A DNA stretch of 64,000 nt. Origin: Chitinimonas sp. BJYL2 (lineage in GTDB: Bacteria; Pseudomonadota; Gammaproteobacteria; Burkholderiales; Chitinimonadaceae). Numbering within the stretch: the stretch's first letter is position 1; each line of letters opens with the position of its first letter. The notes under the pieces were generated by a model. That model was not told the origin of the DNA and did no database searches. It worked only from the letters and a program-made list of their open reading frames with translations. This document shows positions 1 through 64,000 of the stretch, piece after piece. Where the stretch lies: contig NZ_JANZKW010000001.1 of assembly GCF_027257935.1 (NCBI RefSeq), positions 744,001 to 808,000 of the forward strand, read 5' to 3'. Both the position numbers and the translations under genes were made by a program.

Positions 1-530
1 GCCACACGGAACGGGCCATCACGGAAATCCTGCAGCGGTGTATCGCCGCGATTGCGGGTGCCCTCTGGGAAGATGAACACCGGCCATTGCTCGGCCAGGG
101 CTTGATTGAGGATGGTCACACTGCGCTGGCGGCTCTCGGACGAATCGCGCTCGACCAGCACGGCAAAGCGGCGGAACAGGAAACCCAGCACCGGGATGCG
201 CGCAAATTCCTGCTTGGCCAGCACCTTGACCGGCCGGGCGCAGGCAATCGCACAGACCGGCATGTCGAGCATATTGCAGTGGTTACCGACAATGACTGGT
301 GCCGGCTCCCAGGCGGCCTGCCCTTCCACTCGCACCCGGATCAGCGTGAGCCAGGACCATAGCCGCATGATGCCGCGATTGACGGCATACATCAGCGTCA
401 GCGACTGCCGCTCGCTGAGCACGGGGGCCAGCAGATAGAACGGCATGACGGCCATGACGCAGCTGATGAACATCAGACCGACGTACAGGCTGTAAAGCGC
501 CTGAACGGCGCGCAGCGGATAGTGGAGCAT
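1..530 (-). CDS. plsC: PlsC-type 1-acyl-sn-glycerol-3-phosphate acyltransferase (partial, C-terminus beyond window)
   Basis: The visible 176 residues begin MLHYPLRAVQALYS at 530 and run off the left edge without a stop. A hydrophobic N-terminal segment (about residues 8-40) should hold the enzyme at the inner membrane. The acyltransferase HX4D motif appears as NHCNMLD, followed by FARIPVLGFLFRRF and the phosphate-binding FPEGTR motif. These are the blocks of the PlsC/LPLAT family, which acylates lysophosphatidate in phospholipid synthesis. It lies 112 bp downstream of the c-di-GMP gene on the same strand. Substrate choice (PlsC itself or a related acyltransferase) cannot be settled from half the protein. 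Confidence 0.85.
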   Translation of the reverse strand, partial: MLHYPLRAVQALYSLYVGLMFISCVMAVMPFYLLAPVLSERQSLTLMYAVNRGIMRLWSWLTLIRVRVEGQAAWEPAPVIVGNHCNMLDMPVCAIACARPVKVLAKQEFARIPVLGFLFRRFAVLVERDSSESRQRSVTILNQALAEQWPVFIFPEGTRNRGDTPLQDFRDGPFRV

Positions 531-642
531 GGGAATGGCTTTGAATGAGGTGCTCAGGAACGCGGGCGAGGCTGCCTCGCGGCGCTGATACCCGGTGTTT
601 GGGGCGCCGCGGCGCCGGAAAACGGGCACCGGCAGCGCGGGT

Positions 643-3243
643 TCATATTTTACCGTCCAGACCCAGCTGCATATGCAGCTCGCAGACGCCAGCGGGCACC
701 GGCTCGCTGAAGTGGAAGCCTTGCATGCGCTCCACGCCCAAGCCCTGCAGGAAGCGGGCGGCTTCGAGTGTCTCCACCCCTTCCACGACGACATCCAGCC
801 CCAGTGCATGCGACATCTGCACAATGGCCTGCATGACCCGGCGGCCCGATTCGTTGTTGAGGCGGGCGGTGAAGCTCAGATCGACCTTGAGGATGTCGAT
901 CGGCATATCGTGCAGCTGCGAGAGCGAGGAGTAGCCGGTGCCGAAATCATCAATGGCAATCCGGAATCCGGATTCATGCAGCATCAGCAAATGGCGCGAC
1001 TGACGCGCCTGATCGGTCAGCGCCAGGCTTTCGGTCACTTCCACAATCACGTCGGCGGGCTTGAGATCGTACTCGGCCACCGTGTCGATGAGATTGCGCA
1101 CAAAACGCGGCGAGAACAGCAGGTTGCGCGACACATTGAGCGCCAGCGGCTGCTTGAGCCCGCGCTGGCGCCAGCCGCGCAGCTTGGTCAGCGCCTGCAC
1201 GGTGATCTGCTCGGACAATTCGCTGATCAGGCCAAGCTTTTCGGCCAGCGGGATGAACACCTGCGGCGCAATCCAGCCGATCTGGTCATCATGCCAGCGC
1301 GCCAGGGCCTCGATGGAGGTAACTTCGCCCGTGCGTGCGTTGACGATGGGCTGGAAGAACACCTGTAACTGGTTATTGAGCACCGCCTGGTTGAGCCGCG
1401 TCTGGATCGCCATCTGCTCACGGCCCAGGCCCTTGAGATGCACGATGTCGCCATAGAACTGCACATTGTTCCGGCCCATGGCCTTGGCGTGATACAGCGT
1501 GGTGTCGGCCGCACGCAGCAGGGATTCGGCACTTTCGGCATTGTCGGGATAAATGGCAATACCGATGGAGATGGTGGGCCGCGTTTCGATGCCTTCGAGC
1601 ACCACACCCTGGCGGGCAATCTCGCGCAGGCGTTCGGCCACCTGGCTCAGCGTGGCCAGATCGGCCAGATCCGGCAGGATGACGATGAACTCGTCCCCGC
1701 CCCAACGGGCCAGCACATCTTCCTCGCGCAGTACGGCACGGATTTGCCGCGACATGGTGGCGAGCACCTGGTCGCCCGCATGGTGACCGAAGGCGTCGTT
1801 GATCTGCTTGAAGTGATCCAGGTCAATGAAGCCCAGCGCCACCCGCGTGCCGTTGCGCTTAGCGCGCGCCAGCGCCTGGTGCATCAGGTCATCGAGCAGT
1901 ACCCGGTTGGGCAGGCCGGTCAGGCCGTCGTAGAGCGCCAGCTGGCGGATATGGGTTTCGGTCAGGTGCGCGTCGGTCACGTCGCGCAGGATGCCGCGCA
2001 AGCCCTGGGCTTCACCATTGGCACCCCAGTTGGGCAGGAGACGGGCCTCCAGCCAGATCGGCTCGGCACCGTTACGGCGTAAACGGAAGCGTACGCTGCC
2101 AGACTCGCCACTGGCGAGCACCTCGGCGCGAACGCGGTCCAGCTGGCGATGGTCTTCGGCTTCCACAAACAGATTCAGCGGCTGACCGATCTCGCGCTGG
2201 CTGGCGCCGTGATCCAGCCGCAAGGTGGCCCAGGCGGCCGAGAGCTGGGTGAGTATGCCGGTCTCGGTGAACTCAACCACGGCCTCTTCAAGCAAATCCA
2301 GCGTTTCGACCATGGCGCGATGCCGGGCCTCGTCGCGCATCAGTTCGGTGACATCACGTACCAGCGCTACGGCATGGCGGTGACTACCGTCTTCACTGGG
2401 CACCGCTTGCAGACGGCCTATGCAGTAGATCACCCCATCCAGGCGCGGCAAGGTGAATTCGAATTGCTCGCGCGCTTCCGATGCCAGCGCACGCGGCAGG
2501 GCCTGTCCCAGCGCCCAAGCCATGTCTTGCGGGAAGGCAAGGTCGATGGGCAGGCCGATCAGGTTCTTTTCAGGCAGGGCGGGATGGTGCGACCAGACGT
2601 TGACGACCACGCCCTCGGCGCTGAGCTCAAAGACCATGTCTTCGGTCGCCCCCACCAGCGTGGCCAGCCGGGTGGCGTTCACCGCACTGCGCTGTTCCGC
2701 ATCTGCGCGCACCAGCGCAAGTGACAGATAGTTGGTCAGGGTGGCGAGCAGACGGGGCTCGCCCGCAATGCGTGGTCGGGGCACCCCCAGGAACACCAGG
2801 GCCACAAAACCGATCAGTTCACCCGCATCGAACAGCGGCACGCACAGAAGATGCTGCACCCCTAGCGGGCCCAGCATGACCTGCGTGGCGGGCAGCAGCT
2901 CGCTGACACGGCGCTCCAGCATCAGGCCGGCCTGCAGGGTCTCGTGCAGATCACGATACAGACGGTAATCCAGTCTGGCCATGCCGGCATTGACCATGCC
3001 GGGTATCGCCAATGTTCCGATCCAGGTGCCCACCTGCTCGGCCCGCAAGCCCCCTACGGGATGCCGGTACAAGGCCACACCATCGGCACCGGTCGCCCTG
3101 CCGATGGCGGCCAGTGCACGACCGAGTGCATCGCTATCGGACTCGCCGATAAGCTGCCCGGCGGCCTCAAGGGCCTCCAGATAGTCGCGGGTGATGGCGC
3201 CCACGGTGGGCGATGCGTCATCACGTTGGCGTACGGGCATCAT
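643..3243 (-). CDS. GAF-PAS-PAS-GGDEF-EAL bifunctional cyclic-di-GMP synthase/phosphodiesterase
   Basis: This 866-aa soluble protein has no membrane segment. A GAF-like sensor covers about residues 40-175, two PAS-like regions about 185-300 and 310-430, a diguanylate cyclase about 440-605 with intact RWGGDEF near residue 514, and a phosphodiesterase about 615-860. The EAL domain keeps SIEALARW near 645, the VEVTES block and DDFGTGYSSL, so both output domains look catalytically competent. Such proteins set c-di-GMP levels and so control motility versus adhesion; the signal is unknown. A GGAGAG Shine-Dalgarno precedes the paired ATGs. It stands alone between topA and plsC on the same strand. 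Confidence 0.92.
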   Translation of the reverse strand: MMPVRQRDDASPTVGAITRDYLEALEAAGQLIGESDSDALGRALAAIGRATGADGVALYRHPVGGLRAEQVGTWIGTLAIPGMVNAGMARLDYRLYRDLHETLQAGLMLERRVSELLPATQVMLGPLGVQHLLCVPLFDAGELIGFVALVFLGVPRPRIAGEPRLLATLTNYLSLALVRADAEQRSAVNATRLATLVGATEDMVFELSAEGVVVNVWSHHPALPEKNLIGLPIDLAFPQDMAWALGQALPRALASEAREQFEFTLPRLDGVIYCIGRLQAVPSEDGSHRHAVALVRDVTELMRDEARHRAMVETLDLLEEAVVEFTETGILTQLSAAWATLRLDHGASQREIGQPLNLFVEAEDHRQLDRVRAEVLASGESGSVRFRLRRNGAEPIWLEARLLPNWGANGEAQGLRGILRDVTDAHLTETHIRQLALYDGLTGLPNRVLLDDLMHQALARAKRNGTRVALGFIDLDHFKQINDAFGHHAGDQVLATMSRQIRAVLREEDVLARWGGDEFIVILPDLADLATLSQVAERLREIARQGVVLEGIETRPTISIGIAIYPDNAESAESLLRAADTTLYHAKAMGRNNVQFYGDIVHLKGLGREQMAIQTRLNQAVLNNQLQVFFQPIVNARTGEVTSIEALARWHDDQIGWIAPQVFIPLAEKLGLISELSEQITVQALTKLRGWRQRGLKQPLALNVSRNLLFSPRFVRNLIDTVAEYDLKPADVIVEVTESLALTDQARQSRHLLMLHESGFRIAIDDFGTGYSSLSQLHDMPIDILKVDLSFTARLNNESGRRVMQAIVQMSHALGLDVVVEGVETLEAARFLQGLGVERMQGFHFSEPVPAGVCELHMQLGLDGKI

Positions 3244-3345
3244 GCGAAGTCTCTCCTGCCCCCGGTAGGGGAGAGCGGCGATCTTACTCCGGAACGCCGC
3301 GCTTCATGCTGACGGGCCATGCTGCACTGCACGCGATGCGCTGGC

Positions 3346-5667
3346 TCAGGCCTCGGCGTCTGCTGCGTCGGCTTGTGCCGCAACCTGTTCGGGCGTCAGC
3401 ACCTGTTCCGCGTAACCGCATTCCTTCTGCGGGCACACCTTCTCCAAACCCTTGCGTTTGGTGGTCTTGAGGGTCAGTACCGGCCACTGGCACTTCGGGC
3501 AGGTCTCGTTGATCGGCGGGTTCCAGGTGGCGTAAGTGCACTTGGGATAAGTGTTGCAACTGTAAAACAGCTTGCCGTAACGCGACTTGCGCTCACTCAA
3601 GGTACCCAGCTTGCAGCTCGGACAGGTAACACCGGTGTCCTTGGGCTTTTCGAGCGGCTCGATGTGCTTGCACTTGGGGTAATTGGCACAGCCGATGAAC
3701 TTGCCATAACGGCCGGCCTTGACCACCAGCTGCCCCTCATCGAGCGGACACAGGCGACCTTCGATGACTTGCGGCATCTCGGCATCGGCTTCGGCTTTCT
3801 GTTCGGCCGTCTCGTTCATGTCGCGGGTGTAGTCACACTCGGGGTAGCCGGTACAACCGATAAAGCGGCCGCGTTTGCCCAGGCGCACGGTGAGCTGCTT
3901 CTGACACTTGGGGCAGGCTTCGTCGAGCGCTTCGTGGGTGACTTCGGAGCGCTTGAGGGCCTTTTTCTCCTCGACCTGCTGCGAAAAGCCCGTCCAGAAC
4001 TCCTCCATCACCGGCACCCAGTCGCGCTCGCCGTTGGAGATTTCGTCGAGCTTGTCTTCGAGCTTGGAGGTGAACTGGTAGTCCACATACTGGCTGAAGT
4101 GCTCGGTCAGGAACTTGTTGACGACTTCACCCGTATCAGTGGGCGTGAAGCGCTTCTTGTCGAGATTGACGTACTCGCGATCCTTGAGCGTCTTGATGAT
4201 GGACGCGTAGGTCGAGGGGCGACCGATGCCGAACTCTTCGAGCGCCTTCACTAGGCTGGCTTCCGAGAAACGCGGCGGCGGCTGGGTGAAGTGCTGTTCA
4301 CCATAGAGCTTGTCGGTCGGCAGGGCTTCGCCGACTTCGAGCGCGGGCAACTTGGCGTTGTCCTCATCTTCAGCGTCGTCCACGTCTTCTTCGTACACGG
4401 CCAGAAAGCCGGCGAACACCAGCACCTGGCCGGTGGCGCGGAACACGCCCTCACCCATGGCGATGTCGACGCTGGTCGTATCAAAGCGTGCCGGTGCCAT
4501 CTGGCAGGCCAGCGTGCGCTTCCAGATCATCTCGTAGAGCTTGAACTGTTCGCCGCTGAGGTAGGCTTTGACCGACTCAGGCGTGCGGAAGATCGAGGTC
4601 GGACGAATCGCTTCGTGCGCTTCCTGGGCGTTCTTGGACTTGTTCTTGAACATGACCGGGTTAGCCGGCAGCGACTCGGCATCGAAATGCTGGCCGATGT
4701 AATCGCGGATCTCGCCCAAGGCCTCATTGGCCAGCGCCACCGAGTCGGTACGCATATAGGTGATCAGACCGACCGTACCATCACCCAGCGCGATACCTTC
4801 GTACAGCTGCTGCGCGGTGCGCATCGTCTTGTCGGTGGTCATGCCTAGCTTGCGCACGGCTTCCTGCTGCATGGTCGAGGTCGTGAACGGCGCGGCCGGG
4901 TTACGGCTCTTACGCTTCTTTTCAATATTCGCGACCGAGGCCGGTTTGCCCTGCAGGGCCGCGAGGATCTCGGCGTGGCTGGACTCATTGGGCACATCGA
5001 ACTGATCAAGCTTCTTGCCGCGCCATTCGTTCAGACGCGACGAGAAGGCCGTCTTGCCCTTGTGGCTATCGAGATGCAGGGTCCAGAACTCCTGCGCGGT
5101 AAACGCGCGGATTTCGTTCTCGCGCTCGCAGATCAGGCGCAGTGCCGGGCTCTGTACACGACCGGCACTCAGGCCCGAGCGCACCTTGCGCCACAGCAGC
5201 GGCGAGAGGTTGAAACCCACCAGGTAATCGAGTGCCGAGCGCGCTTGCTGGGCGTTGACCAGATGGCTGTCCACATCGCGCGGATTGGCCACCGCTGCCT
5301 TGACGGCGCCCTCGGTGATCTCGTGGAACACCACGCGCTTGACCAGCTTGTTGTCGAGTGCCTTCTTGCCGTGGAGGATTTCCAGCAAGTGCCAGCTGAT
5401 CGCCTCGCCTTCGCGGTCCGGGTCAGTTGCCAGATAGACATTCTGCGCAAGCTTGGCGGCGCTGATGATGGCATCGACATGCTTGGCGTTCTTGGGGATC
5501 ACCTGGTACTTCATGGCAAAGCCGTGATCGACGTCGACCGAACCGTCCTTGCGCACGAGTCCGCGCACATGGCCGTAGGAAGCGAGGATTTCAAAATCCT
5601 TGCCCAGATATTTCTTGAGGGTCTTGGCCTTGGAAGGCGATTCGACGATCAGCAGGTTGTCGGCCAT
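3346..5667 (-). CDS. topA: DNA topoisomerase I (type IA)
   Basis: This 773-aa enzyme relaxes negative supercoils by transient single-strand cleavage. The N-terminus LLIVESPSKAKTLKKYL and the acidic cluster DPDREGEA form the TOPRIM domain; the catalytic tyrosine is Y304 in ITYMRTDS. The C-terminal part (about residues 590-750) carries four zinc-ribbon-like repeats. The first, third and fourth have paired CPxC cysteines, whereas the second starts CPLDEG and has only one cysteine in its first pair. A GGAG lies 5 nt before the ATG. It closes the lysM-dprA-smg-topA run, 160 bp after smg, an arrangement common in betaproteobacteria. Confidence 0.97.
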   Translation of the reverse strand: MADNLLIVESPSKAKTLKKYLGKDFEILASYGHVRGLVRKDGSVDVDHGFAMKYQVIPKNAKHVDAIISAAKLAQNVYLATDPDREGEAISWHLLEILHGKKALDNKLVKRVVFHEITEGAVKAAVANPRDVDSHLVNAQQARSALDYLVGFNLSPLLWRKVRSGLSAGRVQSPALRLICERENEIRAFTAQEFWTLHLDSHKGKTAFSSRLNEWRGKKLDQFDVPNESSHAEILAALQGKPASVANIEKKRKSRNPAAPFTTSTMQQEAVRKLGMTTDKTMRTAQQLYEGIALGDGTVGLITYMRTDSVALANEALGEIRDYIGQHFDAESLPANPVMFKNKSKNAQEAHEAIRPTSIFRTPESVKAYLSGEQFKLYEMIWKRTLACQMAPARFDTTSVDIAMGEGVFRATGQVLVFAGFLAVYEEDVDDAEDEDNAKLPALEVGEALPTDKLYGEQHFTQPPPRFSEASLVKALEEFGIGRPSTYASIIKTLKDREYVNLDKKRFTPTDTGEVVNKFLTEHFSQYVDYQFTSKLEDKLDEISNGERDWVPVMEEFWTGFSQQVEEKKALKRSEVTHEALDEACPKCQKQLTVRLGKRGRFIGCTGYPECDYTRDMNETAEQKAEADAEMPQVIEGRLCPLDEGQLVVKAGRYGKFIGCANYPKCKHIEPLEKPKDTGVTCPSCKLGTLSERKSRYGKLFYSCNTYPKCTYATWNPPINETCPKCQWPVLTLKTTKRKGLEKVCPQKECGYAEQVLTPEQVAAQADAADAEA

Positions 5668-5827
5668 GCGGACTCCGCGTGCAGCAGCAGGATGAATAAG
5701 TCAGGGTCAACGAACCCTTTGACCCGATTGCTCGGGTTGGGCCGCGATGTTAGGGCTAATTTAGGCAGGACAACAGGATTTTTCCATGCGCCGCGCCGGA
5801 CGGGAGCAGGCGCATGCCGTGCACGAT

Positions 5828-6289
5828 TCAGTGCATCGTCCCGTCAAGACCGCTGAACAGCAGCTCTTCGATCAACAGATTGGCCAGATCATCGCCCTGG
5901 CGCCAGAGCACCATCAGCGCCACCCGCTTGACCGCCTCGGCATCCACATTGACGGCGGTGCTCTGCATCAGGCGATCGATGATCAGCTCGCGTTGACCAG
6001 TGCGCAGCGCACCGGAACTCGACAAGTAATGGAACAGTGACTGGCCTTCCGGGGTCAGGCGAGCTTCCTCGCGCGGATGCAGCACGCGCGGCAAGGCGGC
6101 GCCGCGCTCGTCAAGCAAGGCATAGGCCTTGGTGTCGAGCTCGTCGAACTCATTGAGCCAGTCGAGCGCCTCGTCGATTTCATCCTCGTCAAAGCCAGCC
6201 GCAGTCAGCTGCTTCGCCAGGGTTGAGCGATCAGGGCAGTTCTCCAGCGAGAAATACTGCTCGAATAGAAAGGCCAGGACGTCGAACAC
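5828..6289 (-). CDS. smg: Smg family protein (DUF494)
   Basis: The product is 153 aa and starts VFDVLAFLFEQYFS, matching the conserved MFDVL start of Smg proteins (E. coli Smg is 157 aa). I therefore choose the GTG at 6289; the frame stays open to a TTG at 6376, but that start would reach into dprA and add residues unlike the family. The protein is acidic and helical (DEDEIDEALDWLNEFDELD). Its biochemical role is not established; its place between dprA and topA is conserved in proteobacteria. It begins 28 bp after the dprA stop and is probably cotranscribed with it. Confidence 0.93.
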   Translation of the reverse strand: MFDVLAFLFEQYFSLENCPDRSTLAKQLTAAGFDEDEIDEALDWLNEFDELDTKAYALLDERGAALPRVLHPREEARLTPEGQSLFHYLSSSGALRTGQRELIIDRLMQSTAVNVDAEAVKRVALMVLWRQGDDLANLLIEELLFSGLDGTMH

Positions 6290-6317
6290 GGAAAACCTCG
6301 GGATAGTGCCACTTTCA

Positions 6318-7409
6318 TCAGGCGAGCCGCTGATAGCGGCCACCCGGCAGCCGGGCAAGCTGCCCAGCCAGTTCAAGCGTCAACAGCATCGCGTACACCC
6401 GGTCGGGCGTCAAGCCGGCCCGACTCGTCAGGGTATCGATATCAATCGGGTCGTACCCCAGCACGGCAAGCAGGGCGGTGGTCTCCGCATCCAGAGGCTG
6501 CGCGGGCTCGGGCGACGAACGGCGGGGCGGGCCGATGGCGGCATCGCCCAACTCTTCAAGTATGTCGACCGCGGATTCGACCAGCTTGGCACCCTGCTTG
6601 ATCAACTGGTGACAACCTTTTGCGAGAGGCGAATGGATGGAACCAGGAATTGCAAATACTTCGCGCCCCTGCTCGGCCGCCTCGCGCGCCGTAATCAAGG
6701 AGCCGCTTTGCAGTGCCGCCTCCACCACCAGCACCCCGCGCGACAGGCCCGAAATAAGGCGGTTGCGACGAGGGAAGTTGCCGGTACGGCCAGGCGTGCC
6801 CAGCGGATACTCGGACAGGATGGCGCCACTGGCAGCAATCTCATGCGCGAGTGCGTGGTTACGGGACGGATAGACGATATCCAGGCCGGTGCCGACAACG
6901 GCGATCGTTGAACCAGACCCGGCCAGCCCCCCGCGATGCGCCGCCGCATCAATGCCCAGCGCCAGCCCGGACACAATGCACCAGCCGCGCTGCGACAGAT
7001 CGCGCCCGAAGGCCTCGGCATTCTGGATGCCTTGTGGCGTGGCATGGCGGCTGCCGACAATGGCGAGCCCGGCCACGTTCAGGTCGGCCAGCGCGCCTTT
7101 GGCATAGAGCACGGGCGGCGGATCAGCTATTTGCAGCAGTCTCTGCGGGTAATCCGGATCAGCCAGCGTAATCAGGCGGTTCTCGTCGTGTGCCAGCCAG
7201 GCCAGCGTACGTGCCAGCAGATCGGGATCGGGTCCTTGACGCAAGGCCTCGCAGAGGCGGGGCGTCAGATGCTGCGCCAGCGCCGCGCCCCCGGCGTTGA
7301 TGACATGCGCCGGCGTGCCGAATGCTGCCAGCAGGCGCAAGGTCGTGACAGTGCCGATGCCGGGCACCAGCGTCAGGCGCAGCCAGTCTTCACTGTCGGA
7401 ATCACGCAC
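6318..7409 (-). CDS. dprA: DNA-processing protein DprA
   Basis: This 363-aa protein loads RecA onto incoming single-stranded DNA during natural transformation. An N-terminal helical part (LTLVPGIGTVTTLRLLAAFG) is followed by the Rossmann-like DprA core with GLAIVGSRHATPQG and IVSGLALGIDAAAHRGGL near residues 110-165, and FPRRNRLISGLS. A C-terminal winged-helix-like segment (about 300-360, LTPDRVYAMLLTLELAGQL) completes the usual architecture. The start is a GTG at 7409. It lies 50 bp after the LysM gene and 28 bp before smg, so one transcript is likely. With the pil-chp cluster at 53-63 kb it suggests, but does not prove, competence. Confidence 0.96.
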   Translation of the reverse strand: MRDSDSEDWLRLTLVPGIGTVTTLRLLAAFGTPAHVINAGGAALAQHLTPRLCEALRQGPDPDLLARTLAWLAHDENRLITLADPDYPQRLLQIADPPPVLYAKGALADLNVAGLAIVGSRHATPQGIQNAEAFGRDLSQRGWCIVSGLALGIDAAAHRGGLAGSGSTIAVVGTGLDIVYPSRNHALAHEIAASGAILSEYPLGTPGRTGNFPRRNRLISGLSRGVLVVEAALQSGSLITAREAAEQGREVFAIPGSIHSPLAKGCHQLIKQGAKLVESAVDILEELGDAAIGPPRRSSPEPAQPLDAETTALLAVLGYDPIDIDTLTSRAGLTPDRVYAMLLTLELAGQLARLPGGRYQRLA

Positions 7410-7459
7410 GGTGGAAACGACACCGGGGCTGAATGCCCCGGTGCTATCAGAAGGAAGAA

Positions 7460-8533
7460 TCAGGGTTTGCGGACGATATCGCGAACCGTGACCGGTTCAG
7501 GGTTATTGAGCAGCAGCCCGTAAGATACCTTGGGGAAGACACGGTAGATGAAGATCTGGCCATTACGCTCCGGCAGCGTCAGGCGGCCTTCATCGGAGCG
7601 CTTTTCTTTCTTGATCTGGCGTGGTGCCTTGAAGGCAAGCAGGACATGGCCCCGCTCCAGTCCGTCGCGCTCGCCTTTGTTGATCACAACCGTGGTGTAG
7701 GAGCCGGCGTCCTGCACACCACCGTAGATCGAAATGATCTGGCCCTGCACATCGCGCTCGGGCACGCGCGGGATGTAATTGATGAATTCGCGGCGCGGAC
7801 GCGGGATCAGGCGGTCGCCCACCGTGATTTCCTGCGCGGCCGAAGTGATGCTGATGGTGCTGACATCCGCTACCTGGCGCGTTACGGCCTCACCGGCATA
7901 CATCACTTCATAACCCAGCAGTTCCTTGGTGACAGGGTCTCGCAGCTCTTTGCCGCCGTGATATACCTGCCATTGATCGCCCGGCTGGCCGCTCACACCG
8001 ACAGCGTAGCCACGGTCACCCACGGTAAGGCTGACGTGATCGGATTGACCCAGTGCGATCCTGGGCGCAGCAGCGAATTCCTTCTCATCCACAATCAGCG
8101 GCTTGGACAGGAAAGGCTCGATGGCCCGGGCAGGGATGGCCGGTGCGGCCTGAGATTCAAACTGGGTAATGCGTACGCGGGGGTCGAGCTTGGCGTTGGC
8201 GCGCAGCGCGTCGTTCTTGTCATTGCCCAGCAGGCGCAGTCGCGGTGAGCCGCTGCTGGTATCGAGCACGATCACATCACCCGGATAGATCCAGTGCGGG
8301 TCCTTGATCTCGTCCTTGTTCATGTTCCAGATCTGCGGCCACTTCCACGGATCCTTGAGGAACTTGCCGGAAATGTCCCAAAGGGTGTCGCCCTTGACGA
8401 CGATATAGCGTTCCGGTGCATTGTCCTGCAGGCGCAATTCATCTGCCCGAACCGGGTTGGTGAGGCTCAGCGCTATAATGGCGGCAGGCAGCAGGCTGGC
8501 AATCAGGCGGGCGCGGAGTGCGGACGGGCGCAT
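7460..8533 (-). CDS. Secreted LysM-domain protein
   Basis: This 357-aa protein opens with a Sec signal peptide (basic start, hydrophobic core, cleavage near NPVRA, about residue 30). A single LysM domain follows at about 42-92 (YIVVKGDTLWDISGKFL, then IYPGDVIVLD), which normally binds peptidoglycan. The remaining 260 residues are beta-rich and unrecognised, with no hydrolase motif. LysM proteins at this position upstream of dprA are widespread in betaproteobacteria, but their role is not known to me. An AGGAAG ribosome site precedes the ATG. The gene is divergent from def across 167 bp. Confidence 0.9.
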   Translation of the reverse strand: MRPSALRARLIASLLPAAIIALSLTNPVRADELRLQDNAPERYIVVKGDTLWDISGKFLKDPWKWPQIWNMNKDEIKDPHWIYPGDVIVLDTSSGSPRLRLLGNDKNDALRANAKLDPRVRITQFESQAAPAIPARAIEPFLSKPLIVDEKEFAAAPRIALGQSDHVSLTVGDRGYAVGVSGQPGDQWQVYHGGKELRDPVTKELLGYEVMYAGEAVTRQVADVSTISITSAAQEITVGDRLIPRPRREFINYIPRVPERDVQGQIISIYGGVQDAGSYTTVVINKGERDGLERGHVLLAFKAPRQIKKEKRSDEGRLTLPERNGQIFIYRVFPKVSYGLLLNNPEPVTVRDIVRKP

Positions 8534-8619
8534 GGTTGGCTTCCTATGTTTGCTTCATGTTGTTTTTTACTTTCAGACCCGCTTGTCATGTTAGCGGGTT
8601 TGAAATGAATACCACGGAT

Positions 8620-8645
8620 CTTTTGGCGCCATTTCATGCCAAAAG
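8620..8645. promoter_or_regulatory. Inverted repeat in the lysM/def divergent intergenic region
   Basis: CTTTTGGC (8620-8627) and GCCAAAAG (8638-8645) form a perfect 8-bp inverted repeat with a 10-nt spacer, 56 bp before def. A second repeat, ACCCGC (8577-8582) and GCGGGT (8594-8599), lies nearer the LysM gene. Either could be an operator or an RNA hairpin; the regulator is unknown. An AT-rich stretch at 8673-8686 could hold the def -10 element. Confidence 0.3.
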
Positions 8646-8700
8646 CATTTAAACCAGTTACTCAGATTCTGCATCTAAATATATAGGCTAGCAAGAAAAT

Positions 8701-9204
8701 ATGGCCATTCTGAATATCCTCCATTACCCGGATGCTCGCCTGCATACGGTGGCAAAACCGGTTGAAAAAGTGGATGAGCGCATCCGCCAATTACTCGACG
8801 ATATGGCGGAGACCATGTACGCCGCGCCAGGCATCGGCCTGGCTGCGACGCAGGTCGATGTGCATCAGCGCATCATCGTGATTGATGTCAGCGAAGATAA
8901 ATCCGGCCTGATTGCCCTGATTAATCCCCGCATCATCGAAGCCGATGGCAAAACCCGGTTTGAAGAGGGTTGTTTGTCGGTGCCGGGAATATATGAGGAA
9001 GTGGAACGAGCCGAGCGCGTGGTAGTGGAGGCGCTGGATCGCAATGGCGAATCATTCCGTCTGAATGCCGATGGCCTGCTGGCGATCTGTATCCAGCACG
9101 AAATCGACCATCTCGACGGCAAGGTATTTGTGGAAAAACTGTCACAACTCAAACTGAGCCGCATCCTCAACAAGCTCAAGAAAAACCAGCGCAAAACGCT
9201 GTAA
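8701..9204 (+). CDS. def: Peptide deformylase
   Basis: This 167-aa metalloenzyme removes the formyl group from nascent N-terminal methionine. All three catalytic motifs are present: [18 protein letters not shown] with the metal-binding cysteine, and [12 protein letters not shown] with the two metal-binding histidines and the catalytic glutamate. Length and sequence match bacterial class 1 deformylases. The ATG start gives the canonical N-terminus ([14 protein letters not shown]), although there is no strong Shine-Dalgarno. It is followed 50 bp later by fmt, pairing formylation and deformylation in one operon. Confidence 0.97.
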
Positions 9205-9254
9205 GTCGCGTTTCGCTCGCCGCCCTTCGCCCCTCCACAAGAACACGCTGACCC

Positions 9255-10181
9255 ATGAAACTGATTTTTGCCGGCACGCCGGAATTTGCGGCTACCGCAC
9301 TCAAGGCGCTGATTGCCGCCGGCCATGAAATCGTGATGGTGCTGAGCCAGCCGGATCGGCCGGCCGGCCGCGGCATGAAGCTGCTGGCCTCGCCGGTCAA
9401 GCAAGTGGCACTGGAACATGGCTTGCCCGTGTATCAGCCCGAGAAGTTGCGCACCGACGAACAGCAGGCGCCGCTGCGCGCGCTGGATGCCGATGTGATG
9501 GTGGTAGCGGCCTACGGCATCATCCTGCCGCAAGCGGTGCTCGATTTGCCGCGCCAGGGCTGCCTGAATATTCACGGCTCCCTGCTGCCCCGCTGGCGCG
9601 GTGCCGCACCGATCCAGCGCGCCATCGAGACCGGCGATAGCGAGACCGGCATTACCATCATGCAGATGGATGCCGGCCTCGATACCGGCGCGATGCTGTC
9701 GCTGCACCCGGTGGCGATCAGCGCCACCGACACCAGCCGCAGCCTGCACGACAAACTCGCCGAGGCCGGTGCGCAGGCCATCGTGGCTGCGCTGGCTGAC
9801 TTGCCGCGCCTGCAAGCCGGTGCCACACCCCAACCGGCCGAGGGCGTGACCTATGCCGAAAAGATCCGCAAGGATGAAGCGGCACTCGACTGGCAGCAGC
9901 CCGCCGACGTGCTGGCACGCCGCATCCGTGCTTTCGATCCGTTTCCCGGTTGCACCACCCGCCATGGCGAAGACACGATCAAATGCTGGTCAGCGCAGGC
10001 CGAGGCCGGTAGTGGCCAACCCGGCCAGATACTCGATATCAGCCCGGCCGGCGTACTCGTCGCCACAGGTTCGGGCGCGCTGCGCATCACCGAATTGCAG
10101 CGTGCGGGCGGCAAACGCCTGCCCGCCCGCGAATGGCTGGCCGGCAGCAAGCTGGCAGCAGGAGAGCTGCTGTGCTCCTGA
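9255..10181 (+). CDS. fmt: Methionyl-tRNA formyltransferase
   Basis: This 308-aa enzyme formylates initiator Met-tRNA using 10-formyltetrahydrofolate. The N-terminal catalytic fold begins [19 protein letters not shown] and carries the formyltransferase signature [17 protein letters not shown] with its catalytic Asn and His, and the conserved aspartate in [13 protein letters not shown]. The C-terminal tRNA-binding domain (about 205-300) begins at [10 protein letters not shown]. Its 3' end overlaps the start of rsmB, indicating translational coupling. Confidence 0.97.
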
Positions 10182-11446
10182 TCCAGCGCCTTGCCGCCGA
10201 AGCACTTGCTGCCGTGCGCGATGGCCGCAACCTCACCGAGGTATTGCAAGCCCAGCGACAGCGCCATGCCGATATGGATCCGCGCGATCGTGCCGCCATC
10301 ATCGATATCACCCATACCGCCTTGCGCCATCGTGGCGAACTCGACTTCGCGCTGCGCAAACTGGTCAGCAAACCCAGTAACGATGCGCGCATCCAGGATC
10401 TGCTGATGGTCGGCCTGTGCCAGCTCGCCTACACTCGCGCCGCGCCCTATGCAGTGGTGGATCACGCCGTGAAACTGGCCATCCAGTTCAACCCCGGCGC
10501 CAAGGGCTTCGTGAATGCGGTGCTGCGCAACTTCCAGCGCCAGCAGGCCAGCTTGCTGGCAGAAGCGCGCCGCGACGAAAGCGCACGCTGGAACCACCCG
10601 GCGTGGTGGCAGGCCGCGATGCGCAATGCCTATCCGGCCAACTGGCAAAACGTACTGGACGCCAACAATACCCATCCGCCGATGAGCCTGCGCGTCAATA
10701 CCCGCAAACTGACGCGTGATGCTTATCTGGCGCAGCTCGACGCTGCCGGCATCCGCGGCGCGGCTGAAGACAGCGTCGGTATCCGCCTGGAACAGGCCGT
10801 ACCGGTTGATCGCCTGCCCGGCTTCTTTGAGGGCCTGTGCTCGGTACAGGACCTTGGCGCCCAATGGGCTGCGCCGCTGCTTGATGTGCGCGACGGCATG
10901 CGCGTACTGGATGCCTGCTGCGCCCCCGGTGGCAAGACCGGCCACCTGCTGGAGATGGCCGATATCGACCTGACCGCACTGGATGTGGACGCCAGCCGCC
11001 TGACCCGCGTGCAGGACAATCTGGACCGCCTGGGCTTGCGCGCCAATCTGCGCGCCGCCGATGCGGCCCATCCCGCCAGCTGGTGGGATGGGCCGGCGTT
11101 TGATCGCATCCTCGCCGATGTGCCGTGCTCGGCCACCGGCGTGGCACGGCGCCATCCCGACATCAAGTGGCTGCGCCGTCCCGAGGATTTCGCGCAATTT
11201 GCCACGCAACAGGCCACCATGCTGGATGCCTTGTGGGGTTGCCTGAAACCGGGTGGTACACTGCTTTACGCTACTTGCTCGGTGTTTCCGCAAGAAAACC
11301 AGCAACAGGTCGCCGGCTTCCTGCAGCGCCAGTCCGACGCCCGACTTCAACCCCTGCCCGATGCCTTGCCCCCAAGCGGCCAACTGCTGCCCAACGACCG
11401 CCACGATGGTTTTTATTACGCGCTGCTTGCCAAGACTCTGCCTTAG
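10172..11446 (+). CDS. rsmB: 16S rRNA (cytosine-967-C5)-methyltransferase RsmB
   Basis: This protein makes m5C967 in 16S rRNA. I choose the GTG at 10172 (424 aa): GGAGAG lies 5 nt upstream and the protein then starts [15 protein letters not shown] as in the family; an open extension to 10133 is less likely. An N-terminal NusB-like RNA-binding domain covers about 1-135. The methyltransferase domain follows, with the SAM-binding block [35 protein letters not shown] and the catalytic cysteine in [11 protein letters not shown]. It overlaps fmt by 10 bp and the DUF4390 gene by 41 bp. Confidence 0.95.
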
Positions 11447-11999
11447 CCTCGTGCTGATGGTAGGGCTTTGCCTGCCCGCGCTGGCTGGGGGCATCCAGCT
11501 CGAAGAAGTGGCCGGCATTGAGAACGAGGGTCGGCTCAGTATCGATGCCCGCTTCATCGTCGAACTCGATACGGTTCACGAGTCGGCCCTTGTCGCCGGC
11601 GTGCCCCTGACCTTCGTCGTCGAATTCACTCTGACCCGCCCTCGCTGGTACTGGGCCTGGCGTCGCATGGCAGACTGGTTCGATCCCACCGCGCGCACCG
11701 AATACCGTCTTTCCTACCATCCGCTGACCCGCAACTACCGTGTCAGCGTGGGCAGCCTGTATCGCAGCTACGAAACCCTGGGCGAAGCCATACGCAGCCT
11801 GGGTGTCGTCCGTGACTGGCAGGTGGCCGAGCGCGGCTCCGTGACGCGCAAGCTCGATAGCCGCTTTGCCGGGGAAATCAGCATGCGTCTTGATACCAGC
11901 CAGTTACCACGACCTTTGCAATTGAGCATGCTGGGCGAACCCGACTGGAAGCTGCAATCCACCCTTACCCCGGTTGAGTTCTTTGGAGAGAGCAAGTGA
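11406..11999 (+). CDS. DUF4390 family exported protein
   Basis: The 197-aa product starts at the ATG at 11406 inside the end of rsmB, giving a clear signal peptide ([20 protein letters not shown], cleavage near ALAG). The mature part is beta-rich and includes LTFVVEFTLTRPRWYWAWRR, the kind of sequence seen in DUF4390 proteins found between rsmB and ntrY in betaproteobacteria. No enzymatic motif is visible and its function is unknown. Its stop overlaps the ntrY GTG by 4 bp, so the two are translationally coupled; a role in envelope sensing with NtrY is an inference from that context. Confidence 0.85.
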   Translation: MVFITRCLPRLCLSLVLMVGLCLPALAGGIQLEEVAGIENEGRLSIDARFIVELDTVHESALVAGVPLTFVVEFTLTRPRWYWAWRRMADWFDPTARTEYRLSYHPLTRNYRVSVGSLYRSYETLGEAIRSLGVVRDWQVAERGSVTRKLDSRFAGEISMRLDTSQLPRPLQLSMLGEPDWKLQSTLTPVEFFGESK

Positions 12000-14200
12000 G
12001 CGCGATGCGCAACATGCTGATCCTGATCGGCTCGCTGGCTGCGATCCTGCTGTTCCTGCTGGCTACCGCCAGCGGTAACTCCACCGTGTTCGGCGCCTAC
12101 TACGACTGGCTGCTGGGCCTGAACCTGCTGATGGCCGCGGGTTTGGTCGCCCTGGTCATCACTCGGCTGCTCAAGCTGCGCCAGCAGGTCAAGGCGCGCC
12201 AGTTCGGCTCGCGGCTGGCCTGGCGTCTGACGCTGATGTTCGCACTGGTGGCCGTGCTGCCCGGCGCACTCGTCTACACGCTGTCGGTACAGTTCCTCAC
12301 CAAATCGATCGAGACCTGGTTCGATGTGCGGGTCGATAACGCCCTGGATAGCGGCCTGAATCTTGGCGCTCAGGCACTCGACAGCTCGCTGGATGACCTG
12401 ATGCAGAAAGCACGGGTCATGGCAGGCGAGCTGGCGGGCGAATTCAATGCCGAGGCGCGCAGCCATCTGGGCCGCCTGCGCGAAACCGCCAATGTGCAGG
12501 AGGCCAGCCTGTTTGATGGTCGCGGCATGGTGATCGCCCACGATGGCAACGAAATGGCCAACCCGGTACCCCTCGTACCCGAGCGCAAGGTGCTCAAGCA
12601 GGTTACGGCGCAGATTCCCTACCGCGTACTGGAAGTCATGCCCAGCTATGGCTTGAGCCTGCGCGTTGTCGTGCCAGTGAATCAGGATTATCAGGATTAC
12701 ACCCGCTTTGATGGCGGTACCCGTGCCCTGCAGCTGATCCAGCCGGTGCCCAAACAGCTGGCGGACGACTTCGAAAAGGTCGAGGACATGCGCAGCCAGT
12801 ACAAGGCACTGTCCCTGCAACGTGGTGGCCTCAAGATCATTTACGGGCTGACGCTGACGCTCGCGCTGCTGATGGCCCTGCTGGCCGCCGTGGTGCTGGG
12901 GCTTTACCTCTCCGAAAAGCTCGCCGCCCCCCTCACTGTGCTGGCTGCCGGCACCCGCGCCGTGGCGCAAGGCGATTACTCGCAGGTGCAGCCCGTCGTG
13001 AGCCAGGACGAGCTCGGCACACTCACCCACAGCTTCAACCGGATGACCCGGCAGCTTTCGGATGCGCGCCAGCAGCTAGAAGTGCGTCAACAGGAAACCG
13101 CCGCCGCCAAGGCCTATCTCGAAACCGTGCTCGGCAGCCTCACTGCCGGCGTGCTGACCTTTGATGCCAACTGGCGCCTGCGTGCAGCCAATCTCAGCGC
13201 GACGCAGATCCTGCACGCCGACATCAAGCGGCTCGACGTGCTCAAGCTGGATGAATGGCTGGAAGACTTCCCGCATCTGGCCGGCTTTGCCGGCGGCGTG
13301 CGCGACGCCTTCGTGAGCACGCCGGATGACTGGCAGCGCCAACTCGAAATCGCCTTCGATGGCGGCACCCGCCAACTGCTGGTCCACGGCGCGCGGCTGC
13401 GCCTGTCGGATGAAGAGAACAGCACCGGCGCCGTGGTGGTGTTTGACGACGTGACCGATCTGCTGCGCGTCCAGCGCGATGCCGCCTGGGGTGAGGTCGC
13501 CAAGCGGCTGGCGCATGAAATCCGCAATCCGCTCACCCCCATCCAGCTCGCTGCAGAACGTCTCGAACACAAACTCGCCGACAAGCTGGACGATACGGAC
13601 CGTGAAGTGCTGGCGCGCTCCACCAGCACCATCGTGGCCCAAGTGGGCGCGCTTAAGCGCATGGTCGACGAATTCCGTGAATATGCCCGCCAGCCCTCGG
13701 CGCAGTTCGAACTCGTGGATGTGGGCCGCCTGCTAGACGAGGTACTGGTGCTCTATGAAAACGCCCCGATAGAGCGTGAACACAAGGGCGAAGGCAGCCT
13801 CGAAGTAATGGCAGATCGCACCCGTTTACGTCAGGTTGCGCACAACCTGCTCAAGAATGCACAAGAGGCAATCGGCGAGGACATGTTCGGACGCATACGC
13901 CTGCGTACCGAAATCCGCGAGAAAGCGGTACGATTGTCGGTAGAAGACAACGGTCCGGGCTTTGATGAGGCGATTTTGCAACGGGTTTTCGAGCCTTATG
14001 CAACGACCAAGCAGAAAGGCACGGGTCTGGGTCTCGCCGTGGTGAAGAAAATCATCGACGAACACCACGGCCAGATTGTTGCGTACAACCTCGATCCACA
14101 TGGGGCGTGCGTGCGGATCGATCTACCGTTAGCCAACCTGGCTGCGGCCAAGGCGTCGCCAGCTGGCGAAACCGAGCAAGGGGAGAAGTCGAGTGGGTAG
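11996..14200 (+). CDS. ntrY: NtrY-type sensor histidine kinase
   Basis: This 734-aa membrane kinase starts at a GTG overlapping the preceding stop. Hydrophobic segments lie at about residues 7-27, 38-58 and 80-103, then a periplasmic loop to about 280 and a further membrane span at about 285-305. A HAMP region (about 305-360) and a PAS-like domain (370-490) precede the HisKA box with phosphoacceptor H507 in RLAHEIRNPLTPIQLA. The ATPase N, G1 and G2 boxes are intact (NLLKNAQEAI, DNGPGFDEA, GTGLGLAVVKKI). It should phosphorylate the overlapping NtrX; the ligand is unknown, although relatives respond to nitrogen or redox state. Confidence 0.93.
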   Translation: MSAMRNMLILIGSLAAILLFLLATASGNSTVFGAYYDWLLGLNLLMAAGLVALVITRLLKLRQQVKARQFGSRLAWRLTLMFALVAVLPGALVYTLSVQFLTKSIETWFDVRVDNALDSGLNLGAQALDSSLDDLMQKARVMAGELAGEFNAEARSHLGRLRETANVQEASLFDGRGMVIAHDGNEMANPVPLVPERKVLKQVTAQIPYRVLEVMPSYGLSLRVVVPVNQDYQDYTRFDGGTRALQLIQPVPKQLADDFEKVEDMRSQYKALSLQRGGLKIIYGLTLTLALLMALLAAVVLGLYLSEKLAAPLTVLAAGTRAVAQGDYSQVQPVVSQDELGTLTHSFNRMTRQLSDARQQLEVRQQETAAAKAYLETVLGSLTAGVLTFDANWRLRAANLSATQILHADIKRLDVLKLDEWLEDFPHLAGFAGGVRDAFVSTPDDWQRQLEIAFDGGTRQLLVHGARLRLSDEENSTGAVVVFDDVTDLLRVQRDAAWGEVAKRLAHEIRNPLTPIQLAAERLEHKLADKLDDTDREVLARSTSTIVAQVGALKRMVDEFREYARQPSAQFELVDVGRLLDEVLVLYENAPIEREHKGEGSLEVMADRTRLRQVAHNLLKNAQEAIGEDMFGRIRLRTEIREKAVRLSVEDNGPGFDEAILQRVFEPYATTKQKGTGLGLAVVKKIIDEHHGQIVAYNLDPHGACVRIDLPLANLAAAKASPAGETEQGEKSSG

Positions 14201-15467
14201 TAACGATATCCTGATCGTGGATGATGAAATCGGCATCCGCGAATTGCTGTCGGAAATCCTTCAAGACGAAGGTTACCGTGTGGTGGTCGCCGAAAATGCG
14301 GCCCAAGCGCGTCTATTGCGCAATCAGGGCCGACCGGCGCTGGTGCTGCTGGACATCTGGATGCCTGATACCGACGGGGTCACGCTGCTCAAGGAATGGG
14401 GCAGCAATGGTCAGCTGACCATGCCGGTGGTGATGATGTCGGGACATGCGACGATAGACACGGCGGTAGAAGCCACCCGCATCGGTGCCTTCGACTTCCT
14501 CGAAAAGCCCATCGGCCTGCAAAAGCTGCTGGCCACCGTCAAGCGGGCACTCAAGCACGGTGAAGTCCAACCCAAGGTGGCCGAGAATTCGCTCGCGGCA
14601 CTGGGTAAAAGCCCGCTGATCCTGATCCTCAAGAAGCAGCTCGATCAGGCCCAGAGCCTGTCGTTCCCGCTGCTGCTGACCGGCGAACCCGGCAGCGGCT
14701 TCGTGGCCTGTGCGCGCTACCTGACCCGGCCCACCGCCGCGTTCATCGCACCGGACAGCCAGGATGCGATTGTCGAGTCCGGCCCCGATCTGGTCACCAA
14801 GGCCGCCAATGGCACCTTGTTCCTGCGCGATATCGGCCACTATGAGCGCAAGGCACAGAATGCCCTGGTGGGCTTGTTGCCCAAGCTCGACAAACACAAT
14901 GTCCGCCTGATCTGCGCCACCAGCCGTAGCCTGCCGGAACTGATCGACCGTTTCGACCCGGCACTGTTCACCTATCTGTCGCAGCTGGTGGTGCCGCTGC
15001 CGGCGCTGCGCGAGCACCGCGACGATATCCCCGAACTGGCCGAACACATCCTCGCCAGCGTGGTGGAATCGAACAAGATCGGCCCGCGTCGCTTCACCTC
15101 GTCGGCCCTCAATGCGCTGCGACAGCACGATTGGCCCGGCAACCACGAGCAGTTGCACAATATCGCCAAGAGCCTCGCACTGACTTCCACCGAGACCGAG
15201 ATCGATGCTGCACCGGTCAGCCGCGTGCTGGCCCAGTTCTCGCCACCGCGCGCGCAGATGGTGGCCATGAGCGGTCCGCAGTTCAATTTCGACCAGCCGT
15301 TGCGCGAAGCCCGCGATGAATTCGAGCGCGCCTATTTCGACCACCATATCGGCCTCGAGGGCGGCAATATGAGCCGCGTAGCCGATAAAGTGGGGCTGGA
15401 ACGCACGCACCTGTACCGCAAGCTCAAGCAACTGGGTGTGCAGGTGATCAAACGGCCTCGCAGCTAG
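14193..15467 (+). CDS. ntrX: NtrX-like response regulator with degenerate sigma-54 activation domain
   Basis: This 424-aa regulator overlaps ntrY by 8 bp (GTG start). The receiver domain (about 4-120) is intact, with D10/D11, phosphoacceptor D54 in LLDIWMPDTDG and the conserved lysine in FLEKP. The AAA+ region (about 135-320) is eroded: the Walker A reads GEPGSGFV instead of GExGxGKE, the GAFTGA loop region is missing, and Walker B reads GTLFLRDIG instead of GTLFLDEIG. The C-terminal Fis-type helix-turn-helix (about 385-420, MSRVADKVGLERTHLYRKLK) looks normal. It should bind DNA under NtrY control but probably cannot hydrolyse ATP or open sigma-54 promoters. Confidence 0.92.
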   Translation: MGSNDILIVDDEIGIRELLSEILQDEGYRVVVAENAAQARLLRNQGRPALVLLDIWMPDTDGVTLLKEWGSNGQLTMPVVMMSGHATIDTAVEATRIGAFDFLEKPIGLQKLLATVKRALKHGEVQPKVAENSLAALGKSPLILILKKQLDQAQSLSFPLLLTGEPGSGFVACARYLTRPTAAFIAPDSQDAIVESGPDLVTKAANGTLFLRDIGHYERKAQNALVGLLPKLDKHNVRLICATSRSLPELIDRFDPALFTYLSQLVVPLPALREHRDDIPELAEHILASVVESNKIGPRRFTSSALNALRQHDWPGNHEQLHNIAKSLALTSTETEIDAAPVSRVLAQFSPPRAQMVAMSGPQFNFDQPLREARDEFERAYFDHHIGLEGGNMSRVADKVGLERTHLYRKLKQLGVQVIKRPRS

Positions 15468-15486
15468 TCTCTGCCGCAACAGCCAG

Positions 15487-15525
15487 CAGCAAAAAGCCCG
15501 CCCTCAACCGGCGGGCTTTTTGCTG
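15487..15525. terminator. Bidirectional intrinsic terminator between ntrX and speD
   Basis: Perfect 16-bp arms at 15487-15502 and 15510-15525 enclose a 7-nt loop. The arms carry a GCCCGCC/GGCGGGC core flanked by A5 and T5 runs, so transcripts in either direction end in a U-tract. It separates the convergent ntr and polyamine operons. Confidence 0.9.
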
Positions 15526-15542
15526 TGCTTGTCATCCACTGC

Positions 15543-15917
15543 TTAGCCGGGGTTGCCGCGATAGAGCCGGCTGATCTGCTGCCGGGCGGGGCACAATGCA
15601 CGCACCAAGGCGGCCAGCAACTGTTCGGCCCGTGCCGAATTGTCGGCGCCGAAATTGCACACATACACATCCAGGGTCACCCCGGCACGTTCAGGCCAAG
15701 TGTGGATGGCCAGATGCGATTCGGCCAGCAGCACGACACCGGTCATGCCGCCAGGGCCGGCGGGGCTGGCAGGGAACGGGTGCCAGCATTCGGCCACGGC
15801 CGTCAGCCCGACTGCGGCGACCTGCCCACGGCAGAGTGCGGCCAGCGCGGGCTGGTCGGTGAGCAGCGCGGTGGCCGCACAGTCGTACAGATCGGCAGTC
15901 AGGTGCAGCCCGTTCAT
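15543..15917 (-). CDS. speD: S-adenosylmethionine decarboxylase proenzyme
   Basis: This 124-aa protein is the short prokaryotic pyruvoyl enzyme that makes decarboxylated SAM, the aminopropyl donor for spermidine. Self-cleavage is expected before S67 in LLAESHLAIHTWPE, with H68 next to it. The downstream catalytic cysteine is C87 in DVYVCNFG. It is the last gene of a seven-gene minus-strand operon, its ATG overlapping the upstream stop by 4 bp. The spermidine synthase homologue two genes upstream would use its product. Confidence 0.95.
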   Translation of the reverse strand: MNGLHLTADLYDCAATALLTDQPALAALCRGQVAAVGLTAVAECWHPFPASPAGPGGMTGVVLLAESHLAIHTWPERAGVTLDVYVCNFGADNSARAEQLLAALVRALCPARQQISRLYRGNPG

Positions 15918-17515
15918 GCAGTCTTCCAGTCTTTGCCCAGCAGCCAGCGTGCGGCCCGCACGCCCCAGTAGTGGGCTTCCTCGGCCAGCGAAAAGCCGCT
16001 GAGGTCGCTATGCGCCAGCATCACGCGGCCGGCGGGTTCGCGCAAGCGGTCCAGATGGCCGCCCAGCAAACCCGGTAGCGGCCGCGCCATCGCATGACCC
16101 CAGCGCCAGATGTCGACTTGCTTGACCAGTCTGGGCAGATCGGGGTGCGCGCGCGACAGTTCGGCCAGTACGCCTTGCACCCAGTGTTCACGCGGTGCGT
16201 CCCGCAAGGCACGGCGGGCAGCTGCCGGCGCCAGCTCGCTGAGTGGTCGGTAGTAGGTCAGCACCGCTTCTCGCTGATGCAGCGCCAGCGACTGCTGATT
16301 GGCCAGCACATAGCCCAGACCCTGCGCGTCGTATAGCACATTGTCCCAGCTCAGCGGCGCACCACCGCGGTGTTCGGGCTGGTCGGCCAGCGTGATGTTG
16401 GCCACCAGCCAGGGGGCATAGCTGAGCTGGCGAGCACCCGCTTGCCAAGCGGCGGGGATGCCGGCCCAGACATGCGGCAGGAAGCCCAGCGGGGCGGCCC
16501 AGACCAGGCGCTCAGCTCGGTAACGCACGCTGCGTTGCTCGGCAGCCAGCCAGACATCGGCGGTCACGCCACGGACATCGGATTCGATGCGCCAGACCAT
16601 CGCGCCGGTCTGTACAGCCGGGCACGCGCGGGCGGCCATGCGGCGAGTCAGCCAGGCATTGCCTTCGGGCCAGGTCAGCACGGTGTCGGATTCGGCATTG
16701 GCTGCCTGGCCGCGACGGCCCGCAAAGTAGTGGATGCCGGCCCAGGCGGAGGTGTCGCGGTAGTCGGTGCCGTAGTCGTCACGGCAGCCGTAGTTGACCC
16801 ACCAGTGCAGGCTATCGGCATCGAACCCTTGCTGGCGCAGCCAGTCGTGCATGCTCAGGCGATCGAGTTGCGCTGCCTCGCTAGCCGCGCCGCGCGCACT
16901 GGGTACGGCGAACACGGGGCGGCCATCTCGCCCCAAGCCTGCCTTCAACTCGGCCATGCGGGCGATGAATGCCTGTTGCTGCTGTCTATCCTTGGCGCTG
17001 ATGCCGAACTGCGGCAGCAGGCCATCTTGCCATTGGCCGTTCAGATACAGCCGCTCCTGCGGCGCAAAGCAAAGTGCGCGCTCGTCGTATTCGGGCGCCA
17101 GCGCCGTCGGGTCGCCGCGCAGCACGCCGAACTCGGCCAGCATGGTACGCAGCTCGGTTGCTTCGGGTCCGGGCAGGGGCAGGTAGTGGGCACCCCAGGG
17201 ATAGGCCGATACGGCATTGCGGCCGGCACGGGCGTTGCCGCCGGTCTCGGCTTCGAGTTCGAGCAGGGCAAAGTCCTGCATGCCGGCACGCGCCAGCCAC
17301 CAGCCGCAGGCCAGCCCGGCCATACCGCCGCCAACGATGAGCGCATCGACCTTGCGGGTTTCGCTCGCAGCCGGGAAGCCGCCGCCGTCACGCAGGCGGT
17401 GGCCCAGATGCTGCGACGGCCCCAGCAGCTCGCCCGGTGGCAACACGGGCGGGCTCTTGCGCGTGCAGCCCAGCAGACCCAGCGCACTGGCGGCCAGGAA
17501 ATCCCGTCGCTTCAT
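15914..17515 (-). CDS. Exported FAD-dependent amine oxidase-like protein
   Basis: I choose the ATG at 17515 (533 aa), which overlaps the upstream stop by 4 bp; the open extension to 17533 adds only six residues. The N-terminus MKRRDFLAASALGLLGC combines a twin-arginine motif with a lipobox ending in Cys, so the protein may be folded with FAD, exported by Tat and lipid-anchored. The Rossmann FAD site is VDALIVGGGMAGLACGWWL (about 56-74), followed by LLELEAETGGNARAGRN as in flavin amine oxidases. Context (speD and a spermidine synthase homologue on either side) suggests a polyamine or related amine substrate, but that is inference. Confidence 0.82.
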   Translation of the reverse strand: MKRRDFLAASALGLLGCTRKSPPVLPPGELLGPSQHLGHRLRDGGGFPAASETRKVDALIVGGGMAGLACGWWLARAGMQDFALLELEAETGGNARAGRNAVSAYPWGAHYLPLPGPEATELRTMLAEFGVLRGDPTALAPEYDERALCFAPQERLYLNGQWQDGLLPQFGISAKDRQQQQAFIARMAELKAGLGRDGRPVFAVPSARGAASEAAQLDRLSMHDWLRQQGFDADSLHWWVNYGCRDDYGTDYRDTSAWAGIHYFAGRRGQAANAESDTVLTWPEGNAWLTRRMAARACPAVQTGAMVWRIESDVRGVTADVWLAAEQRSVRYRAERLVWAAPLGFLPHVWAGIPAAWQAGARQLSYAPWLVANITLADQPEHRGGAPLSWDNVLYDAQGLGYVLANQQSLALHQREAVLTYYRPLSELAPAAARRALRDAPREHWVQGVLAELSRAHPDLPRLVKQVDIWRWGHAMARPLPGLLGGHLDRLREPAGRVMLAHSDLSGFSLAEEAHYWGVRAARWLLGKDWKTA

Positions 17516-19011
17516 CGCACGACCTGCTTCCACTCCTGCTCGAACAGCCGCACCAGCAACTGGTTATCGAGCCGGTTCACCTCCGCAGGCAGCTCGGCCA
17601 TATCGGGCGGGAACTGGAACAAGGGCGGCACGCTCGCTGGCGTGAGGAAACGCAGACCATCCGGCAGTCTTGCCGGCGGGATATAGGACTCACGACCGGC
17701 AAGGATGTAACCCCACTCGCCAAAGCTGGGTACGAGTGCGTGGTAAGGCTGGGTCTGCAAACCCACGGCCTGCACGGTTTTCACCACCGTCCAGTAAGAC
17801 TGGCGCGCATACATGGGCGAGGTGGACTGGATCACGAGCCGGCCACGTGCGCTGAGTGCACGCTCCAGCAGGCGGTAGAAGGTGTTGGTGTAGAGCTTGC
17901 CGACGGCGTAATTGGTGGGGTCAGGGAAGTCGACGACGATGAAGTCGTACGCATCCTGCTGCTGCTCCAGCCACTGGAAAGCATCGCCACGGATGATCCT
18001 GACTTTGGGATGACTAAGCGCATTGCCATTGAGTTCGCGCAGTACCGGATGGTTACGGAACAGCTCGGGCATGGCCGGGTCCAGTTCCACCAGCGTCACC
18101 GATTCGACTTGTGGGTAGCGCAGCACCTCGCGCACCGCGAAGCCGTCGCCGCCGCCCAGCACCAGCACCCGTTTGGCCCAGGGCACACTGGCCAGGCCCG
18201 GATGCACCAGTGCTTCGTGGTAGCGGTACTCGTCCCGCGAACTGAGCTGCAGATTGCCGTTGAGGAACAGGCGCACATCATTGCGCCAGCGCGTCACTAC
18301 AATGCGCTGATACGGGGTGGATTCGGCAAAGATGATGCGGTCTTCATAAAGCGCATCCTCGGCAAAGCCCGAAATGCGCTCTGCGCCGGCAAAGCCGGCC
18401 AGCACCAGCGCCAAGGCCACCAAGCCCTGCGCCCACAAGGCCGTGCGGCCGCGCAGTTCATGCCGGAACAGGTGAGTGGTGTAGAGGGCAATCGCGATAT
18501 TGAGCACCCCGAACAGCAAGGCGGTGCGCACCATGCCCAACTGTGGCGCCAGCCAGAGCGGGAATAGCAGCGACACGGCCAGCGCGCCCAGGTAATCGAC
18601 ACTGAGCACCTTGGAGACCAGATCCTTGAATTCAAGACGGCGCTCCAGAAGGCGCATGACCAGCGGAATCTCCAGGCCCACCAGCGTGCCGATCACGAAG
18701 ACCAGCAGATACAGCAGGAACAGGAAGGGCCCGCTGAGCCAGGTGAACGCATAGAACAGCATGGCGGCCGAAAAGCCGCCCAGCACCCCCACCGCCAGTT
18801 CGATCCGGATAAAGCTGCCGATCAAATCGCGCTGCACAAAGCGCGATAGCCACGAGCCCACACCCATGGCAAACAGGTAAACCCCGATGACGGTGGAAAA
18901 CTGGGTGACCGAATCGCCGACCAGATAGCTCGACAGCGCCGCCGCCACCAGCTCGTAAGCCAGACCACAGGCGGCAACAACAAACACGGAAAACAGCAAG
19001 GCGTGGGGCAT
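17512..19011 (-). CDS. Membrane-anchored spermidine synthase-like protein
   Basis: This 499-aa protein begins MPHALLFSVFVVAAC at 19011; upstream in-frame starts to 19047 lack the conserved hydrophobic beginning. The first 200 residues form about six to seven membrane segments. The cytoplasmic second half is a spermidine synthase fold with the dcSAM-binding block VLVLGGGDGFAVREVLRY (near residue 280), a conserved acidic VELDPAM, and DFPDPTNYAVGKLYTNTFY. It resembles polyamine aminopropyltransferases fused to a transporter-like membrane domain. With the neighbouring SpeD it could make spermidine at the membrane; whether putrescine or another amine is the acceptor is unknown. Confidence 0.88.
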   Translation of the reverse strand: MPHALLFSVFVVAACGLAYELVAAALSSYLVGDSVTQFSTVIGVYLFAMGVGSWLSRFVQRDLIGSFIRIELAVGVLGGFSAAMLFYAFTWLSGPFLFLLYLLVFVIGTLVGLEIPLVMRLLERRLEFKDLVSKVLSVDYLGALAVSLLFPLWLAPQLGMVRTALLFGVLNIAIALYTTHLFRHELRGRTALWAQGLVALALVLAGFAGAERISGFAEDALYEDRIIFAESTPYQRIVVTRWRNDVRLFLNGNLQLSSRDEYRYHEALVHPGLASVPWAKRVLVLGGGDGFAVREVLRYPQVESVTLVELDPAMPELFRNHPVLRELNGNALSHPKVRIIRGDAFQWLEQQQDAYDFIVVDFPDPTNYAVGKLYTNTFYRLLERALSARGRLVIQSTSPMYARQSYWTVVKTVQAVGLQTQPYHALVPSFGEWGYILAGRESYIPPARLPDGLRFLTPASVPPLFQFPPDMAELPAEVNRLDNQLLVRLFEQEWKQVVR

Positions 19012-19073
19012 GGGGAAACCGGGAAAGGACAGGCTCGGTGGCGGCAAGTACCGCGCAGGGCGGGTGAGACGGC

Positions 19074-19433
19074 TTAGCTATCGCGCTGCCGCTTGCTGTC
19101 GATGAACTCATCCATCCGCGAAAGCAGACGCCACCACTCGGTGTTGTCTTCGCGATAGACGCGGATTGCGCCGGCACGGACCAGGATCTTGCGCAGCTCG
19201 TTGTCCTCGAAGCCGCCCAGATGCTGGCGCAGCGTGTCGAAGGAGCGATCGGTGTAGCCCTTGTGGCTAAGGAAGTGGCGAGCGGTCTCCTCGGCCATGA
19301 ACTCGGTCTTGTGCTGCTCGCGCAGGGTCTGCAACTGATGTTGCAGTTGCTGGCGATTGAGCATGTAGCTGATCAGGCCGCCCACGGCGGAGCCGACCAC
19401 GGTGCCCGCCAGGGCATAGAGTGCGTCGTTCAT
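19074..19433 (-). CDS. Small membrane-anchored protein of unknown function
   Basis: This 119-aa product starts at the ATG at 19433, 7 bp after the DUF350 gene; an open extension to 19475 would overlap DUF350. One membrane segment (about 4-24, ALAGTVVGSAVGGLISYML) is followed by a Gln-rich coiled coil (RQQLQHQLQTLREQHKTEF) and a charged C-terminal part (about 50-115) that could fold as a small helical domain. I do not recognise the family. It lies in the middle of the polyamine operon, 62 bp before the spermidine synthase homologue. Confidence 0.75.
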   Translation of the reverse strand: MNDALYALAGTVVGSAVGGLISYMLNRQQLQHQLQTLREQHKTEFMAEETARHFLSHKGYTDRSFDTLRQHLGGFEDNELRKILVRAGAIRVYREDNTEWWRLLSRMDEFIDSKRQRDS

Positions 19434-19440
19434 GCCGCGC

Positions 19441-19653
19441 TCAATGAATGGCCGAAGCCACAATGATGGCCACACCCAGGCACATGGCAGCGACCACGGT
19501 GGCCAGCGCCTGGTTGCGCTCTTCGATCAGGTTCTTCCACAAGTCGTACGGGGTGATCTTGTCGATGATGATGAAGCTGAGCCAGAACACCGCCACACCC
19601 AGCAGCGAGTAAACCAGCGAGGCGAGAATGTAATCGAGTTTCAGGAGGTCCAT
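19441..19653 (-). CDS. DUF350 family membrane protein
   Basis: This 70-aa protein has two membrane segments (about 10-29 and 48-68) joined by the polar stretch DKITPYDLWKNLIEERNQAL, the layout of one DUF350 unit (the family of E. coli YjfL). A GGAG lies 7 nt before the ATG. DUF350 genes often sit beside DUF4178 and spermidine synthase-like genes, as here, but no biochemical role is established. Confidence 0.85.
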   Translation of the reverse strand: MDLLKLDYILASLVYSLLGVAVFWLSFIIIDKITPYDLWKNLIEERNQALATVVAAMCLGVAIIVASAIH

Positions 19654-19710
19654 GCTTGTCTCCAGTGCAAAGTCAGGATGCCAGTCGGCAGGGTGAGCGT
19701 GAACCCGCCC

Positions 19711-19857
19711 TCATTTGTGGTACAGCCGGCCTACGCCACCTGTACCGGCTTTTTCGCGCACCTCGTTGGCCGAACCGAAGGCCGGTTTGCCCAGATACTG
19801 CGCATAGCCGAACAGCGCCGTAGCCAAGGCCCCCAGAATCAGGAAAGTGCGGAACAT
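19711..19857 (-). CDS. 48-residue membrane peptide gene
   Basis: The ATG at 19857 shares one base with the stop of the DUF4178 gene (TGATG), typical of translational coupling, and the frame ends in TGA at 19711. The 48-aa product starts MFRTFLILGALATALFGYAQ, one membrane segment, and ends in a short Gly/Lys-rich tail (KAGTGGVGRLYHK). I do not recognise it. Coupling and position support a real gene; without a homology search the coding claim stays moderate. Confidence 0.65.
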   Translation of the reverse strand: MFRTFLILGALATALFGYAQYLGKPAFGSANEVREKAGTGGVGRLYHK

Positions 19858-21761
19858 CAGTCGTCATCTCCATCGTCGTCGCTGCCGCTGGGCGCGTAGT
19901 CGCTATCGGCCCAGCGTTGCTGTTCGAAGCTGGCTGCGCGCAGCCACACCCAGCACGGGAACAGCAGCAGAAAGCCCAGCAACAGCCAGTAATTGCGCCA
20001 GATCGGCACATCGCGCACCAACGTGATCCGGTCGCTGAGTCCGGCCTTGTGGGCTTCGGTTTCGGCGTCGATTTCCAGCAGATAGGTGCCGGCCGGCACA
20101 TCGGCCAGCAAGGCTTCGTCACTGGCGCTACCCTCGCTCCACGCGCCATCCGAATCATGGCCACGGTAGAAGCTGACTTCACGCCCCAGGCGGAAGCTTT
20201 CGCCGGTATCGCGATTGATCAGGTTCAGTTCCGTATACAGCCAGCGATTATCCACATCGGTTTCCTGACGGATCGCCAGATTGTGCCCGCCTTCGAGCAC
20301 GAAGGGCTCGCTCGTCATGCTGTGCTGCGGCTGCCCCATGGGCATGTCCAGCCGCCCCTGCCAGACGGTCTTGTTGGCCGCCGCGCCCACGGACACGAAC
20401 TGCACGACACCGGCAATGGCGGCAATGGCCAGATAAGCCAGCCAGTAAGGCGCGCTGGATTCGCGTGGCGAGGGCTGATTGGGTGCCACGCCTGTCGGTT
20501 CGGGCAGCGGCTTGGGTAGCTGGAATGCCTGCGCGACGACCGCATGCGGCACATACTCGGCCAGCGACCAACTCAGCTCGGTCTCGCTGCGCTCGGCCGA
20601 GAGCAGGTAGGGCGGCGACACATAATCGTCACAGCTCGCCTTGTCACCCACCTTGACCTGCCAGTTGAACTCACCGATCACTTGGGTGACTTCAGCCTGG
20701 CTACGCTGGTAATGCTTGTAGTCGCGGTCCAGAAAGCGGGCAACCGGCTGGGTGGCGGGCTTGATCGAGGGCAGGCGGGTAAGCGGTTTGGCAAAATTCC
20801 AGTGACCGTTGTATTCGGTCAGCCAGGCGTAACCGGCATCGGCCGCGTGCAGCAGGTATTCATCCCAGCTGTAGCGTATGCCCTCCACCGTGGTGGCGCG
20901 GCGCATGAAACCGATCACCGTATACGCGCGGCCCTGCAACTTGCCTTGGCTGCCTACGGGCAGCTTGGGTATGGCCAGCTTCTCGACGACACGGCTGAGT
21001 ATCTTGAGATTGGCGTCGTCGGGGTCGACCACGGCGCCGCAGTGAGCACAGCCGACGGCACGGATATCGGGACCACGTACCGACAGGGGGGCACCGCAAC
21101 TGCTGCACTTGAACGCCCGTGCCTCGGCGCGGGCGACCTTGGGTGTGTCGGTCGGTGCAGCAGGGTCCAGCAGTGTATCCAGCGTCACCGCTTCGCCGAT
21201 GTAGACCTTGGGCGGGTCTTCGCTGTAATCAAGGCTGGCAAAGCCGGCATCGGAGCGCAAATCCACCGCTGGCGCAGCGTAACCCGGTGCGGCACGGAAC
21301 GGCAGCTCGCCTTCGATGGCGACGCATTCGGCGGCTTCGATATTGGTCACCGTATACGGCTTGCCACCCAACTTGGCGGTCTGGCCGACGCTGAATTCGG
21401 TGATCGGCGGCAGCTGTGTCTTGAGCGTCTGCTCAAAAGTCACATAGCACAGCCCGGAGCCCTCGGACACCCAGCCCAGCCGGCCATCATCAAGCCGGGC
21501 ATACCATTCATTCCAGTAGCCCTGCGCATACTTGAGCTGCAAGCGGCCGATCAGCTCGAAACCCACACTGCCATAGCGGCCACGGAATCGTAACCTGAAG
21601 GGGCTACGATCCTCCGCGAGGGTGGCCATGGTGCCAAGGTTTTCCAGATCGGCATCGTGGCGCACCAGCGTGCTGCGACAAAAGCCGCACACGGCCATGA
21701 CCGAGGCGGCTGAATGGAATTCGACCTGGGCCCCGCAGGAGGGGCAGGCTGCAGCGTGCAT
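19857..21761 (-). CDS. DUF4178 protein with two zinc-ribbon motifs and two membrane segments
   Basis: This 634-aa protein is built from two similar halves. Each begins with a CxxC...CxxC zinc-ribbon-like motif (CPSCGAQ near residue 6 and CSSCGAP near 218) followed by a beta-rich DUF4178-like region containing a YxWxEYLL or WNEWYARL type stretch. Membrane segments follow at about 432-455 and 588-608, with a beta domain between them, and the tail is very acidic (SGSDDDGDDD). The function is unknown. It is the first gene of the polyamine operon and is coupled to the 48-aa peptide gene. Confidence 0.82.
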   Translation of the reverse strand: MHAAACPSCGAQVEFHSAASVMAVCGFCRSTLVRHDADLENLGTMATLAEDRSPFRLRFRGRYGSVGFELIGRLQLKYAQGYWNEWYARLDDGRLGWVSEGSGLCYVTFEQTLKTQLPPITEFSVGQTAKLGGKPYTVTNIEAAECVAIEGELPFRAAPGYAAPAVDLRSDAGFASLDYSEDPPKVYIGEAVTLDTLLDPAAPTDTPKVARAEARAFKCSSCGAPLSVRGPDIRAVGCAHCGAVVDPDDANLKILSRVVEKLAIPKLPVGSQGKLQGRAYTVIGFMRRATTVEGIRYSWDEYLLHAADAGYAWLTEYNGHWNFAKPLTRLPSIKPATQPVARFLDRDYKHYQRSQAEVTQVIGEFNWQVKVGDKASCDDYVSPPYLLSAERSETELSWSLAEYVPHAVVAQAFQLPKPLPEPTGVAPNQPSPRESSAPYWLAYLAIAAIAGVVQFVSVGAAANKTVWQGRLDMPMGQPQHSMTSEPFVLEGGHNLAIRQETDVDNRWLYTELNLINRDTGESFRLGREVSFYRGHDSDGAWSEGSASDEALLADVPAGTYLLEIDAETEAHKAGLSDRITLVRDVPIWRNYWLLLGFLLLFPCWVWLRAASFEQQRWADSDYAPSGSDDDGDDD

Positions 21762-22172
21762 GCAGGAGGCAATCAGGAGGTTGTGCAGGTCGCCGTACCG
21801 GGGGTTCGGCGTGTTGCGATGAGACTAGAGCATAGCCAGCCCCGCAGGCAAGACCACAGGATGCACACAATCGCGGCTATACCGCCACGCCGGGCGAACA
21901 ATACTGACGTGGCGCTTGAATTCGCGCCGCGAGGGCCGCACATTATCACCACAACCATGAGAAGCCCCCGCTCAGGACGCCAGCCCATCGCGTCGCTGTC
22001 ACAGGGGGCTCTGCTGACCAGAGGAAGTGGCATTGCCCACCCGGGTAGTCACCGTGGCCGGAACGTCCTGTTTCGCCGGGCGGTGAGCGAGGCCATCAAA
22101 TGTCGGCAGTCTGGGCCACCCGCCCGCATCAACGCACTCGCGTTTCCCCCTGCATGACCCGCCTGGATATCC
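21762..22172. other. Intergenic region with no convincing gene
   Basis: These 411 bp separate the DUF4178 gene from a small plus-strand frame. Open frames here lack a ribosome site and show no recognisable protein. The promoter of the polyamine operon should lie at the left end, but I see no clear -35/-10 pair. The only symmetrical element is AGCCCCC (21963-21969) facing GGGGGCT (22004-22010), too widely spaced to call. Confidence 0.5.
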
Positions 22173-22415
22173 ATGTCAGAAGACGAACACCGCCGCGCCG
22201 CTGAAGCCCTGTTCCTGCCCAAGGAAGACTGGCAGCGCTCCAACGTGACGCGTGAAACCGACACCGAAAAGAAGATCGCTCGCCTAAAAGCCTTGCGCGA
22301 GCTGCGTGATGCGGCTGAGGATCTGGCCAGCAGTCGCGGCATGGAGCTCGACGAGCTGCTGGACCTGTTTGCCACGCCGCCTGCGGACCAGCAGGACCCT
22401 GCTGCACCGCGCTGA
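22173..22415 (+). CDS. Small hypothetical protein
   Basis: This 80-aa highly charged, helix-rich protein runs from MSEDEHRRAAEALFLPKED to a proline-rich end. It has no signal peptide, membrane segment or known motif. The ribosome site is weak, so the coding call rests mainly on a plausible amino-acid composition and the absence of a better frame. It converges on the next gene. Confidence 0.5.
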   Translation: MSEDEHRRAAEALFLPKEDWQRSNVTRETDTEKKIARLKALRELRDAAEDLASSRGMELDELLDLFATPPADQQDPAAPR

Positions 22416-22435
22416 GGGTCCGGCCGCACTGGCTG

Positions 22436-22735
22436 TCACCCCGCCATCAGCACCGGTCGGCGTAGAAAGGTCGGGCGCTGCGCGGGTTTGTCATGCCATT
22501 GCGGGGCGAGCAAGTTGCGCACCGCCTTGTCCAGGCACTGCTGGGCGTAGTCCGAGGCGATATCCCCGCCGGCCAGCAAGCCGGGCACATTCAAGAGACT
22601 ATCGATGAGTTCGGTCGCGAGCCTGTCGCGCACCGTACCAGGCGCCTCGATGACATGCTGGCGCAGCTGGGTCAGGGCCTCTTCCAGTATGCGGGCCGCA
22701 TCGTGGGCATCGTAATGGCGGGTGCAGGTGGACAT
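22436..22735 (-). CDS. Small hypothetical protein
   Basis: This 99-aa protein has a helical body (AARILEEALTQLRQHVIEA, then LATELIDSLLNVPGLLAGG) and no membrane segment. A strong AAAGGAG stands 7 nt before its ATG, which supports translation. I do not recognise the family. It is monocistronic and convergent with the preceding small gene. Confidence 0.65.
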   Translation of the reverse strand: MSTCTRHYDAHDAARILEEALTQLRQHVIEAPGTVRDRLATELIDSLLNVPGLLAGGDIASDYAQQCLDKAVRNLLAPQWHDKPAQRPTFLRRPVLMAG

Positions 22736-22999
22736 CGGTCACTCCTTTGATTGGCAAACGATGTGTGTCCTTGCACGGGTCGTGCCACCCCGGCGATTTG
22801 CGCCAGCACGTTGATTCAATCAGATCAATCCACCCGCGCCGGCAAACCCGGCCCCGGTGCGCGCGCAATCACGGTGCGGCCATGCCGGCGCATGCACCGT
22901 CATGGCCCAGACCTTCACCACCTTTGCCGGCCCGCGCCGCCACAAAAGCGGCACAGGCCCTAAAATGGCGGCCTGCTCCACTCCCAGCCCGCACCCACC

Positions 23000-24241
23000 A
23001 TGTCCGATCCCGTTGCAGTGCAAGTTGCCGTCATTGGCGGAGGTCCGGCTGGCCTGATGGCTGCCGAGGTCTTGAGTCAGGCAGGCATGCAGGTGGATGT
23101 CTATGACGCCATGCCCTCGCTGGGCAGGAAGTTCCTGCTCGCGGGCATAGGTGGGCTCAACATCACCCACAGCGAGCCCTATCCCGCTTTCTGCAGTCGT
23201 TTCGGTGATCGGCAAGCACAGCTGCAGGCGCTGCTGGACCGGTTTCCGCCCGATGCCCTGCGTGCCTGGGTACACGGTCTGGGCATCGATACCTTTGTCG
23301 GCAGCTCGGGGCGCGTCTTTCCTACCCAGATGAAGGCGGCGCCACTGCTGCGCGCCTGGCTGCACCGGCTGCGCAGCGCCGGGGTGCGCCTGCATGTACG
23401 GCACCGTTGGCTGGGCTGGGATGCGGACGGGACATTACGGCTCAGCAGTCCCGACGGCGACATCCGCATCCGCCCACAGGCTACGGTCCTGGCGCTGGGT
23501 GGTGCCAGCTGGCCCAAGCTGGGTTCCGATGGTGCCTGGCTGCCTTGGCTGCAAGCGCGCGGGGTGACCATTGCACCGTTGCAAAGCGCCAATTGCGGCT
23601 TCGAGCGGGCGTGGAGTGCGCATCTCCGGGAGAAATTCGCTGGTGCACCGCTCAAGTCGGTGGTGCTCGCGTTCACCGATCATCAAGGCCGTACCGAACG
23701 GCGTCATGGCGAGATGGTTATCAGCGCCGAGGGCGTCGAAGGCAGCCTGATCTATGCGTTCTCGCAGCGCCTGCGTGAGCAGATCAACGCCCATGGCAGC
23801 GCTACCTTCACGCTGGATCTGGTGCCGGGCAAGGATGCCGACCGCGTATTGGCGGAGGTAAGCCATCCGCGCGGATCACGCTCCTTGTCGAGCCATCTGC
23901 AAAGTCGTCTGGGGATTGGGGGCGTGAAGGTGGCGCTGCTGCATGAGTTGCTCAGCAAGGCCACGCTGGCAGATCCGGCCGCGCTGGCCTGTGCGATCAA
24001 GGCACTGCCGATCACCGTGCACGCGCCGCGCCCGCTCGCCGAGGCCATCAGTACGGCGGGTGGGGTGGGGTTCGAGAATCTGGATGCGCAGCTGATGCTG
24101 ACCCGCCTGCCGGGTACCTTTGTGGCAGGCGAGATGCTCGACTGGGAAGCCCCCACCGGCGGATACCTGCTCAATGCCTGTCTGGCGACGGGCCTGTGCG
24201 CCGGCCGGGGTGCGCGCGACTGGCTCGCACAGCACCCCTAG
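23000..24241 (+). CDS. FAD-dependent flavoprotein of the PP_4765/HI0933 type
   Basis: This 413-aa protein begins with a dinucleotide-binding site, VAVIGGGPAGLMAAEVLSQ, followed by the family hallmark GRKFLLAGIGGLNITHSE and, at the C-terminus, GTFVAGEMLDWEAPTGGY and LLNACLATG, which complete FAD binding. This matches the BaiN/HI0933-like oxidoreductases, in particular the PP_4765-type subgroup, whose substrate is unknown. It is a single gene; its stop lies 11 bp from the convergent cusF-like gene. Confidence 0.88.
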   Translation: MSDPVAVQVAVIGGGPAGLMAAEVLSQAGMQVDVYDAMPSLGRKFLLAGIGGLNITHSEPYPAFCSRFGDRQAQLQALLDRFPPDALRAWVHGLGIDTFVGSSGRVFPTQMKAAPLLRAWLHRLRSAGVRLHVRHRWLGWDADGTLRLSSPDGDIRIRPQATVLALGGASWPKLGSDGAWLPWLQARGVTIAPLQSANCGFERAWSAHLREKFAGAPLKSVVLAFTDHQGRTERRHGEMVISAEGVEGSLIYAFSQRLREQINAHGSATFTLDLVPGKDADRVLAEVSHPRGSRSLSSHLQSRLGIGGVKVALLHELLSKATLADPAALACAIKALPITVHAPRPLAEAISTAGGVGFENLDAQLMLTRLPGTFVAGEMLDWEAPTGGYLLNACLATGLCAGRGARDWLAQHP

Positions 24242-24252
24242 GCGTACCGGGC

Positions 24253-24573
24253 TTACTGGGCGACCTGGATCGACATCACGGTATAGCCCTCGGGCAGCTT
24301 CTCGGCATGGAAGCGGACTTTGTCGCCCACCTTCACCTGGGTCAGCAGGGCGGGGTCCTTGACCTTGAAGACCATGGTCATGGGCGGCATACCCAGATTG
24401 GGCAGGTCGCTGTGTTTGAGGGTGATCTTTTGCTGCGCCAGATCGATCTTGCGAACCTCGCCTTCCGCCAGCGCCTGCGCTGTGGTGGCACTGGCCGTGG
24501 CCGCATCATCGGCGGCGGCAAAGGCAGGGCTGCTTACGATCAGCAGGGCACTCATCAGAACGGGTTTGAACAT
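24253..24573 (-). CDS. cusF: CusF-like periplasmic copper-binding protein
   Basis: This 106-aa protein has a signal peptide ending near AFAAAD and a single CusF-type OB-fold domain. The copper site reads LKHSDLPNLGMPPMTMVF: the histidine and both MTM methionines are kept, while the tryptophan that caps copper in E. coli CusF is replaced by methionine, a frequent variant. It would carry Cu(I) or Ag(I) in the periplasm. It is the last gene of the copper operon, 27 bp after the cupredoxin, with an AAGGAG ribosome site. Confidence 0.88.
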   Translation of the reverse strand: MFKPVLMSALLIVSSPAFAAADDAATASATTAQALAEGEVRKIDLAQQKITLKHSDLPNLGMPPMTMVFKVKDPALLTQVKVGDKVRFHAEKLPEGYTVMSIQVAQ

Positions 24574-24600
24574 GGGAAGCTCCTTGAAAGCACAGGTTGA

Positions 24601-25098
24601 TCAGGGTTGGGCGGCGACCACCCGGATGCGGCCCACCATGCCGGCTTCGAAGTGACCGGGTAGCAGGCAGCCAAACAGGAACTCGCCGGGCTGGTTGAAC
24701 TGCCAGATGATTTCTTGCTGCTTGGCGGGCGGGACATGCGCCATATAGGGCTCGTCATGTTCCATATCCGGGAATTTTTTCATGACTTCGGCGTGCTCCC
24801 TGAGCTTGGGTTCGGAGCCCAGCACCAGCTCATGCATGAGCTTGCCTTTGTTGGTGAGGACAAGCCGCAGGGTCTCGCCTTGTTTCACGGTCAGCTTGTC
24901 GGGGCTGTAGCGCATCGCATCGGTCATGCTGATGTGGACGGTGCGGCTGACCCTGGCGGGGTCACCCTCGCGACCGAACTCGTGCTGCTCGCCAGAAATG
25001 GCCTTCTTCATTGTCTGGCCATGCGCCTTGTCGCCGTGCGCCCAAGCGGGTGCGTGCAAGAGTGTCGTGGCGAGCAGGATCGCGGGCAGGGTTTTCAT
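24601..25098 (-). CDS. Periplasmic cupredoxin-domain copper protein
   Basis: The 165-aa product has a signal peptide ending at AWAHG and a plastocyanin/azurin-like fold at about 50-163. The type 1 copper ligands are visible as the histidine of KLMHELVLG and the Cys-His-Met set in FGCLLPGHFEAGM. The mature N-terminus is rich in His and Lys (HGDKAHGQTMKK). Similar proteins (CopI-like) contribute to copper tolerance. It sits 53 bp after the multicopper oxidase and 27 bp before cusF. Confidence 0.9.
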   Translation of the reverse strand: MKTLPAILLATTLLHAPAWAHGDKAHGQTMKKAISGEQHEFGREGDPARVSRTVHISMTDAMRYSPDKLTVKQGETLRLVLTNKGKLMHELVLGSEPKLREHAEVMKKFPDMEHDEPYMAHVPPAKQQEIIWQFNQPGEFLFGCLLPGHFEAGMVGRIRVVAAQP

Positions 25099-25151
25099 GG
25101 TTGCTCCAAGGGAATCGGGTTATGGGGCCAAGCACAACGCCCGGTGTGTGC

Positions 25152-26522
25152 TCAATGGCCGCTATGGCCATTGGGTTTGATGACGGTCACGGTTTTTTCA
25201 TCCGCCGCCGGTGCCGGAGCACGGGTGGGTTCGGCCAGTTCGCCGGTCCACTCGTAAGCCACGGTGCCTTTGGGGTACTGGTACGGGCCCGGGTCCTTGT
25301 AGTCGCCGGTTTTTTGGTTGTCGCGCACCTTGAAGGTGGTGAACATGCCGCCCATCTCGATCGGCCCGAACTGGCCCATGCCGGTCATCATGGGCAGGGT
25401 ATTGTCGGGCAGCGGCATTTCCATCTCGCCCATATCGGCCATGCCGCGCTCGCCCATCACCATATAGTCAGGCACCAGTTTCTGGATCTTCTCCACAATG
25501 CCACGATGGTCCACGCCGATCATGTTGGGCACATCGTGCCCCATGGCGTTCATGGTGTGGTGCGACTTGTGGCAATGGAATGCCCAGTCACCGGGCCGGT
25601 TGGCCACGAACTCGATGGCCCGCATCTGCCCCACCGCCACATCGGTGGTCACCTCCGGCCAACGGGCCGACTTGGGTACCCAGCCCCCATCCGTACAGGT
25701 CACTTCAAAGTCCACACCATGCAGGTGGATGGGGTGATTGGTCATCGTCAGATTGCCAATCCGGATACGTACCCGCTCATTGGTGCGCGCCACCAGCGTA
25801 TCGATGCCGGGAAAGGCGCGGCTGTTCCAGGTCCAGAGATTGAAGTCGGTCATGGTATTGACCCGGGGCGTGTAGCTGCCGGGGTCGATATCGTAGGCGT
25901 TGATCAGGAAAACATAGTCGCGATCCACCCGCATGAACGCCGGATTCTTGGGATGTACAACCAGAAAGCCCATCATGCCCATCGCCATCTGCGTCATTTC
26001 GTCCGCATGCGGGTGGTACATGAAAGTGCCGGACTTGGTCATTTCGAATTCATAGACAAAGGTCTTGCCCGGTTTGATCTGTGGTTGGTTCAGGCCGCCT
26101 ACGCCATCCATGCCGTTGGGTAGCAAGATGCCATGCCAGTGCACGGTGGTGTGTTCCGGCAGTTTGTTGGTGACAAAAATGCGGACCTTGTCCCCTTCCA
26201 CGCATTCGATGGTCGGACCAGGGCTCTGGCCGTTGTAGCCCCAGAGGTTGGCCTTCATGCCCGGTGCGATTTCGCGCACTACCGGCTCGGCCACCAGATG
26301 GAATTCCTTCCAGCCGTTCTTCATGCGCCAAGGCAGGGTCCAGCCATTGAGCGTGACCACAGGGTTGTAGGGGCGACCGCTCGTGGGTTGCAGCGGGGGC
26401 TGCATGGTAGGGCTGGTTTGAATGGCAGCCTCTGGCAGGCTGGCTGCGCCAACCCGCGATACGGTGGCGGCGCCCAGCAAGCCAGCGGCGGCACCGTGCA
26501 GGAAATCGCGTCGATTCGTCAT
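25152..26522 (-). CDS. Multicopper oxidase (copper-resistance type)
   Basis: This 456-aa enzyme has a Tat signal (MTNRRDFLHGAAAGLLG) consistent with export of a folded cuproprotein. The four copper-binding blocks are TTVHWHGI, MYHPHADEM, HPIHLHGVDFEV and FHCHKSHHTMNAMGH; the last holds the type 1 ligands including the axial Met. Methionine and histidine are abundant around 340-400 (for example MGEMEMPLPDNTLPMMTGMG), as in CopA/CueO-like Cu(I) oxidases. It would oxidise periplasmic Cu(I) to less toxic Cu(II). It lies 18 bp after the TolC-like gene in the copper operon. Confidence 0.93.
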   Translation of the reverse strand: MTNRRDFLHGAAAGLLGAATVSRVGAASLPEAAIQTSPTMQPPLQPTSGRPYNPVVTLNGWTLPWRMKNGWKEFHLVAEPVVREIAPGMKANLWGYNGQSPGPTIECVEGDKVRIFVTNKLPEHTTVHWHGILLPNGMDGVGGLNQPQIKPGKTFVYEFEMTKSGTFMYHPHADEMTQMAMGMMGFLVVHPKNPAFMRVDRDYVFLINAYDIDPGSYTPRVNTMTDFNLWTWNSRAFPGIDTLVARTNERVRIRIGNLTMTNHPIHLHGVDFEVTCTDGGWVPKSARWPEVTTDVAVGQMRAIEFVANRPGDWAFHCHKSHHTMNAMGHDVPNMIGVDHRGIVEKIQKLVPDYMVMGERGMADMGEMEMPLPDNTLPMMTGMGQFGPIEMGGMFTTFKVRDNQKTGDYKDPGPYQYPKGTVAYEWTGELAEPTRAPAPAADEKTVTVIKPNGHSGH

Positions 26523-26540
26523 GGGGCTTTCTCTCTTGGC

Positions 26541-27956
26541 TCAGTGTCCGGCAGCGGCCGGGGTGGGCGATGCAGCCAGTTCCATGCTGCCGGCGGCCGG
26601 CGGACTGCCTGCCGTGATGGCCATCTCCAGGTCGGCATCGGCCTCCCAGAATGCTTTGAGCGCCGCCAGATAGGCATTCACGCTGCCCACCTGCTCACGG
26701 GCATCGGCCAGCAACTCGAAAACGCCGATCAGCATGCCGTTGTAGCGCAGTACATTTTCCTCGGCGATTGCCTTGCGCAGCGGCACCACCTGATCGCGGT
26801 AGTGCCGGGCCAGATCGTAATGCGTGCGATAGCCGTGATAGCTGCTACGCAGCTCTGACTCGGCCCGGATACCGATATCGGCGGCCTTGTTCACCGCACC
26901 CAGATAGATCGCCTCGGCCCGTGCGACCTTGGCGTCACCCCAGTCGAACAGCGGAATCTGCAGCTCCAGCTCATAACCCCGGGCACGATGCCCCTCGTTG
27001 CTGTCGCTGCGCAGATAAGACACCTCCAGCGCGTTGACCAGCCGTGTGGCGCGGCTCAGTCCCAGCGATCGCGCGAGGGCATCGAGTTCAAACCGGGCCA
27101 TCTGCAGATCATGCCGTAGCGATACGGCTGCCTGGACCGAACCTGCAAAGGGCTTGGGTGCCACCGGCAAATCGGGCAGGCGCTCGGGCAAGACCAGCGC
27201 GGCAGCTTCCTGACCCGACAGACCCAGCAGCCGTGTCAGCGCCTCACGCGCCACCACGCTGGCCTGACGGGCGCGCGCCAGTTGCGCACTGGCATCGGCG
27301 TAATACGCCTGCTCGCGGGTGTAAGCCAAGCGACTGAAATTGCCGGCCTCCAGCATGCGCTTGGCCAGCATGGCGCTGGCCTCCGCCGCCTCGTTGACAT
27401 CGGCCAGATACTGCTCGGACTGCCTGGTGGCCACGGCATTGACCCAAGCCTTGCGGGTATCGAGCGCAAGCCGGGTGATGTCGCTGGCTGCCTGCAGCTT
27501 GGCGCGATCCAGCTGCTGGCTCGCCATGCCCTGCCGCCAGGGAATGAACAGCACACCGAGCAAATCGATCTTGAAGGCGCGCTCATACTCGACTTCATCA
27601 CCACTGCGGACGCGTGCAAAAGAGAAGGTCGGGTTTTCAATCCGGCCAGCCTGTGCCAGCTCGGCCTGCGCCACGCCCAGCCCGGCCAGGCTGATCTGGA
27701 CACTGCGATTATTGAGCATGGCCAGTTTCACCGCCGCTGCCGCGTCCACCGGCTTGGCGAGCAGCTCGCGCACGGCCGCCTGCCGCGCCGCCTGGCCCTC
27801 GGCATCGCTGACCAGCCGTAGTGGCATCCCGGTTTGCGCCTGGGTCAGCTGGCTGACCGCATCGATCGATCCCGCGGGATTGCTGGATGCGCAAGCAGCC
27901 AGCACCATCAGCAGCGCCCCCGCCAGCCCCAGCCGCTTGAAATGTAGAGGCATCAT
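26541..27956 (-). CDS. TolC-family outer membrane efflux lipoprotein
   Basis: This 471-aa protein begins with a lipoprotein signal (hydrophobic core then LMVLAACASS, lipidated Cys near residue 22). The body has the long coiled-coil helices of TolC/CusC proteins, with two repeats (about 60-250 and 260-450) rich in Ala and Leu (for example SASQLARARQASVVAREAL-type segments). It should form a trimeric outer-membrane channel. Its ATG overlaps the stop of the His-rich gene by 4 bp. No RND pump or membrane-fusion partner is encoded nearby, so its export partner is not in the window. Confidence 0.9.
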   Translation of the reverse strand: MMPLHFKRLGLAGALLMVLAACASSNPAGSIDAVSQLTQAQTGMPLRLVSDAEGQAARQAAVRELLAKPVDAAAAVKLAMLNNRSVQISLAGLGVAQAELAQAGRIENPTFSFARVRSGDEVEYERAFKIDLLGVLFIPWRQGMASQQLDRAKLQAASDITRLALDTRKAWVNAVATRQSEQYLADVNEAAEASAMLAKRMLEAGNFSRLAYTREQAYYADASAQLARARQASVVAREALTRLLGLSGQEAAALVLPERLPDLPVAPKPFAGSVQAAVSLRHDLQMARFELDALARSLGLSRATRLVNALEVSYLRSDSNEGHRARGYELELQIPLFDWGDAKVARAEAIYLGAVNKAADIGIRAESELRSSYHGYRTHYDLARHYRDQVVPLRKAIAEENVLRYNGMLIGVFELLADAREQVGSVNAYLAALKAFWEADADLEMAITAGSPPAAGSMELAASPTPAAAGH

Positions 27957-28279
27957 GGCTTGTCTCCTGCCGGCTGCGCAGGCGCGGACATCATCTTGCC
28001 GTGATGGTGGTGATGATGTGCCGTGCCCTCCTGCGCCTTGGGGGCACTGGCCTTGGGCGGGAGGTGCCCGGCATGGCCGCCCAGCTTGCCGACCTGTTCA
28101 TTGTGGGCACGCCAGCGCTGCGCGGGCATCTCTGCCATCCAGGGTTGGTAAGTCTCAAACACCGAGCGATAGCTCACGGCATCCGCCGCACTGGCCGGTG
28201 CCGTATCGGAAGTAGCCGCCGCCAGCGCGGGCGGGGTGAGGGTCAGCGCGATCAGGGTCAGCATTGCGGTACGCGACAT
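27953..28279 (-). CDS. His-rich periplasmic protein heading the copper operon
   Basis: I choose the ATG at 28279 (108 aa), which gives a signal peptide MSRTAMLTLIALTLTPPALA; the open extension to 28513 would run through the divergent regulator. The mature chain ends in a native hexahistidine tract followed by GKMMSAPAQPAG, with more His around HNEQVGKLGGHAGH. This suggests metal binding. I do not recognise the family. It is the first gene downstream of the CusR-type box and overlaps the TolC-like gene by 4 bp. Confidence 0.8.
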   Translation of the reverse strand: MSRTAMLTLIALTLTPPALAAATSDTAPASAADAVSYRSVFETYQPWMAEMPAQRWRAHNEQVGKLGGHAGHLPPKASAPKAQEGTAHHHHHHGKMMSAPAQPAGDKP

Positions 28280-28347
28280 GCACCTGGCTCCATGGTTGAT
28301 TTGGTCAACTCTATGCAGGCAGCGCCAACAGAAAGCTGACAGCAGGA

Positions 28348-28361
28348 TGACAAAATTGTCA
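28348..28361. promoter_or_regulatory. CusR/CopR-type operator (copper box)
   Basis: The palindrome TGACAAAATTGTCA matches the TGACAA-N2-TTGTCA core of the E. coli CusR box. It lies in the 139-bp gap between the His-rich gene (minus) and the response regulator gene (plus), about 58 bp before the regulator. A flanking GGAAA-N5-TTTCC repeat follows at 28362-28376. Autoregulation and control of the copper operon from one site is the simple reading. Confidence 0.75.
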
Positions 28362-28406
28362 GGAAAGTGATTTTCCCGTCTATCCGTCTTAGCATGCCCG
28401 GCTATC

Positions 28407-28413
28407 AAGGAGG
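28407..28413 (+). promoter_or_regulatory. cusR: Ribosome binding site deciding the cusR start
   Basis: AAGGAGG lies 2 nt before the ATG at 28416 but 5 nt before the second ATG at 28419. The spacing and the family N-terminus (MRILLAED) favour 28419. Confidence 0.7.
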
Positions 28414-28418
28414 GAATG

Positions 28419-29090
28419 ATGCGCATACTGCTGGCTGAGGATGAGGTCCACGCCGGTGAATATCTGGTCAAGGGGCTCAGCGAGAACGGACTGGTGGTGG
28501 ATTGGCTGCGCAATGGCCTCGATGTGGTCCACCAAGTCGGTGTGGTGGCCTACGATCTGGTGATTCTGGATGTCGGACTGCCCGGCCTTGATGGCTGGTC
28601 GGTGATCCAGCGCATCCGCGCATCCCACACCATGCCGGTGCTGTTCCTGACCGCACGGGACCGGGTGGAAGACCGCGTTCGCGGCCTGGAGCTGGGGGCC
28701 GATGATTATCTGGTCAAGCCCTTTGCCTTCTCGGAGTTGCTCGCACGTATCCATGTGCTGCTGCGGCGTGGCAAACCACAGGAGCGCGACACCCTGTCAC
28801 TGGGCGATCTGCAGGTGCATTTGCTGCGGCGGCGGGTTGAGCGCGCCGGCCGGCGCATCGACCTGACCGCCAAGGAATACGCCCTGCTGTTGCTATTCCT
28901 GCGCCGGCAGGGGGAAGTGCTCTCACGCACGGTGATTGCCGAGCAGGTCTGGGACATGAATTTCGATAGCGACACCAATGTGGTCGAGGTCGCCATCCGT
29001 CGTCTGCGCACCAAGATCGACGAACCCTTCGATACACCCCTGATCCATACGGTCCGCGGTTTCGGCTATGTGCTGGAGCAGCGGCCGTGA
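28419..29090 (+). CDS. cusR: CusR/CopR-like OmpR-family response regulator
   Basis: This 223-aa regulator has a receiver domain (1-118) with acidic pocket E7/D8, phosphoacceptor D51 in [13 protein letters not shown] and the conserved Lys in [10 protein letters not shown]. The OmpR-type winged helix (about 125-220) contains [20 protein letters not shown] and [16 protein letters not shown]. The CusR-type box upstream and the copper operon across the divergent promoter point to copper or silver sensing. Its stop overlaps the kinase start. Confidence 0.92.
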
Positions 29091-30475
29091 TGCGCTGGCG
29101 GTGTGATACCGGCAGCCTTGCCTTCCGGCTGGTCGCGCTGTTCTCGCTGGGCTCCGCGCTCATCATGCTGGGCGTGGGCTACACCCTTTACCACGCACTG
29201 GTGATGGAGGTGGAGGCGCGGGATCTGGCCGAAATCAACGGCAAGACCGAGGTGGTCCAGCACATCCTGAATGGCATCCCGCGGGCCGACCAGCTGGCCA
29301 GCCATGCCGACCAGTTTGCCGAGATCGGCGTGGGCCATCCGCACCTGAGTATCGGTATCCGCACAGGCAACATCTGGCTGCTTCGCCCCGCCGCCGAGGT
29401 GGCCAATGCCACGGGCCGGATCGGCGACCTGCCCGCCGACCAGATCAAGGTACTGAATCTCGACGGGCAGCGCTGGTGGCTGCGGCGCGTTCATCACCAA
29501 TGGCAAAGCCCCGCTCCGGCGGACATCGATGTGCTGGTTGCAGTGGATGTGTCGGTGTCCCAGCAGCTGCTAAGACAGCACCGCAATGTGGCGATGCTGG
29601 TCGGCCTGCTTGGTACCCTGCTGAGCGCTGCGCTCGCCTATGGCGTGGCACGCCGCAGCTTGCTGCCGCTGGGGCTGCTGGCCACGCAGGCCGGCCAACT
29701 CACCGCGGCCCGGCTTGGGGCACCGCTGGATATCGCTCAGGCCCCCACCGAGGTGCGTGGCCTGGTCGCCAGCCTCAACGGCATGCTGACCCGGCTGCAC
29801 GACAGTTTCCGCAGTCTCGAACAATTTTCCGCCGACATCGCCCACGAGCTGCGCACCCCGCTCAATAACCTGATGGTGCAGACGCAGGTCACGCTGAGCC
29901 GCCCTCGGGAGGCGGAGGGCTATGTCGATGCCCTGCACTCCAATCTCGAAGAACTGGAGCGGCTGCAACGCATGGTCACCGACATGCTGTTCCTTGCCCG
30001 CGCCGATCGTGGCCTGCTCAGCGTGGCACCGCACCCGGTCAATCTGCGGCAGGAAATCGACAGCGTGGTGGAATACTTCGAGTTGGCGGCGTCCGAGCGC
30101 CAGCAGCAGATCACGGTGACCGGCGAACTGACGGTGCTGGGCGACCGATTGATGCTGCGCCGCGTCCTGACCAACCTGCTCTCCAACGCCGTGCGCTACG
30201 CGCCTGCCGGCACGGGCATCGCCGTGGCACTGGCGACTCCCCCGGGCGAGCCGCCCTCATTCACGATCAGCAACCGGGTCGAACAGCTGCAGCACAGCGA
30301 GCTGACCCATCTGTTCGCCCGCTTCGCCCGCGGTGCGGAGGCCTGTCGGCGTGACACCGACGGCGTGGGGCTGGGCTTGGCTATCGTCGATTCGATCATG
30401 CGCCTGCATCAAGGCAGCGTAGCTGTGCAGCTAGCCGGGGAAGACATCCGCTTCACCCTGCATTTCGCGGCATGA
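29090..30475 (+). CDS. cusS: CusS-like heavy-metal sensor histidine kinase
   Basis: The 461-aa kinase starts at the ATG at 29090 (TGATG overlap with cusR); the GTG at 29087 is an alternative. Membrane segments at about 12-38 and 163-188 bracket a periplasmic sensor of about 125 residues. HAMP (190-240) leads to HisKA with H252 in ADIAHELRTPLNN, and the ATPase boxes NLLSNAVRYA and DGVGLGLAIVDSI are intact. This is the layout of the CusS/CopS/IrlS family, which detects periplasmic Cu(I). It converges on the NTF2-like gene 22 bp away. Confidence 0.92.
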   Translation: MRWRCDTGSLAFRLVALFSLGSALIMLGVGYTLYHALVMEVEARDLAEINGKTEVVQHILNGIPRADQLASHADQFAEIGVGHPHLSIGIRTGNIWLLRPAAEVANATGRIGDLPADQIKVLNLDGQRWWLRRVHHQWQSPAPADIDVLVAVDVSVSQQLLRQHRNVAMLVGLLGTLLSAALAYGVARRSLLPLGLLATQAGQLTAARLGAPLDIAQAPTEVRGLVASLNGMLTRLHDSFRSLEQFSADIAHELRTPLNNLMVQTQVTLSRPREAEGYVDALHSNLEELERLQRMVTDMLFLARADRGLLSVAPHPVNLRQEIDSVVEYFELAASERQQQITVTGELTVLGDRLMLRRVLTNLLSNAVRYAPAGTGIAVALATPPGEPPSFTISNRVEQLQHSELTHLFARFARGAEACRRDTDGVGLGLAIVDSIMRLHQGSVAVQLAGEDIRFTLHFAA

Positions 30476-30497
30476 TCACCGCAGCTGCGGCAGGGCC

Positions 30498-30932
30498 TCA
30501 GCCGGGTTTGCGCGACGACCAGTGCAGATGAATGATCTGCCACTCGGCACCTGCCTGCTTCAACACCACGGTTTCAGTGCCGAACAGTTTCACCGGCTTG
30601 CCCTTGTAGGTGCCCTCGGTGAGGGTTTCCGACCAGATGATGGCCGTATCACCCGCGCGCATCTCGTTGCGCTTGAGCACGCTGGTTTTGACCGACTTGG
30701 CAAACTGCGCGTCCGCCGCAAAATGATGGGACAGATACTCGTCTCGCGAGCGCTCCACATAACCGGATTCATAGATCTGTACATCCGCCGCCAGCACCCG
30801 GCTCACGGTGGTGCGATCGGCCTTGCTGATGCCATCCAGGAAAGTGCTCAGCGCCTGCGCCGGGGTTGTCTCGGCCAGCGCTGGCGTGGGCAACAGCGCC
30901 ATCAGCGCCAAGGTAAGCTTGAGTCGGTTCAT
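30498..30932 (-). CDS. Secreted NTF2-like (SnoaL/DUF4440-type) protein
   Basis: The ATG at 30932, 6 nt after GGGAG, gives a 144-aa protein with a signal peptide (MNRLKLTLALMALLPTPALA). The mature part has the NTF2-like pattern: helix TPAQALSTFLDGISKADRTT, then the beta strands of VLAADVQIYESG and GAEWQIIHLHWSSR. Family members bind small ligands or have no known activity; no catalytic residues can be assigned. It lies at the end of the copper locus in the opposite direction, so a copper role is only positional. Confidence 0.78.
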   Translation of the reverse strand: MNRLKLTLALMALLPTPALAETTPAQALSTFLDGISKADRTTVSRVLAADVQIYESGYVERSRDEYLSHHFAADAQFAKSVKTSVLKRNEMRAGDTAIIWSETLTEGTYKGKPVKLFGTETVVLKQAGAEWQIIHLHWSSRKPG

Positions 30933-31107
30933 GCAATCTCCCGCAGGGTTAGGTGGCAAAGTCAGTGTGAATCTGCATTCTGGCACATCCCCCCATGCCG
31001 GTGATTCTGACCAGGCATACACCTTGTCGCTGGCGATCCTGCGATAGCGCGTTCAAAATGCGCGCCTATTCCACTCATTGCCGCTGCCGGAAAGCGAGCC
31101 GCTCCCC

Positions 31108-31584
31108 ATGAAAATCGCCCAAGACACCGCCGTCACCATCAGCATGAGGGTCACCGACAACCAAGGTAACCTCTACGATGACGGCAAGCATCCCACCGCC
31201 TACCTCCACGGCGGCTATGACAACCTGTTTGAAAAGCTCGAAGCTGCGCTCGACGGTCAGGAGGCGGGCTTTCAGACAACCCTGACGCTCACCGCCGACG
31301 AGGCCTTCGGTGAACGCGACGAAGCCTTGGTGACCACCATGCCCAAGGCCGATTTTCCGCCCGGCATCAAGGTCGGCGGCCAGATCCAGCGCATGGGTCC
31401 GGATGGCCAGCCGCGGTATTTCTTTGTCACCAAGATCAAGGGGCAACAGGTCTTGCTGGATGGCAACCACCCCCTGTGCGGCAAGCCCCTGCGCTTCACC
31501 ATCAAGGTGCTCTCGGTGCGTGCCGCCACCGCAGAGGAAATCGCCCACCAGCATGTACACGGCGAGCACGGTCACCAGCACTGA
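31108..31584 (+). CDS. slyD: SlyD-like FKBP-type peptidyl-prolyl isomerase
   Basis: The ATG at 31108 gives the family start MKIAQDTAVTISMRV (158 aa). The FKBP core contains AYLHGGYDNLFEKLEAALDG and DEAFGERDEALV, then the insert-in-flap chaperone domain (about 70-125) and DGNHPLCGKPLRF. The tail is His-rich (EEIAHQHVHGEHGHQH), as in SlyD, where it binds nickel. The protein should catalyse prolyl isomerisation, act as a chaperone and handle metal. It is a single gene. Confidence 0.93.
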   Translation: MKIAQDTAVTISMRVTDNQGNLYDDGKHPTAYLHGGYDNLFEKLEAALDGQEAGFQTTLTLTADEAFGERDEALVTTMPKADFPPGIKVGGQIQRMGPDGQPRYFFVTKIKGQQVLLDGNHPLCGKPLRFTIKVLSVRAATAEEIAHQHVHGEHGHQH

Positions 31585-31604
31585 GCGGCGACGCCGACAC
31601 CATG

Positions 31605-31631
31605 AAAAAGGGATTGCCGCGGCAATCCCTT
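31605..31631 (-). terminator. Intrinsic terminator of tRNA-Ala
   Basis: AAGGGATTGCC (31608-31618) and GGCAATCCCTT (31621-31631) form a perfect 11-bp stem with a 2-nt loop. On the minus strand it is followed by a U5 tract (31605-31609), so it fits termination of the tRNA transcript, 12 nt after the mature 3' end. There is no T-run on the plus side. Confidence 0.85.
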
Positions 31632-31642
31632 GATGAGCGCTG

Positions 31643-31715
<73 letters not shown>

Positions 31716-31815
31716 GATGACGCGAAGCGATATTAATATCGCCGTTTGGCACCGGCAAGAGGGGGCCGAATCTGGCAGAATCAAGGCAACTTTTATCTGC
31801 CGGAAGCCGTAGAAC

Positions 31816-33072
31816 ATGGATGTCGCCGCCTACACACTCGGTCTTGGACGAGCCGCACGCGCGGCATCGCGTGCGATGGCCAAAGCCGATACCAATGCCA
31901 AGAATGCCGCGCTGAACGCGATTGCCGACGCGATTGATCGCGACGCGGCATTGCTGCTGGCTGCCAACGCTGCCGATGTGGCCACGGCGCAGGCCAATGG
32001 CCTCGACGCCGCACTGATCGACCGCCTGACGCTGACCGCCAAGGGCGTCACCGCCATGGCCGCTGGTCTGCGCCAGATTGCCACCCTGCCCGATCCCGTG
32101 GGCGAAATGAGTGACTTTGCCTACCGCCCCAGCGGGATCCAGGTGGGCAAGATGCGCGTGCCGCTGGGTGTCATCGGCATCATCTACGAAGCCCGCCCCA
32201 ATGTGACGGCCGATGCCGCCGGCCTGTGCCTCAAATCCGGCAATGCCGCGATCCTGCGTGGCGGCTCCGAAGCCGCCCGCTGCAATCAGGCGATTGCGGC
32301 CTGCGTGCGTGAAGGCCTGCGTACGGCCGGCCTGCCCGAAACCGCTGTGCAGGTGGTGGAAACCACCGACCGCGCCGCCGTGGGCACGCTGATCACCATG
32401 ACCGAATACGTGGACGTGATCGTCCCGCGCGGTGGCAAAGGCCTGATCGAACGCATCAGCCGCGAGGCGCGCGTGCCGGTCATCAAGCATCTCGACGGCA
32501 TTTGCCATGTGTACATCGACGACGAAGCCGATCCCGACAAGGCCATCCGCGTCGCCGATAACGCCAAGACCCAGCGTTACGCACCCTGCAACACGATGGA
32601 AACGCTGCTGGTCAACGACAATGTGGCCGAGCTGATCCTGCCGCCGCTGGCAGAGATTTACCGCAGCAAGGGTGTGGAGCTGCGCGGCTGCCCGCGCACG
32701 CGCGATATCGTGCCCGATGCGATTGCGGCCACCGAGGAAGACTGGCGCACCGAGTACCTGGCGCCCATCCTGTCGATCAAGGTGGTCGAAGACCTCGACG
32801 CCGCCATCGACCATATCAACGACTACGGCAGCCACCATACCGACGCGATCGTCACCGAAAACTACACCAAGGCGCGACGCTTCCTGCGCGAGGTGGATTC
32901 GGCCAGCGTGATGGTGAACGCCTCGACGCGCTTTGCCGACGGCTTCGAATACGGCCTCGGTGCCGAGATCGGCATTTCCACCGACAAGATCCATGCGCGC
33001 GGCCCGGTGGGGCTGGACGGATTGACCAGCCAGAAGTGGGTGGTGCTGGGTGATGGCCATATCCGCACCTGA
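31816..33072 (+). CDS. proA: Gamma-glutamyl phosphate reductase
   Basis: This 418-aa enzyme reduces gamma-glutamyl phosphate to glutamate semialdehyde in proline synthesis. The aldehyde-dehydrogenase-like fold shows [34 protein letters not shown] and the catalytic cysteine in [13 protein letters not shown]; the C-terminal [10 protein letters not shown]-like block reads [18 protein letters not shown] stands before the ATG. proB is not in the window. Downstream, a chemoreceptor gene separates it from nadD. Confidence 0.96.
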
Positions 33073-33189
33073 TCGATCCACAATATATTTTCACCGGATC
33101 AAGGCTGCTAGCGGACGCGGGGCGAGCACCGTACTATAAACAGGACTGTCTGCCATCCGGCCTCAGTTCAAGGTGCTCTGCATACTGCC

Positions 33190-34800
33190 ATGAAGATCAA
33201 TCAGCCCGTTACCCAGACCGAACGCTTCGTCAAACCCGGCGAGCCCATTGTTACCCGTACCGATCTCAAGGGCATCATCACCTACGCGAACCCCGCGTTT
33301 GTGGAGATCAGCGGCTTCAGCCACGAAGAGCTGATCGGCAAGTCGCACAATGTGGTGCGCCACCCCGATATGCCCCCCGAAGCATTTGCCGACCTGTGGG
33401 CCACGGTAAAAACGGATCACCCATGGCGCGGGCTGGTAAAGAATCGCTGCAAGAATGGCGACTTTTACTGGGTGGAAGCCTATGTCACGCCGGTGCGCGA
33501 GGGTGGCCGCACTACGGGTTACATGTCGGTCCGCAATGTGCCGGATCGCGGTGAGGTTGCCAAGGCCGAGGCGCTTTACCGGGCCGTTCGTGAGAAGCGT
33601 GCTGCCTTCCCTTACACCCCGGCCGATGGGGTCATGCAGAAGCTGTCGTTCGCGCAGCGGGCCTGGATGGCCTTTGTAGTCCTGGCTGCGTTCAATCTGC
33701 TTACCGCACTGGCCGCCAGCATGGGCGGCAGTGGTGCAGTCGTCTGGGGGCTCGCCCTGCTGGGTGCGGCCGCCGCGCTGGTGGGCGGTGGCTGGTGGGT
33801 CAGCCGCGCCGATGCCGGCCTGAGCAAGATTGCACGTGGTATCCAGCACATCGAAGAAGGCAATTTCCGCTTCAATCTCAACGCCAGCGTCACCGACGAA
33901 TTTGCCCCGCAGATCCGCTCGGTGCAATCGCTGGGCGTCAACCTGCGCGCGGTGATCGCCGACGTGCTGACCTCGTCGGAGAAGATCACCGCCCAATCGC
34001 ATCACCTGGATCACTCAGCCGAGGCCCTGGCACAGCAAACCGGCAAACAGAGCGAGCAGGCCATGCAGGTGAGCGCAGCGACCGAGCAGATGAGTGTTTC
34101 GGTCACCGAGATCAGCCGCGCCACCCAGGAAACCGCCCACAGCGCCAATCAGGCCAAGAGTATCGTGCGGGAGGGGCAGGCCAATATGCAGACCAGCCTG
34201 GCTTCCACGGAACGCATTGTCGAGGTTGTCGGTGAAGCGCGAGCCACTCTGGACGACCTGAATCAGGCCGTCGCCCGTATCGGCAGCATGACGGGCATGA
34301 TCAAGGAGATTGCCGACCAGACCAACCTGCTGGCCCTTAATGCCGCCATTGAGGCCGCCCGTGCTGGCGAATCCGGACGCGGCTTTGCCGTGGTGGCCGA
34401 CGAGGTCCGCAAGCTGGCTGAACGCACCGCGCAATCCACCGCCGATATCAGTACCAATGTCACGAATATCCAGCTGGTCACCCAGGCCACCCTGTCGACC
34501 ATGCAGGATGCGGTCGATGAAGTGCACCGCGGCACCGAATCCATCCATGCCAGCAACCAGAATCTGGGGCAGATCGCCGAGGCCTCCGATGCCACCGTGC
34601 GGATGACCGGCCAGATTGCCGATACCCTGCGCCAGCAATCCGCCGCCGCGGAAGAAGTGGCCAATGCCATCGAGCGCATGGCCAGCACCATTGACTCTAA
34701 TAACCGCGAAGCGCAGGACGTGGCCCAGTCTGCCGAGCAACTGGCCGGCACGGCAAGGGCGCTCAAGGCGCTGGTGGCGCATTACCAGAAGTCGCTGTGA
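33190..34800 (+). CDS. PAS-domain methyl-accepting chemotaxis protein (Aer-like)
   Basis: This 536-aa receptor has an N-terminal PAS domain (about 18-120; [30 protein letters not shown]) as in Aer-type energy taxis receptors, two close membrane segments (about 158-178 and 183-201), a HAMP-like linker and a methyl-accepting signalling domain (about 270-530). The hairpin tip is [20 protein letters not shown] followed by [18 protein letters not shown]. With no periplasmic domain, it should sense an intracellular cue, possibly through bound FAD; the PAS ligand cannot be read from the sequence. It is inserted between proA and nadD. Confidence 0.92.
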
Positions 34801-34832
34801 TTGCACCCATCATTGGCCCTTAGGCAAACGAC

Positions 34833-35489
34833 TTGGCCATCATCGGTATCTTTGGCGGCAGTTTCGACCCCATCCACTTCGGCCACCTGCGTATTGCCGA
34901 GGAGTTTGCGGATGCTTTCGGCCTCAGCTGCCTGCACCTGATCCCCACCAGCCAGCCGCCACATCGGCAGCAAGCCAGCACCAGTGATGCGGACCGGCTG
35001 GCCATGGTGGCGCTGGCGGTGGCCGACAACCCGCGCTTGCGGGTGGATGACCGGGAACTACGCCGTGGCCGCACCTGTTACACCATCGATACGCTCACCG
35101 AGATGCGTGCCGAACTTGCAGCAGACAGCCGCTTGGTCTGGCTCATCGGTGCTGACAGTTTCCTCAATCTGGACCGTTGGCACCGCTGGGAATCCCTGTT
35201 CGATCTGGCCGGCCTGGCGGTTGCCTGCCGGCCCGGTTTTGATCTGGATCGCTGGCAGGAACAGGCTTCCCCTGCCCTGACGCGCCAAGTCCTCCCAAGA
35301 ATTCAATCACTTAGCGTGACCAAGCCGGGTGAAGCGGGTACAATCACGCTTTTGCCAACGACGCCGCTCGCCATTTCCAGTACGGCTATCCGTGCACGCC
35401 TCGCTGCCGGGCAATCTGCCCGCTACTTGGCGCCCGCTGCCGTACTCGATTACGCCGAGCGGCGTTCGCTTTACCGGACGCCCCCATGA
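34833..35489 (+). CDS. nadD: Nicotinate-mononucleotide adenylyltransferase
   Basis: This 218-aa enzyme makes deamido-NAD from NaMN and ATP. The nucleotidyltransferase site GIFGGSFDPIHFGHL and the C-terminal ISSTAIRARLAAGQS are present, with WLIGADSFLNLDRW between them. The only start that keeps the N-terminal motif is the TTG at 34833. The stop overlaps the rsfS ATG by 4 bp, the usual nadD-rsfS coupling. Confidence 0.96.
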   Translation: MAIIGIFGGSFDPIHFGHLRIAEEFADAFGLSCLHLIPTSQPPHRQQASTSDADRLAMVALAVADNPRLRVDDRELRRGRTCYTIDTLTEMRAELAADSRLVWLIGADSFLNLDRWHRWESLFDLAGLAVACRPGFDLDRWQEQASPALTRQVLPRIQSLSVTKPGEAGTITLLPTTPLAISSTAIRARLAAGQSARYLAPAAVLDYAERRSLYRTPP

Positions 35490-35887
35490 CTCAGCCACAT
35501 ACCATTGCGCAGATGCGCGATATCGCCGTTGCCGCCCTTGAAGACGTCAAGGGTGAAGACATCCTCGTGCTCGACACCACCAAGCTCACCTCGATGTTCG
35601 AGTGCATGATCGTGGCCTCGGGCAACTCCAACCGTCAGGTCAAGGCACTGGCCAACAACGCGCGCGAAAAGCTCAAGGAAGCCGGCGTGCCGATCCTGGG
35701 CATGGAAGGCGATCAGAGCGGCGAGTGGGTACTGGTCGATGCCGGCCCGCTGATCATCCACGTGATGCTGCCGCCGGTGCGCGACTACTACAATATCGAG
35801 CAACTGTGGGGCGGCCAGAAGCCCGTGTTCACACCGACCCGTCCGTGGGAAGCCGCCATTCAGGCTCACGACGACCCCAAGGTTTAA
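35486..35887 (+). CDS. rsfS: Ribosomal silencing factor RsfS
   Basis: The 133-aa protein binds L14 and blocks subunit joining when nutrients are scarce. The family signature runs AALEDVKGEDILVLDTTKLT, then MIVASGNSNRQVKALA, GEWVLVDAGPLIIHVM and YYNIEQLWG. The length is slightly above the common 105-120 aa because of a short C-terminal tail. It is translationally coupled to nadD and 18 bp before rlmH. Confidence 0.96.
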   Translation: MTQPHTIAQMRDIAVAALEDVKGEDILVLDTTKLTSMFECMIVASGNSNRQVKALANNAREKLKEAGVPILGMEGDQSGEWVLVDAGPLIIHVMLPPVRDYYNIEQLWGGQKPVFTPTRPWEAAIQAHDDPKV

Positions 35888-35905
35888 TTACCGGGGTACG
35901 CCGCG

Positions 35906-36373
35906 ATGAAGCTCTACATCATCGCCGTCGGCCACAAGATGCCCGGCTGGGTGGAAGACGCGTTCCGCGAATACACCAAACGCATGCCGCGTGAAGCGCA
36001 GATCGAGCTGATCGAACTCAAGCCCGGTCAGCGCAGCGGTTCCAGTGTCGACAAAGCCATGGAAACCGAGCGTGACCGTATCCTCGCGGCGCTGCCGCAG
36101 GGTTGCCGCAAGATCATCCTCGATGAACGCGGCGCCGCCTGGACCACCATGAAACTCGCCGAGAAACTCGCCGGCTGGCAGCGTGACGGCGGCGATGTGG
36201 CCTTCGTCATCGGCGGTGCCGATGGCTTGCACCCCGATGTCAAACAGCAAGCCAACGAGCTGCTCCAACTCTCGGCCCTGACCCTGCCCCATGGCATGGT
36301 CCGTGTGCTGCTGGCCGAACAGCTTTACCGCGCCGTTGCGGTAAACCAGGGCCACCCCTATCACCGCGAGTAA
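35906..36373 (+). CDS. rlmH: 23S rRNA (pseudouridine-1915-N3)-methyltransferase RlmH
   Basis: This 155-aa SPOUT methyltransferase modifies helix 69 of 23S rRNA. It has [20 protein letters not shown], the SAM-knot block [14 protein letters not shown] and the end [20 protein letters not shown], all diagnostic. The order nadD-rsfS-rlmH-maf is the standard betaproteobacterial arrangement. Confidence 0.97.
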
Positions 36374-36379
36374 GTCTTC

Positions 36380-36973
36380 ATGAGCAAACCTGTGCTGTAC
36401 CTGGCCTCGGCCAGCCCGCGTCGTCGCGAACTGCTGGCCCAGATCGGCGTTCCCATCGAACGCATCGTTTGCGAAATCGACGAGACCCCGCTGATCAATG
36501 AAGCACCGCGGGCTTATGTGGAACGGCTTGCGCGCGGCAAGGCCGCCGCCGGCATGGCCGTGGTGCAGCGCGACGCCCGACCCGCGGGACTGTTGCTGGC
36601 CGCCGATACAACCGTCGCACTAGGCAACACCCTGCTAGGCAAGCCCGCCGACACCGCCGATGCATGCGCGATGCTGCGCAGCCTGTCGGGCCAGACCCAC
36701 CATGTACTCACCGCGGTCGCCGTCACGGATGGTCACCGTATCGGCGTTCGTACGTCGATGACGGAAGTGCGCTTCCGTACCCTGGATGAAGCCACCATCG
36801 CCGCCTATGTAGCCACTGGCGAACCCATGGACAAGGCCGGCAGCTATGGCGCTCAAGGCCGAGGCGCCCTGCTGATCGATACGCTGTCCGGCAGCTTCAG
36901 CGGCGTGGTCGGCCTGCCACTGGCCGAGACGGGTGACCTGCTCCGCGAATTCGCGTACCCCTTATGGGCCTGA
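36380..36973 (+). CDS. maf: Maf-type nucleoside triphosphate pyrophosphatase
   Basis: The 197-aa protein carries the Maf opening LYLASASPRRRELLAQIGV, the catalytic aspartate region LLAADTTVALG and the end GSFSGVVGLPL. Maf/YhdE enzymes hydrolyse dTTP and UTP or modified nucleotides and affect septation. It starts 6 bp after rlmH. The ribonuclease G gene (rng) that often follows maf is absent here; a terminator and the TonB receptor follow instead. Confidence 0.94.
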   Translation: MSKPVLYLASASPRRRELLAQIGVPIERIVCEIDETPLINEAPRAYVERLARGKAAAGMAVVQRDARPAGLLLAADTTVALGNTLLGKPADTADACAMLRSLSGQTHHVLTAVAVTDGHRIGVRTSMTEVRFRTLDEATIAAYVATGEPMDKAGSYGAQGRGALLIDTLSGSFSGVVGLPLAETGDLLREFAYPLWA

Positions 36974-37058
36974 ACTGATACATCGGTCCGCTCATCACCC
37001 CCAGCCAGCGCCGCCGCGCACTGAAGTGAACGCGCAACCGGACCACAACCCCAGCAAT

Positions 37059-37092
37059 AAACAAAGGCCCCGCATCTGCGGGGCCTTTGTTT
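37059..37092. terminator. Bidirectional terminator between maf and the TonB receptor
   Basis: Arms of 16 bp (37059-37074 and 37077-37092) with a GGCCCCGCA/TGCGGGGCC core flanked by A- and T-rich ends enclose a 2-nt loop. It serves maf on the plus strand and the TonB receptor on the minus strand. Confidence 0.88.
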
Positions 37093-37111
37093 GTCTCAAC
37101 CAGACTTCGGC

Positions 37112-39823
37112 TTACTTGAACGAGTAGTTCACGCTCGCGTAGTAAGTACGGCCACGCGGGTCGGTGTAAGTCGGGTCGTAAGTCGACAGGAAGTAGTACG
37201 ACTGGTTGCTGAACGGTGGCTCGATGTTGGCCAGGTTCAGAATACCGCCGCGTACGCTGAGCTTCTTGGTGAACTTGTAGCTGCCCGTCAGATCCCACAG
37301 CGAGTAAGCCTTGACCTTGCGCGGCTCGGTGCCCGGCAGGTAGCTGTCATCGGTGTGTGCCGAGAAGTACGAGTTGCCCAGGGTGGCGCTGAACGGACCA
37401 CGATCCCAGTCGAACGACAAACGATGACGCCAGCGCTGGATGGTCTGATCCTGCAGGAAGCGGCCAGCGTTCTCGAGGAAGGGCTCGGCCTCACCGAACT
37501 GGCGCTTGTACTCGATCACATAGGTGCCGCTCATTTGCACGCCGAAACGACCGGCATCCGTGCTGGGCGAGCGCCACTTGGCTTCCAGATCCAGGCCCGA
37601 GGTCTTCAGGCCGCCCTGGTTTTCCTTACGCAGGATCAGGGTCGGATAGTCGTCGATCGGGTCGCGCTTGATGTAATTGGCGTAGCGGTCTGCGTTTTCC
37701 AGAATGATCTTGCCGGAAAGATCGCTGATCACATCGGTCTTCTCGATGCGCCAGTAATCCAGGCTCACGCTGCCATTGCGGGTCGGTTCCAGCACGATAC
37801 CGGCCGAGAACTGCTTGCTCTTCTCGGGCTTGAGGTTCGGGTTGGAGAGCTTCTCGGTCGGGTACTGATCGAACGAGTCGTACACCGCGTCGTACAGGAA
37901 AGCCGGGCTGGTGCCGTAGGAGGCGGGGCGATACAGCTCGCTGAACGTCGGAGCGCGGAAGCCGGTGCCGGCCGAGGCGCGGACGAGCACCTTCTGGTTA
38001 GGCTGCCAGCGCAGGCCCAGCTTCGGATTCACCGAGTTGCCCACCTTCTCGTAGTGGTCGGCACGCAGGGCGGCCTGGATTTCCAGTGCCTTGCTGAACG
38101 GTGCGTTGATTTCGGTGTAGGCCGAAGCAATGTTGCGGCCGTAGCTGGTGGCAACCAGCTTGGGGCTGGTACCGCTGCCGTCGCGATCGCCACCGATGTT
38201 GTTGCTGACCAGCAGTTCGGAGGGAGTGAACTTCTGGGTTTCGCGGCGCAGTTCAGCACCAATCGCGATGCCGATGTCGCCACCTTCGAGCTGACCCAGC
38301 GAACCCGTCACCTTGCCGTCGATACCGGAGGTGGTGCCTTCGCTCTTGCGGGCGACATCATCCACGCGCAGGGAAGCAATCAGGGCCTGACTGCCGGCTG
38401 GCGAGGGGCCGAAGGGGTTGATCTGGCCGGCGCGCACGGCGGCGAGCAGTTCGTTGAACTTGAAGTAGCCGTTCACATAGCGGTCGGAGACCTTGTTGAG
38501 CGCGTGGCTGGCGCCCAGGGTGTAGTCCCACAGCGGGGAAATCTGACCGGAGGTGCCGATCACCAGGCGGTTGGCATCGCTGGTCACTTCATTGCTGCGG
38601 TTACCCAGTTCCGAAGCACGGAAGCGGACTTCGAAGGTGCTGGGGTGGGTTACCGGGCGCGGCAGGAAGCTGTTGATAGCGCTCCAGTTCACACCGCTCA
38701 GCGTGGTGGGGTTGGGCGAGAGCACGTACAGCGTCTCGGCACGCGCCATCATCAGTTCGGCAAACACTTGCTGGCCGTTGGCCAGTTGCGCCACACCACG
38801 GGTCAAGAACGAGGCCTTCTTGGCTTCCGGGTAGATCTCGGTGTCGGCCATGTAGTCGTAGCCGCAAGCCTGGCGACCGATCTGGGTCGGTGCATACACC
38901 GAAGCAGGGGGGTTACAGCCCGGTGCGAACAGGTTGATCGTACGCTCGGTGTAAGGCTGGCCATTGAAGGTGTAACCGGCGGCGTTGATGGCAGCCAGCT
39001 GGGCGCTGCGGGTGCTGCCCGAACTGGACAGACGGATATTGCCAGGATAGGGACGGCTGGAGAGGTAGTAAGGCACCGTCTCGGTCAGCGGGCGATCCTG
39101 GATGAACTGGCGCTGGGTGCTGCGCAGCGAGTCGAGTTGCTGCAGATCCAGCGAGGCAAACACGTTGTAACCATCGCTGTCCACATCGCCCATGCCACCG
39201 CTCATGGTCACGGTACGCTTGCCGGCACCACCTTCGTCGGTCTTGGCCACATAGGCACCGACGTCCACACCCTGGTAATCCTTGCGGGTGATGAAGTTGA
39301 TCACGCCACCGATGGCATCGGTACCGTAGATGGCCGAGGCGCCGTCCTTCAGCACTTCGACGCGCTGAATGGCACCGGCCGGGATAGTGTTCAGGTCAAC
39401 GCCAGCGCTGTCGCCCGGCGAAGCAAAGTTGGCCAGACGACGGCCGTTCAGCAGCACCAGCGTGCTGGAGACGCCCACGCCACGCAGGTTGGCACCGTTG
39501 AAGCCGCGCTGGCCACCGGTGTTGTCCGAGATGCTGGCGCCGTCGCCCAGGTTGGCCGAGCTGGCGCTGATGTTCTTGAGCAGTTCGGCGGCGGTGGTCA
39601 CGCCGGTCTTGTCGATATCTTCACGCTTGATGGTCTGCACCGGCAGCGCCGTCTCATTGGCAAGACGCTTGATGCTGGAACCGGTAATCTCGATCTTCTC
39701 GACCTTGGCCGGCGCCTCGTCGGCTGCGTATACCGAACCGGCGGCCATCAGGCTGGCTGCAATCGCGACGGCCTGCGCGCAAGGCCGAACCTGCCACACG
39801 TCTTTACGAATTCTGGTGTTCAT
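37112..39823 (-). CDS. TonB-dependent outer membrane receptor
   Basis: From the ATG at 39823 the product is 903 aa with a signal peptide ending near AGSVYAADE; the open extension to 40072 is unsupported. The plug domain (about 45-170) shows ALPVQTIKREDIDKTGVTT, FNGANLRGVGVSSTLVLLNG and VEVLKDGASAIYGTDAIGG. The barrel ends in YYASVNYSFK. Receptors with the plug stretch RGVGVSSTLVLLNGRRLA often take up peptides, glycans or other large nutrients rather than siderophores. The divergent secreted cyanophycinase suggests uptake of its dipeptide products, an inference from position only. Confidence 0.93.
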   Translation of the reverse strand: MNTRIRKDVWQVRPCAQAVAIAASLMAAGSVYAADEAPAKVEKIEITGSSIKRLANETALPVQTIKREDIDKTGVTTAAELLKNISASSANLGDGASISDNTGGQRGFNGANLRGVGVSSTLVLLNGRRLANFASPGDSAGVDLNTIPAGAIQRVEVLKDGASAIYGTDAIGGVINFITRKDYQGVDVGAYVAKTDEGGAGKRTVTMSGGMGDVDSDGYNVFASLDLQQLDSLRSTQRQFIQDRPLTETVPYYLSSRPYPGNIRLSSSGSTRSAQLAAINAAGYTFNGQPYTERTINLFAPGCNPPASVYAPTQIGRQACGYDYMADTEIYPEAKKASFLTRGVAQLANGQQVFAELMMARAETLYVLSPNPTTLSGVNWSAINSFLPRPVTHPSTFEVRFRASELGNRSNEVTSDANRLVIGTSGQISPLWDYTLGASHALNKVSDRYVNGYFKFNELLAAVRAGQINPFGPSPAGSQALIASLRVDDVARKSEGTTSGIDGKVTGSLGQLEGGDIGIAIGAELRRETQKFTPSELLVSNNIGGDRDGSGTSPKLVATSYGRNIASAYTEINAPFSKALEIQAALRADHYEKVGNSVNPKLGLRWQPNQKVLVRASAGTGFRAPTFSELYRPASYGTSPAFLYDAVYDSFDQYPTEKLSNPNLKPEKSKQFSAGIVLEPTRNGSVSLDYWRIEKTDVISDLSGKIILENADRYANYIKRDPIDDYPTLILRKENQGGLKTSGLDLEAKWRSPSTDAGRFGVQMSGTYVIEYKRQFGEAEPFLENAGRFLQDQTIQRWRHRLSFDWDRGPFSATLGNSYFSAHTDDSYLPGTEPRKVKAYSLWDLTGSYKFTKKLSVRGGILNLANIEPPFSNQSYYFLSTYDPTYTDPRGRTYYASVNYSFK

Positions 39824-40185
39824 TATTGCCCCTATCCATGTCACAAAGTTGACCTGCGTATGCTTGAAACTGTCAGCATGGAGCCGAGTGTAACGATGCT
39901 TGCCCGCGTAAAAAGTCCCCGATCTACACAGTTGCGCAATCTGACAAGTCAGTGTCGCAATAGCAGAAAATATTCGTCGCAGCACCCCGGTCACGGGGCT
40001 TTTCCGGTTGCAGACAGGCAACACCACCGGTTTGCCAGATCCGCACCAAGTACAGCAAGCTACGGATTCCACGGCACTTTTCGCGAAAGCGACATGGAGT
40101 TAAGCCCGTGGCAAATGCCTATTACACAGATGCGACGCTCATGCCATGATCGGCTGACCGAGTGTTCATGATTAAGGTAAGCGCG
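39824..40185. promoter_or_regulatory. Divergent promoter region, TonB receptor / cyanophycinase
   Basis: These 362 bp hold no gene. The palindrome CTGACAAGTCAG (39941-39952) lies inside a wider imperfect repeat whose outer arms are TTGCG (39932-39936) and CGCAA (39956-39960). It is 118 bp before the receptor and 234 bp before the cyanophycinase, so it could be an operator for the receptor gene. No confident -35/-10 pair was found for either direction. Confidence 0.4.
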
Positions 40186-41424
40186 ATGAAGTTAGTTTCC
40201 ATTTCCTCCCTGCTGCTGGCGGCTTCGCTGCTGACAGCGCCCGCCATGGCCAATGAGCAACGTGGCGAAGATGGTCAGGGCATTGCGGTGCCCATCGGTG
40301 GCGCGCTGCGCTACGACAATGAAGAGGTATGGGGCCGCCTGGTCGAGCTGGCGGGAGGCAAGGGCGCACGGTTTGCCGTGATCGCCGCGGCCGCCGCCAA
40401 TCCCGACAAGTCCGCCGACCTGATCATCCGCGCCCTGAATCGCCATGGCGCAGAGGCCAGCTATATCCGCATCGGCCCCAAGCTCAAGGATGTGGACAAC
40501 AAAGCGGCCGTACGCGACCCGGCCCTGATCAACCAGATCAAGAGCAGCGACGGGGTTTATTTCTCCGGCGGCGATCAATCGCGCATCACCTCGGTGCTGC
40601 TCGAGGCCGATGGCAAGCCCACCCCCTTGCTCAAGGCAATCTACGAGATGCAGCAGTCCGGTGGCGTGGTAGCGGGCAGCAGTGCAGGCGCAGCCATCAT
40701 GAGCGAGACGATGTTCCGCGACGCGGAAGACGTGCTCACCACCATGCGTGAGGGTGTGCGCGATGGCAAGGAACTGGATCGCGGCCTGGGTTTTGTGAAG
40801 GGTGGCGTATTCATCGACCAGCACTTCCTCAAGCGCGGTCGCTTTGGCCGCATGCTGCGCGCGATGCACGCCAAGGGCTTGAAGATGGGCGTCGGCGTGG
40901 ATGAAAACACCGCGACCATCTTCCGTGGCGATGAAGTCGAGGTGGTGGGTTACAAGGGTGCCTTGCTGATCGACCTGAGCGAAGCGGTCTCGGATACCAA
41001 GCGCAAGCCCTTCAATCTGCGCAACGCCAAGCTGACCTATCTGGATCATGGCGATCGCTACAACCTGAAAACACGCACGCTGATTCCCTCGGCCGAGAAA
41101 CTGAACGGCACGCGCATCGATCCGAATGCCAAGGAATTCTCGCCCTACTTCACCAAGCCCGCGTTCTTCCCGGATGTCCTGGGTGACACCACGGTGGTCA
41201 ACCTGATGTCGCGCCTGATCGACGGCAAGCAACGCGAGATCATCGGCCTCGCGTTCAGCCTGGATCGCAGCGACGGTTTCGAGTTCCGCTTCTACAAGGG
41301 CAAGGACAGTCTGGGCTACTTTACCGGTGCGTTCGGTGGCGAGGACTACACGGTCAGCAATGTGTATCTCGACGTCACACCGGTGCGCTTTGCCCAGCCC
41401 GTGTACGAGCGTCGCAGCGATTGA
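40186..41424 (+). CDS. cphE: Secreted cyanophycinase (peptidase family S51)
   Basis: From the ATG at 40186 the protein is 412 aa with a signal peptide (MKLVSISSLLLAASLLTAPA, cleavage near AMA). The nucleophile is S166 in VVAGSSAGAAIM, preceded by GVYFSGGDQSRITSVL, as in S51 cyanophycinases. Intracellular CphB enzymes are about 270 aa; the export signal and length match the extracellular CphE type. It would cleave the beta-Asp-Arg polymer cyanophycin from other cells into dipeptides. No cyanophycin synthetase or isoaspartyl dipeptidase is in the window. Confidence 0.9.
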   Translation: MKLVSISSLLLAASLLTAPAMANEQRGEDGQGIAVPIGGALRYDNEEVWGRLVELAGGKGARFAVIAAAAANPDKSADLIIRALNRHGAEASYIRIGPKLKDVDNKAAVRDPALINQIKSSDGVYFSGGDQSRITSVLLEADGKPTPLLKAIYEMQQSGGVVAGSSAGAAIMSETMFRDAEDVLTTMREGVRDGKELDRGLGFVKGGVFIDQHFLKRGRFGRMLRAMHAKGLKMGVGVDENTATIFRGDEVEVVGYKGALLIDLSEAVSDTKRKPFNLRNAKLTYLDHGDRYNLKTRTLIPSAEKLNGTRIDPNAKEFSPYFTKPAFFPDVLGDTTVVNLMSRLIDGKQREIIGLAFSLDRSDGFEFRFYKGKDSLGYFTGAFGGEDYTVSNVYLDVTPVRFAQPVYERRSD

Positions 41425-41441
41425 TCGCTGCCTGCATCAGC

Positions 41442-41473
41442 AAAAAGGGCCGGTGTGCGCACCGGCCCTTTTT
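41442..41473 (+). terminator. Terminator of the cyanophycinase gene
   Basis: Perfect 14-bp arms (41442-41455 and 41460-41473) with core GGGCCGGTG/CACCGGCCC and a 4-nt loop end in T5, starting 17 bp after the stop codon. Confidence 0.9.
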
Positions 41474-41524
41474 CATGGTTATTTGCCGTAGCCGCCATAA
41501 ACGAAACGGTAAGAAATAGCGGAC

Positions 41525-41560
41525 AAAAAAATCCCGCCAGCCCAGAGGGCAAAGGCGGGA
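41525..41560 (-). terminator. Terminator of the gabT-gabD operon
   Basis: TCCCGCC (41532-41538) pairs with GGCGGGA (41554-41560), with an inner GCCC/GGGC stem. Read on the minus strand the hairpin is followed by U7 (41525-41531), 118 bp beyond the gabD stop. Confidence 0.85.
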
Positions 41561-41677
41561 AGAGGAGGAGGAACTGGTTCACATCCACGTTACTGATGCG
41601 ATTACGTTCATACTATGCCCAAAACCGGAATACCGCAATAAGGTCCACCTGTACAGCGTGGACCGTATTTGCTGCGC

Positions 41678-43132
41678 TTACATGCCGGCCAAGGCGACGT
41701 ATTTGATCTCGAGATAATCCTCAATGCCATGGCGCGAACCTTCGCGGCCCAGGCCCGAATGCTTGACGCCGCCGAACGGGGCGACCTCGTTCGAAATCAG
41801 GCCGGAATTGACACCCACCATGCCGTATTCGAGCGCTTCGGAAACACGGAAGGCGCGCGCCAAGTCCTTGGTGTAGAAGTAGGAGGCCAGGCCAAACTCG
41901 GTGTCGTTGGCCATCTGGATCACTTCGGCCTCGGTCTCGAACTTGAACACGGGTGCCAGCGGGCCGAAGGTTTCTTCGCGCGCCACCTTCATGGCCGAGG
42001 TCACGCCGGTAATGATGGTCGGCTCGAAGAAGCTGTGGCCCAGCGCATGGCGCTTGCCGCCCAGCACCAGCTTGCCGCCCTTTTCCAGCGCATCGGCGAT
42101 GTGCTCTTCGACCTTCTCCACGGCCTTCTCGTCAATCATCGGGCCTGTGGTGATGCCGGGCTCCAGACCATTGCCGATAGTGAGCTTGGCCACGGCTTCG
42201 GCCAGCTTGGCAGCGAACTGGTCGTACACGCCGGCCTGCACGTAGAGACGGTTGGCACACACGCAGGTCTGGCCGGCATTGCGGTACTTGGACGCAATTG
42301 CGCCTTGTACGGCGGCATCCAGATCAGCGTCGTCGAACACGATGAACGGTGCGTTACCACCCAGTTCCAGCGAAATCTTCTTCAGCGTGGGGGCGCAGTT
42401 GGCGTACAGCTCGCGGCCGATTTCGGTCGAGCCGGTGAAGCTCAGCTTGCGCACAGTGTCGTTGGCGGTCATTTCGCCTGCGATCTCGCGTGCCGAACCG
42501 GTCACGACGCTGAACAGGCCTGCTGGCAGGCCAGCGCGCTCGGCCAGCACGGCGAGGGCCAAGGCAGAGAACGGTGTCTGGCTGGCGGGCTTGAGCACCT
42601 GAGCACAGCCTGCGGCGAGCGCCGGGCCGGCCTTGCGCGTGATCATGGCATTGGGGAAATTCCACGGCGTGATCGCCGCGGTAACGCCGATGGGCTGCTT
42701 GAGCACCATCAGGCGGCGATCATTGGCCACGGTGGGGATCATCTCGCCGTATACGCGCTTGGCTTCTTCGGCAAACCATTCGATGAAGGACGCGCCATAG
42801 GCGATTTCACCCTTGGCCTCGGCCAGCGGCTTGCCTTGTTCGGCAGTCAGGATGACGGCCAGATCGTCCTGGTTTTCCATCATCAGGTTGAACCACTTGC
42901 GCAGCACGGCTGCACGTTCCTTGGCGGTCTTGTTTTGCCAAGCCGGCATGGCACGGGCCGCGGCTTCGATCGCGCGGCGTGTCTCAGTGGCGCCCATCTT
43001 GGGCACAGTGCCGAGGATTTCGCCGGTAGCCGGATTATTCACGGCAATGGTGGCGCCGTTATCGGCGTTCAGCCATTGGCCATCAATGTAAGCCTGTTGC
43101 TTGAACAGGCTGGGGTCTTTGAGATTCAGCAT
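41678..43132 (-). CDS. gabD: Succinate-semialdehyde dehydrogenase
   Basis: This 484-aa NAD(P)-dependent aldehyde dehydrogenase oxidises succinate semialdehyde to succinate. The cofactor region ITPWNFPNAMITRKAGPALA, the general-base glutamate in LELGGNAPFIVFDDAD and the nucleophile in NAGQTCVCANRLYVQ are intact; the close Cys pair in CVC is typical of GabD. GGAG lies 8 nt before the ATG. It follows gabT by 60 bp and completes the GABA shunt. Confidence 0.95.
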   Translation of the reverse strand: MLNLKDPSLFKQQAYIDGQWLNADNGATIAVNNPATGEILGTVPKMGATETRRAIEAAARAMPAWQNKTAKERAAVLRKWFNLMMENQDDLAVILTAEQGKPLAEAKGEIAYGASFIEWFAEEAKRVYGEMIPTVANDRRLMVLKQPIGVTAAITPWNFPNAMITRKAGPALAAGCAQVLKPASQTPFSALALAVLAERAGLPAGLFSVVTGSAREIAGEMTANDTVRKLSFTGSTEIGRELYANCAPTLKKISLELGGNAPFIVFDDADLDAAVQGAIASKYRNAGQTCVCANRLYVQAGVYDQFAAKLAEAVAKLTIGNGLEPGITTGPMIDEKAVEKVEEHIADALEKGGKLVLGGKRHALGHSFFEPTIITGVTSAMKVAREETFGPLAPVFKFETEAEVIQMANDTEFGLASYFYTKDLARAFRVSEALEYGMVGVNSGLISNEVAPFGGVKHSGLGREGSRHGIEDYLEIKYVALAGM

Positions 43133-43150
43133 GGTGTTGCTCCAAGGGAA

Positions 43151-43173
43151 AACGGGCGGTTGATCCGCCCGTT
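43151..43173 (-). repeat. Hairpin between gabT and gabD
   Basis: AACGGGCGG (43151-43159) and CCGCCCGTT (43165-43173) form a perfect 9-bp stem with a 5-nt loop. On the minus strand it is followed by a short U4 run, so it may partly terminate transcription or protect the gabT mRNA end and lower gabD expression. Confidence 0.6.
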
Positions 43174-43192
43174 GTCAGCAAGTACCGCCTGC

Positions 43193-44455
43193 TCAGGCCT
43201 TCATGGCGGCTTCGAGGATGGTCAGTGCTTCGGCGAACTGGTCGTCCGGAATCGTCAGCGGGGCCAGGAAACGGATCACGTTGCTGTAGACGCCGCAGGT
43301 CAACAGGATCAGGCCGCGCTTCATCGCCTCGGTCTGCACCTTCTTGGCGAAGTCGGCATCGGGTTCGCTGGAGCCAGCTTTGTTGAATTCCACGGCGACC
43401 ATAAAGCCCAGACCGCGCACATCGGCGATCTGTGGCACGGCACCCTTGAGGCTGTTGAGTTTGTCCATCAGCGCCTTGCCGAGCTTTTCGGCGCGGGCAT
43501 TGAGCTGCTCGGCTTCGATCACGTCGATCACGGCCAGCGCTGCTGCCACAGCCAGCGGGCTACCGGCATAGGTACCACCGAGACCGCCGGGGGCCGGCGC
43601 ATCCATCAGCTCGGCGCGACCGGTCACGGCCGATAGCGGGAAGCCGCCGGCCAGGCTCTTGGCCATGGTCATCAGGTCGGCCTTGACCTCATGATGGTCC
43701 ATCGCAAAGGTTTTGCCGGTACGACCAAAGCCGGTCTGGATTTCATCGGCAATCAGCAAGATGCCGTGTTCGTCACACAGCTTGCGCAGACCGACCATCA
43801 ACTCCTTGGGCGCCACATAGAAGCCCCCCTCACCCTGCACGGGTTCGAGGATGAAGGCTGCGACACGCTTGGGATCGATGTCCGACTTGAACAGGTGCTG
43901 CACATACTTGAGTGTATCCGCCACCGAGACGCCCAGTGCGGGGAACGGGGCGTGGAAGACATCGGCAGGCATCGGGCCAAAGTTGAGCTTGTAGGGGTTG
44001 ACCTTGCCGGTCAGCGCCATGCCCATCATGGTGCGGCCATGGAAAGCGCCCGAGAAGGCGATGATGCCGCTGCGGCCGGTGGCGGCGCGGGCGATCTTGA
44101 CGGCGTTCTCGACGGCTTCGGCACCGGTGGTGAAGAAGGCGGTCTTCTTGGGGCCGGCAATCGGCACGATCTGGTTCAGCTTTTCGGCCAGCTGCACATA
44201 GCCTTCATAGGGCACAACCTGGTAGCAGGTGTGGCTGAAGGCATCGAGCTGGGCCTTCACGGCTTCGACCACCTTGGGGTGGCGGTGGCCGGTATTGAGC
44301 ACGGCAATACCCGAGGCAAAGTCGATGAACTGGCGGCCTTCGGCATCAGTCAGGGTGGCGTTGTCAGCCTGGACAGCGAAGAAATCGCCCAGCACACCAA
44401 CGCCGCGCGGCGTGGCGGCAAGGCGACGGGCATGAAGATCGGCATTCTTGGACAT
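43193..44455 (-). CDS. gabT: 4-aminobutyrate aminotransferase
   Basis: This 420-aa PLP enzyme moves the amino group of GABA to 2-oxoglutarate. Class III aminotransferase features include FTTGAEAVENAVKIAR, AFSGAFHGRTMMGMAL, the PLP-contacting LIADEIQTGFGRTGK and the Schiff-base lysine in MTMAKSLAGGFPL. It is the first gene of gabT-gabD. A complex inverted repeat 52-82 bp before the ATG is a candidate operator. 5-aminovalerate or other omega-amino acids could also be substrates. Confidence 0.95.
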   Translation of the reverse strand: MSKNADLHARRLAATPRGVGVLGDFFAVQADNATLTDAEGRQFIDFASGIAVLNTGHRHPKVVEAVKAQLDAFSHTCYQVVPYEGYVQLAEKLNQIVPIAGPKKTAFFTTGAEAVENAVKIARAATGRSGIIAFSGAFHGRTMMGMALTGKVNPYKLNFGPMPADVFHAPFPALGVSVADTLKYVQHLFKSDIDPKRVAAFILEPVQGEGGFYVAPKELMVGLRKLCDEHGILLIADEIQTGFGRTGKTFAMDHHEVKADLMTMAKSLAGGFPLSAVTGRAELMDAPAPGGLGGTYAGSPLAVAAALAVIDVIEAEQLNARAEKLGKALMDKLNSLKGAVPQIADVRGLGFMVAVEFNKAGSSEPDADFAKKVQTEAMKRGLILLTCGVYSNVIRFLAPLTIPDDQFAEALTILEAAMKA

Positions 44456-44506
44456 GGTCTCAACCTCGGGCAGCTAGCAGGGAATAGAGCCGGAATTTAA
44501 TCACAA

Positions 44507-44537
44507 GTGGTGAATAAATTCACCACTAGCGGTGAAT
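44507..44537. promoter_or_regulatory. Triple half-site operator candidate upstream of gabT
   Basis: GTGGTGAAT (44507-44515) and ATTCACCAC (44518-44526) are 9-bp inverted arms with an AA centre. A third half-site, GGTGAAT (44531-44537), repeats the first GGTGAAT 22 bp on, about two helical turns. The set lies upstream of gabT in the 120-bp gap to the binding-protein gene. The cognate regulator is not in the window. Confidence 0.6.
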
Positions 44538-44575
44538 TTACGCATCGTTGCGCTGCAGCACACCCGCCGATCGGC

Positions 44576-45727
44576 TCAGCGCCCGGCCATGATTGCGGGG
44601 TAATCCTGGGCCCAGCGGCTGTAAGGAACGCAGCGCGTCTGGGTAGCGCATCGCGTTTGTGGTGTCTTCCAGAATCGGATCTGGTTCATGCGGGCAAAAC
44701 CGTTGGTAGCGCAGAATCGTGTGCCGGCCGGCGCCGGGGTATCGCAAGCCGAAGGGACGGCCGGATTGGACCCGAACCACTCGGCCAAGGCCGATTGCAG
44801 CACGGGATTGAGCGAGTACTCCATCCACTTGTAGGCACACACGGGATGCCGGGCCGTGGCATGCAGCATGGTGGTGTCGGCCCAGCCCGTAGCACCCTCG
44901 CGCGGAATGACGCCCGCCACCGGCACACCCTGTGCCTTGAGGGCATTGATCTGGAAACCCCAAGCGCTGGCGGCAACGACGCTACCGCGTCTGAAATCGT
45001 TGATCTGCTGATTCACATCATGCCAATAGCGCTGCACCAGCGGCTTCTGGGCACGCAGTAGCGCCAGGGTAGCTGCATATTGCGCCTCGTTGAGCTCATA
45101 CGGATCGCGTATGCCCAGCGCTGGCTGCTGGTGCATGAGGTAGAGCGCGGCATCGGCGATCGCGATCGGGGCATCATAGGCCTGTATCCGTCCCTTGCTT
45201 GCCTTGCCGTCGGGGAATGTCTGTGCCTCGAAAACCACCCGCCAGCTATCAGGCGGGCTGGAAAACACCCGCGTGTTATAGGCCAGGAAGTTGGCGCCCC
45301 ACTGATAGGGCACGCCGTAATGCCGGCCATCCACCACATGCCAGGGGGCCTTCTGCAAACGCGGGTCTACCGTGGCGTAGGCGGGAATCAGCTTGAGATT
45401 CAAGGGCTGGACCTTGCGGGCTAGAATCAGCCGCAAGCTGGCATCGCCCGAGGCAGTGACCAGATCATGCTCTCCCTTGTTCATCAGGGCGATCATGGCG
45501 TCGGAGGTCGCTGCCGTGGTGATGCTGACCTTGCAGCCGGTATCCCGCTCGAAGGCACTGAGCCAGTCATAGCGTTTATCGCTGTCGCCCCGCTCCAGAT
45601 AACCGGGCCAGGCGATCACCTTGAGTCGCCCCTCGCCGGGCCCAAGCGCCTGTAGCGGCACGGCCAGGGTTGAAGTCGCCGTCACGCAGGTCGCAAAGAC
45701 AAACAGGCACGAATGGCGTTGGGGCAT
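44576..45727 (-). CDS. PotD-like periplasmic substrate-binding protein
   Basis: From the ATG at 45727 (AGAGGA just upstream) the protein is 383 aa with a signal peptide over about residues 1-25. The mature part follows the PotD/PotF family: LKVIAWPGYLERG, ERDTGCKVSITTAATSDAM, HYGVPYQWGANFLAYNTRVF and a late VCAYKWMEYSLNP block. Family members bind putrescine, spermidine or related amines. No permease or ATPase gene adjoins it. Its place upstream of gabT suggests a ligand feeding that pathway, such as putrescine or GABA, but this is inference. Confidence 0.88.
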   Translation of the reverse strand: MPQRHSCLFVFATCVTATSTLAVPLQALGPGEGRLKVIAWPGYLERGDSDKRYDWLSAFERDTGCKVSITTAATSDAMIALMNKGEHDLVTASGDASLRLILARKVQPLNLKLIPAYATVDPRLQKAPWHVVDGRHYGVPYQWGANFLAYNTRVFSSPPDSWRVVFEAQTFPDGKASKGRIQAYDAPIAIADAALYLMHQQPALGIRDPYELNEAQYAATLALLRAQKPLVQRYWHDVNQQINDFRRGSVVAASAWGFQINALKAQGVPVAGVIPREGATGWADTTMLHATARHPVCAYKWMEYSLNPVLQSALAEWFGSNPAVPSACDTPAPAGTRFCATNGFARMNQIRFWKTPQTRCATQTRCVPYSRWAQDYPAIMAGR

Positions 45728-45840
45728 GGCGTCCTCTATCCCGCCGCGGACCATCCACGCGGCATCAAGGCGTTATAGCAAAACCGACCCGAAACGGGGT
45801 GGCGAGGATACGGCCGGCATGTCAGCGCGCGGGTCGGCTC

Positions 45841-46920
45841 TCAGCCGCACAACTTGGGCACAATCCCCGGCATCTGCAGCGTGGTGCCATCGTCGAGCGT
45901 GAGCGGGATCAGCATCTCGCGAGCCTTGAAATGGGGGTCCGTAAACATGTCGGCGACCGAGTACACCTTGGAGGCCGGCACTTCGGCACGGGCCAGTACT
46001 GCCATGACTTCGGCCCCGCTGTGCCGGGCGACCCACTGGTCGATCACCGCATAGAGTTCATCGCGGCGCGCATCGCGGCCGGCGTTGTCGGCCAGATCGG
46101 GCGCAGCGGCCAGATCTTCGCGGCCAATGGCGCGCATCAGGCGCTGGAAGATCGCATCGCCGTTCGCGCCGATAGTGATGTGCTCGCCATCACGGCTGGT
46201 ATGGGTATTGGACGGGGTGATGCCGGGCATGATGTTGCCGGTGCGCTCACGGATGAAACCATCGTAGGCGTATTCGGGCACCAGGCTTTCCATCATGGCA
46301 AACACGGCCTCATAGAGCGCCACATCCACCACCTGCCCCTTGCCGCCATTGACCTCGACCTGCCGCAAGGCCATCAACGCCCCCATCACGGCATATTGGG
46401 CGGCAATGGAATCGCCGATCGAGATGCCCGTCCGTACCGGCGGGCGATCGGCAAAGCCGGTCACATAGCGCAGACCGCCCATGGATTCACCCACCGCACC
46501 AAAGCCCGGCTGGTCGCGATAAGGGCCGGTCTGGCCAAAGCCCGAGATCCGCACCATGACCAGCTTGGGATTGCGCGCCGACAAGGTATCCCAGCCCAGA
46601 CCCAGCTTTTCCAGCACACCGGGGCGGAAGTTCTCGACGACAATCGCCGCGCCATCGCACAGGGCCAGCGCTTCCGCCTTGCCTTCGGCGGATTTGAGGT
46701 CGAGTCGCACGCAGCGCTTGCCCCGGCTTTGCACATGCCACCATAGCGAGGTGCCCTGATGCAGCCGGCGCCAGCGTCGCAGCGGATCGCCCTCCGGCGA
46801 CTCGATCTTGATGACCTCGGCGCCAAAGTCGGCCATGAGCCGAGTGGCAAACGGTGCGGCGATCAAGGTGCCGAACTCGACAACCTTCACGCCAGCGAGC
46901 GGCTTGCGGGGGTCTTGCAT
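45841..46920 (-). CDS. Family III CoA-transferase (CaiB/BaiF)
   Basis: This 359-aa protein begins PLAGVKVVEFGTLIAAPFAT and carries FGAEVIKIESPEGDPLRRW, IVVENFRPGVLEKLGLGW and the region TGISIGDSIAAQYAVMGALM, whose GD aspartate is the expected catalytic residue. Such enzymes move CoA between carboxylic acids; the partner acids cannot be read from the sequence. GGAAG precedes the ATG. It follows the thioredoxin-fold gene on the same strand, and no acyl-CoA dehydrogenase is nearby. Confidence 0.9.
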   Translation of the reverse strand: MQDPRKPLAGVKVVEFGTLIAAPFATRLMADFGAEVIKIESPEGDPLRRWRRLHQGTSLWWHVQSRGKRCVRLDLKSAEGKAEALALCDGAAIVVENFRPGVLEKLGLGWDTLSARNPKLVMVRISGFGQTGPYRDQPGFGAVGESMGGLRYVTGFADRPPVRTGISIGDSIAAQYAVMGALMALRQVEVNGGKGQVVDVALYEAVFAMMESLVPEYAYDGFIRERTGNIMPGITPSNTHTSRDGEHITIGANGDAIFQRLMRAIGREDLAAAPDLADNAGRDARRDELYAVIDQWVARHSGAEVMAVLARAEVPASKVYSVADMFTDPHFKAREMLIPLTLDDGTTLQMPGIVPKLCG

Positions 46921-47022
46921 GCGGAGCTTCCACGGAGACGAAGGCCTGCAGCATAGCGAGCCTTCTTGCTGCTTAGAACGGCGGCGACGTTTTTCTTGCC
47001 AAGCAGGTCAAGGAGAGCGGCC

Positions 47023-47574
47023 TCAGTCGCGCCATTTGATCGAACAACCCACGCTCGGGTATTGCACCGCAGGACCGGTGCCCAGCATGGCAATCGCCTT
47101 CATGGCCTCAAAGAGTTCGCGCGGCGCGCCGGGCTGGAACTGCCGGCCGGAAGCATCGAAGCGGCCGTGATAGCGCAGTTTCAGATCCATGTCGTAACCA
47201 AAGAAGTCGGGGGTGCAGACCGCGCCATACGCGCGCGCCACGTGCTGGGTATCATCAAACAGATAGGGGAAGCCAAAGTTGTAGGCTTTGGCATAGGCTT
47301 TCATCGGCTCAAAGTCGTCTTCCGGAAAGGCCTCCGGATCATTGGCGCTGATCGCCACGCTGCCGATGCCATAGCTCTCCAACTCCTTGCAGGTCTCCAC
47401 CAGCGCCTCGCGGATCACCTTGACGTAGGGACAATGGTTGCAGATGAACATCACCAGCAAGCCATTGGCGCCTCGCACATCGGCAAGGTGGTAACGCCGC
47501 TCATCCACCCCCAGCAAGTCGAAATCGACAGCGGGCGTACCCAGCTCGATCAAGGCAGAAGTCAGACTGGCCAC
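47023..47574 (-). CDS. Thioredoxin-fold (AhpC/TSA-like) protein
   Basis: I choose the GTG at 47574 (183 aa): GGGAG lies 8 nt upstream and the protein then begins VASLTSALIELGTPAVDFD, as in its family. The open extension to 47709 would overlap rsmE on the other strand. The redox site is MFICNHCPYVKVI, with SVAISANDPEAFPEDDFE and the cis-Pro region VCTPDFFGYD following. There is no signal peptide, so it acts in the cytoplasm as a peroxiredoxin-like or thiol-disulfide protein. Its substrate is unknown. Confidence 0.87.
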   Translation of the reverse strand: MASLTSALIELGTPAVDFDLLGVDERRYHLADVRGANGLLVMFICNHCPYVKVIREALVETCKELESYGIGSVAISANDPEAFPEDDFEPMKAYAKAYNFGFPYLFDDTQHVARAYGAVCTPDFFGYDMDLKLRYHGRFDASGRQFQPGAPRELFEAMKAIAMLGTGPAVQYPSVGCSIKWRD

Positions 47575-47681
47575 GGTATAGCACTCCCGGCAGAGCACGC
47601 CCGACGGGCGCGGTAATGTCGTGATTATAGGATGGTGTCGGCTGGCATAATGCTGCACTCCGATTGCCGATTCCTTTGCCC

Positions 47682-48404
47682 ATGCCCCGCTTTTATCTGG
47701 ATGCTCCACTTCATGTGGCCAGCTCGCTGGATCTGCCCGAGACCGTGGCCCGCCATGTGCAGGTCCTGCGCCTGCAGCCCGGCGATGCCATCACCCTGTT
47801 CAATGGCCTGGGCGGCGAGTATCAGGCCACGGTCACGGCCATGGGTAAACGCCATGTCTCGGTGCAGGTGGATAGCCAGACCAGCGACGAACGCGAATCA
47901 CCCCTGCAACTGACTCTGGTGCAGGCGCTCTCGGCCGCCGAACGCATGGACTACACCGTACAGAAGGCCACCGAGCTGGGCGTGAACACGATTCAGGTCG
48001 TGCAGTCCGCCTATTGCGGCCACAAGCTGGCCGCCGACCGGGTGGAGAAACGCTTGCAGCACTGGCGTGGCGTTGCCGAATCGGCGGCGGAGCAATGCGG
48101 ACGCACTCGCGTGCCTACCCTGCTTGCACCAATGAAGTTTGATGACTGGTTAAGCCGCATGCCGGCCGCCGAGCTGCGTTTGCTGCTCTCGCCCACCGGT
48201 GCAAAGCGGCTCGATGAACTACCCGCCAAGACCAGCTCGGTGCAGGTGTTGATCGGCCCCGAGGGCGGGTTCTCGGATCAGGAAGAGGCGGCCGCCATCG
48301 CCGCCGGCTTTACCCCCTTGATCCTGGGGCCGCGCCTTTTCCGTACCGAAACAGTCACGCCGGTGATTGCCGCTTTGCTGCAGGCGCGCTACGGCGACTT
48401 CTGA
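47682..48404 (+). CDS. rsmE: 16S rRNA (uracil-1498-N3)-methyltransferase RsmE
   Basis: The ATG at 47682 gives the family start MPRFYLDAPLHVASSLDLP (240 aa). The N-terminal PUA-like domain is followed by the SPOUT methyltransferase with ERMDYTVQKATELGVNTIQ, LLIGPEGGFS-type block VLIGPEGGFSDQEEAAAI and the end ILGPRLFRTETVTPVIAAL. It methylates U1498 in the ribosomal decoding region. It is divergent from the thioredoxin-fold gene and followed by a strong terminator. Confidence 0.95.
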   Translation: MPRFYLDAPLHVASSLDLPETVARHVQVLRLQPGDAITLFNGLGGEYQATVTAMGKRHVSVQVDSQTSDERESPLQLTLVQALSAAERMDYTVQKATELGVNTIQVVQSAYCGHKLAADRVEKRLQHWRGVAESAAEQCGRTRVPTLLAPMKFDDWLSRMPAAELRLLLSPTGAKRLDELPAKTSSVQVLIGPEGGFSDQEEAAAIAAGFTPLILGPRLFRTETVTPVIAALLQARYGDF

Positions 48405-48421
48405 ACCGGCACCAAACAACA

Positions 48422-48451
48422 AAAAGGGCAGACCCGCGGGTCTGCCCTTTT
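48422..48451. terminator. Bidirectional terminator between rsmE and ccsB
   Basis: The whole element is a palindrome with a GGGCAGACCCGC/GCGGGTCTGCCC core flanked by A5 and T4 runs. It lies 17 bp after rsmE and 21 bp beyond the ccsB stop and would end both transcripts. Confidence 0.9.
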
Positions 48452-48472
48452 GCATTCGGGATGCCGGCAGGC

Positions 48473-49633
48473 TTAGAGCGAACCGTAGGAGTGCAGCCCC
48501 GAGAGGAACATGTTCACGCCCAGGAAGGCAAAGGTGGTGACAAAAAGGCCGATCACCGCCCACCAGGCCAGCACATCGCCGCGCCAGCCCTTGACCAGAC
48601 GCACATGCAACCAGGCCGCGTAGTTGAGCCAAACGATCAGCGCCCAGGTCTCCTTCGGGTCCCAGCTCCAGTATCCACCCCAGGCATCGGCCGCCCACAT
48701 GGCCCCCAGAATCGTGGCAATGGTAAAGAACAGGAAACCCACGGCAATCGCGCGGTACATCACCTCGCCCAAGGTGTCATGGCTAGGCAGGTAGTCTGCC
48801 AGCCAACCGCGCGAGACGAGCAATTGCGCAATACCCAGCATGGCAGCCAGCGCAAAGGCGCCATAACCGACAAAGTTGGCCGGCACATGGATCTTCATCC
48901 ACCACGATTGCAGCGCCGGGATCAGCGGCTGGATCTCGTGCGCCCCGCGATCCAGCGTGTACCAGAGGATGAAACCGACGGCGGCGGTGATGATCAGCAG
49001 CACGAAGGCGCCCATGCGGCGGGTGGCAAAGCGGCCTTCGTAATACAGGTACATCAAGGCGGTGATCAGGCAGAACAGGATGAACACTTCATACAGGTTC
49101 GATACCGGGATGTGGCCCACATCGGGGCCGATCAGGTAGCTCTCGTACCAGCGCACAAAGAACCACACGCAAGCCGCACCGCAGGCCGCCCAGGTCAGCC
49201 CCGACGCGATCAGTTCCGCGGTATTGGAGCGCCGCAGCAAGCCCACCCAGTACATGGCGGTGGCCAGGAAGAACAGCACGCACATCCACATGGCGGCCGA
49301 TTGGCTGGCGAGTGCGTACTTGAGCCAGAACGCGGTCTGTGCACGACCCAGATCGTCTCCATACAAGCTGACAGCACCGAGCGACAGCACAATGCTCACG
49401 GGCACCAGCACGCGCAAGGCCTTCCAGAACCAGCCGAGCGCGATGGTGCCGATGGCCGTACCGACCAGAATGGCCTGCTCGTAGCCGTCCATGAAGCTGC
49501 CAAAGCGCTGGAAAGCCGCGACAGACAGCGCGATCACGAACAGCGCAAAGCCGTAATCAGCCCAGCCCAGCTTGCGCCAGAAGGGCAACTGGGCGTTGAG
49601 AGCGGCATTGGCCGCAAGGGTGGTGGTGTTCAT
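48473..49633 (-). CDS. ccsB: System II cytochrome c biogenesis protein CcsB (CcsA-type)
   Basis: This 386-aa polytopic protein presents heme for attachment to apocytochromes c. About eight membrane segments are visible. The heme-handling WWD-type block reads WGGYWSWDPKETWALIVWL, and conserved histidines lie in KIHVPANFVGYG and AAWLHVRL. With ResB it forms the system II heme lyase typical of many betaproteobacteria. Its ATG overlaps the resB stop by 4 bp. Confidence 0.95.
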   Translation of the reverse strand: MNTTTLAANAALNAQLPFWRKLGWADYGFALFVIALSVAAFQRFGSFMDGYEQAILVGTAIGTIALGWFWKALRVLVPVSIVLSLGAVSLYGDDLGRAQTAFWLKYALASQSAAMWMCVLFFLATAMYWVGLLRRSNTAELIASGLTWAACGAACVWFFVRWYESYLIGPDVGHIPVSNLYEVFILFCLITALMYLYYEGRFATRRMGAFVLLIITAAVGFILWYTLDRGAHEIQPLIPALQSWWMKIHVPANFVGYGAFALAAMLGIAQLLVSRGWLADYLPSHDTLGEVMYRAIAVGFLFFTIATILGAMWAADAWGGYWSWDPKETWALIVWLNYAAWLHVRLVKGWRGDVLAWWAVIGLFVTTFAFLGVNMFLSGLHSYGSL

Positions 49634-51672
49634 GTAGTGGACTCCTGTGCTGCGCCGGCCATGCTGACCAATGCGGCACGATGGGATGCGAATTCGCGCT
49701 CGGTCAGCGCGTCACGGCGGTTGCTGCTGAGCGCCAGCAACAAAGTGGGCTGGTCACCGCGATCCAGCGCCCAGACCCAGATACGGTTCTCGCGGATGTA
49801 GAACATGCAGAAAATGCCCAGCACCAGCAAGAGACTGCCCAGATAAACCAGCGGCTGGCCGGGACTGCGGGCCACCTGGAAGCCGCTGGACTTCACTTCT
49901 TCAAACCCTACCGGCTGCAGCCAGAACGGACTGCCGTAGTCAAAGCTGGCCGACATGGCAACGAGCACATCCATCAAGAAGCGATAACGCTTTTCGTCCA
50001 CCGCTACGGGTGCCCGCCCTGCGCGCTCGTTGGCGACGGCATCGGCATCGATCACCGCACCCTGCAGCAGCTTGATATAGGTTTGCGCCACGGCCTTGCG
50101 CTTGTCTTGCGGGACCTTGTCGTCCAGAAACTGCTCCAGCGCCACAAAACCGCCTTCGGAGAAACGCTGCAACACCCAGCGCACGCTTTGCTCGAAGGGC
50201 GCGCGGAATTCAGCGCTGACGGCGCCTTCGCTAGCAGCCTTATCGGCCGTGCGGCGGGCAATCTCGGCCCAGGCGGACGGATCGCGCAGCACGGCCTTGA
50301 GGCGCATGAAACCATCGGGCTTGAACTCGGCATCCAGCGGGACGCGCACAAAGGCAAATGGTGCCGCCTGCTCGCTGCGCATGCCCGTCATCATGTAATA
50401 GCGGCCATCTTCCTCAAACGGGGCAAGGTAGTTCAGATACTCGCGCGCCTGACCTTGACCATCACGTACCTTGAACTGTACCGAGGGGCCCAGATTCTTC
50501 ACCCGTTTGGGCGCGCGCACCTCGCGGGCATCCTGGATCATCTTGGCCATGCCGCCAGCCGCCTCGGCGGTATCGGGCAGGCTCTCGATATTGAACGGGC
50601 GCAGCTCACCGAATTCCAGCGTGAGTGGCGTTCCAGCCCAGTCGAACGGCAGTGTGTTCTGAGATACCGCCGCAAGCGGGACCGAGGTCGCCGAGGTGCT
50701 GGTCCAGTCCCACATGGCAAATTGCAGCTTGGAGCCGCCATCGCCAAAGCTCGATTGATAGATGGCGACGCCATCGACAATGAGCGGGTGATTGACCTTG
50801 ACCGTGGCGGTCGTGATCTTGCCGCTATCCTTTTCGATCACTTCGATATCACTGGCAAACAGCTTGGGCTGGCCACTGCTGTAGTGCTCGATATGGAACT
50901 TCTTCAGACGGATCAGGAAGGGCAGTTCCTGCACATAGTAGCCACGCCCCGCGTTCAGGAAGGCCACGTCAGCCACGCCGCCCTCCGGCACGTCAATATT
51001 GGCGCGGAAGGAGCCATTGCTGGCCGGCAAGCGGCTGATGCCGGGAATCTGGCTTTGCGGCACATTGCGCAGTTCGGGCTGCTTGTTGCCCATCAAGGCC
51101 TGCAGCTTGAGCGGCAGATTGCCATCCAGCAGACCGCCAATACAGATCACCACAATCGCGGCATGCGCGAGCAGATAGCCCAGTCGCTGCAAGGCGCCTT
51201 TCTTGGCGACCAGCAAGGTGCCCTCGGGGCGTTCGACCTGCTTGAATTTATAGCCCTGCGCAGCAAACCAGGCCTGCGCCTGGCTCAACGCCGTCGCGGC
51301 ATCCACCCGCAGGGGGTGTTCGTCGTGGTGATGCATGCTGCGCAGGGACTTGAGCCCAGCCTGCTCACGCCAGGACTTGATGTCGCGGACAATGCCCGGC
51401 AACTGGCGATAAATGCACAGCGAGGTCGAGATCACCAGAAACAGCAGGATGATCAGGAACCAGCTCGCGTGGTAAACATCGAACAAGCCCAAGCGCTCGA
51501 AGGGCTGGAACCAGAAATCGCCGAACTCGAACACGTAGTCGGGATAGGGGCGGTTCTGCTGCAGTACCGTGCCGATCACCGAGGCAATGGCCAGTATGGT
51601 CAGCAGGCTGATCGCGAAGCGCATGGAGCTGAACAGCTCGAACAGCGCCCGGGCAAAGGAGAGACGACGCAC
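49630..51672 (-). CDS. resB: ResB/Ccs1 cytochrome c biogenesis protein
   Basis: This 680-aa protein has N-terminal membrane segments (about 15-35, 70-92 and 170-190), a large periplasmic domain and a final membrane span near 610-630 ([19 protein letters not shown]). The family start [20 protein letters not shown] and the loop [19 protein letters not shown] are typical of ResB. It pairs with CcsB to chaperone apocytochrome and heme. The cytochrome c4 gene 85 bp upstream is a likely client. Confidence 0.94.
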
Positions 51673-51757
51673 AGAGGGTTCCGGATCAAGTAGAAAAGGG
51701 GCGGCAAGGCCACCCCTTTGTCACTGGCTGCCAGGGAAAATTCCCGGCTCAGGCCAA

Positions 51758-52378
51758 TCAGCGCAAGCCGGCGATGTACTCGGACACCGCCTTCAAGTCG
51801 GCATCCGTCATCTTGGCCGCAATCGGGCCCATGACTGCGTTCTTGCGGTCGGTGCCGGCCTTGTAAGCCTGCAGCGAAGCGACAACGTACGAAGCGTGCT
51901 GGCTACCCAGACGCGGATACTGGATCGGCATGCCCGAACCATTGGGGCCGTGGCAGGCCATGCAGGCCGGCAAACCGGTCTCGCGGTTACCGCCCTGATA
52001 AATCTTCTTGCCGGCAGCGATCAGTGCCTTGTCGGTTGCACCGCGCGGCTTGATCTTCTGGGTGCCGAAGTAGGCCGATACGTTCTTCATGTCTTCGTCC
52101 GACATGGTGGCAACCTGACCCATCATGATGGCGTTCTTGCGCTCACCCTTCTTGAATGCCACCAGCTGCGCATACAGGTATTCCGGATGCTGACCGGCCA
52201 GCGTGGGGTTGGCACCCGCAGCGCTGTTGCCATCCAGGCCGTGGCAAGCGGCACACACCTTCTCGACGACGGCCTTGCCCTTGGCGGGATCGGCCTTCGC
52301 AGCGGGCGCCGGGGCGTTCGTCGCCATGGCGAAGGTGGCGATCGAGCCAAGCAGTACTGCCAGCACGCTACGTTTCAT
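51758..52378 (-). CDS. Diheme cytochrome c4
   Basis: This 206-aa periplasmic protein has a signal peptide ending near ATNAPA and two heme-binding motifs, CAACH (about residue 42) and CMACH (about 137), each followed by the c4-type sequence HGxxG. Conserved methionines further on can serve as axial ligands. Cytochrome c4 carries electrons to terminal oxidases. AAGGAG precedes the ATG. It lies just upstream of resB-ccsB, which assemble it, and is divergent from engB. Confidence 0.93.
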
Positions 52379-52576
52379 AGAGACAACTCCTTGGTGACGG
52401 ACGAAACGGGCAAGTCGGCGCCCGCCGTGGGTTCTTGGTTTTTCGAGCCTGCGGGATCACTGCGCGACCTGGATCGGGAAGCGCCGGGCAGCGAGCCTGA
52501 CGATACAAACCTGATATTCTATCCGAAGCTTAGTGCGTCGCCAAAGCCGACGCTACAACCCTATTGGACGTTCCCC

Positions 52577-53203
52577 ATGTCGCTGTTTCGCCAACTCCGC
52601 TTCCACACCACCGTCAACGAGATGCGGATGCTCCCGTACGAGGGCGTTGAAGTCGCCTTTGCCGGCCGCTCCAACGCCGGAAAATCCAGTGCCATCAATA
52701 CCTTGGCGGATCACAACCGGCTGGCATTCGTCTCCAAGACACCGGGCCGTACCCAGCATATCAATTACTTTTCCTTCGGCGAGGGACGCTTCCTCGTTGA
52801 TTTGCCCGGCTACGGTTACGCCCAGGTGCCCGAGGCCATCCGCAACCATTGGGAGCAGCTGCTCGGCAACTATCTGGCCACGCGCGACAACCTGATCGGC
52901 CTCGTGCTGCTCATGGATGCGCGCCATCCACTCAAGCCGCTGGACGTGCGCATGCTCGACTGGTTCATCCCCACCGGCCGCCCCGTGCACGTCTTGCTGA
53001 CCAAGGCCGACAAGCTGACCCGCCAGGAGCAGGCCAAGACGCTGGCGGCGGTGAAGGCCAAGCTCGATACCTGGCCGCAATGCACGGCCCAGCTCTTCTC
53101 CAGCCTCAAGAAAACCGGCATCGAAGAGGCCGAAGCGGTTGTCGGTGGCTGGTTCGCCCAGGCACATGACGCCGTCAGCCAGACCGACGATGCCGATCAG
53201 TGA
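52577..53203 (+). CDS. engB: Ribosome biogenesis GTPase EngB (YsxC/YihA)
   Basis: I place the start at the ATG at 52577 (208 aa, [16 protein letters not shown]). The same frame is open 1 kb further upstream, but that stretch is antisense to cytochrome c4 and resB. The GTPase motifs are G1 [14 protein letters not shown], the G2 threonine in [12 protein letters not shown]3 [10 protein letters not shown] and G4 LLTKADKL. EngB assists 50S assembly. Cytochrome c4 next to engB is a recurrent proteobacterial arrangement. Confidence 0.95.
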
Positions 53204-53301
53204 ACTTTATCCCGAATCCCCGCTCTGACTCGGCAGGTGTAACGCGCACCTCCCGCTTCCCTCCCTGAGCGGGCCCCGGTCACCCACGGCCGGGCATTTC
53301 G

Positions 53302-53336
53302 ACCCCGGCCTCCATCCCCTTGGCCGGGGTTTTTTA
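53302..53336 (+). terminator. Terminator downstream of engB
   Basis: ACCCCGGCC (53302-53310) pairs with GGCCGGGGT (53322-53330) over an 11-nt loop and is followed by T5ATTT. A second T6 run at 53360-53365 follows a weaker GC-rich stem and may act as backup. The rest of the gap before pilG holds no gene. Confidence 0.85.
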
Positions 53337-53487
53337 TTTGTTCGGGCCAATGCCGGGCTTTTTTATTACATTTCTAACAGCCGCTTGCTCATGTCATAGT
53401 GGACGCAAGGGCAATTGTGCTATTTTAGCCAATGCTGCAATACGTGCCCGCGCACCGCTGCGGCGTAATTAAAACAGGAGACAGGCG

Positions 53488-53871
53488 ATGCAGAATCTCG
53501 CCGGCATCAAGGTCATGGTCATTGACGACAGCAACACCATCCGCCGCAGTGCCGAAATCTTCCTCGGCCAGGCCGGGTGCGAAGTCATCCTCGCGGAGGA
53601 CGGTTTCGATGCACTTGCCAAAATCAGCGACCATCTCCCGAATGTCATTTTCGTGGACGTGATGATGCCCCGTCTGGACGGGTATCAAACCTGTTCCCTG
53701 ATCAAGAAGAACCCGAAGTTCAAGTCCACGCCCGTCATCATGTTGTCGTCCAAGGACGGCCTGTTTGACCGGGCCCGTGGCCGGATGGTCGGCTCCGATG
53801 AGTACCTGACCAAACCCTTTACCAAGGACAGCCTGCTGCAGGCTGTCGGCATGCACGCAAACGCCGCCTGA
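53488..53871 (+). CDS. pilG: Twitching motility response regulator PilG
   Basis: This 127-aa single-domain CheY-like protein has the acidic pair in VMVIDDSNTIRR, the phosphoacceptor in FVDVMMPRLDGYQT and the conserved lysine in YLTKPFTKDSLL. The sequence around SNTIRRSAEIFLGQAGCEV is characteristic of PilG, which relays ChpA phosphorylation to pilus extension and cAMP control in Pseudomonas. AGGAGA lies before the ATG. It heads the pilGHIJ-chpA cluster. Confidence 0.95.
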   Translation: MQNLAGIKVMVIDDSNTIRRSAEIFLGQAGCEVILAEDGFDALAKISDHLPNVIFVDVMMPRLDGYQTCSLIKKNPKFKSTPVIMLSSKDGLFDRARGRMVGSDEYLTKPFTKDSLLQAVGMHANAA

Positions 53872-53893
53872 GGCGACCCATAGGATCCCGCAT

Positions 53894-54259
53894 ATGACCA
53901 TCAAGAAAATCCTGATCGTCGACGACTCCCCGACCGAACGTCACTTTCTGGGCGAATTGCTCACCAAGAACGGCTTTCAGGTCATGACCCTCGAAAGCGG
54001 CGAAGAAGCCGTGGCGCGCGTCAAGGACCTGATGCCTGACCTGATCCTGATGGACGTGGTCATGCCCGGCCTCAATGGCTTTCAGGCAACCCGCACCATC
54101 ACCAAGGATGACGTCACTGCGCACATCCCGGTGATCATGTGCACCTCCAAGGGTCAGGAGACCGATATCGTCTGGGGCAAGCGCCAAGGCGCACGTGGCT
54201 ACGTGATCAAGCCCGTGAACCCGGAAGAGCTGCTCAAGCAGATCGCGGCACTGAGCTAG
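53894..54259 (+). CDS. pilH: Twitching motility response regulator PilH
   Basis: The 121-aa CheY-like protein contains ILIVDDSPTERHFLGELL, LILMDVVMPGLNGFQATR and the lysine in GYVIKPVNPEELL, the PilH pattern. In Pseudomonas PilH counterbalances PilG, affecting pilus retraction or acting as a phosphate sink. It starts 22 bp after pilG, with AGGAT as ribosome site. Confidence 0.94.
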   Translation: MTIKKILIVDDSPTERHFLGELLTKNGFQVMTLESGEEAVARVKDLMPDLILMDVVMPGLNGFQATRTITKDDVTAHIPVIMCTSKGQETDIVWGKRQGARGYVIKPVNPEELLKQIAALS

Positions 54260-54272
54260 AGCCCGGCACCCC

Positions 54273-54788
54273 ATGGCCCGCCGCATCAGCCTCCGCGAAT
54301 ACCAGGAGAGCGTGGTCGCACGACTGCGCGCCCTGCCTGCCACTCACACGGTTACGACCAAGCTCGGCGTCCAGGTGGGCGATCAGGCCTGGCTGCTGGA
54401 TCTCACCGACGTCAGCGAAGTGCTGCCGGTGCCCAATATCGCTCACGTGCCGCTGACGCGGCGCTGGTTCAAGGGTGTGGCCAATATCCGCGGCAACCTG
54501 TACAGCGTGGTCGATCTGCCGGGCTTTCTCGGCGACGAACCGGTACAGGCGGCCGTGGCCAGCCGGCTACTGATCATCCACCCGCGTCACATTGCCAACT
54601 CGGCGCTGATGGTCAACCGGATGTTGGGCCTGCGCAATGTACAAGGCATGGAAACCGTGGCCGAAGCCGATCCCGCCGTACCATGGTGCGGTCCGACCCG
54701 GCGGGATGCCGACGGCCGCGAATGGCGGGAAATGCGTATTACCGAGCTGGTGCAACAAGCACCGTTCTTGCAAGTAGGTACGATTTAA
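54273..54788 (+). CDS. pilI: CheW-like adaptor PilI
   Basis: This 171-aa CheW-domain protein links the receptor PilJ to the kinase ChpA. It has [40 protein letters not shown] and VVDLPGFLG, matching the CheW beta-barrel core. An N-terminal 30-residue extension ([17 protein letters not shown]) is usual for PilI. It begins 13 bp after pilH. Confidence 0.92.
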
Positions 54789-54864
54789 GCATCGTGTGGC
54801 GCAAAGCCGGGGTGACGGCGCAAAGCTGCACCCACACACAAAGTTGACAGGGAGAGACGCAAAG

Positions 54865-57099
54865 ATGGCGCTGATGGACAACATGAAATCGCTCAACAAG
54901 GGCAAACCATCCGGCCCAGCTCCCAAGGCGGGCAGCGGCTTGGGCAGCAAGCTGGCGGGTCTGTTCGGCAAGGGCAAGAAGCCCGCGGCGGCAGAAAAGA
55001 CCGACAAGGCTTATGACCCGCTGCGTACGGTATCCATCCTTGATCGCATCCGCCCGCAGGCGGAGAGCGGCATGGTCAGCCCCCTGCCCCTGATCGGCCA
55101 CTTGCCGATCCGTCGTCAGATCGAACTGTGTATCTGGACCATGGGTATCGCGGGCCTCCTGCTGGTCGCCACGGTCATCCTGATGGTGCGTAGCTCCGGT
55201 CACGATGTGATCTACCGCGCCACCTCAACCGAAATGCAGATGTTGTCGCAGCGGATTGCTCGTGCGGCCGCCCAGGCGGTGCAGGGTAATGCCGAAGCCT
55301 TCCCCTTGCTCAAAGGCGCTTATGACGACTTTGACCGTAACCTCAAGGCACTGGTAGACGGTGGCGAAGCGCCGGCTGCCAGCGGCGAGCCGGCCGAGAT
55401 TCTGGCCACGATCCAGCAGAACTGGAATGCCAACTTCCGGCCCAACCCCAAGCAACCCACCATCGAAAGCATTCTCAAGCAGCAAGCCACGCTGGTGGCG
55501 CTGACCAAGAACGTGAACACGATTAACCGTAACGATGCGCGCCTGCTGGAACTGTCGCAGCAGCTCGTCTCCTTGCTCACCGAATCGCGCGCCGGCTCGC
55601 GTGAGGTGGAACTCGCCAACCAGCAGGTGATGCTGTCGCAGCGTATGGCCAAGAACGCCAACGCCATGCTGGCCGGTGAAGTGATCAACCCCGAAGTGGT
55701 GTTCCTGCTGGGCAAAGACACCAGCACCTTCCGCGACACCATGCAGGGCATGATCGACGGCAACGCCGAATTGCGCATCGCCGCGACCAGCAACCCCGAA
55801 GTGAAGGAAAAGCTGATTGAAATCCGCGACATGTTCAAGGATTTCGAAACCGTGGTGAGCACCTTCTCCAGCAACATGCAGAACCTCGACGCCACCCGCA
55901 AGGCCAACCAGACCACCTTCCGCGAAAGCGAAAAGCTGCTGCAGGATGCCAAGAAGCTGACCGAAGCCTTCGAGCGCCAGGCAGGCAGTGCCATCTCGCT
56001 GGTTCTGGCGATCATCTTTGCGGTTGTGGCCATCGCCGGCCTTTACGGTCTGATCCGCGTTTACAACTCGGAAGCCCAGCGTCGCCGGCTTGAAATCGAA
56101 GCGGAAAACAAGCGGAACCAGGAAGCCATTCTGCGACTGCTGAACGAAATGTCCGACCTCGCCGACGGTGACTTGACCGTACGTGCGTCGGTGACCGAAG
56201 ACCTGACCGGCGCTATCGCCGACTCGATGAACTACACCATCGACGAGCTGCGCAGCCTGATTATCGGTATTAACCGCGCGACCGATCAGGTGACGGCCGC
56301 CTCCCAGCAAGCCCAGGCAATTTCGAGCGAACTGCTGCAAGCCGCACAGCGCCAGTCCGAAGAAATCGTGGAGACCAACGAGGCCGTGCAATCGATTGCC
56401 CGCTCGATTACCGATGTGTCCGGTAACGCCACCGAATCCGCCCGTGTGGCCCGCCAGTCGCTGGAAGCCGCGACCAAGGGTGCCGACGCGGTACAGAACC
56501 AGATCAAGGGCATGAACGAAATCCGCGAGCAGATCCAGGAGACCGCCAAGCGAATCAAGCGTCTGGGTGAAAGCTCGCAGGAGATCGGTGAAATCGTGGA
56601 ACTGATTTCCGACATTACCGAACAGACCAACGTGCTGGCCCTGAACGCCGCCATTCAGGCCGCATCGGCCGGTGAAGCCGGTCGCGGCTTCACGGTGGTT
56701 GCCGAAGAAGTGCAGCGCCTCGCTGAACGCTCCGGTGAAGCCACCAAGCAGATCGGCGCGATTGTGAAAACCATTCAGGCCGATACCCACGACGCCGTAG
56801 CCGCTATGGAACTGTCCACCCAGGGTGTGGTGGAAGGGGCCAAGCTGTCCGATGCCGCCGGTCAGGCGCTGAACGAGATCGGTCAGGTGTCGAACGAACT
56901 GGCCGACCTGATTGATACGATTGCCAAGGCCACCACGTCGCAGCAGGAACTGGCTGACAAAGTGTCCGCCTCCATGCAGGACATTCTCCACATTACCGAA
57001 CAGACCACGGCAGGTACCAAGCAGACCGCCGTGCAGATTGGTCAGCTCACGGGTCTGGCCGCAGAACTGAAGGGCTCGGTTGCAGGCTTCAAACTCTGA
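54865..57099 (+). CDS. pilJ: Type IV pilus chemoreceptor PilJ
   Basis: From the ATG at 54865 (GGGAGAG upstream) the protein is 744 aa; open frame to 54796 is poorly supported. Residues 1-70 are a Gly/Lys-rich cytoplasmic extension, then a membrane span (about 90-113), a periplasmic PilJ-type sensor with repeated [11 protein letters not shown] and [12 protein letters not shown] stretches (about 125-370), a second span (about 378-400), HAMP, and the methyl-accepting domain with [20 protein letters not shown] at the tip. It senses surface contact or pilus state and signals to ChpA through PilI. Confidence 0.94.
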
Positions 57100-57175
57100 C
57101 CGATAACAGGGCGCCAGCGGTCCAAGCCGCGGCGCCTGCTCTGCCCATCAGCCACCAAGCGGGACCAAAATAACG

Positions 57176-63442
<6,267 letters not shown>

Positions 63443-63453
63443 TTACGGATCGT

Positions 63454-63503
63454 CCCACCAAAGACAAAGGCCCCGCTTCAACGGGGCCTTTGCCTTTGGT
63501 GGG
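63454..63503. terminator. Nested bidirectional terminator between chpA and glpD
   Basis: An inner stem CAAAGGCCCCG (63465-63475) with CGGGGCCTTTG (63482-63492) around a 6-nt loop sits inside an outer stem CCCACCAAAG (63454-63463) with CTTTGGTGGG (63494-63503). The stem is long and GC-rich and lies 10 bp from each convergent stop. Confidence 0.82.
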
Positions 63504-63512
63504 TGTACCGGT

Positions 63513-64000
63513 TCAATGCTTGCCGTACTGCTCCGCAAACCACAGCGCAAATGCCTCCCGCTCCGTTTCGCTCATGTGCAAGCCCTGCTTGGTCCGTCGC
63601 CACAGGATGTCATCGGGTGCGCGTGCCCATTCCTCCTGCTGCAGATAGCGCACCTCGCTCTCGTACAGGGTGGCGCCAAAATGGCGGCCCAGATCAGCCA
63701 CAGTGAGTGCTACGCCCAGCACCTTGCCGATACGGTCACCGAACTGGTGTGCCAGCCGCGTCACCAGCTCCTCGGGCAGATCGGGATAACGGCCGCGCTG
63801 CTCGGCCAGAAAGGCCGGGAAATTTGCATACGGGATGGCGCCGCCAGCCAAAGGCGGGGGGGGGTCATGCAGCTGGAATCGCTCGAAGTACGGTTGCAAC
63901 TGGGCCATCGCATGACGCGCCAGCTGCCGATAGGTGGTCAGCTTGCCACCAAATACCGAAAGCACCGGCGCGCCTTCACGGTCCAGGCGCAACACATAGT
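63513..64000 (-). CDS. glpD: Aerobic glycerol-3-phosphate dehydrogenase (partial, N-terminus beyond window)
   Basis: About 162 C-terminal residues are visible and the frame continues past the right edge. Diagnostic stretches are VLSVFGGKLTTYRQLARHAM and the C-terminal all-helical domain with YLQQEEWARAPDDILWRRT and KQGLHMSETEREAF. GlpD is an FAD enzyme at the inner membrane that oxidises glycerol-3-phosphate to DHAP and passes electrons to quinone. A run of nine G (C on the coding strand) codes for prolines after FQLHD. The gene converges on chpA. Confidence 0.93.
   Translation of the reverse strand, partial: YVLRLDREGAPVLSVFGGKLTTYRQLARHAMAQLQPYFERFQLHDPPPPLAGGAIPYANFPAFLAEQRGRYPDLPEELVTRLAHQFGDRIGKVLGVALTVADLGRHFGATLYESEVRYLQQEEWARAPDDILWRRTKQGLHMSETEREAFALWFAEQYGKH
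63856..63864. repeat. glpD: G9 homopolymer within glpD
   Basis: Nine consecutive G on the plus strand (C9 in glpD) encode part of a DPPPPLAGG turn. The frame is intact at this length; slippage or an assembly error of one base would truncate GlpD. Confidence 0.9.

Follow-up and report, generated by a model that had tools for sequence, protein, structure and literature searches.

Introduction

A 2023 study by Pederick et al. is reportedly linked to the E. coli peptide--spermidine ligase systems YgiB-YgiC and YjfL-YjfM-YjfC. Clusters of SpeD and a membrane-SpdSyn fusion with DUF350 are said to have been described by Li et al. in 2019 (Biochem J 476:2579), who reportedly proposed a non-putrescine substrate and are not known to have named an acceptor. 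In RefSeq, both YgiC and YjfC carry the name 'peptide--spermidine ligase'. A core cluster in which a membrane-fused spermidine-synthase domain occurs with DUF350 and DUF4178 is in print (PMC11237479, mSystems 2024). Under a third, ATP-grasp group, the same article lists variants of the operon that include AdoMet decarboxylase and polyamine oxidase.

The operon analysed here lies in a window of 64,000 nucleotides (the whole stretch of DNA under analysis), for which an earlier note had proposed it as an undescribed system; for the core cluster, which is already published (PMC11237479), this description is wrong. New here is the conserved C-terminal lysine of the 48-aa peptide or corresponding tail, of which searches of open-licence main texts returned no mention. 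We think that this lysine, missed in the earlier note, is the key feature of the system.

Results

Organisation of the Operon

Reading of the ORFs in the window confirmed, as the earlier note had described, seven minus-strand genes packed in one run (15543-21761) with three overlapping junctions. The overlaps are of 1, 4 and 4 bp, and the spacings at the rest are of 57, 7 and 62 bp. The features, in the order of transcription except for the codon within the peptide gene, are as follows.

19857..21761, minus strand: DUF4178 protein, 634 aa, with two zinc ribbons, two DUF4178 domains, C-terminal membrane spans and an acidic end
19711..19857, minus strand: 48-aa membrane peptide ending in GRLYHK, the Lys-tail carrier of the operon
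19714..19716, minus strand: AAA codon of the C-terminal lysine of the 48-aa peptide, the proposed acceptor
19441..19653, minus strand: DUF350 membrane protein, 70 aa
19074..19433, minus strand: 119-aa membrane/coiled-coil protein, an orphan within the operon
17512..19011, minus strand: TM-SpeE (membrane-fused SpeE homologue), 499 aa, with an aminopropyltransferase (APT) domain preceded by seven predicted membrane helices
15914..17515, minus strand: FAD protein, 533 aa, with a Tat and lipobox signal and an amine-oxidase fold
15543..15917, minus strand: SpeD, AdoMet decarboxylase, 124 aa, the sole copy of the genome
about 15491..15521, minus strand: terminator-like hairpin and T run 3' of SpeD, read by eye

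The DUF350 protein matched its Pfam model at 2.8e-14. Both zinc ribbons claimed for the DUF4178 protein were seen directly (CPSC..CGFC and CSSC..CAHC), and its DUF4178 assignment was borne out by Pfam matches in two stretches (1.4e-27). The 119-aa protein had no homologue at the 100 relatives' loci (0/100) and was found in only one of 200 genomes of the order, its own. Because of this absence it is no conserved member of the operon; it was ruled out as a system partner, and the earlier count of four uncharacterised partners fails for this orphan.

The C-Terminal Lysine Tail

DUF4178 was present at 85 of the 100 relatives' loci, and a Lys-ended tail was found at all of these 85, at 80 of them via a fixed rule based on position and independent of any similarity to the 48-aa peptide, and at five on reading. 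The rule yielded a free small ORF at 52 loci, K-ended at 51 and F-ended at one, and a DUF4178 protein with a fused K tail at 29; at four loci it gave no ORF. In L138 it had selected an incorrect ORF, and in L068, L087, L096 and L103 it had returned nothing; these five loci were read by eye, and since each of them has a K-ended peptide, the count is 85/85. Applied behind 362 other genes as a control, the rule gave 50 ORFs, one of them ending in K, so that K-ended ORFs amounted to 51/52 against 1/50 (Fisher p 1e-26, a value which is only indicative because the loci are related). Among the endings of 392 other genes, K occurred in 27 and HK or GK in none (0/392).

Either the small membrane peptide carries the tail or, at loci that lack this peptide, DUF4178 itself does so at its end. 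At peptide-less loci, DUF4178 ends in ..GGGHK or ..GGSHK, whereas at peptide-bearing loci it ends differently, mostly in acidic residues. A single membrane span was present in 27 of the 29 DUF4178 proteins with fused tail. Topology prediction places the tails on the outer face, with the orientation of the free peptides being less certain because of their basic tails.

All 15 loci without DUF4178 belong to genomes that hold the gene elsewhere, and the unlinked copies that are not cut by a contig end, as retrieved by profile search, were HK-ended throughout (13/13). The Lys tail was also found in plasmid loci with full-length matches (12/12 records, several from sister strains) and in further near relatives with DUF4178 (6/6, two of which repeat named genomes). 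At distant loci it was found in 9 of 11 cases by a targeted search for HK or GK endings, which was not blind; the distant loci L160 and L167 lacked a K tail, and DUF4178 was not found in their genomes. A lipobox was present in 7/10 distant-type tail proteins. The Lys-tail proteins, several of them with a lipobox, stand in the slot that a small lipoprotein with a Ctha_1186 domain has in the operon of PMC11237479, and they may be its counterparts.

A separate arrangement was seen in L172, where no peptide lay behind DUF4178 and an SHK-ended peptide occurred further on, adjoining SpeD.

In the sister peptide-spermidine-ligase system, the DUF1190 tails were GG-ended in 30/34 cases and K-ended in 0/34, with L178, a DUF1190 locus whose frame is shifted near the end, scored as non-GG. 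A YgiC-type ligase adjoined 29 of these 34 loci and TM-SpeE none of them; conversely, no YgiC-type/ATP-grasp ligase was found at 126 TM-SpeE loci or among the operon genes, and DUF1190 had no match in the window's genome.

Co-Occurrence among Relatives

The named loci comprise the best 80 of at least 585 and hence lean to near relatives. From these, 52 loci whose sequence extends 6 kb or more upstream and 3 kb or more downstream of TM-SpeE were used for linkage, which was defined as location within 5 kb of TM-SpeE on the same strand. Within this sample (52 of the best 80 of at least 585), FAD was linked at 42 loci, DUF4178 at 41, DUF350 at 35, a band-7 gene at 35 and SpeD at 15, with SpeD on the opposite strand at 3 more; at 6 loci all the sought genes were missing, and at 4 the FAD gene was alone. 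The FAD gene was counted in relatives' loci by single-sequence search. Counts refer to loci, not to independent species, and L065/L168 and L117/L171 are probably, pairwise, the same genomes. The hosts of the listed records belong to Proteobacteria, Acidobacteria, Gemmatimonadetes and Verrucomicrobia and include one Fibrobacteres MAG. Because the genes co-occur beyond close relatives, the lack of conserved co-occurrence which the earlier note named as grounds for refutation does not apply. PspA was not found in the window's genome, and its one Band_7_1 protein, ending in a GltJ-like region, is encoded ~330 kb from the operon.

TM-SpeE

TM-SpeE matched Pfam Spermine_synth (1e-37) and NCBIfam PRK03612 (2.8e-203), a family named polyamine aminopropyltransferase by NCBI. 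Its structure model (pLDDT 89.7) has seven helices, in agreement with the earlier description of a spermidine synthase homologue fused to a membrane domain. K and R were enriched in loops 2/3, 4/5 and 6/7 in 49/49 aligned sequences (the alignment comprising 49 loci), and by the positive-inside rule the APT domain is predicted to be on the outer face of the inner membrane.

Both the APT fold and the catalytic residues of spermidine synthases were present. Y264, H265, D289, D343, D361, D364 and Q395 were invariant in 49/49 aligned sequences; the catalytic roles of the conserved residues we take to be those in spermidine synthases. Most of the putrescine-site residues of these enzymes were retained. 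In the region of the putrescine-clamping tyrosine, presumably of the human Y241 type, TM-SpeE reads PSFGEWG, and the alignment to 6qmm is gapped there.

SpeD and Possible Spermidine Supply

The presence of SpeD, as previously proposed, was supported by Pfam AdoMet_dc (9.5e-25) and by NCBIfam TIGR03330 (77.7 bits, cut-off 75.65). The protein aligns with 1tlu through ESHLAIHTWPE...VC, so that the pyruvoyl-serine, His and Cys positions of class 1b AdoMet decarboxylases, whose roles we assume here, are all occupied as expected. No second SpeD was found in the genome, and no other SpdSyn-like protein exceeded the speE or PRK00811 cut-offs. NspC was rejected as an alternative spermidine route, its best match in the genome scoring 20.7 bits where the cut-off is 409. 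Because no other SpeD, SpdSyn-like protein or NspC was found and the putrescine-site residues are mostly kept, the operon could be the spermidine route of this genome.

The FAD Protein

The N-terminus of the FAD protein, MKRRDFLAASALGLLGC, constitutes a twin-arginine (Tat) and lipobox signal. Within the alignment of 42 FAD proteins (window included), both Tat arginines were retained in 41/42 and the lipobox cysteine in 34/42, and the protein is predicted from its sequence to be an exported lipoprotein. The earlier label of an exported FAD amine oxidase homologue thus stands in its first part as a prediction; its second part is based on the fold, for which the best Foldseek matches were putrescine oxidase and monoamine oxidases, with spermidine dehydrogenase ranking lower, and was not matched by the Pfam amine-oxidase model at E <= 1. 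No column of the 42-sequence family alignment had more than 50% Lys, unlike flavin amine oxidases, in which an active-site lysine is, we assume, a conserved feature. The earlier idea of export and oxidation was half right: export, as a lipoprotein, is predicted for the FAD protein. Its role appears to be optional, because no FAD gene was found at distant-type loci with Lys tails; nor was one detected in Lys-tail-bearing plasmid loci of Ensifer, Tritonibacter and Alteromonas.

Discussion

The near-universal Lys-ended membrane tail in the relatives examined suggests that the enzyme adds a polyamine-like arm to a protein tail rather than making free spermidine. We infer a membrane protein-modification system in which TM-SpeE would aminopropylate the C-terminal lysine of the tail to give a tethered spermidine-like arm, and we put the chance of this reading just short of even. 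SpeD would produce decarboxylated SAM (dcSAM) in the cytoplasm, and from dcSAM the outer-face APT domain would pass the aminopropyl group on to the C-terminal lysine, at its side-chain amine. The product would be N-epsilon-aminopropyl-lysine, which would be spermidine-like because the lysine side chain resembles putrescine. The outward tail would belong to a free membrane peptide in operons such as this one, and elsewhere to the DUF4178 protein or a lipoprotein, at whose end it would stand. Where present, the Tat-exported FAD lipoprotein might oxidise or trim the arm, and DUF350, DUF4178, band-7 or PspA partners may detect the arm or make use of it in envelope homeostasis. That this would be a new modification, namely C-terminal-lysine aminopropylation of an extracytoplasmic membrane tail by an outer-face APT domain whose attached seven-helix domain would export the dcSAM, is put forward tentatively, as somewhat under an even chance. 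Against this mechanism, an outward APT domain requires dcSAM beyond the cytoplasm, and we know of no dcSAM transport out of it; moreover, the C-terminal Lys could be retained for binding or sorting.

If the tail serves in binding, sorting or assembly, for example as a ligand that DUF350 or the APT domain recognises, TM-SpeE would act on another acceptor, which could be a small amine, the head group of a lipid or a different protein. The phrase 'aminopropylation of other substrates' occurs in the available part of PMC11237479, an APT domain following seven membrane helices would fit a membrane substrate, and a conserved final residue need not carry the modification. We consider this explanation rather unlikely, though a serious candidate; it leaves unexplained the enzyme-linked switch of the last residue, which is Lys where TM-SpeE is present but Gly-Gly beside the ATP-grasp ligase, as well as the free change of the tail carrier.

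The membrane-placed synthesis of ordinary spermidine proposed in the earlier note, with the FAD enzyme as polyamine oxidase, gives no account of the Lys tail, DUF350 or DUF4178, and PMC12803844 states that bacterial membrane-APT fusions were shown to have no part in the biosynthesis of spermidine or spermine, a claim on the family and not on this protein. Even with the conserved catalytic residues of TM-SpeE, the NCBI family name, the location of the only SpeD in the operon and no NspC over the cut-off in the genome speaking for it, we regard such synthesis as improbable. It seems very improbable that the FAD lipoprotein oxidises the tail lysine in a lysyl-oxidase-like manner, giving an aldehyde for cross-links, with TM-SpeE doing something else. 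The amine-oxidase fold, the predicted outward location and the linkage of the gene in 42/52 well-flanked named loci (from the best 80 of at least 585) would agree with this, yet Lys tails also occur at the distant-type and plasmid loci in which no FAD gene was detected.

Since membrane-fused spermidine-synthase homologues of bacteria are reportedly not spermidine makers, the lysine tail provides a concrete candidate for their substrate. If aminopropylation of the tail is true, it would represent a hypusine-like bacterial protein modification and a use of dcSAM outside the cytoplasm. Polyamine-like extension of lysine side chains is known from the deoxyhypusine of eIF5A and the polyamine-modified lysines of diatom silaffins, which differ from the present system in that internal lysines and other enzymes are involved and the targets are not bacterial membrane tails. 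Judging by its title, a 2025 study by Kulikovsky et al. reportedly concerns the aminopropylation of microcin C in Bacillus subtilis, for which dcSAM is used. By that title, dcSAM aminopropylates something besides a free polyamine there; the target is a peptide-nucleotide antibiotic and not a membrane tail.

As far as the available part of PMC11237479 goes, its PspA/band-7-linked operons share with the present one a fusion of a 7TM transporter-like and a spermine/spermidine-synthase-like domain, DUF350 and DUF4178. They feature a small lipoprotein, and their variants with AdoMet decarboxylase and polyamine oxidase are matched here by SpeD and the FAD protein with its amine-oxidase fold. They hold a CesT/Tir-PspA pair or band-7, whereas here PspA is absent and band-7 unlinked; the C-terminal lysine and its shift to DUF4178 do not appear in the available main text.

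YgiB-YgiC and YjfL-YjfM-YjfC of E. coli resemble the present operon in that a polyamine-conjugating enzyme is accompanied by a lipoprotein-like protein whose end is rich in Ser and Gly, and the yjf operon also has DUF350. They differ in using an ATP-grasp ligase and Gly-Gly ends, where TM-SpeE and Lys ends are found here. If the proposed aminopropylation is true, two unrelated chemistries, those of the E. coli ligase and of TM-SpeE, would each fix a polyamine to a membrane tail beside DUF350, giving a shared logic to two operon families tied in print to envelope stress.

Gene content and distribution of the operon

The earlier note had described a tightly packed run of seven minus-strand genes with three overlapping junctions, and this organisation was confirmed: all seven ORFs were found, the overlaps being 1, 4 and 4 bp. 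Coordinates used below are as follows.

15543-21761, minus strand: the seven-gene operon
19074-19433, minus strand: 119-aa membrane/coiled-coil gene, between DUF350 and the gene for the membrane-fused SpeE homologue (TM-SpeE)
19441-19653, minus strand: DUF350

Family searches revealed two DUF4178 stretches, DUF350, Spermine_synth, a Rossmann FAD protein and AdoMet_dc; TM-SpeE was assigned to NCBIfam PRK03612 (2.8e-203), and SpeD was barely over the TIGR03330 cut-off. The 119-aa protein was found in none of the relatives' 100 loci and, among 200 genomes of the order, in that of Chitinimonas sp. BJYL2 alone.

A scan of 229 class genomes at E ≤ 1e-30 gave TM-SpeE matches in 20, a count that takes in weak and partial ones; at 1e-60, 32 of 200 order genomes had a match. 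Co-occurrence of the operon genes was borne out in the relatives' sample, the best 80 of at least 585 loci, 52 of which had sufficient flank. Within 5 kb and on the same strand as TM-SpeE, the FAD gene was found in 42/52, DUF4178 in 41/52, DUF350 and band-7 in 35/52 each, and SpeD in 15/52 (opposite strand in 3 more); six of the 52 lacked any sought partner and four had the FAD gene alone. According to RefSeq annotation, Novosphingobium sp. ES2-1 has the gene order of the window operon (SPFH, DUF4178, DUF4178, 48-aa hypothetical protein, DUF350, polyamine aminopropyltransferase, FAD oxidoreductase, speD).

A conserved C-terminal lysine

Between the DUF4178 and DUF350 genes lies that for a 48-aa membrane peptide. 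In 24 aligned homologues, the invariant columns are one glycine and the last residue, a lysine, with the penultimate histidine retained in at least 90%. Because these homologues had partly been found through similarity, the search was repeated by position alone, taking a small ORF with a hydrophobic start directly after DUF4178. The census covered 100 loci (the best 80 of at least 585, plus 20 others), 15 of them without DUF4178. For the 85 DUF4178 loci, the rule yielded 51 K-ended ORFs, one F-ended ORF, 29 tails fused to DUF4178 and no ORF in four; in each of the five exceptions, a K-ended peptide was found by reading. Applied after 362 unrelated genes, it returned 50 ORFs, one of them K-ended, and among 392 other genes 27 were K-ended and none HK- or GK-ended.

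The most telling and unforeseen point is that DUF4178 is itself Lys-tailed where the peptide is missing. Its own end then reads ..SSGGGHK or ..SGGSHK, many such loci being from Variovorax, Comamonas, Delftia, Acidovorax and kin, whereas DUF4178 in peptide-bearing loci ends differently, mostly in an acidic run. The tail thus behaves as a module: the carrier changes, the last residue stays.

All 15 near-relative loci without linked DUF4178 had it elsewhere in the genome; two of these copies were cut by a contig end and the other 13 were all HK-ended (12 free, 1 fused). A Lys tail was likewise present in all six additional near relatives that have DUF4178 (L168, L169, L171-L174), two of them repeating genomes sampled before. 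In plasmid records, fetched once the Lys-tail idea existed, a Lys-ended tail protein accompanied full-length TM-SpeE matches in 12/12 (Gemmatirosa 1, Burkholderia 3, Novosphingobium 3, Tritonibacter 2, Ensifer 1, Alteromonas 2), ending in VK in Tritonibacter, GK in Ensifer, Alteromonas and Gemmatirosa, and HK in the rest; in a thirteenth, from Rhodovulum with a partial TM-SpeE only, no Lys tail was found.

For 11 distant loci (TM-SpeE 30-45% identical), a targeted search, limited to same-strand proteins up to 5 kb away that end in HK or GK, revealed a GK-ended protein in nine, with a mostly Ser/Gly/Arg-rich end. Neither ending was found in that range in the other two, L160 and L167, whose genomes lack DUF4178. 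A lipobox was present in 7/10 tail proteins (nine distant loci and Alteromonas). In L160, the TM-SpeE gene (L160:8251-12606) has a PspA-like pair nearby; neither DUF350 nor a Lys tail was found within the fetched 19 kb.

A second conserved C-terminus in the operon is that of the short DUF350 proteins: in the window and relatives, most of them finish with ..A[IV]H or ..A[IV]HG.

Enzyme domain and predicted topology

Positions Y264, H265, D289, D343, D361, D364 and Q395, which match catalytic and dcSAM-binding residues of spermidine synthases, are identical across 49 aligned TM-SpeE proteins; around the site of the putrescine-clamping tyrosine, the sequence is PSFGEWG. In the structural model (pTM 0.67), seven membrane helices precede the aminopropyltransferase domain. 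Loops 2/3, 4/5 and 6/7 carry more K+R than the other loops and the post-helix-7 stretch in 49/49 proteins (mean 8.8 vs 3.1), from which the N-terminus is predicted inside and the aminopropyltransferase domain outside. The Lys tails are likewise predicted outside, since fused DUF4178 proteins are single-span in 27/29 and several carriers are lipoproteins. For free peptides the charge argument is weak: 24/24 aligned ones have K or R within residues 2-7, but the tails are basic as well.

Near 844 kb on contig C2 of the same genome, two separate genes (L133:630-1304 and L133:1225-2175) encode the halves of a cousin MFS/SpdSyn protein, the SpdSyn half opening with a signal-peptide-like stretch, LTLLTLPAQA. 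There is a hint that the SpdSyn-like domain of this family is extracytoplasmic, too.

The FAD protein carries both a Tat motif (both arginines retained in 41/42 aligned sequences) and a lipobox (cysteine retained in 34/42). Its predicted structure (pLDDT 93.6) best matched putrescine oxidase and monoamine oxidases, with spermidine dehydrogenase lower in the list; no conserved lysine column was found in the family alignment.

Proposed mechanism

From these sequence patterns we propose that the terminal lysine accepts an aminopropyl group, giving -(CH2)4-NH-(CH2)3-NH2, a spermidine skeleton held on a membrane tail, on which the FAD lipoprotein would act in the subset having its gene. Such an acceptor would explain why the last residue is the conserved one, why dcSAM synthesis is retained while free spermidine would be dispensable, and why the predictions place the tail, the enzyme domain and the oxidase on a single side of the membrane.

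In Chitinimonas sp. BJYL2, the operon may make spermidine: it holds the only SpeD of the genome, and of two further SpdSyn-like proteins, of which one passes the PRK04457 cut-off and the other is the split MFS_SpdSyn, neither exceeded the speE or PRK00811 cut-offs, while NspC gave nothing over cut-off. Searches of this genome for PspA and DUF1190 found none. Its one band-7 protein (Band_7_1; L136:1078-2247, contig C1 near 431.5 kb) is unlinked to the operon and has a GltJ-like end region where operon-linked relatives have a SHOCT-like end (by eye).

Comparison with known systems

The operon core is already known, as is the doubt about spermidine. PMC11237479 (mSystems 2024) describes operons in which a 7TM domain and a spermine/spermidine-synthase-like domain form one fused protein and to which DUF350, DUF4178 and a novel lipoprotein belong, so the earlier note's proposal of an undescribed system fails for this core. 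According to PMC12803844 (JBC 2025), which refers to Li et al. 2019 for this, bacterial membrane-aminopropyltransferase fusions have been shown to be uninvolved in spermidine or spermine biosynthesis.

In E. coli, YgiB and YjfM (DUF1190) adjoin YgiC and YjfC, which RefSeq annotates as peptide--spermidine ligases and PMC12568646 calls 'peptidylpolyamine synthetases'. YgiB and YjfM have Ser/Gly-rich ends like the Lys-tail proteins, yet their last residues are Gly-Gly. Among 34 further DUF1190 loci, the last residues were GG in 30, GS in 2, GT in 1, LA in 1 (shifted frame) and K in none; the LA case, L178, has a frame shift near the gene end, with a GG end in another frame. The ligase lay within the fetched stretch in 29/34 and TM-SpeE in 0/34, and a YgiC-type ligase was found in 0/126 TM-SpeE loci. 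The tail's last residue tracks the enzyme: Gly with a carboxylate-activating ligase, Lys with an amine-alkylating transferase.
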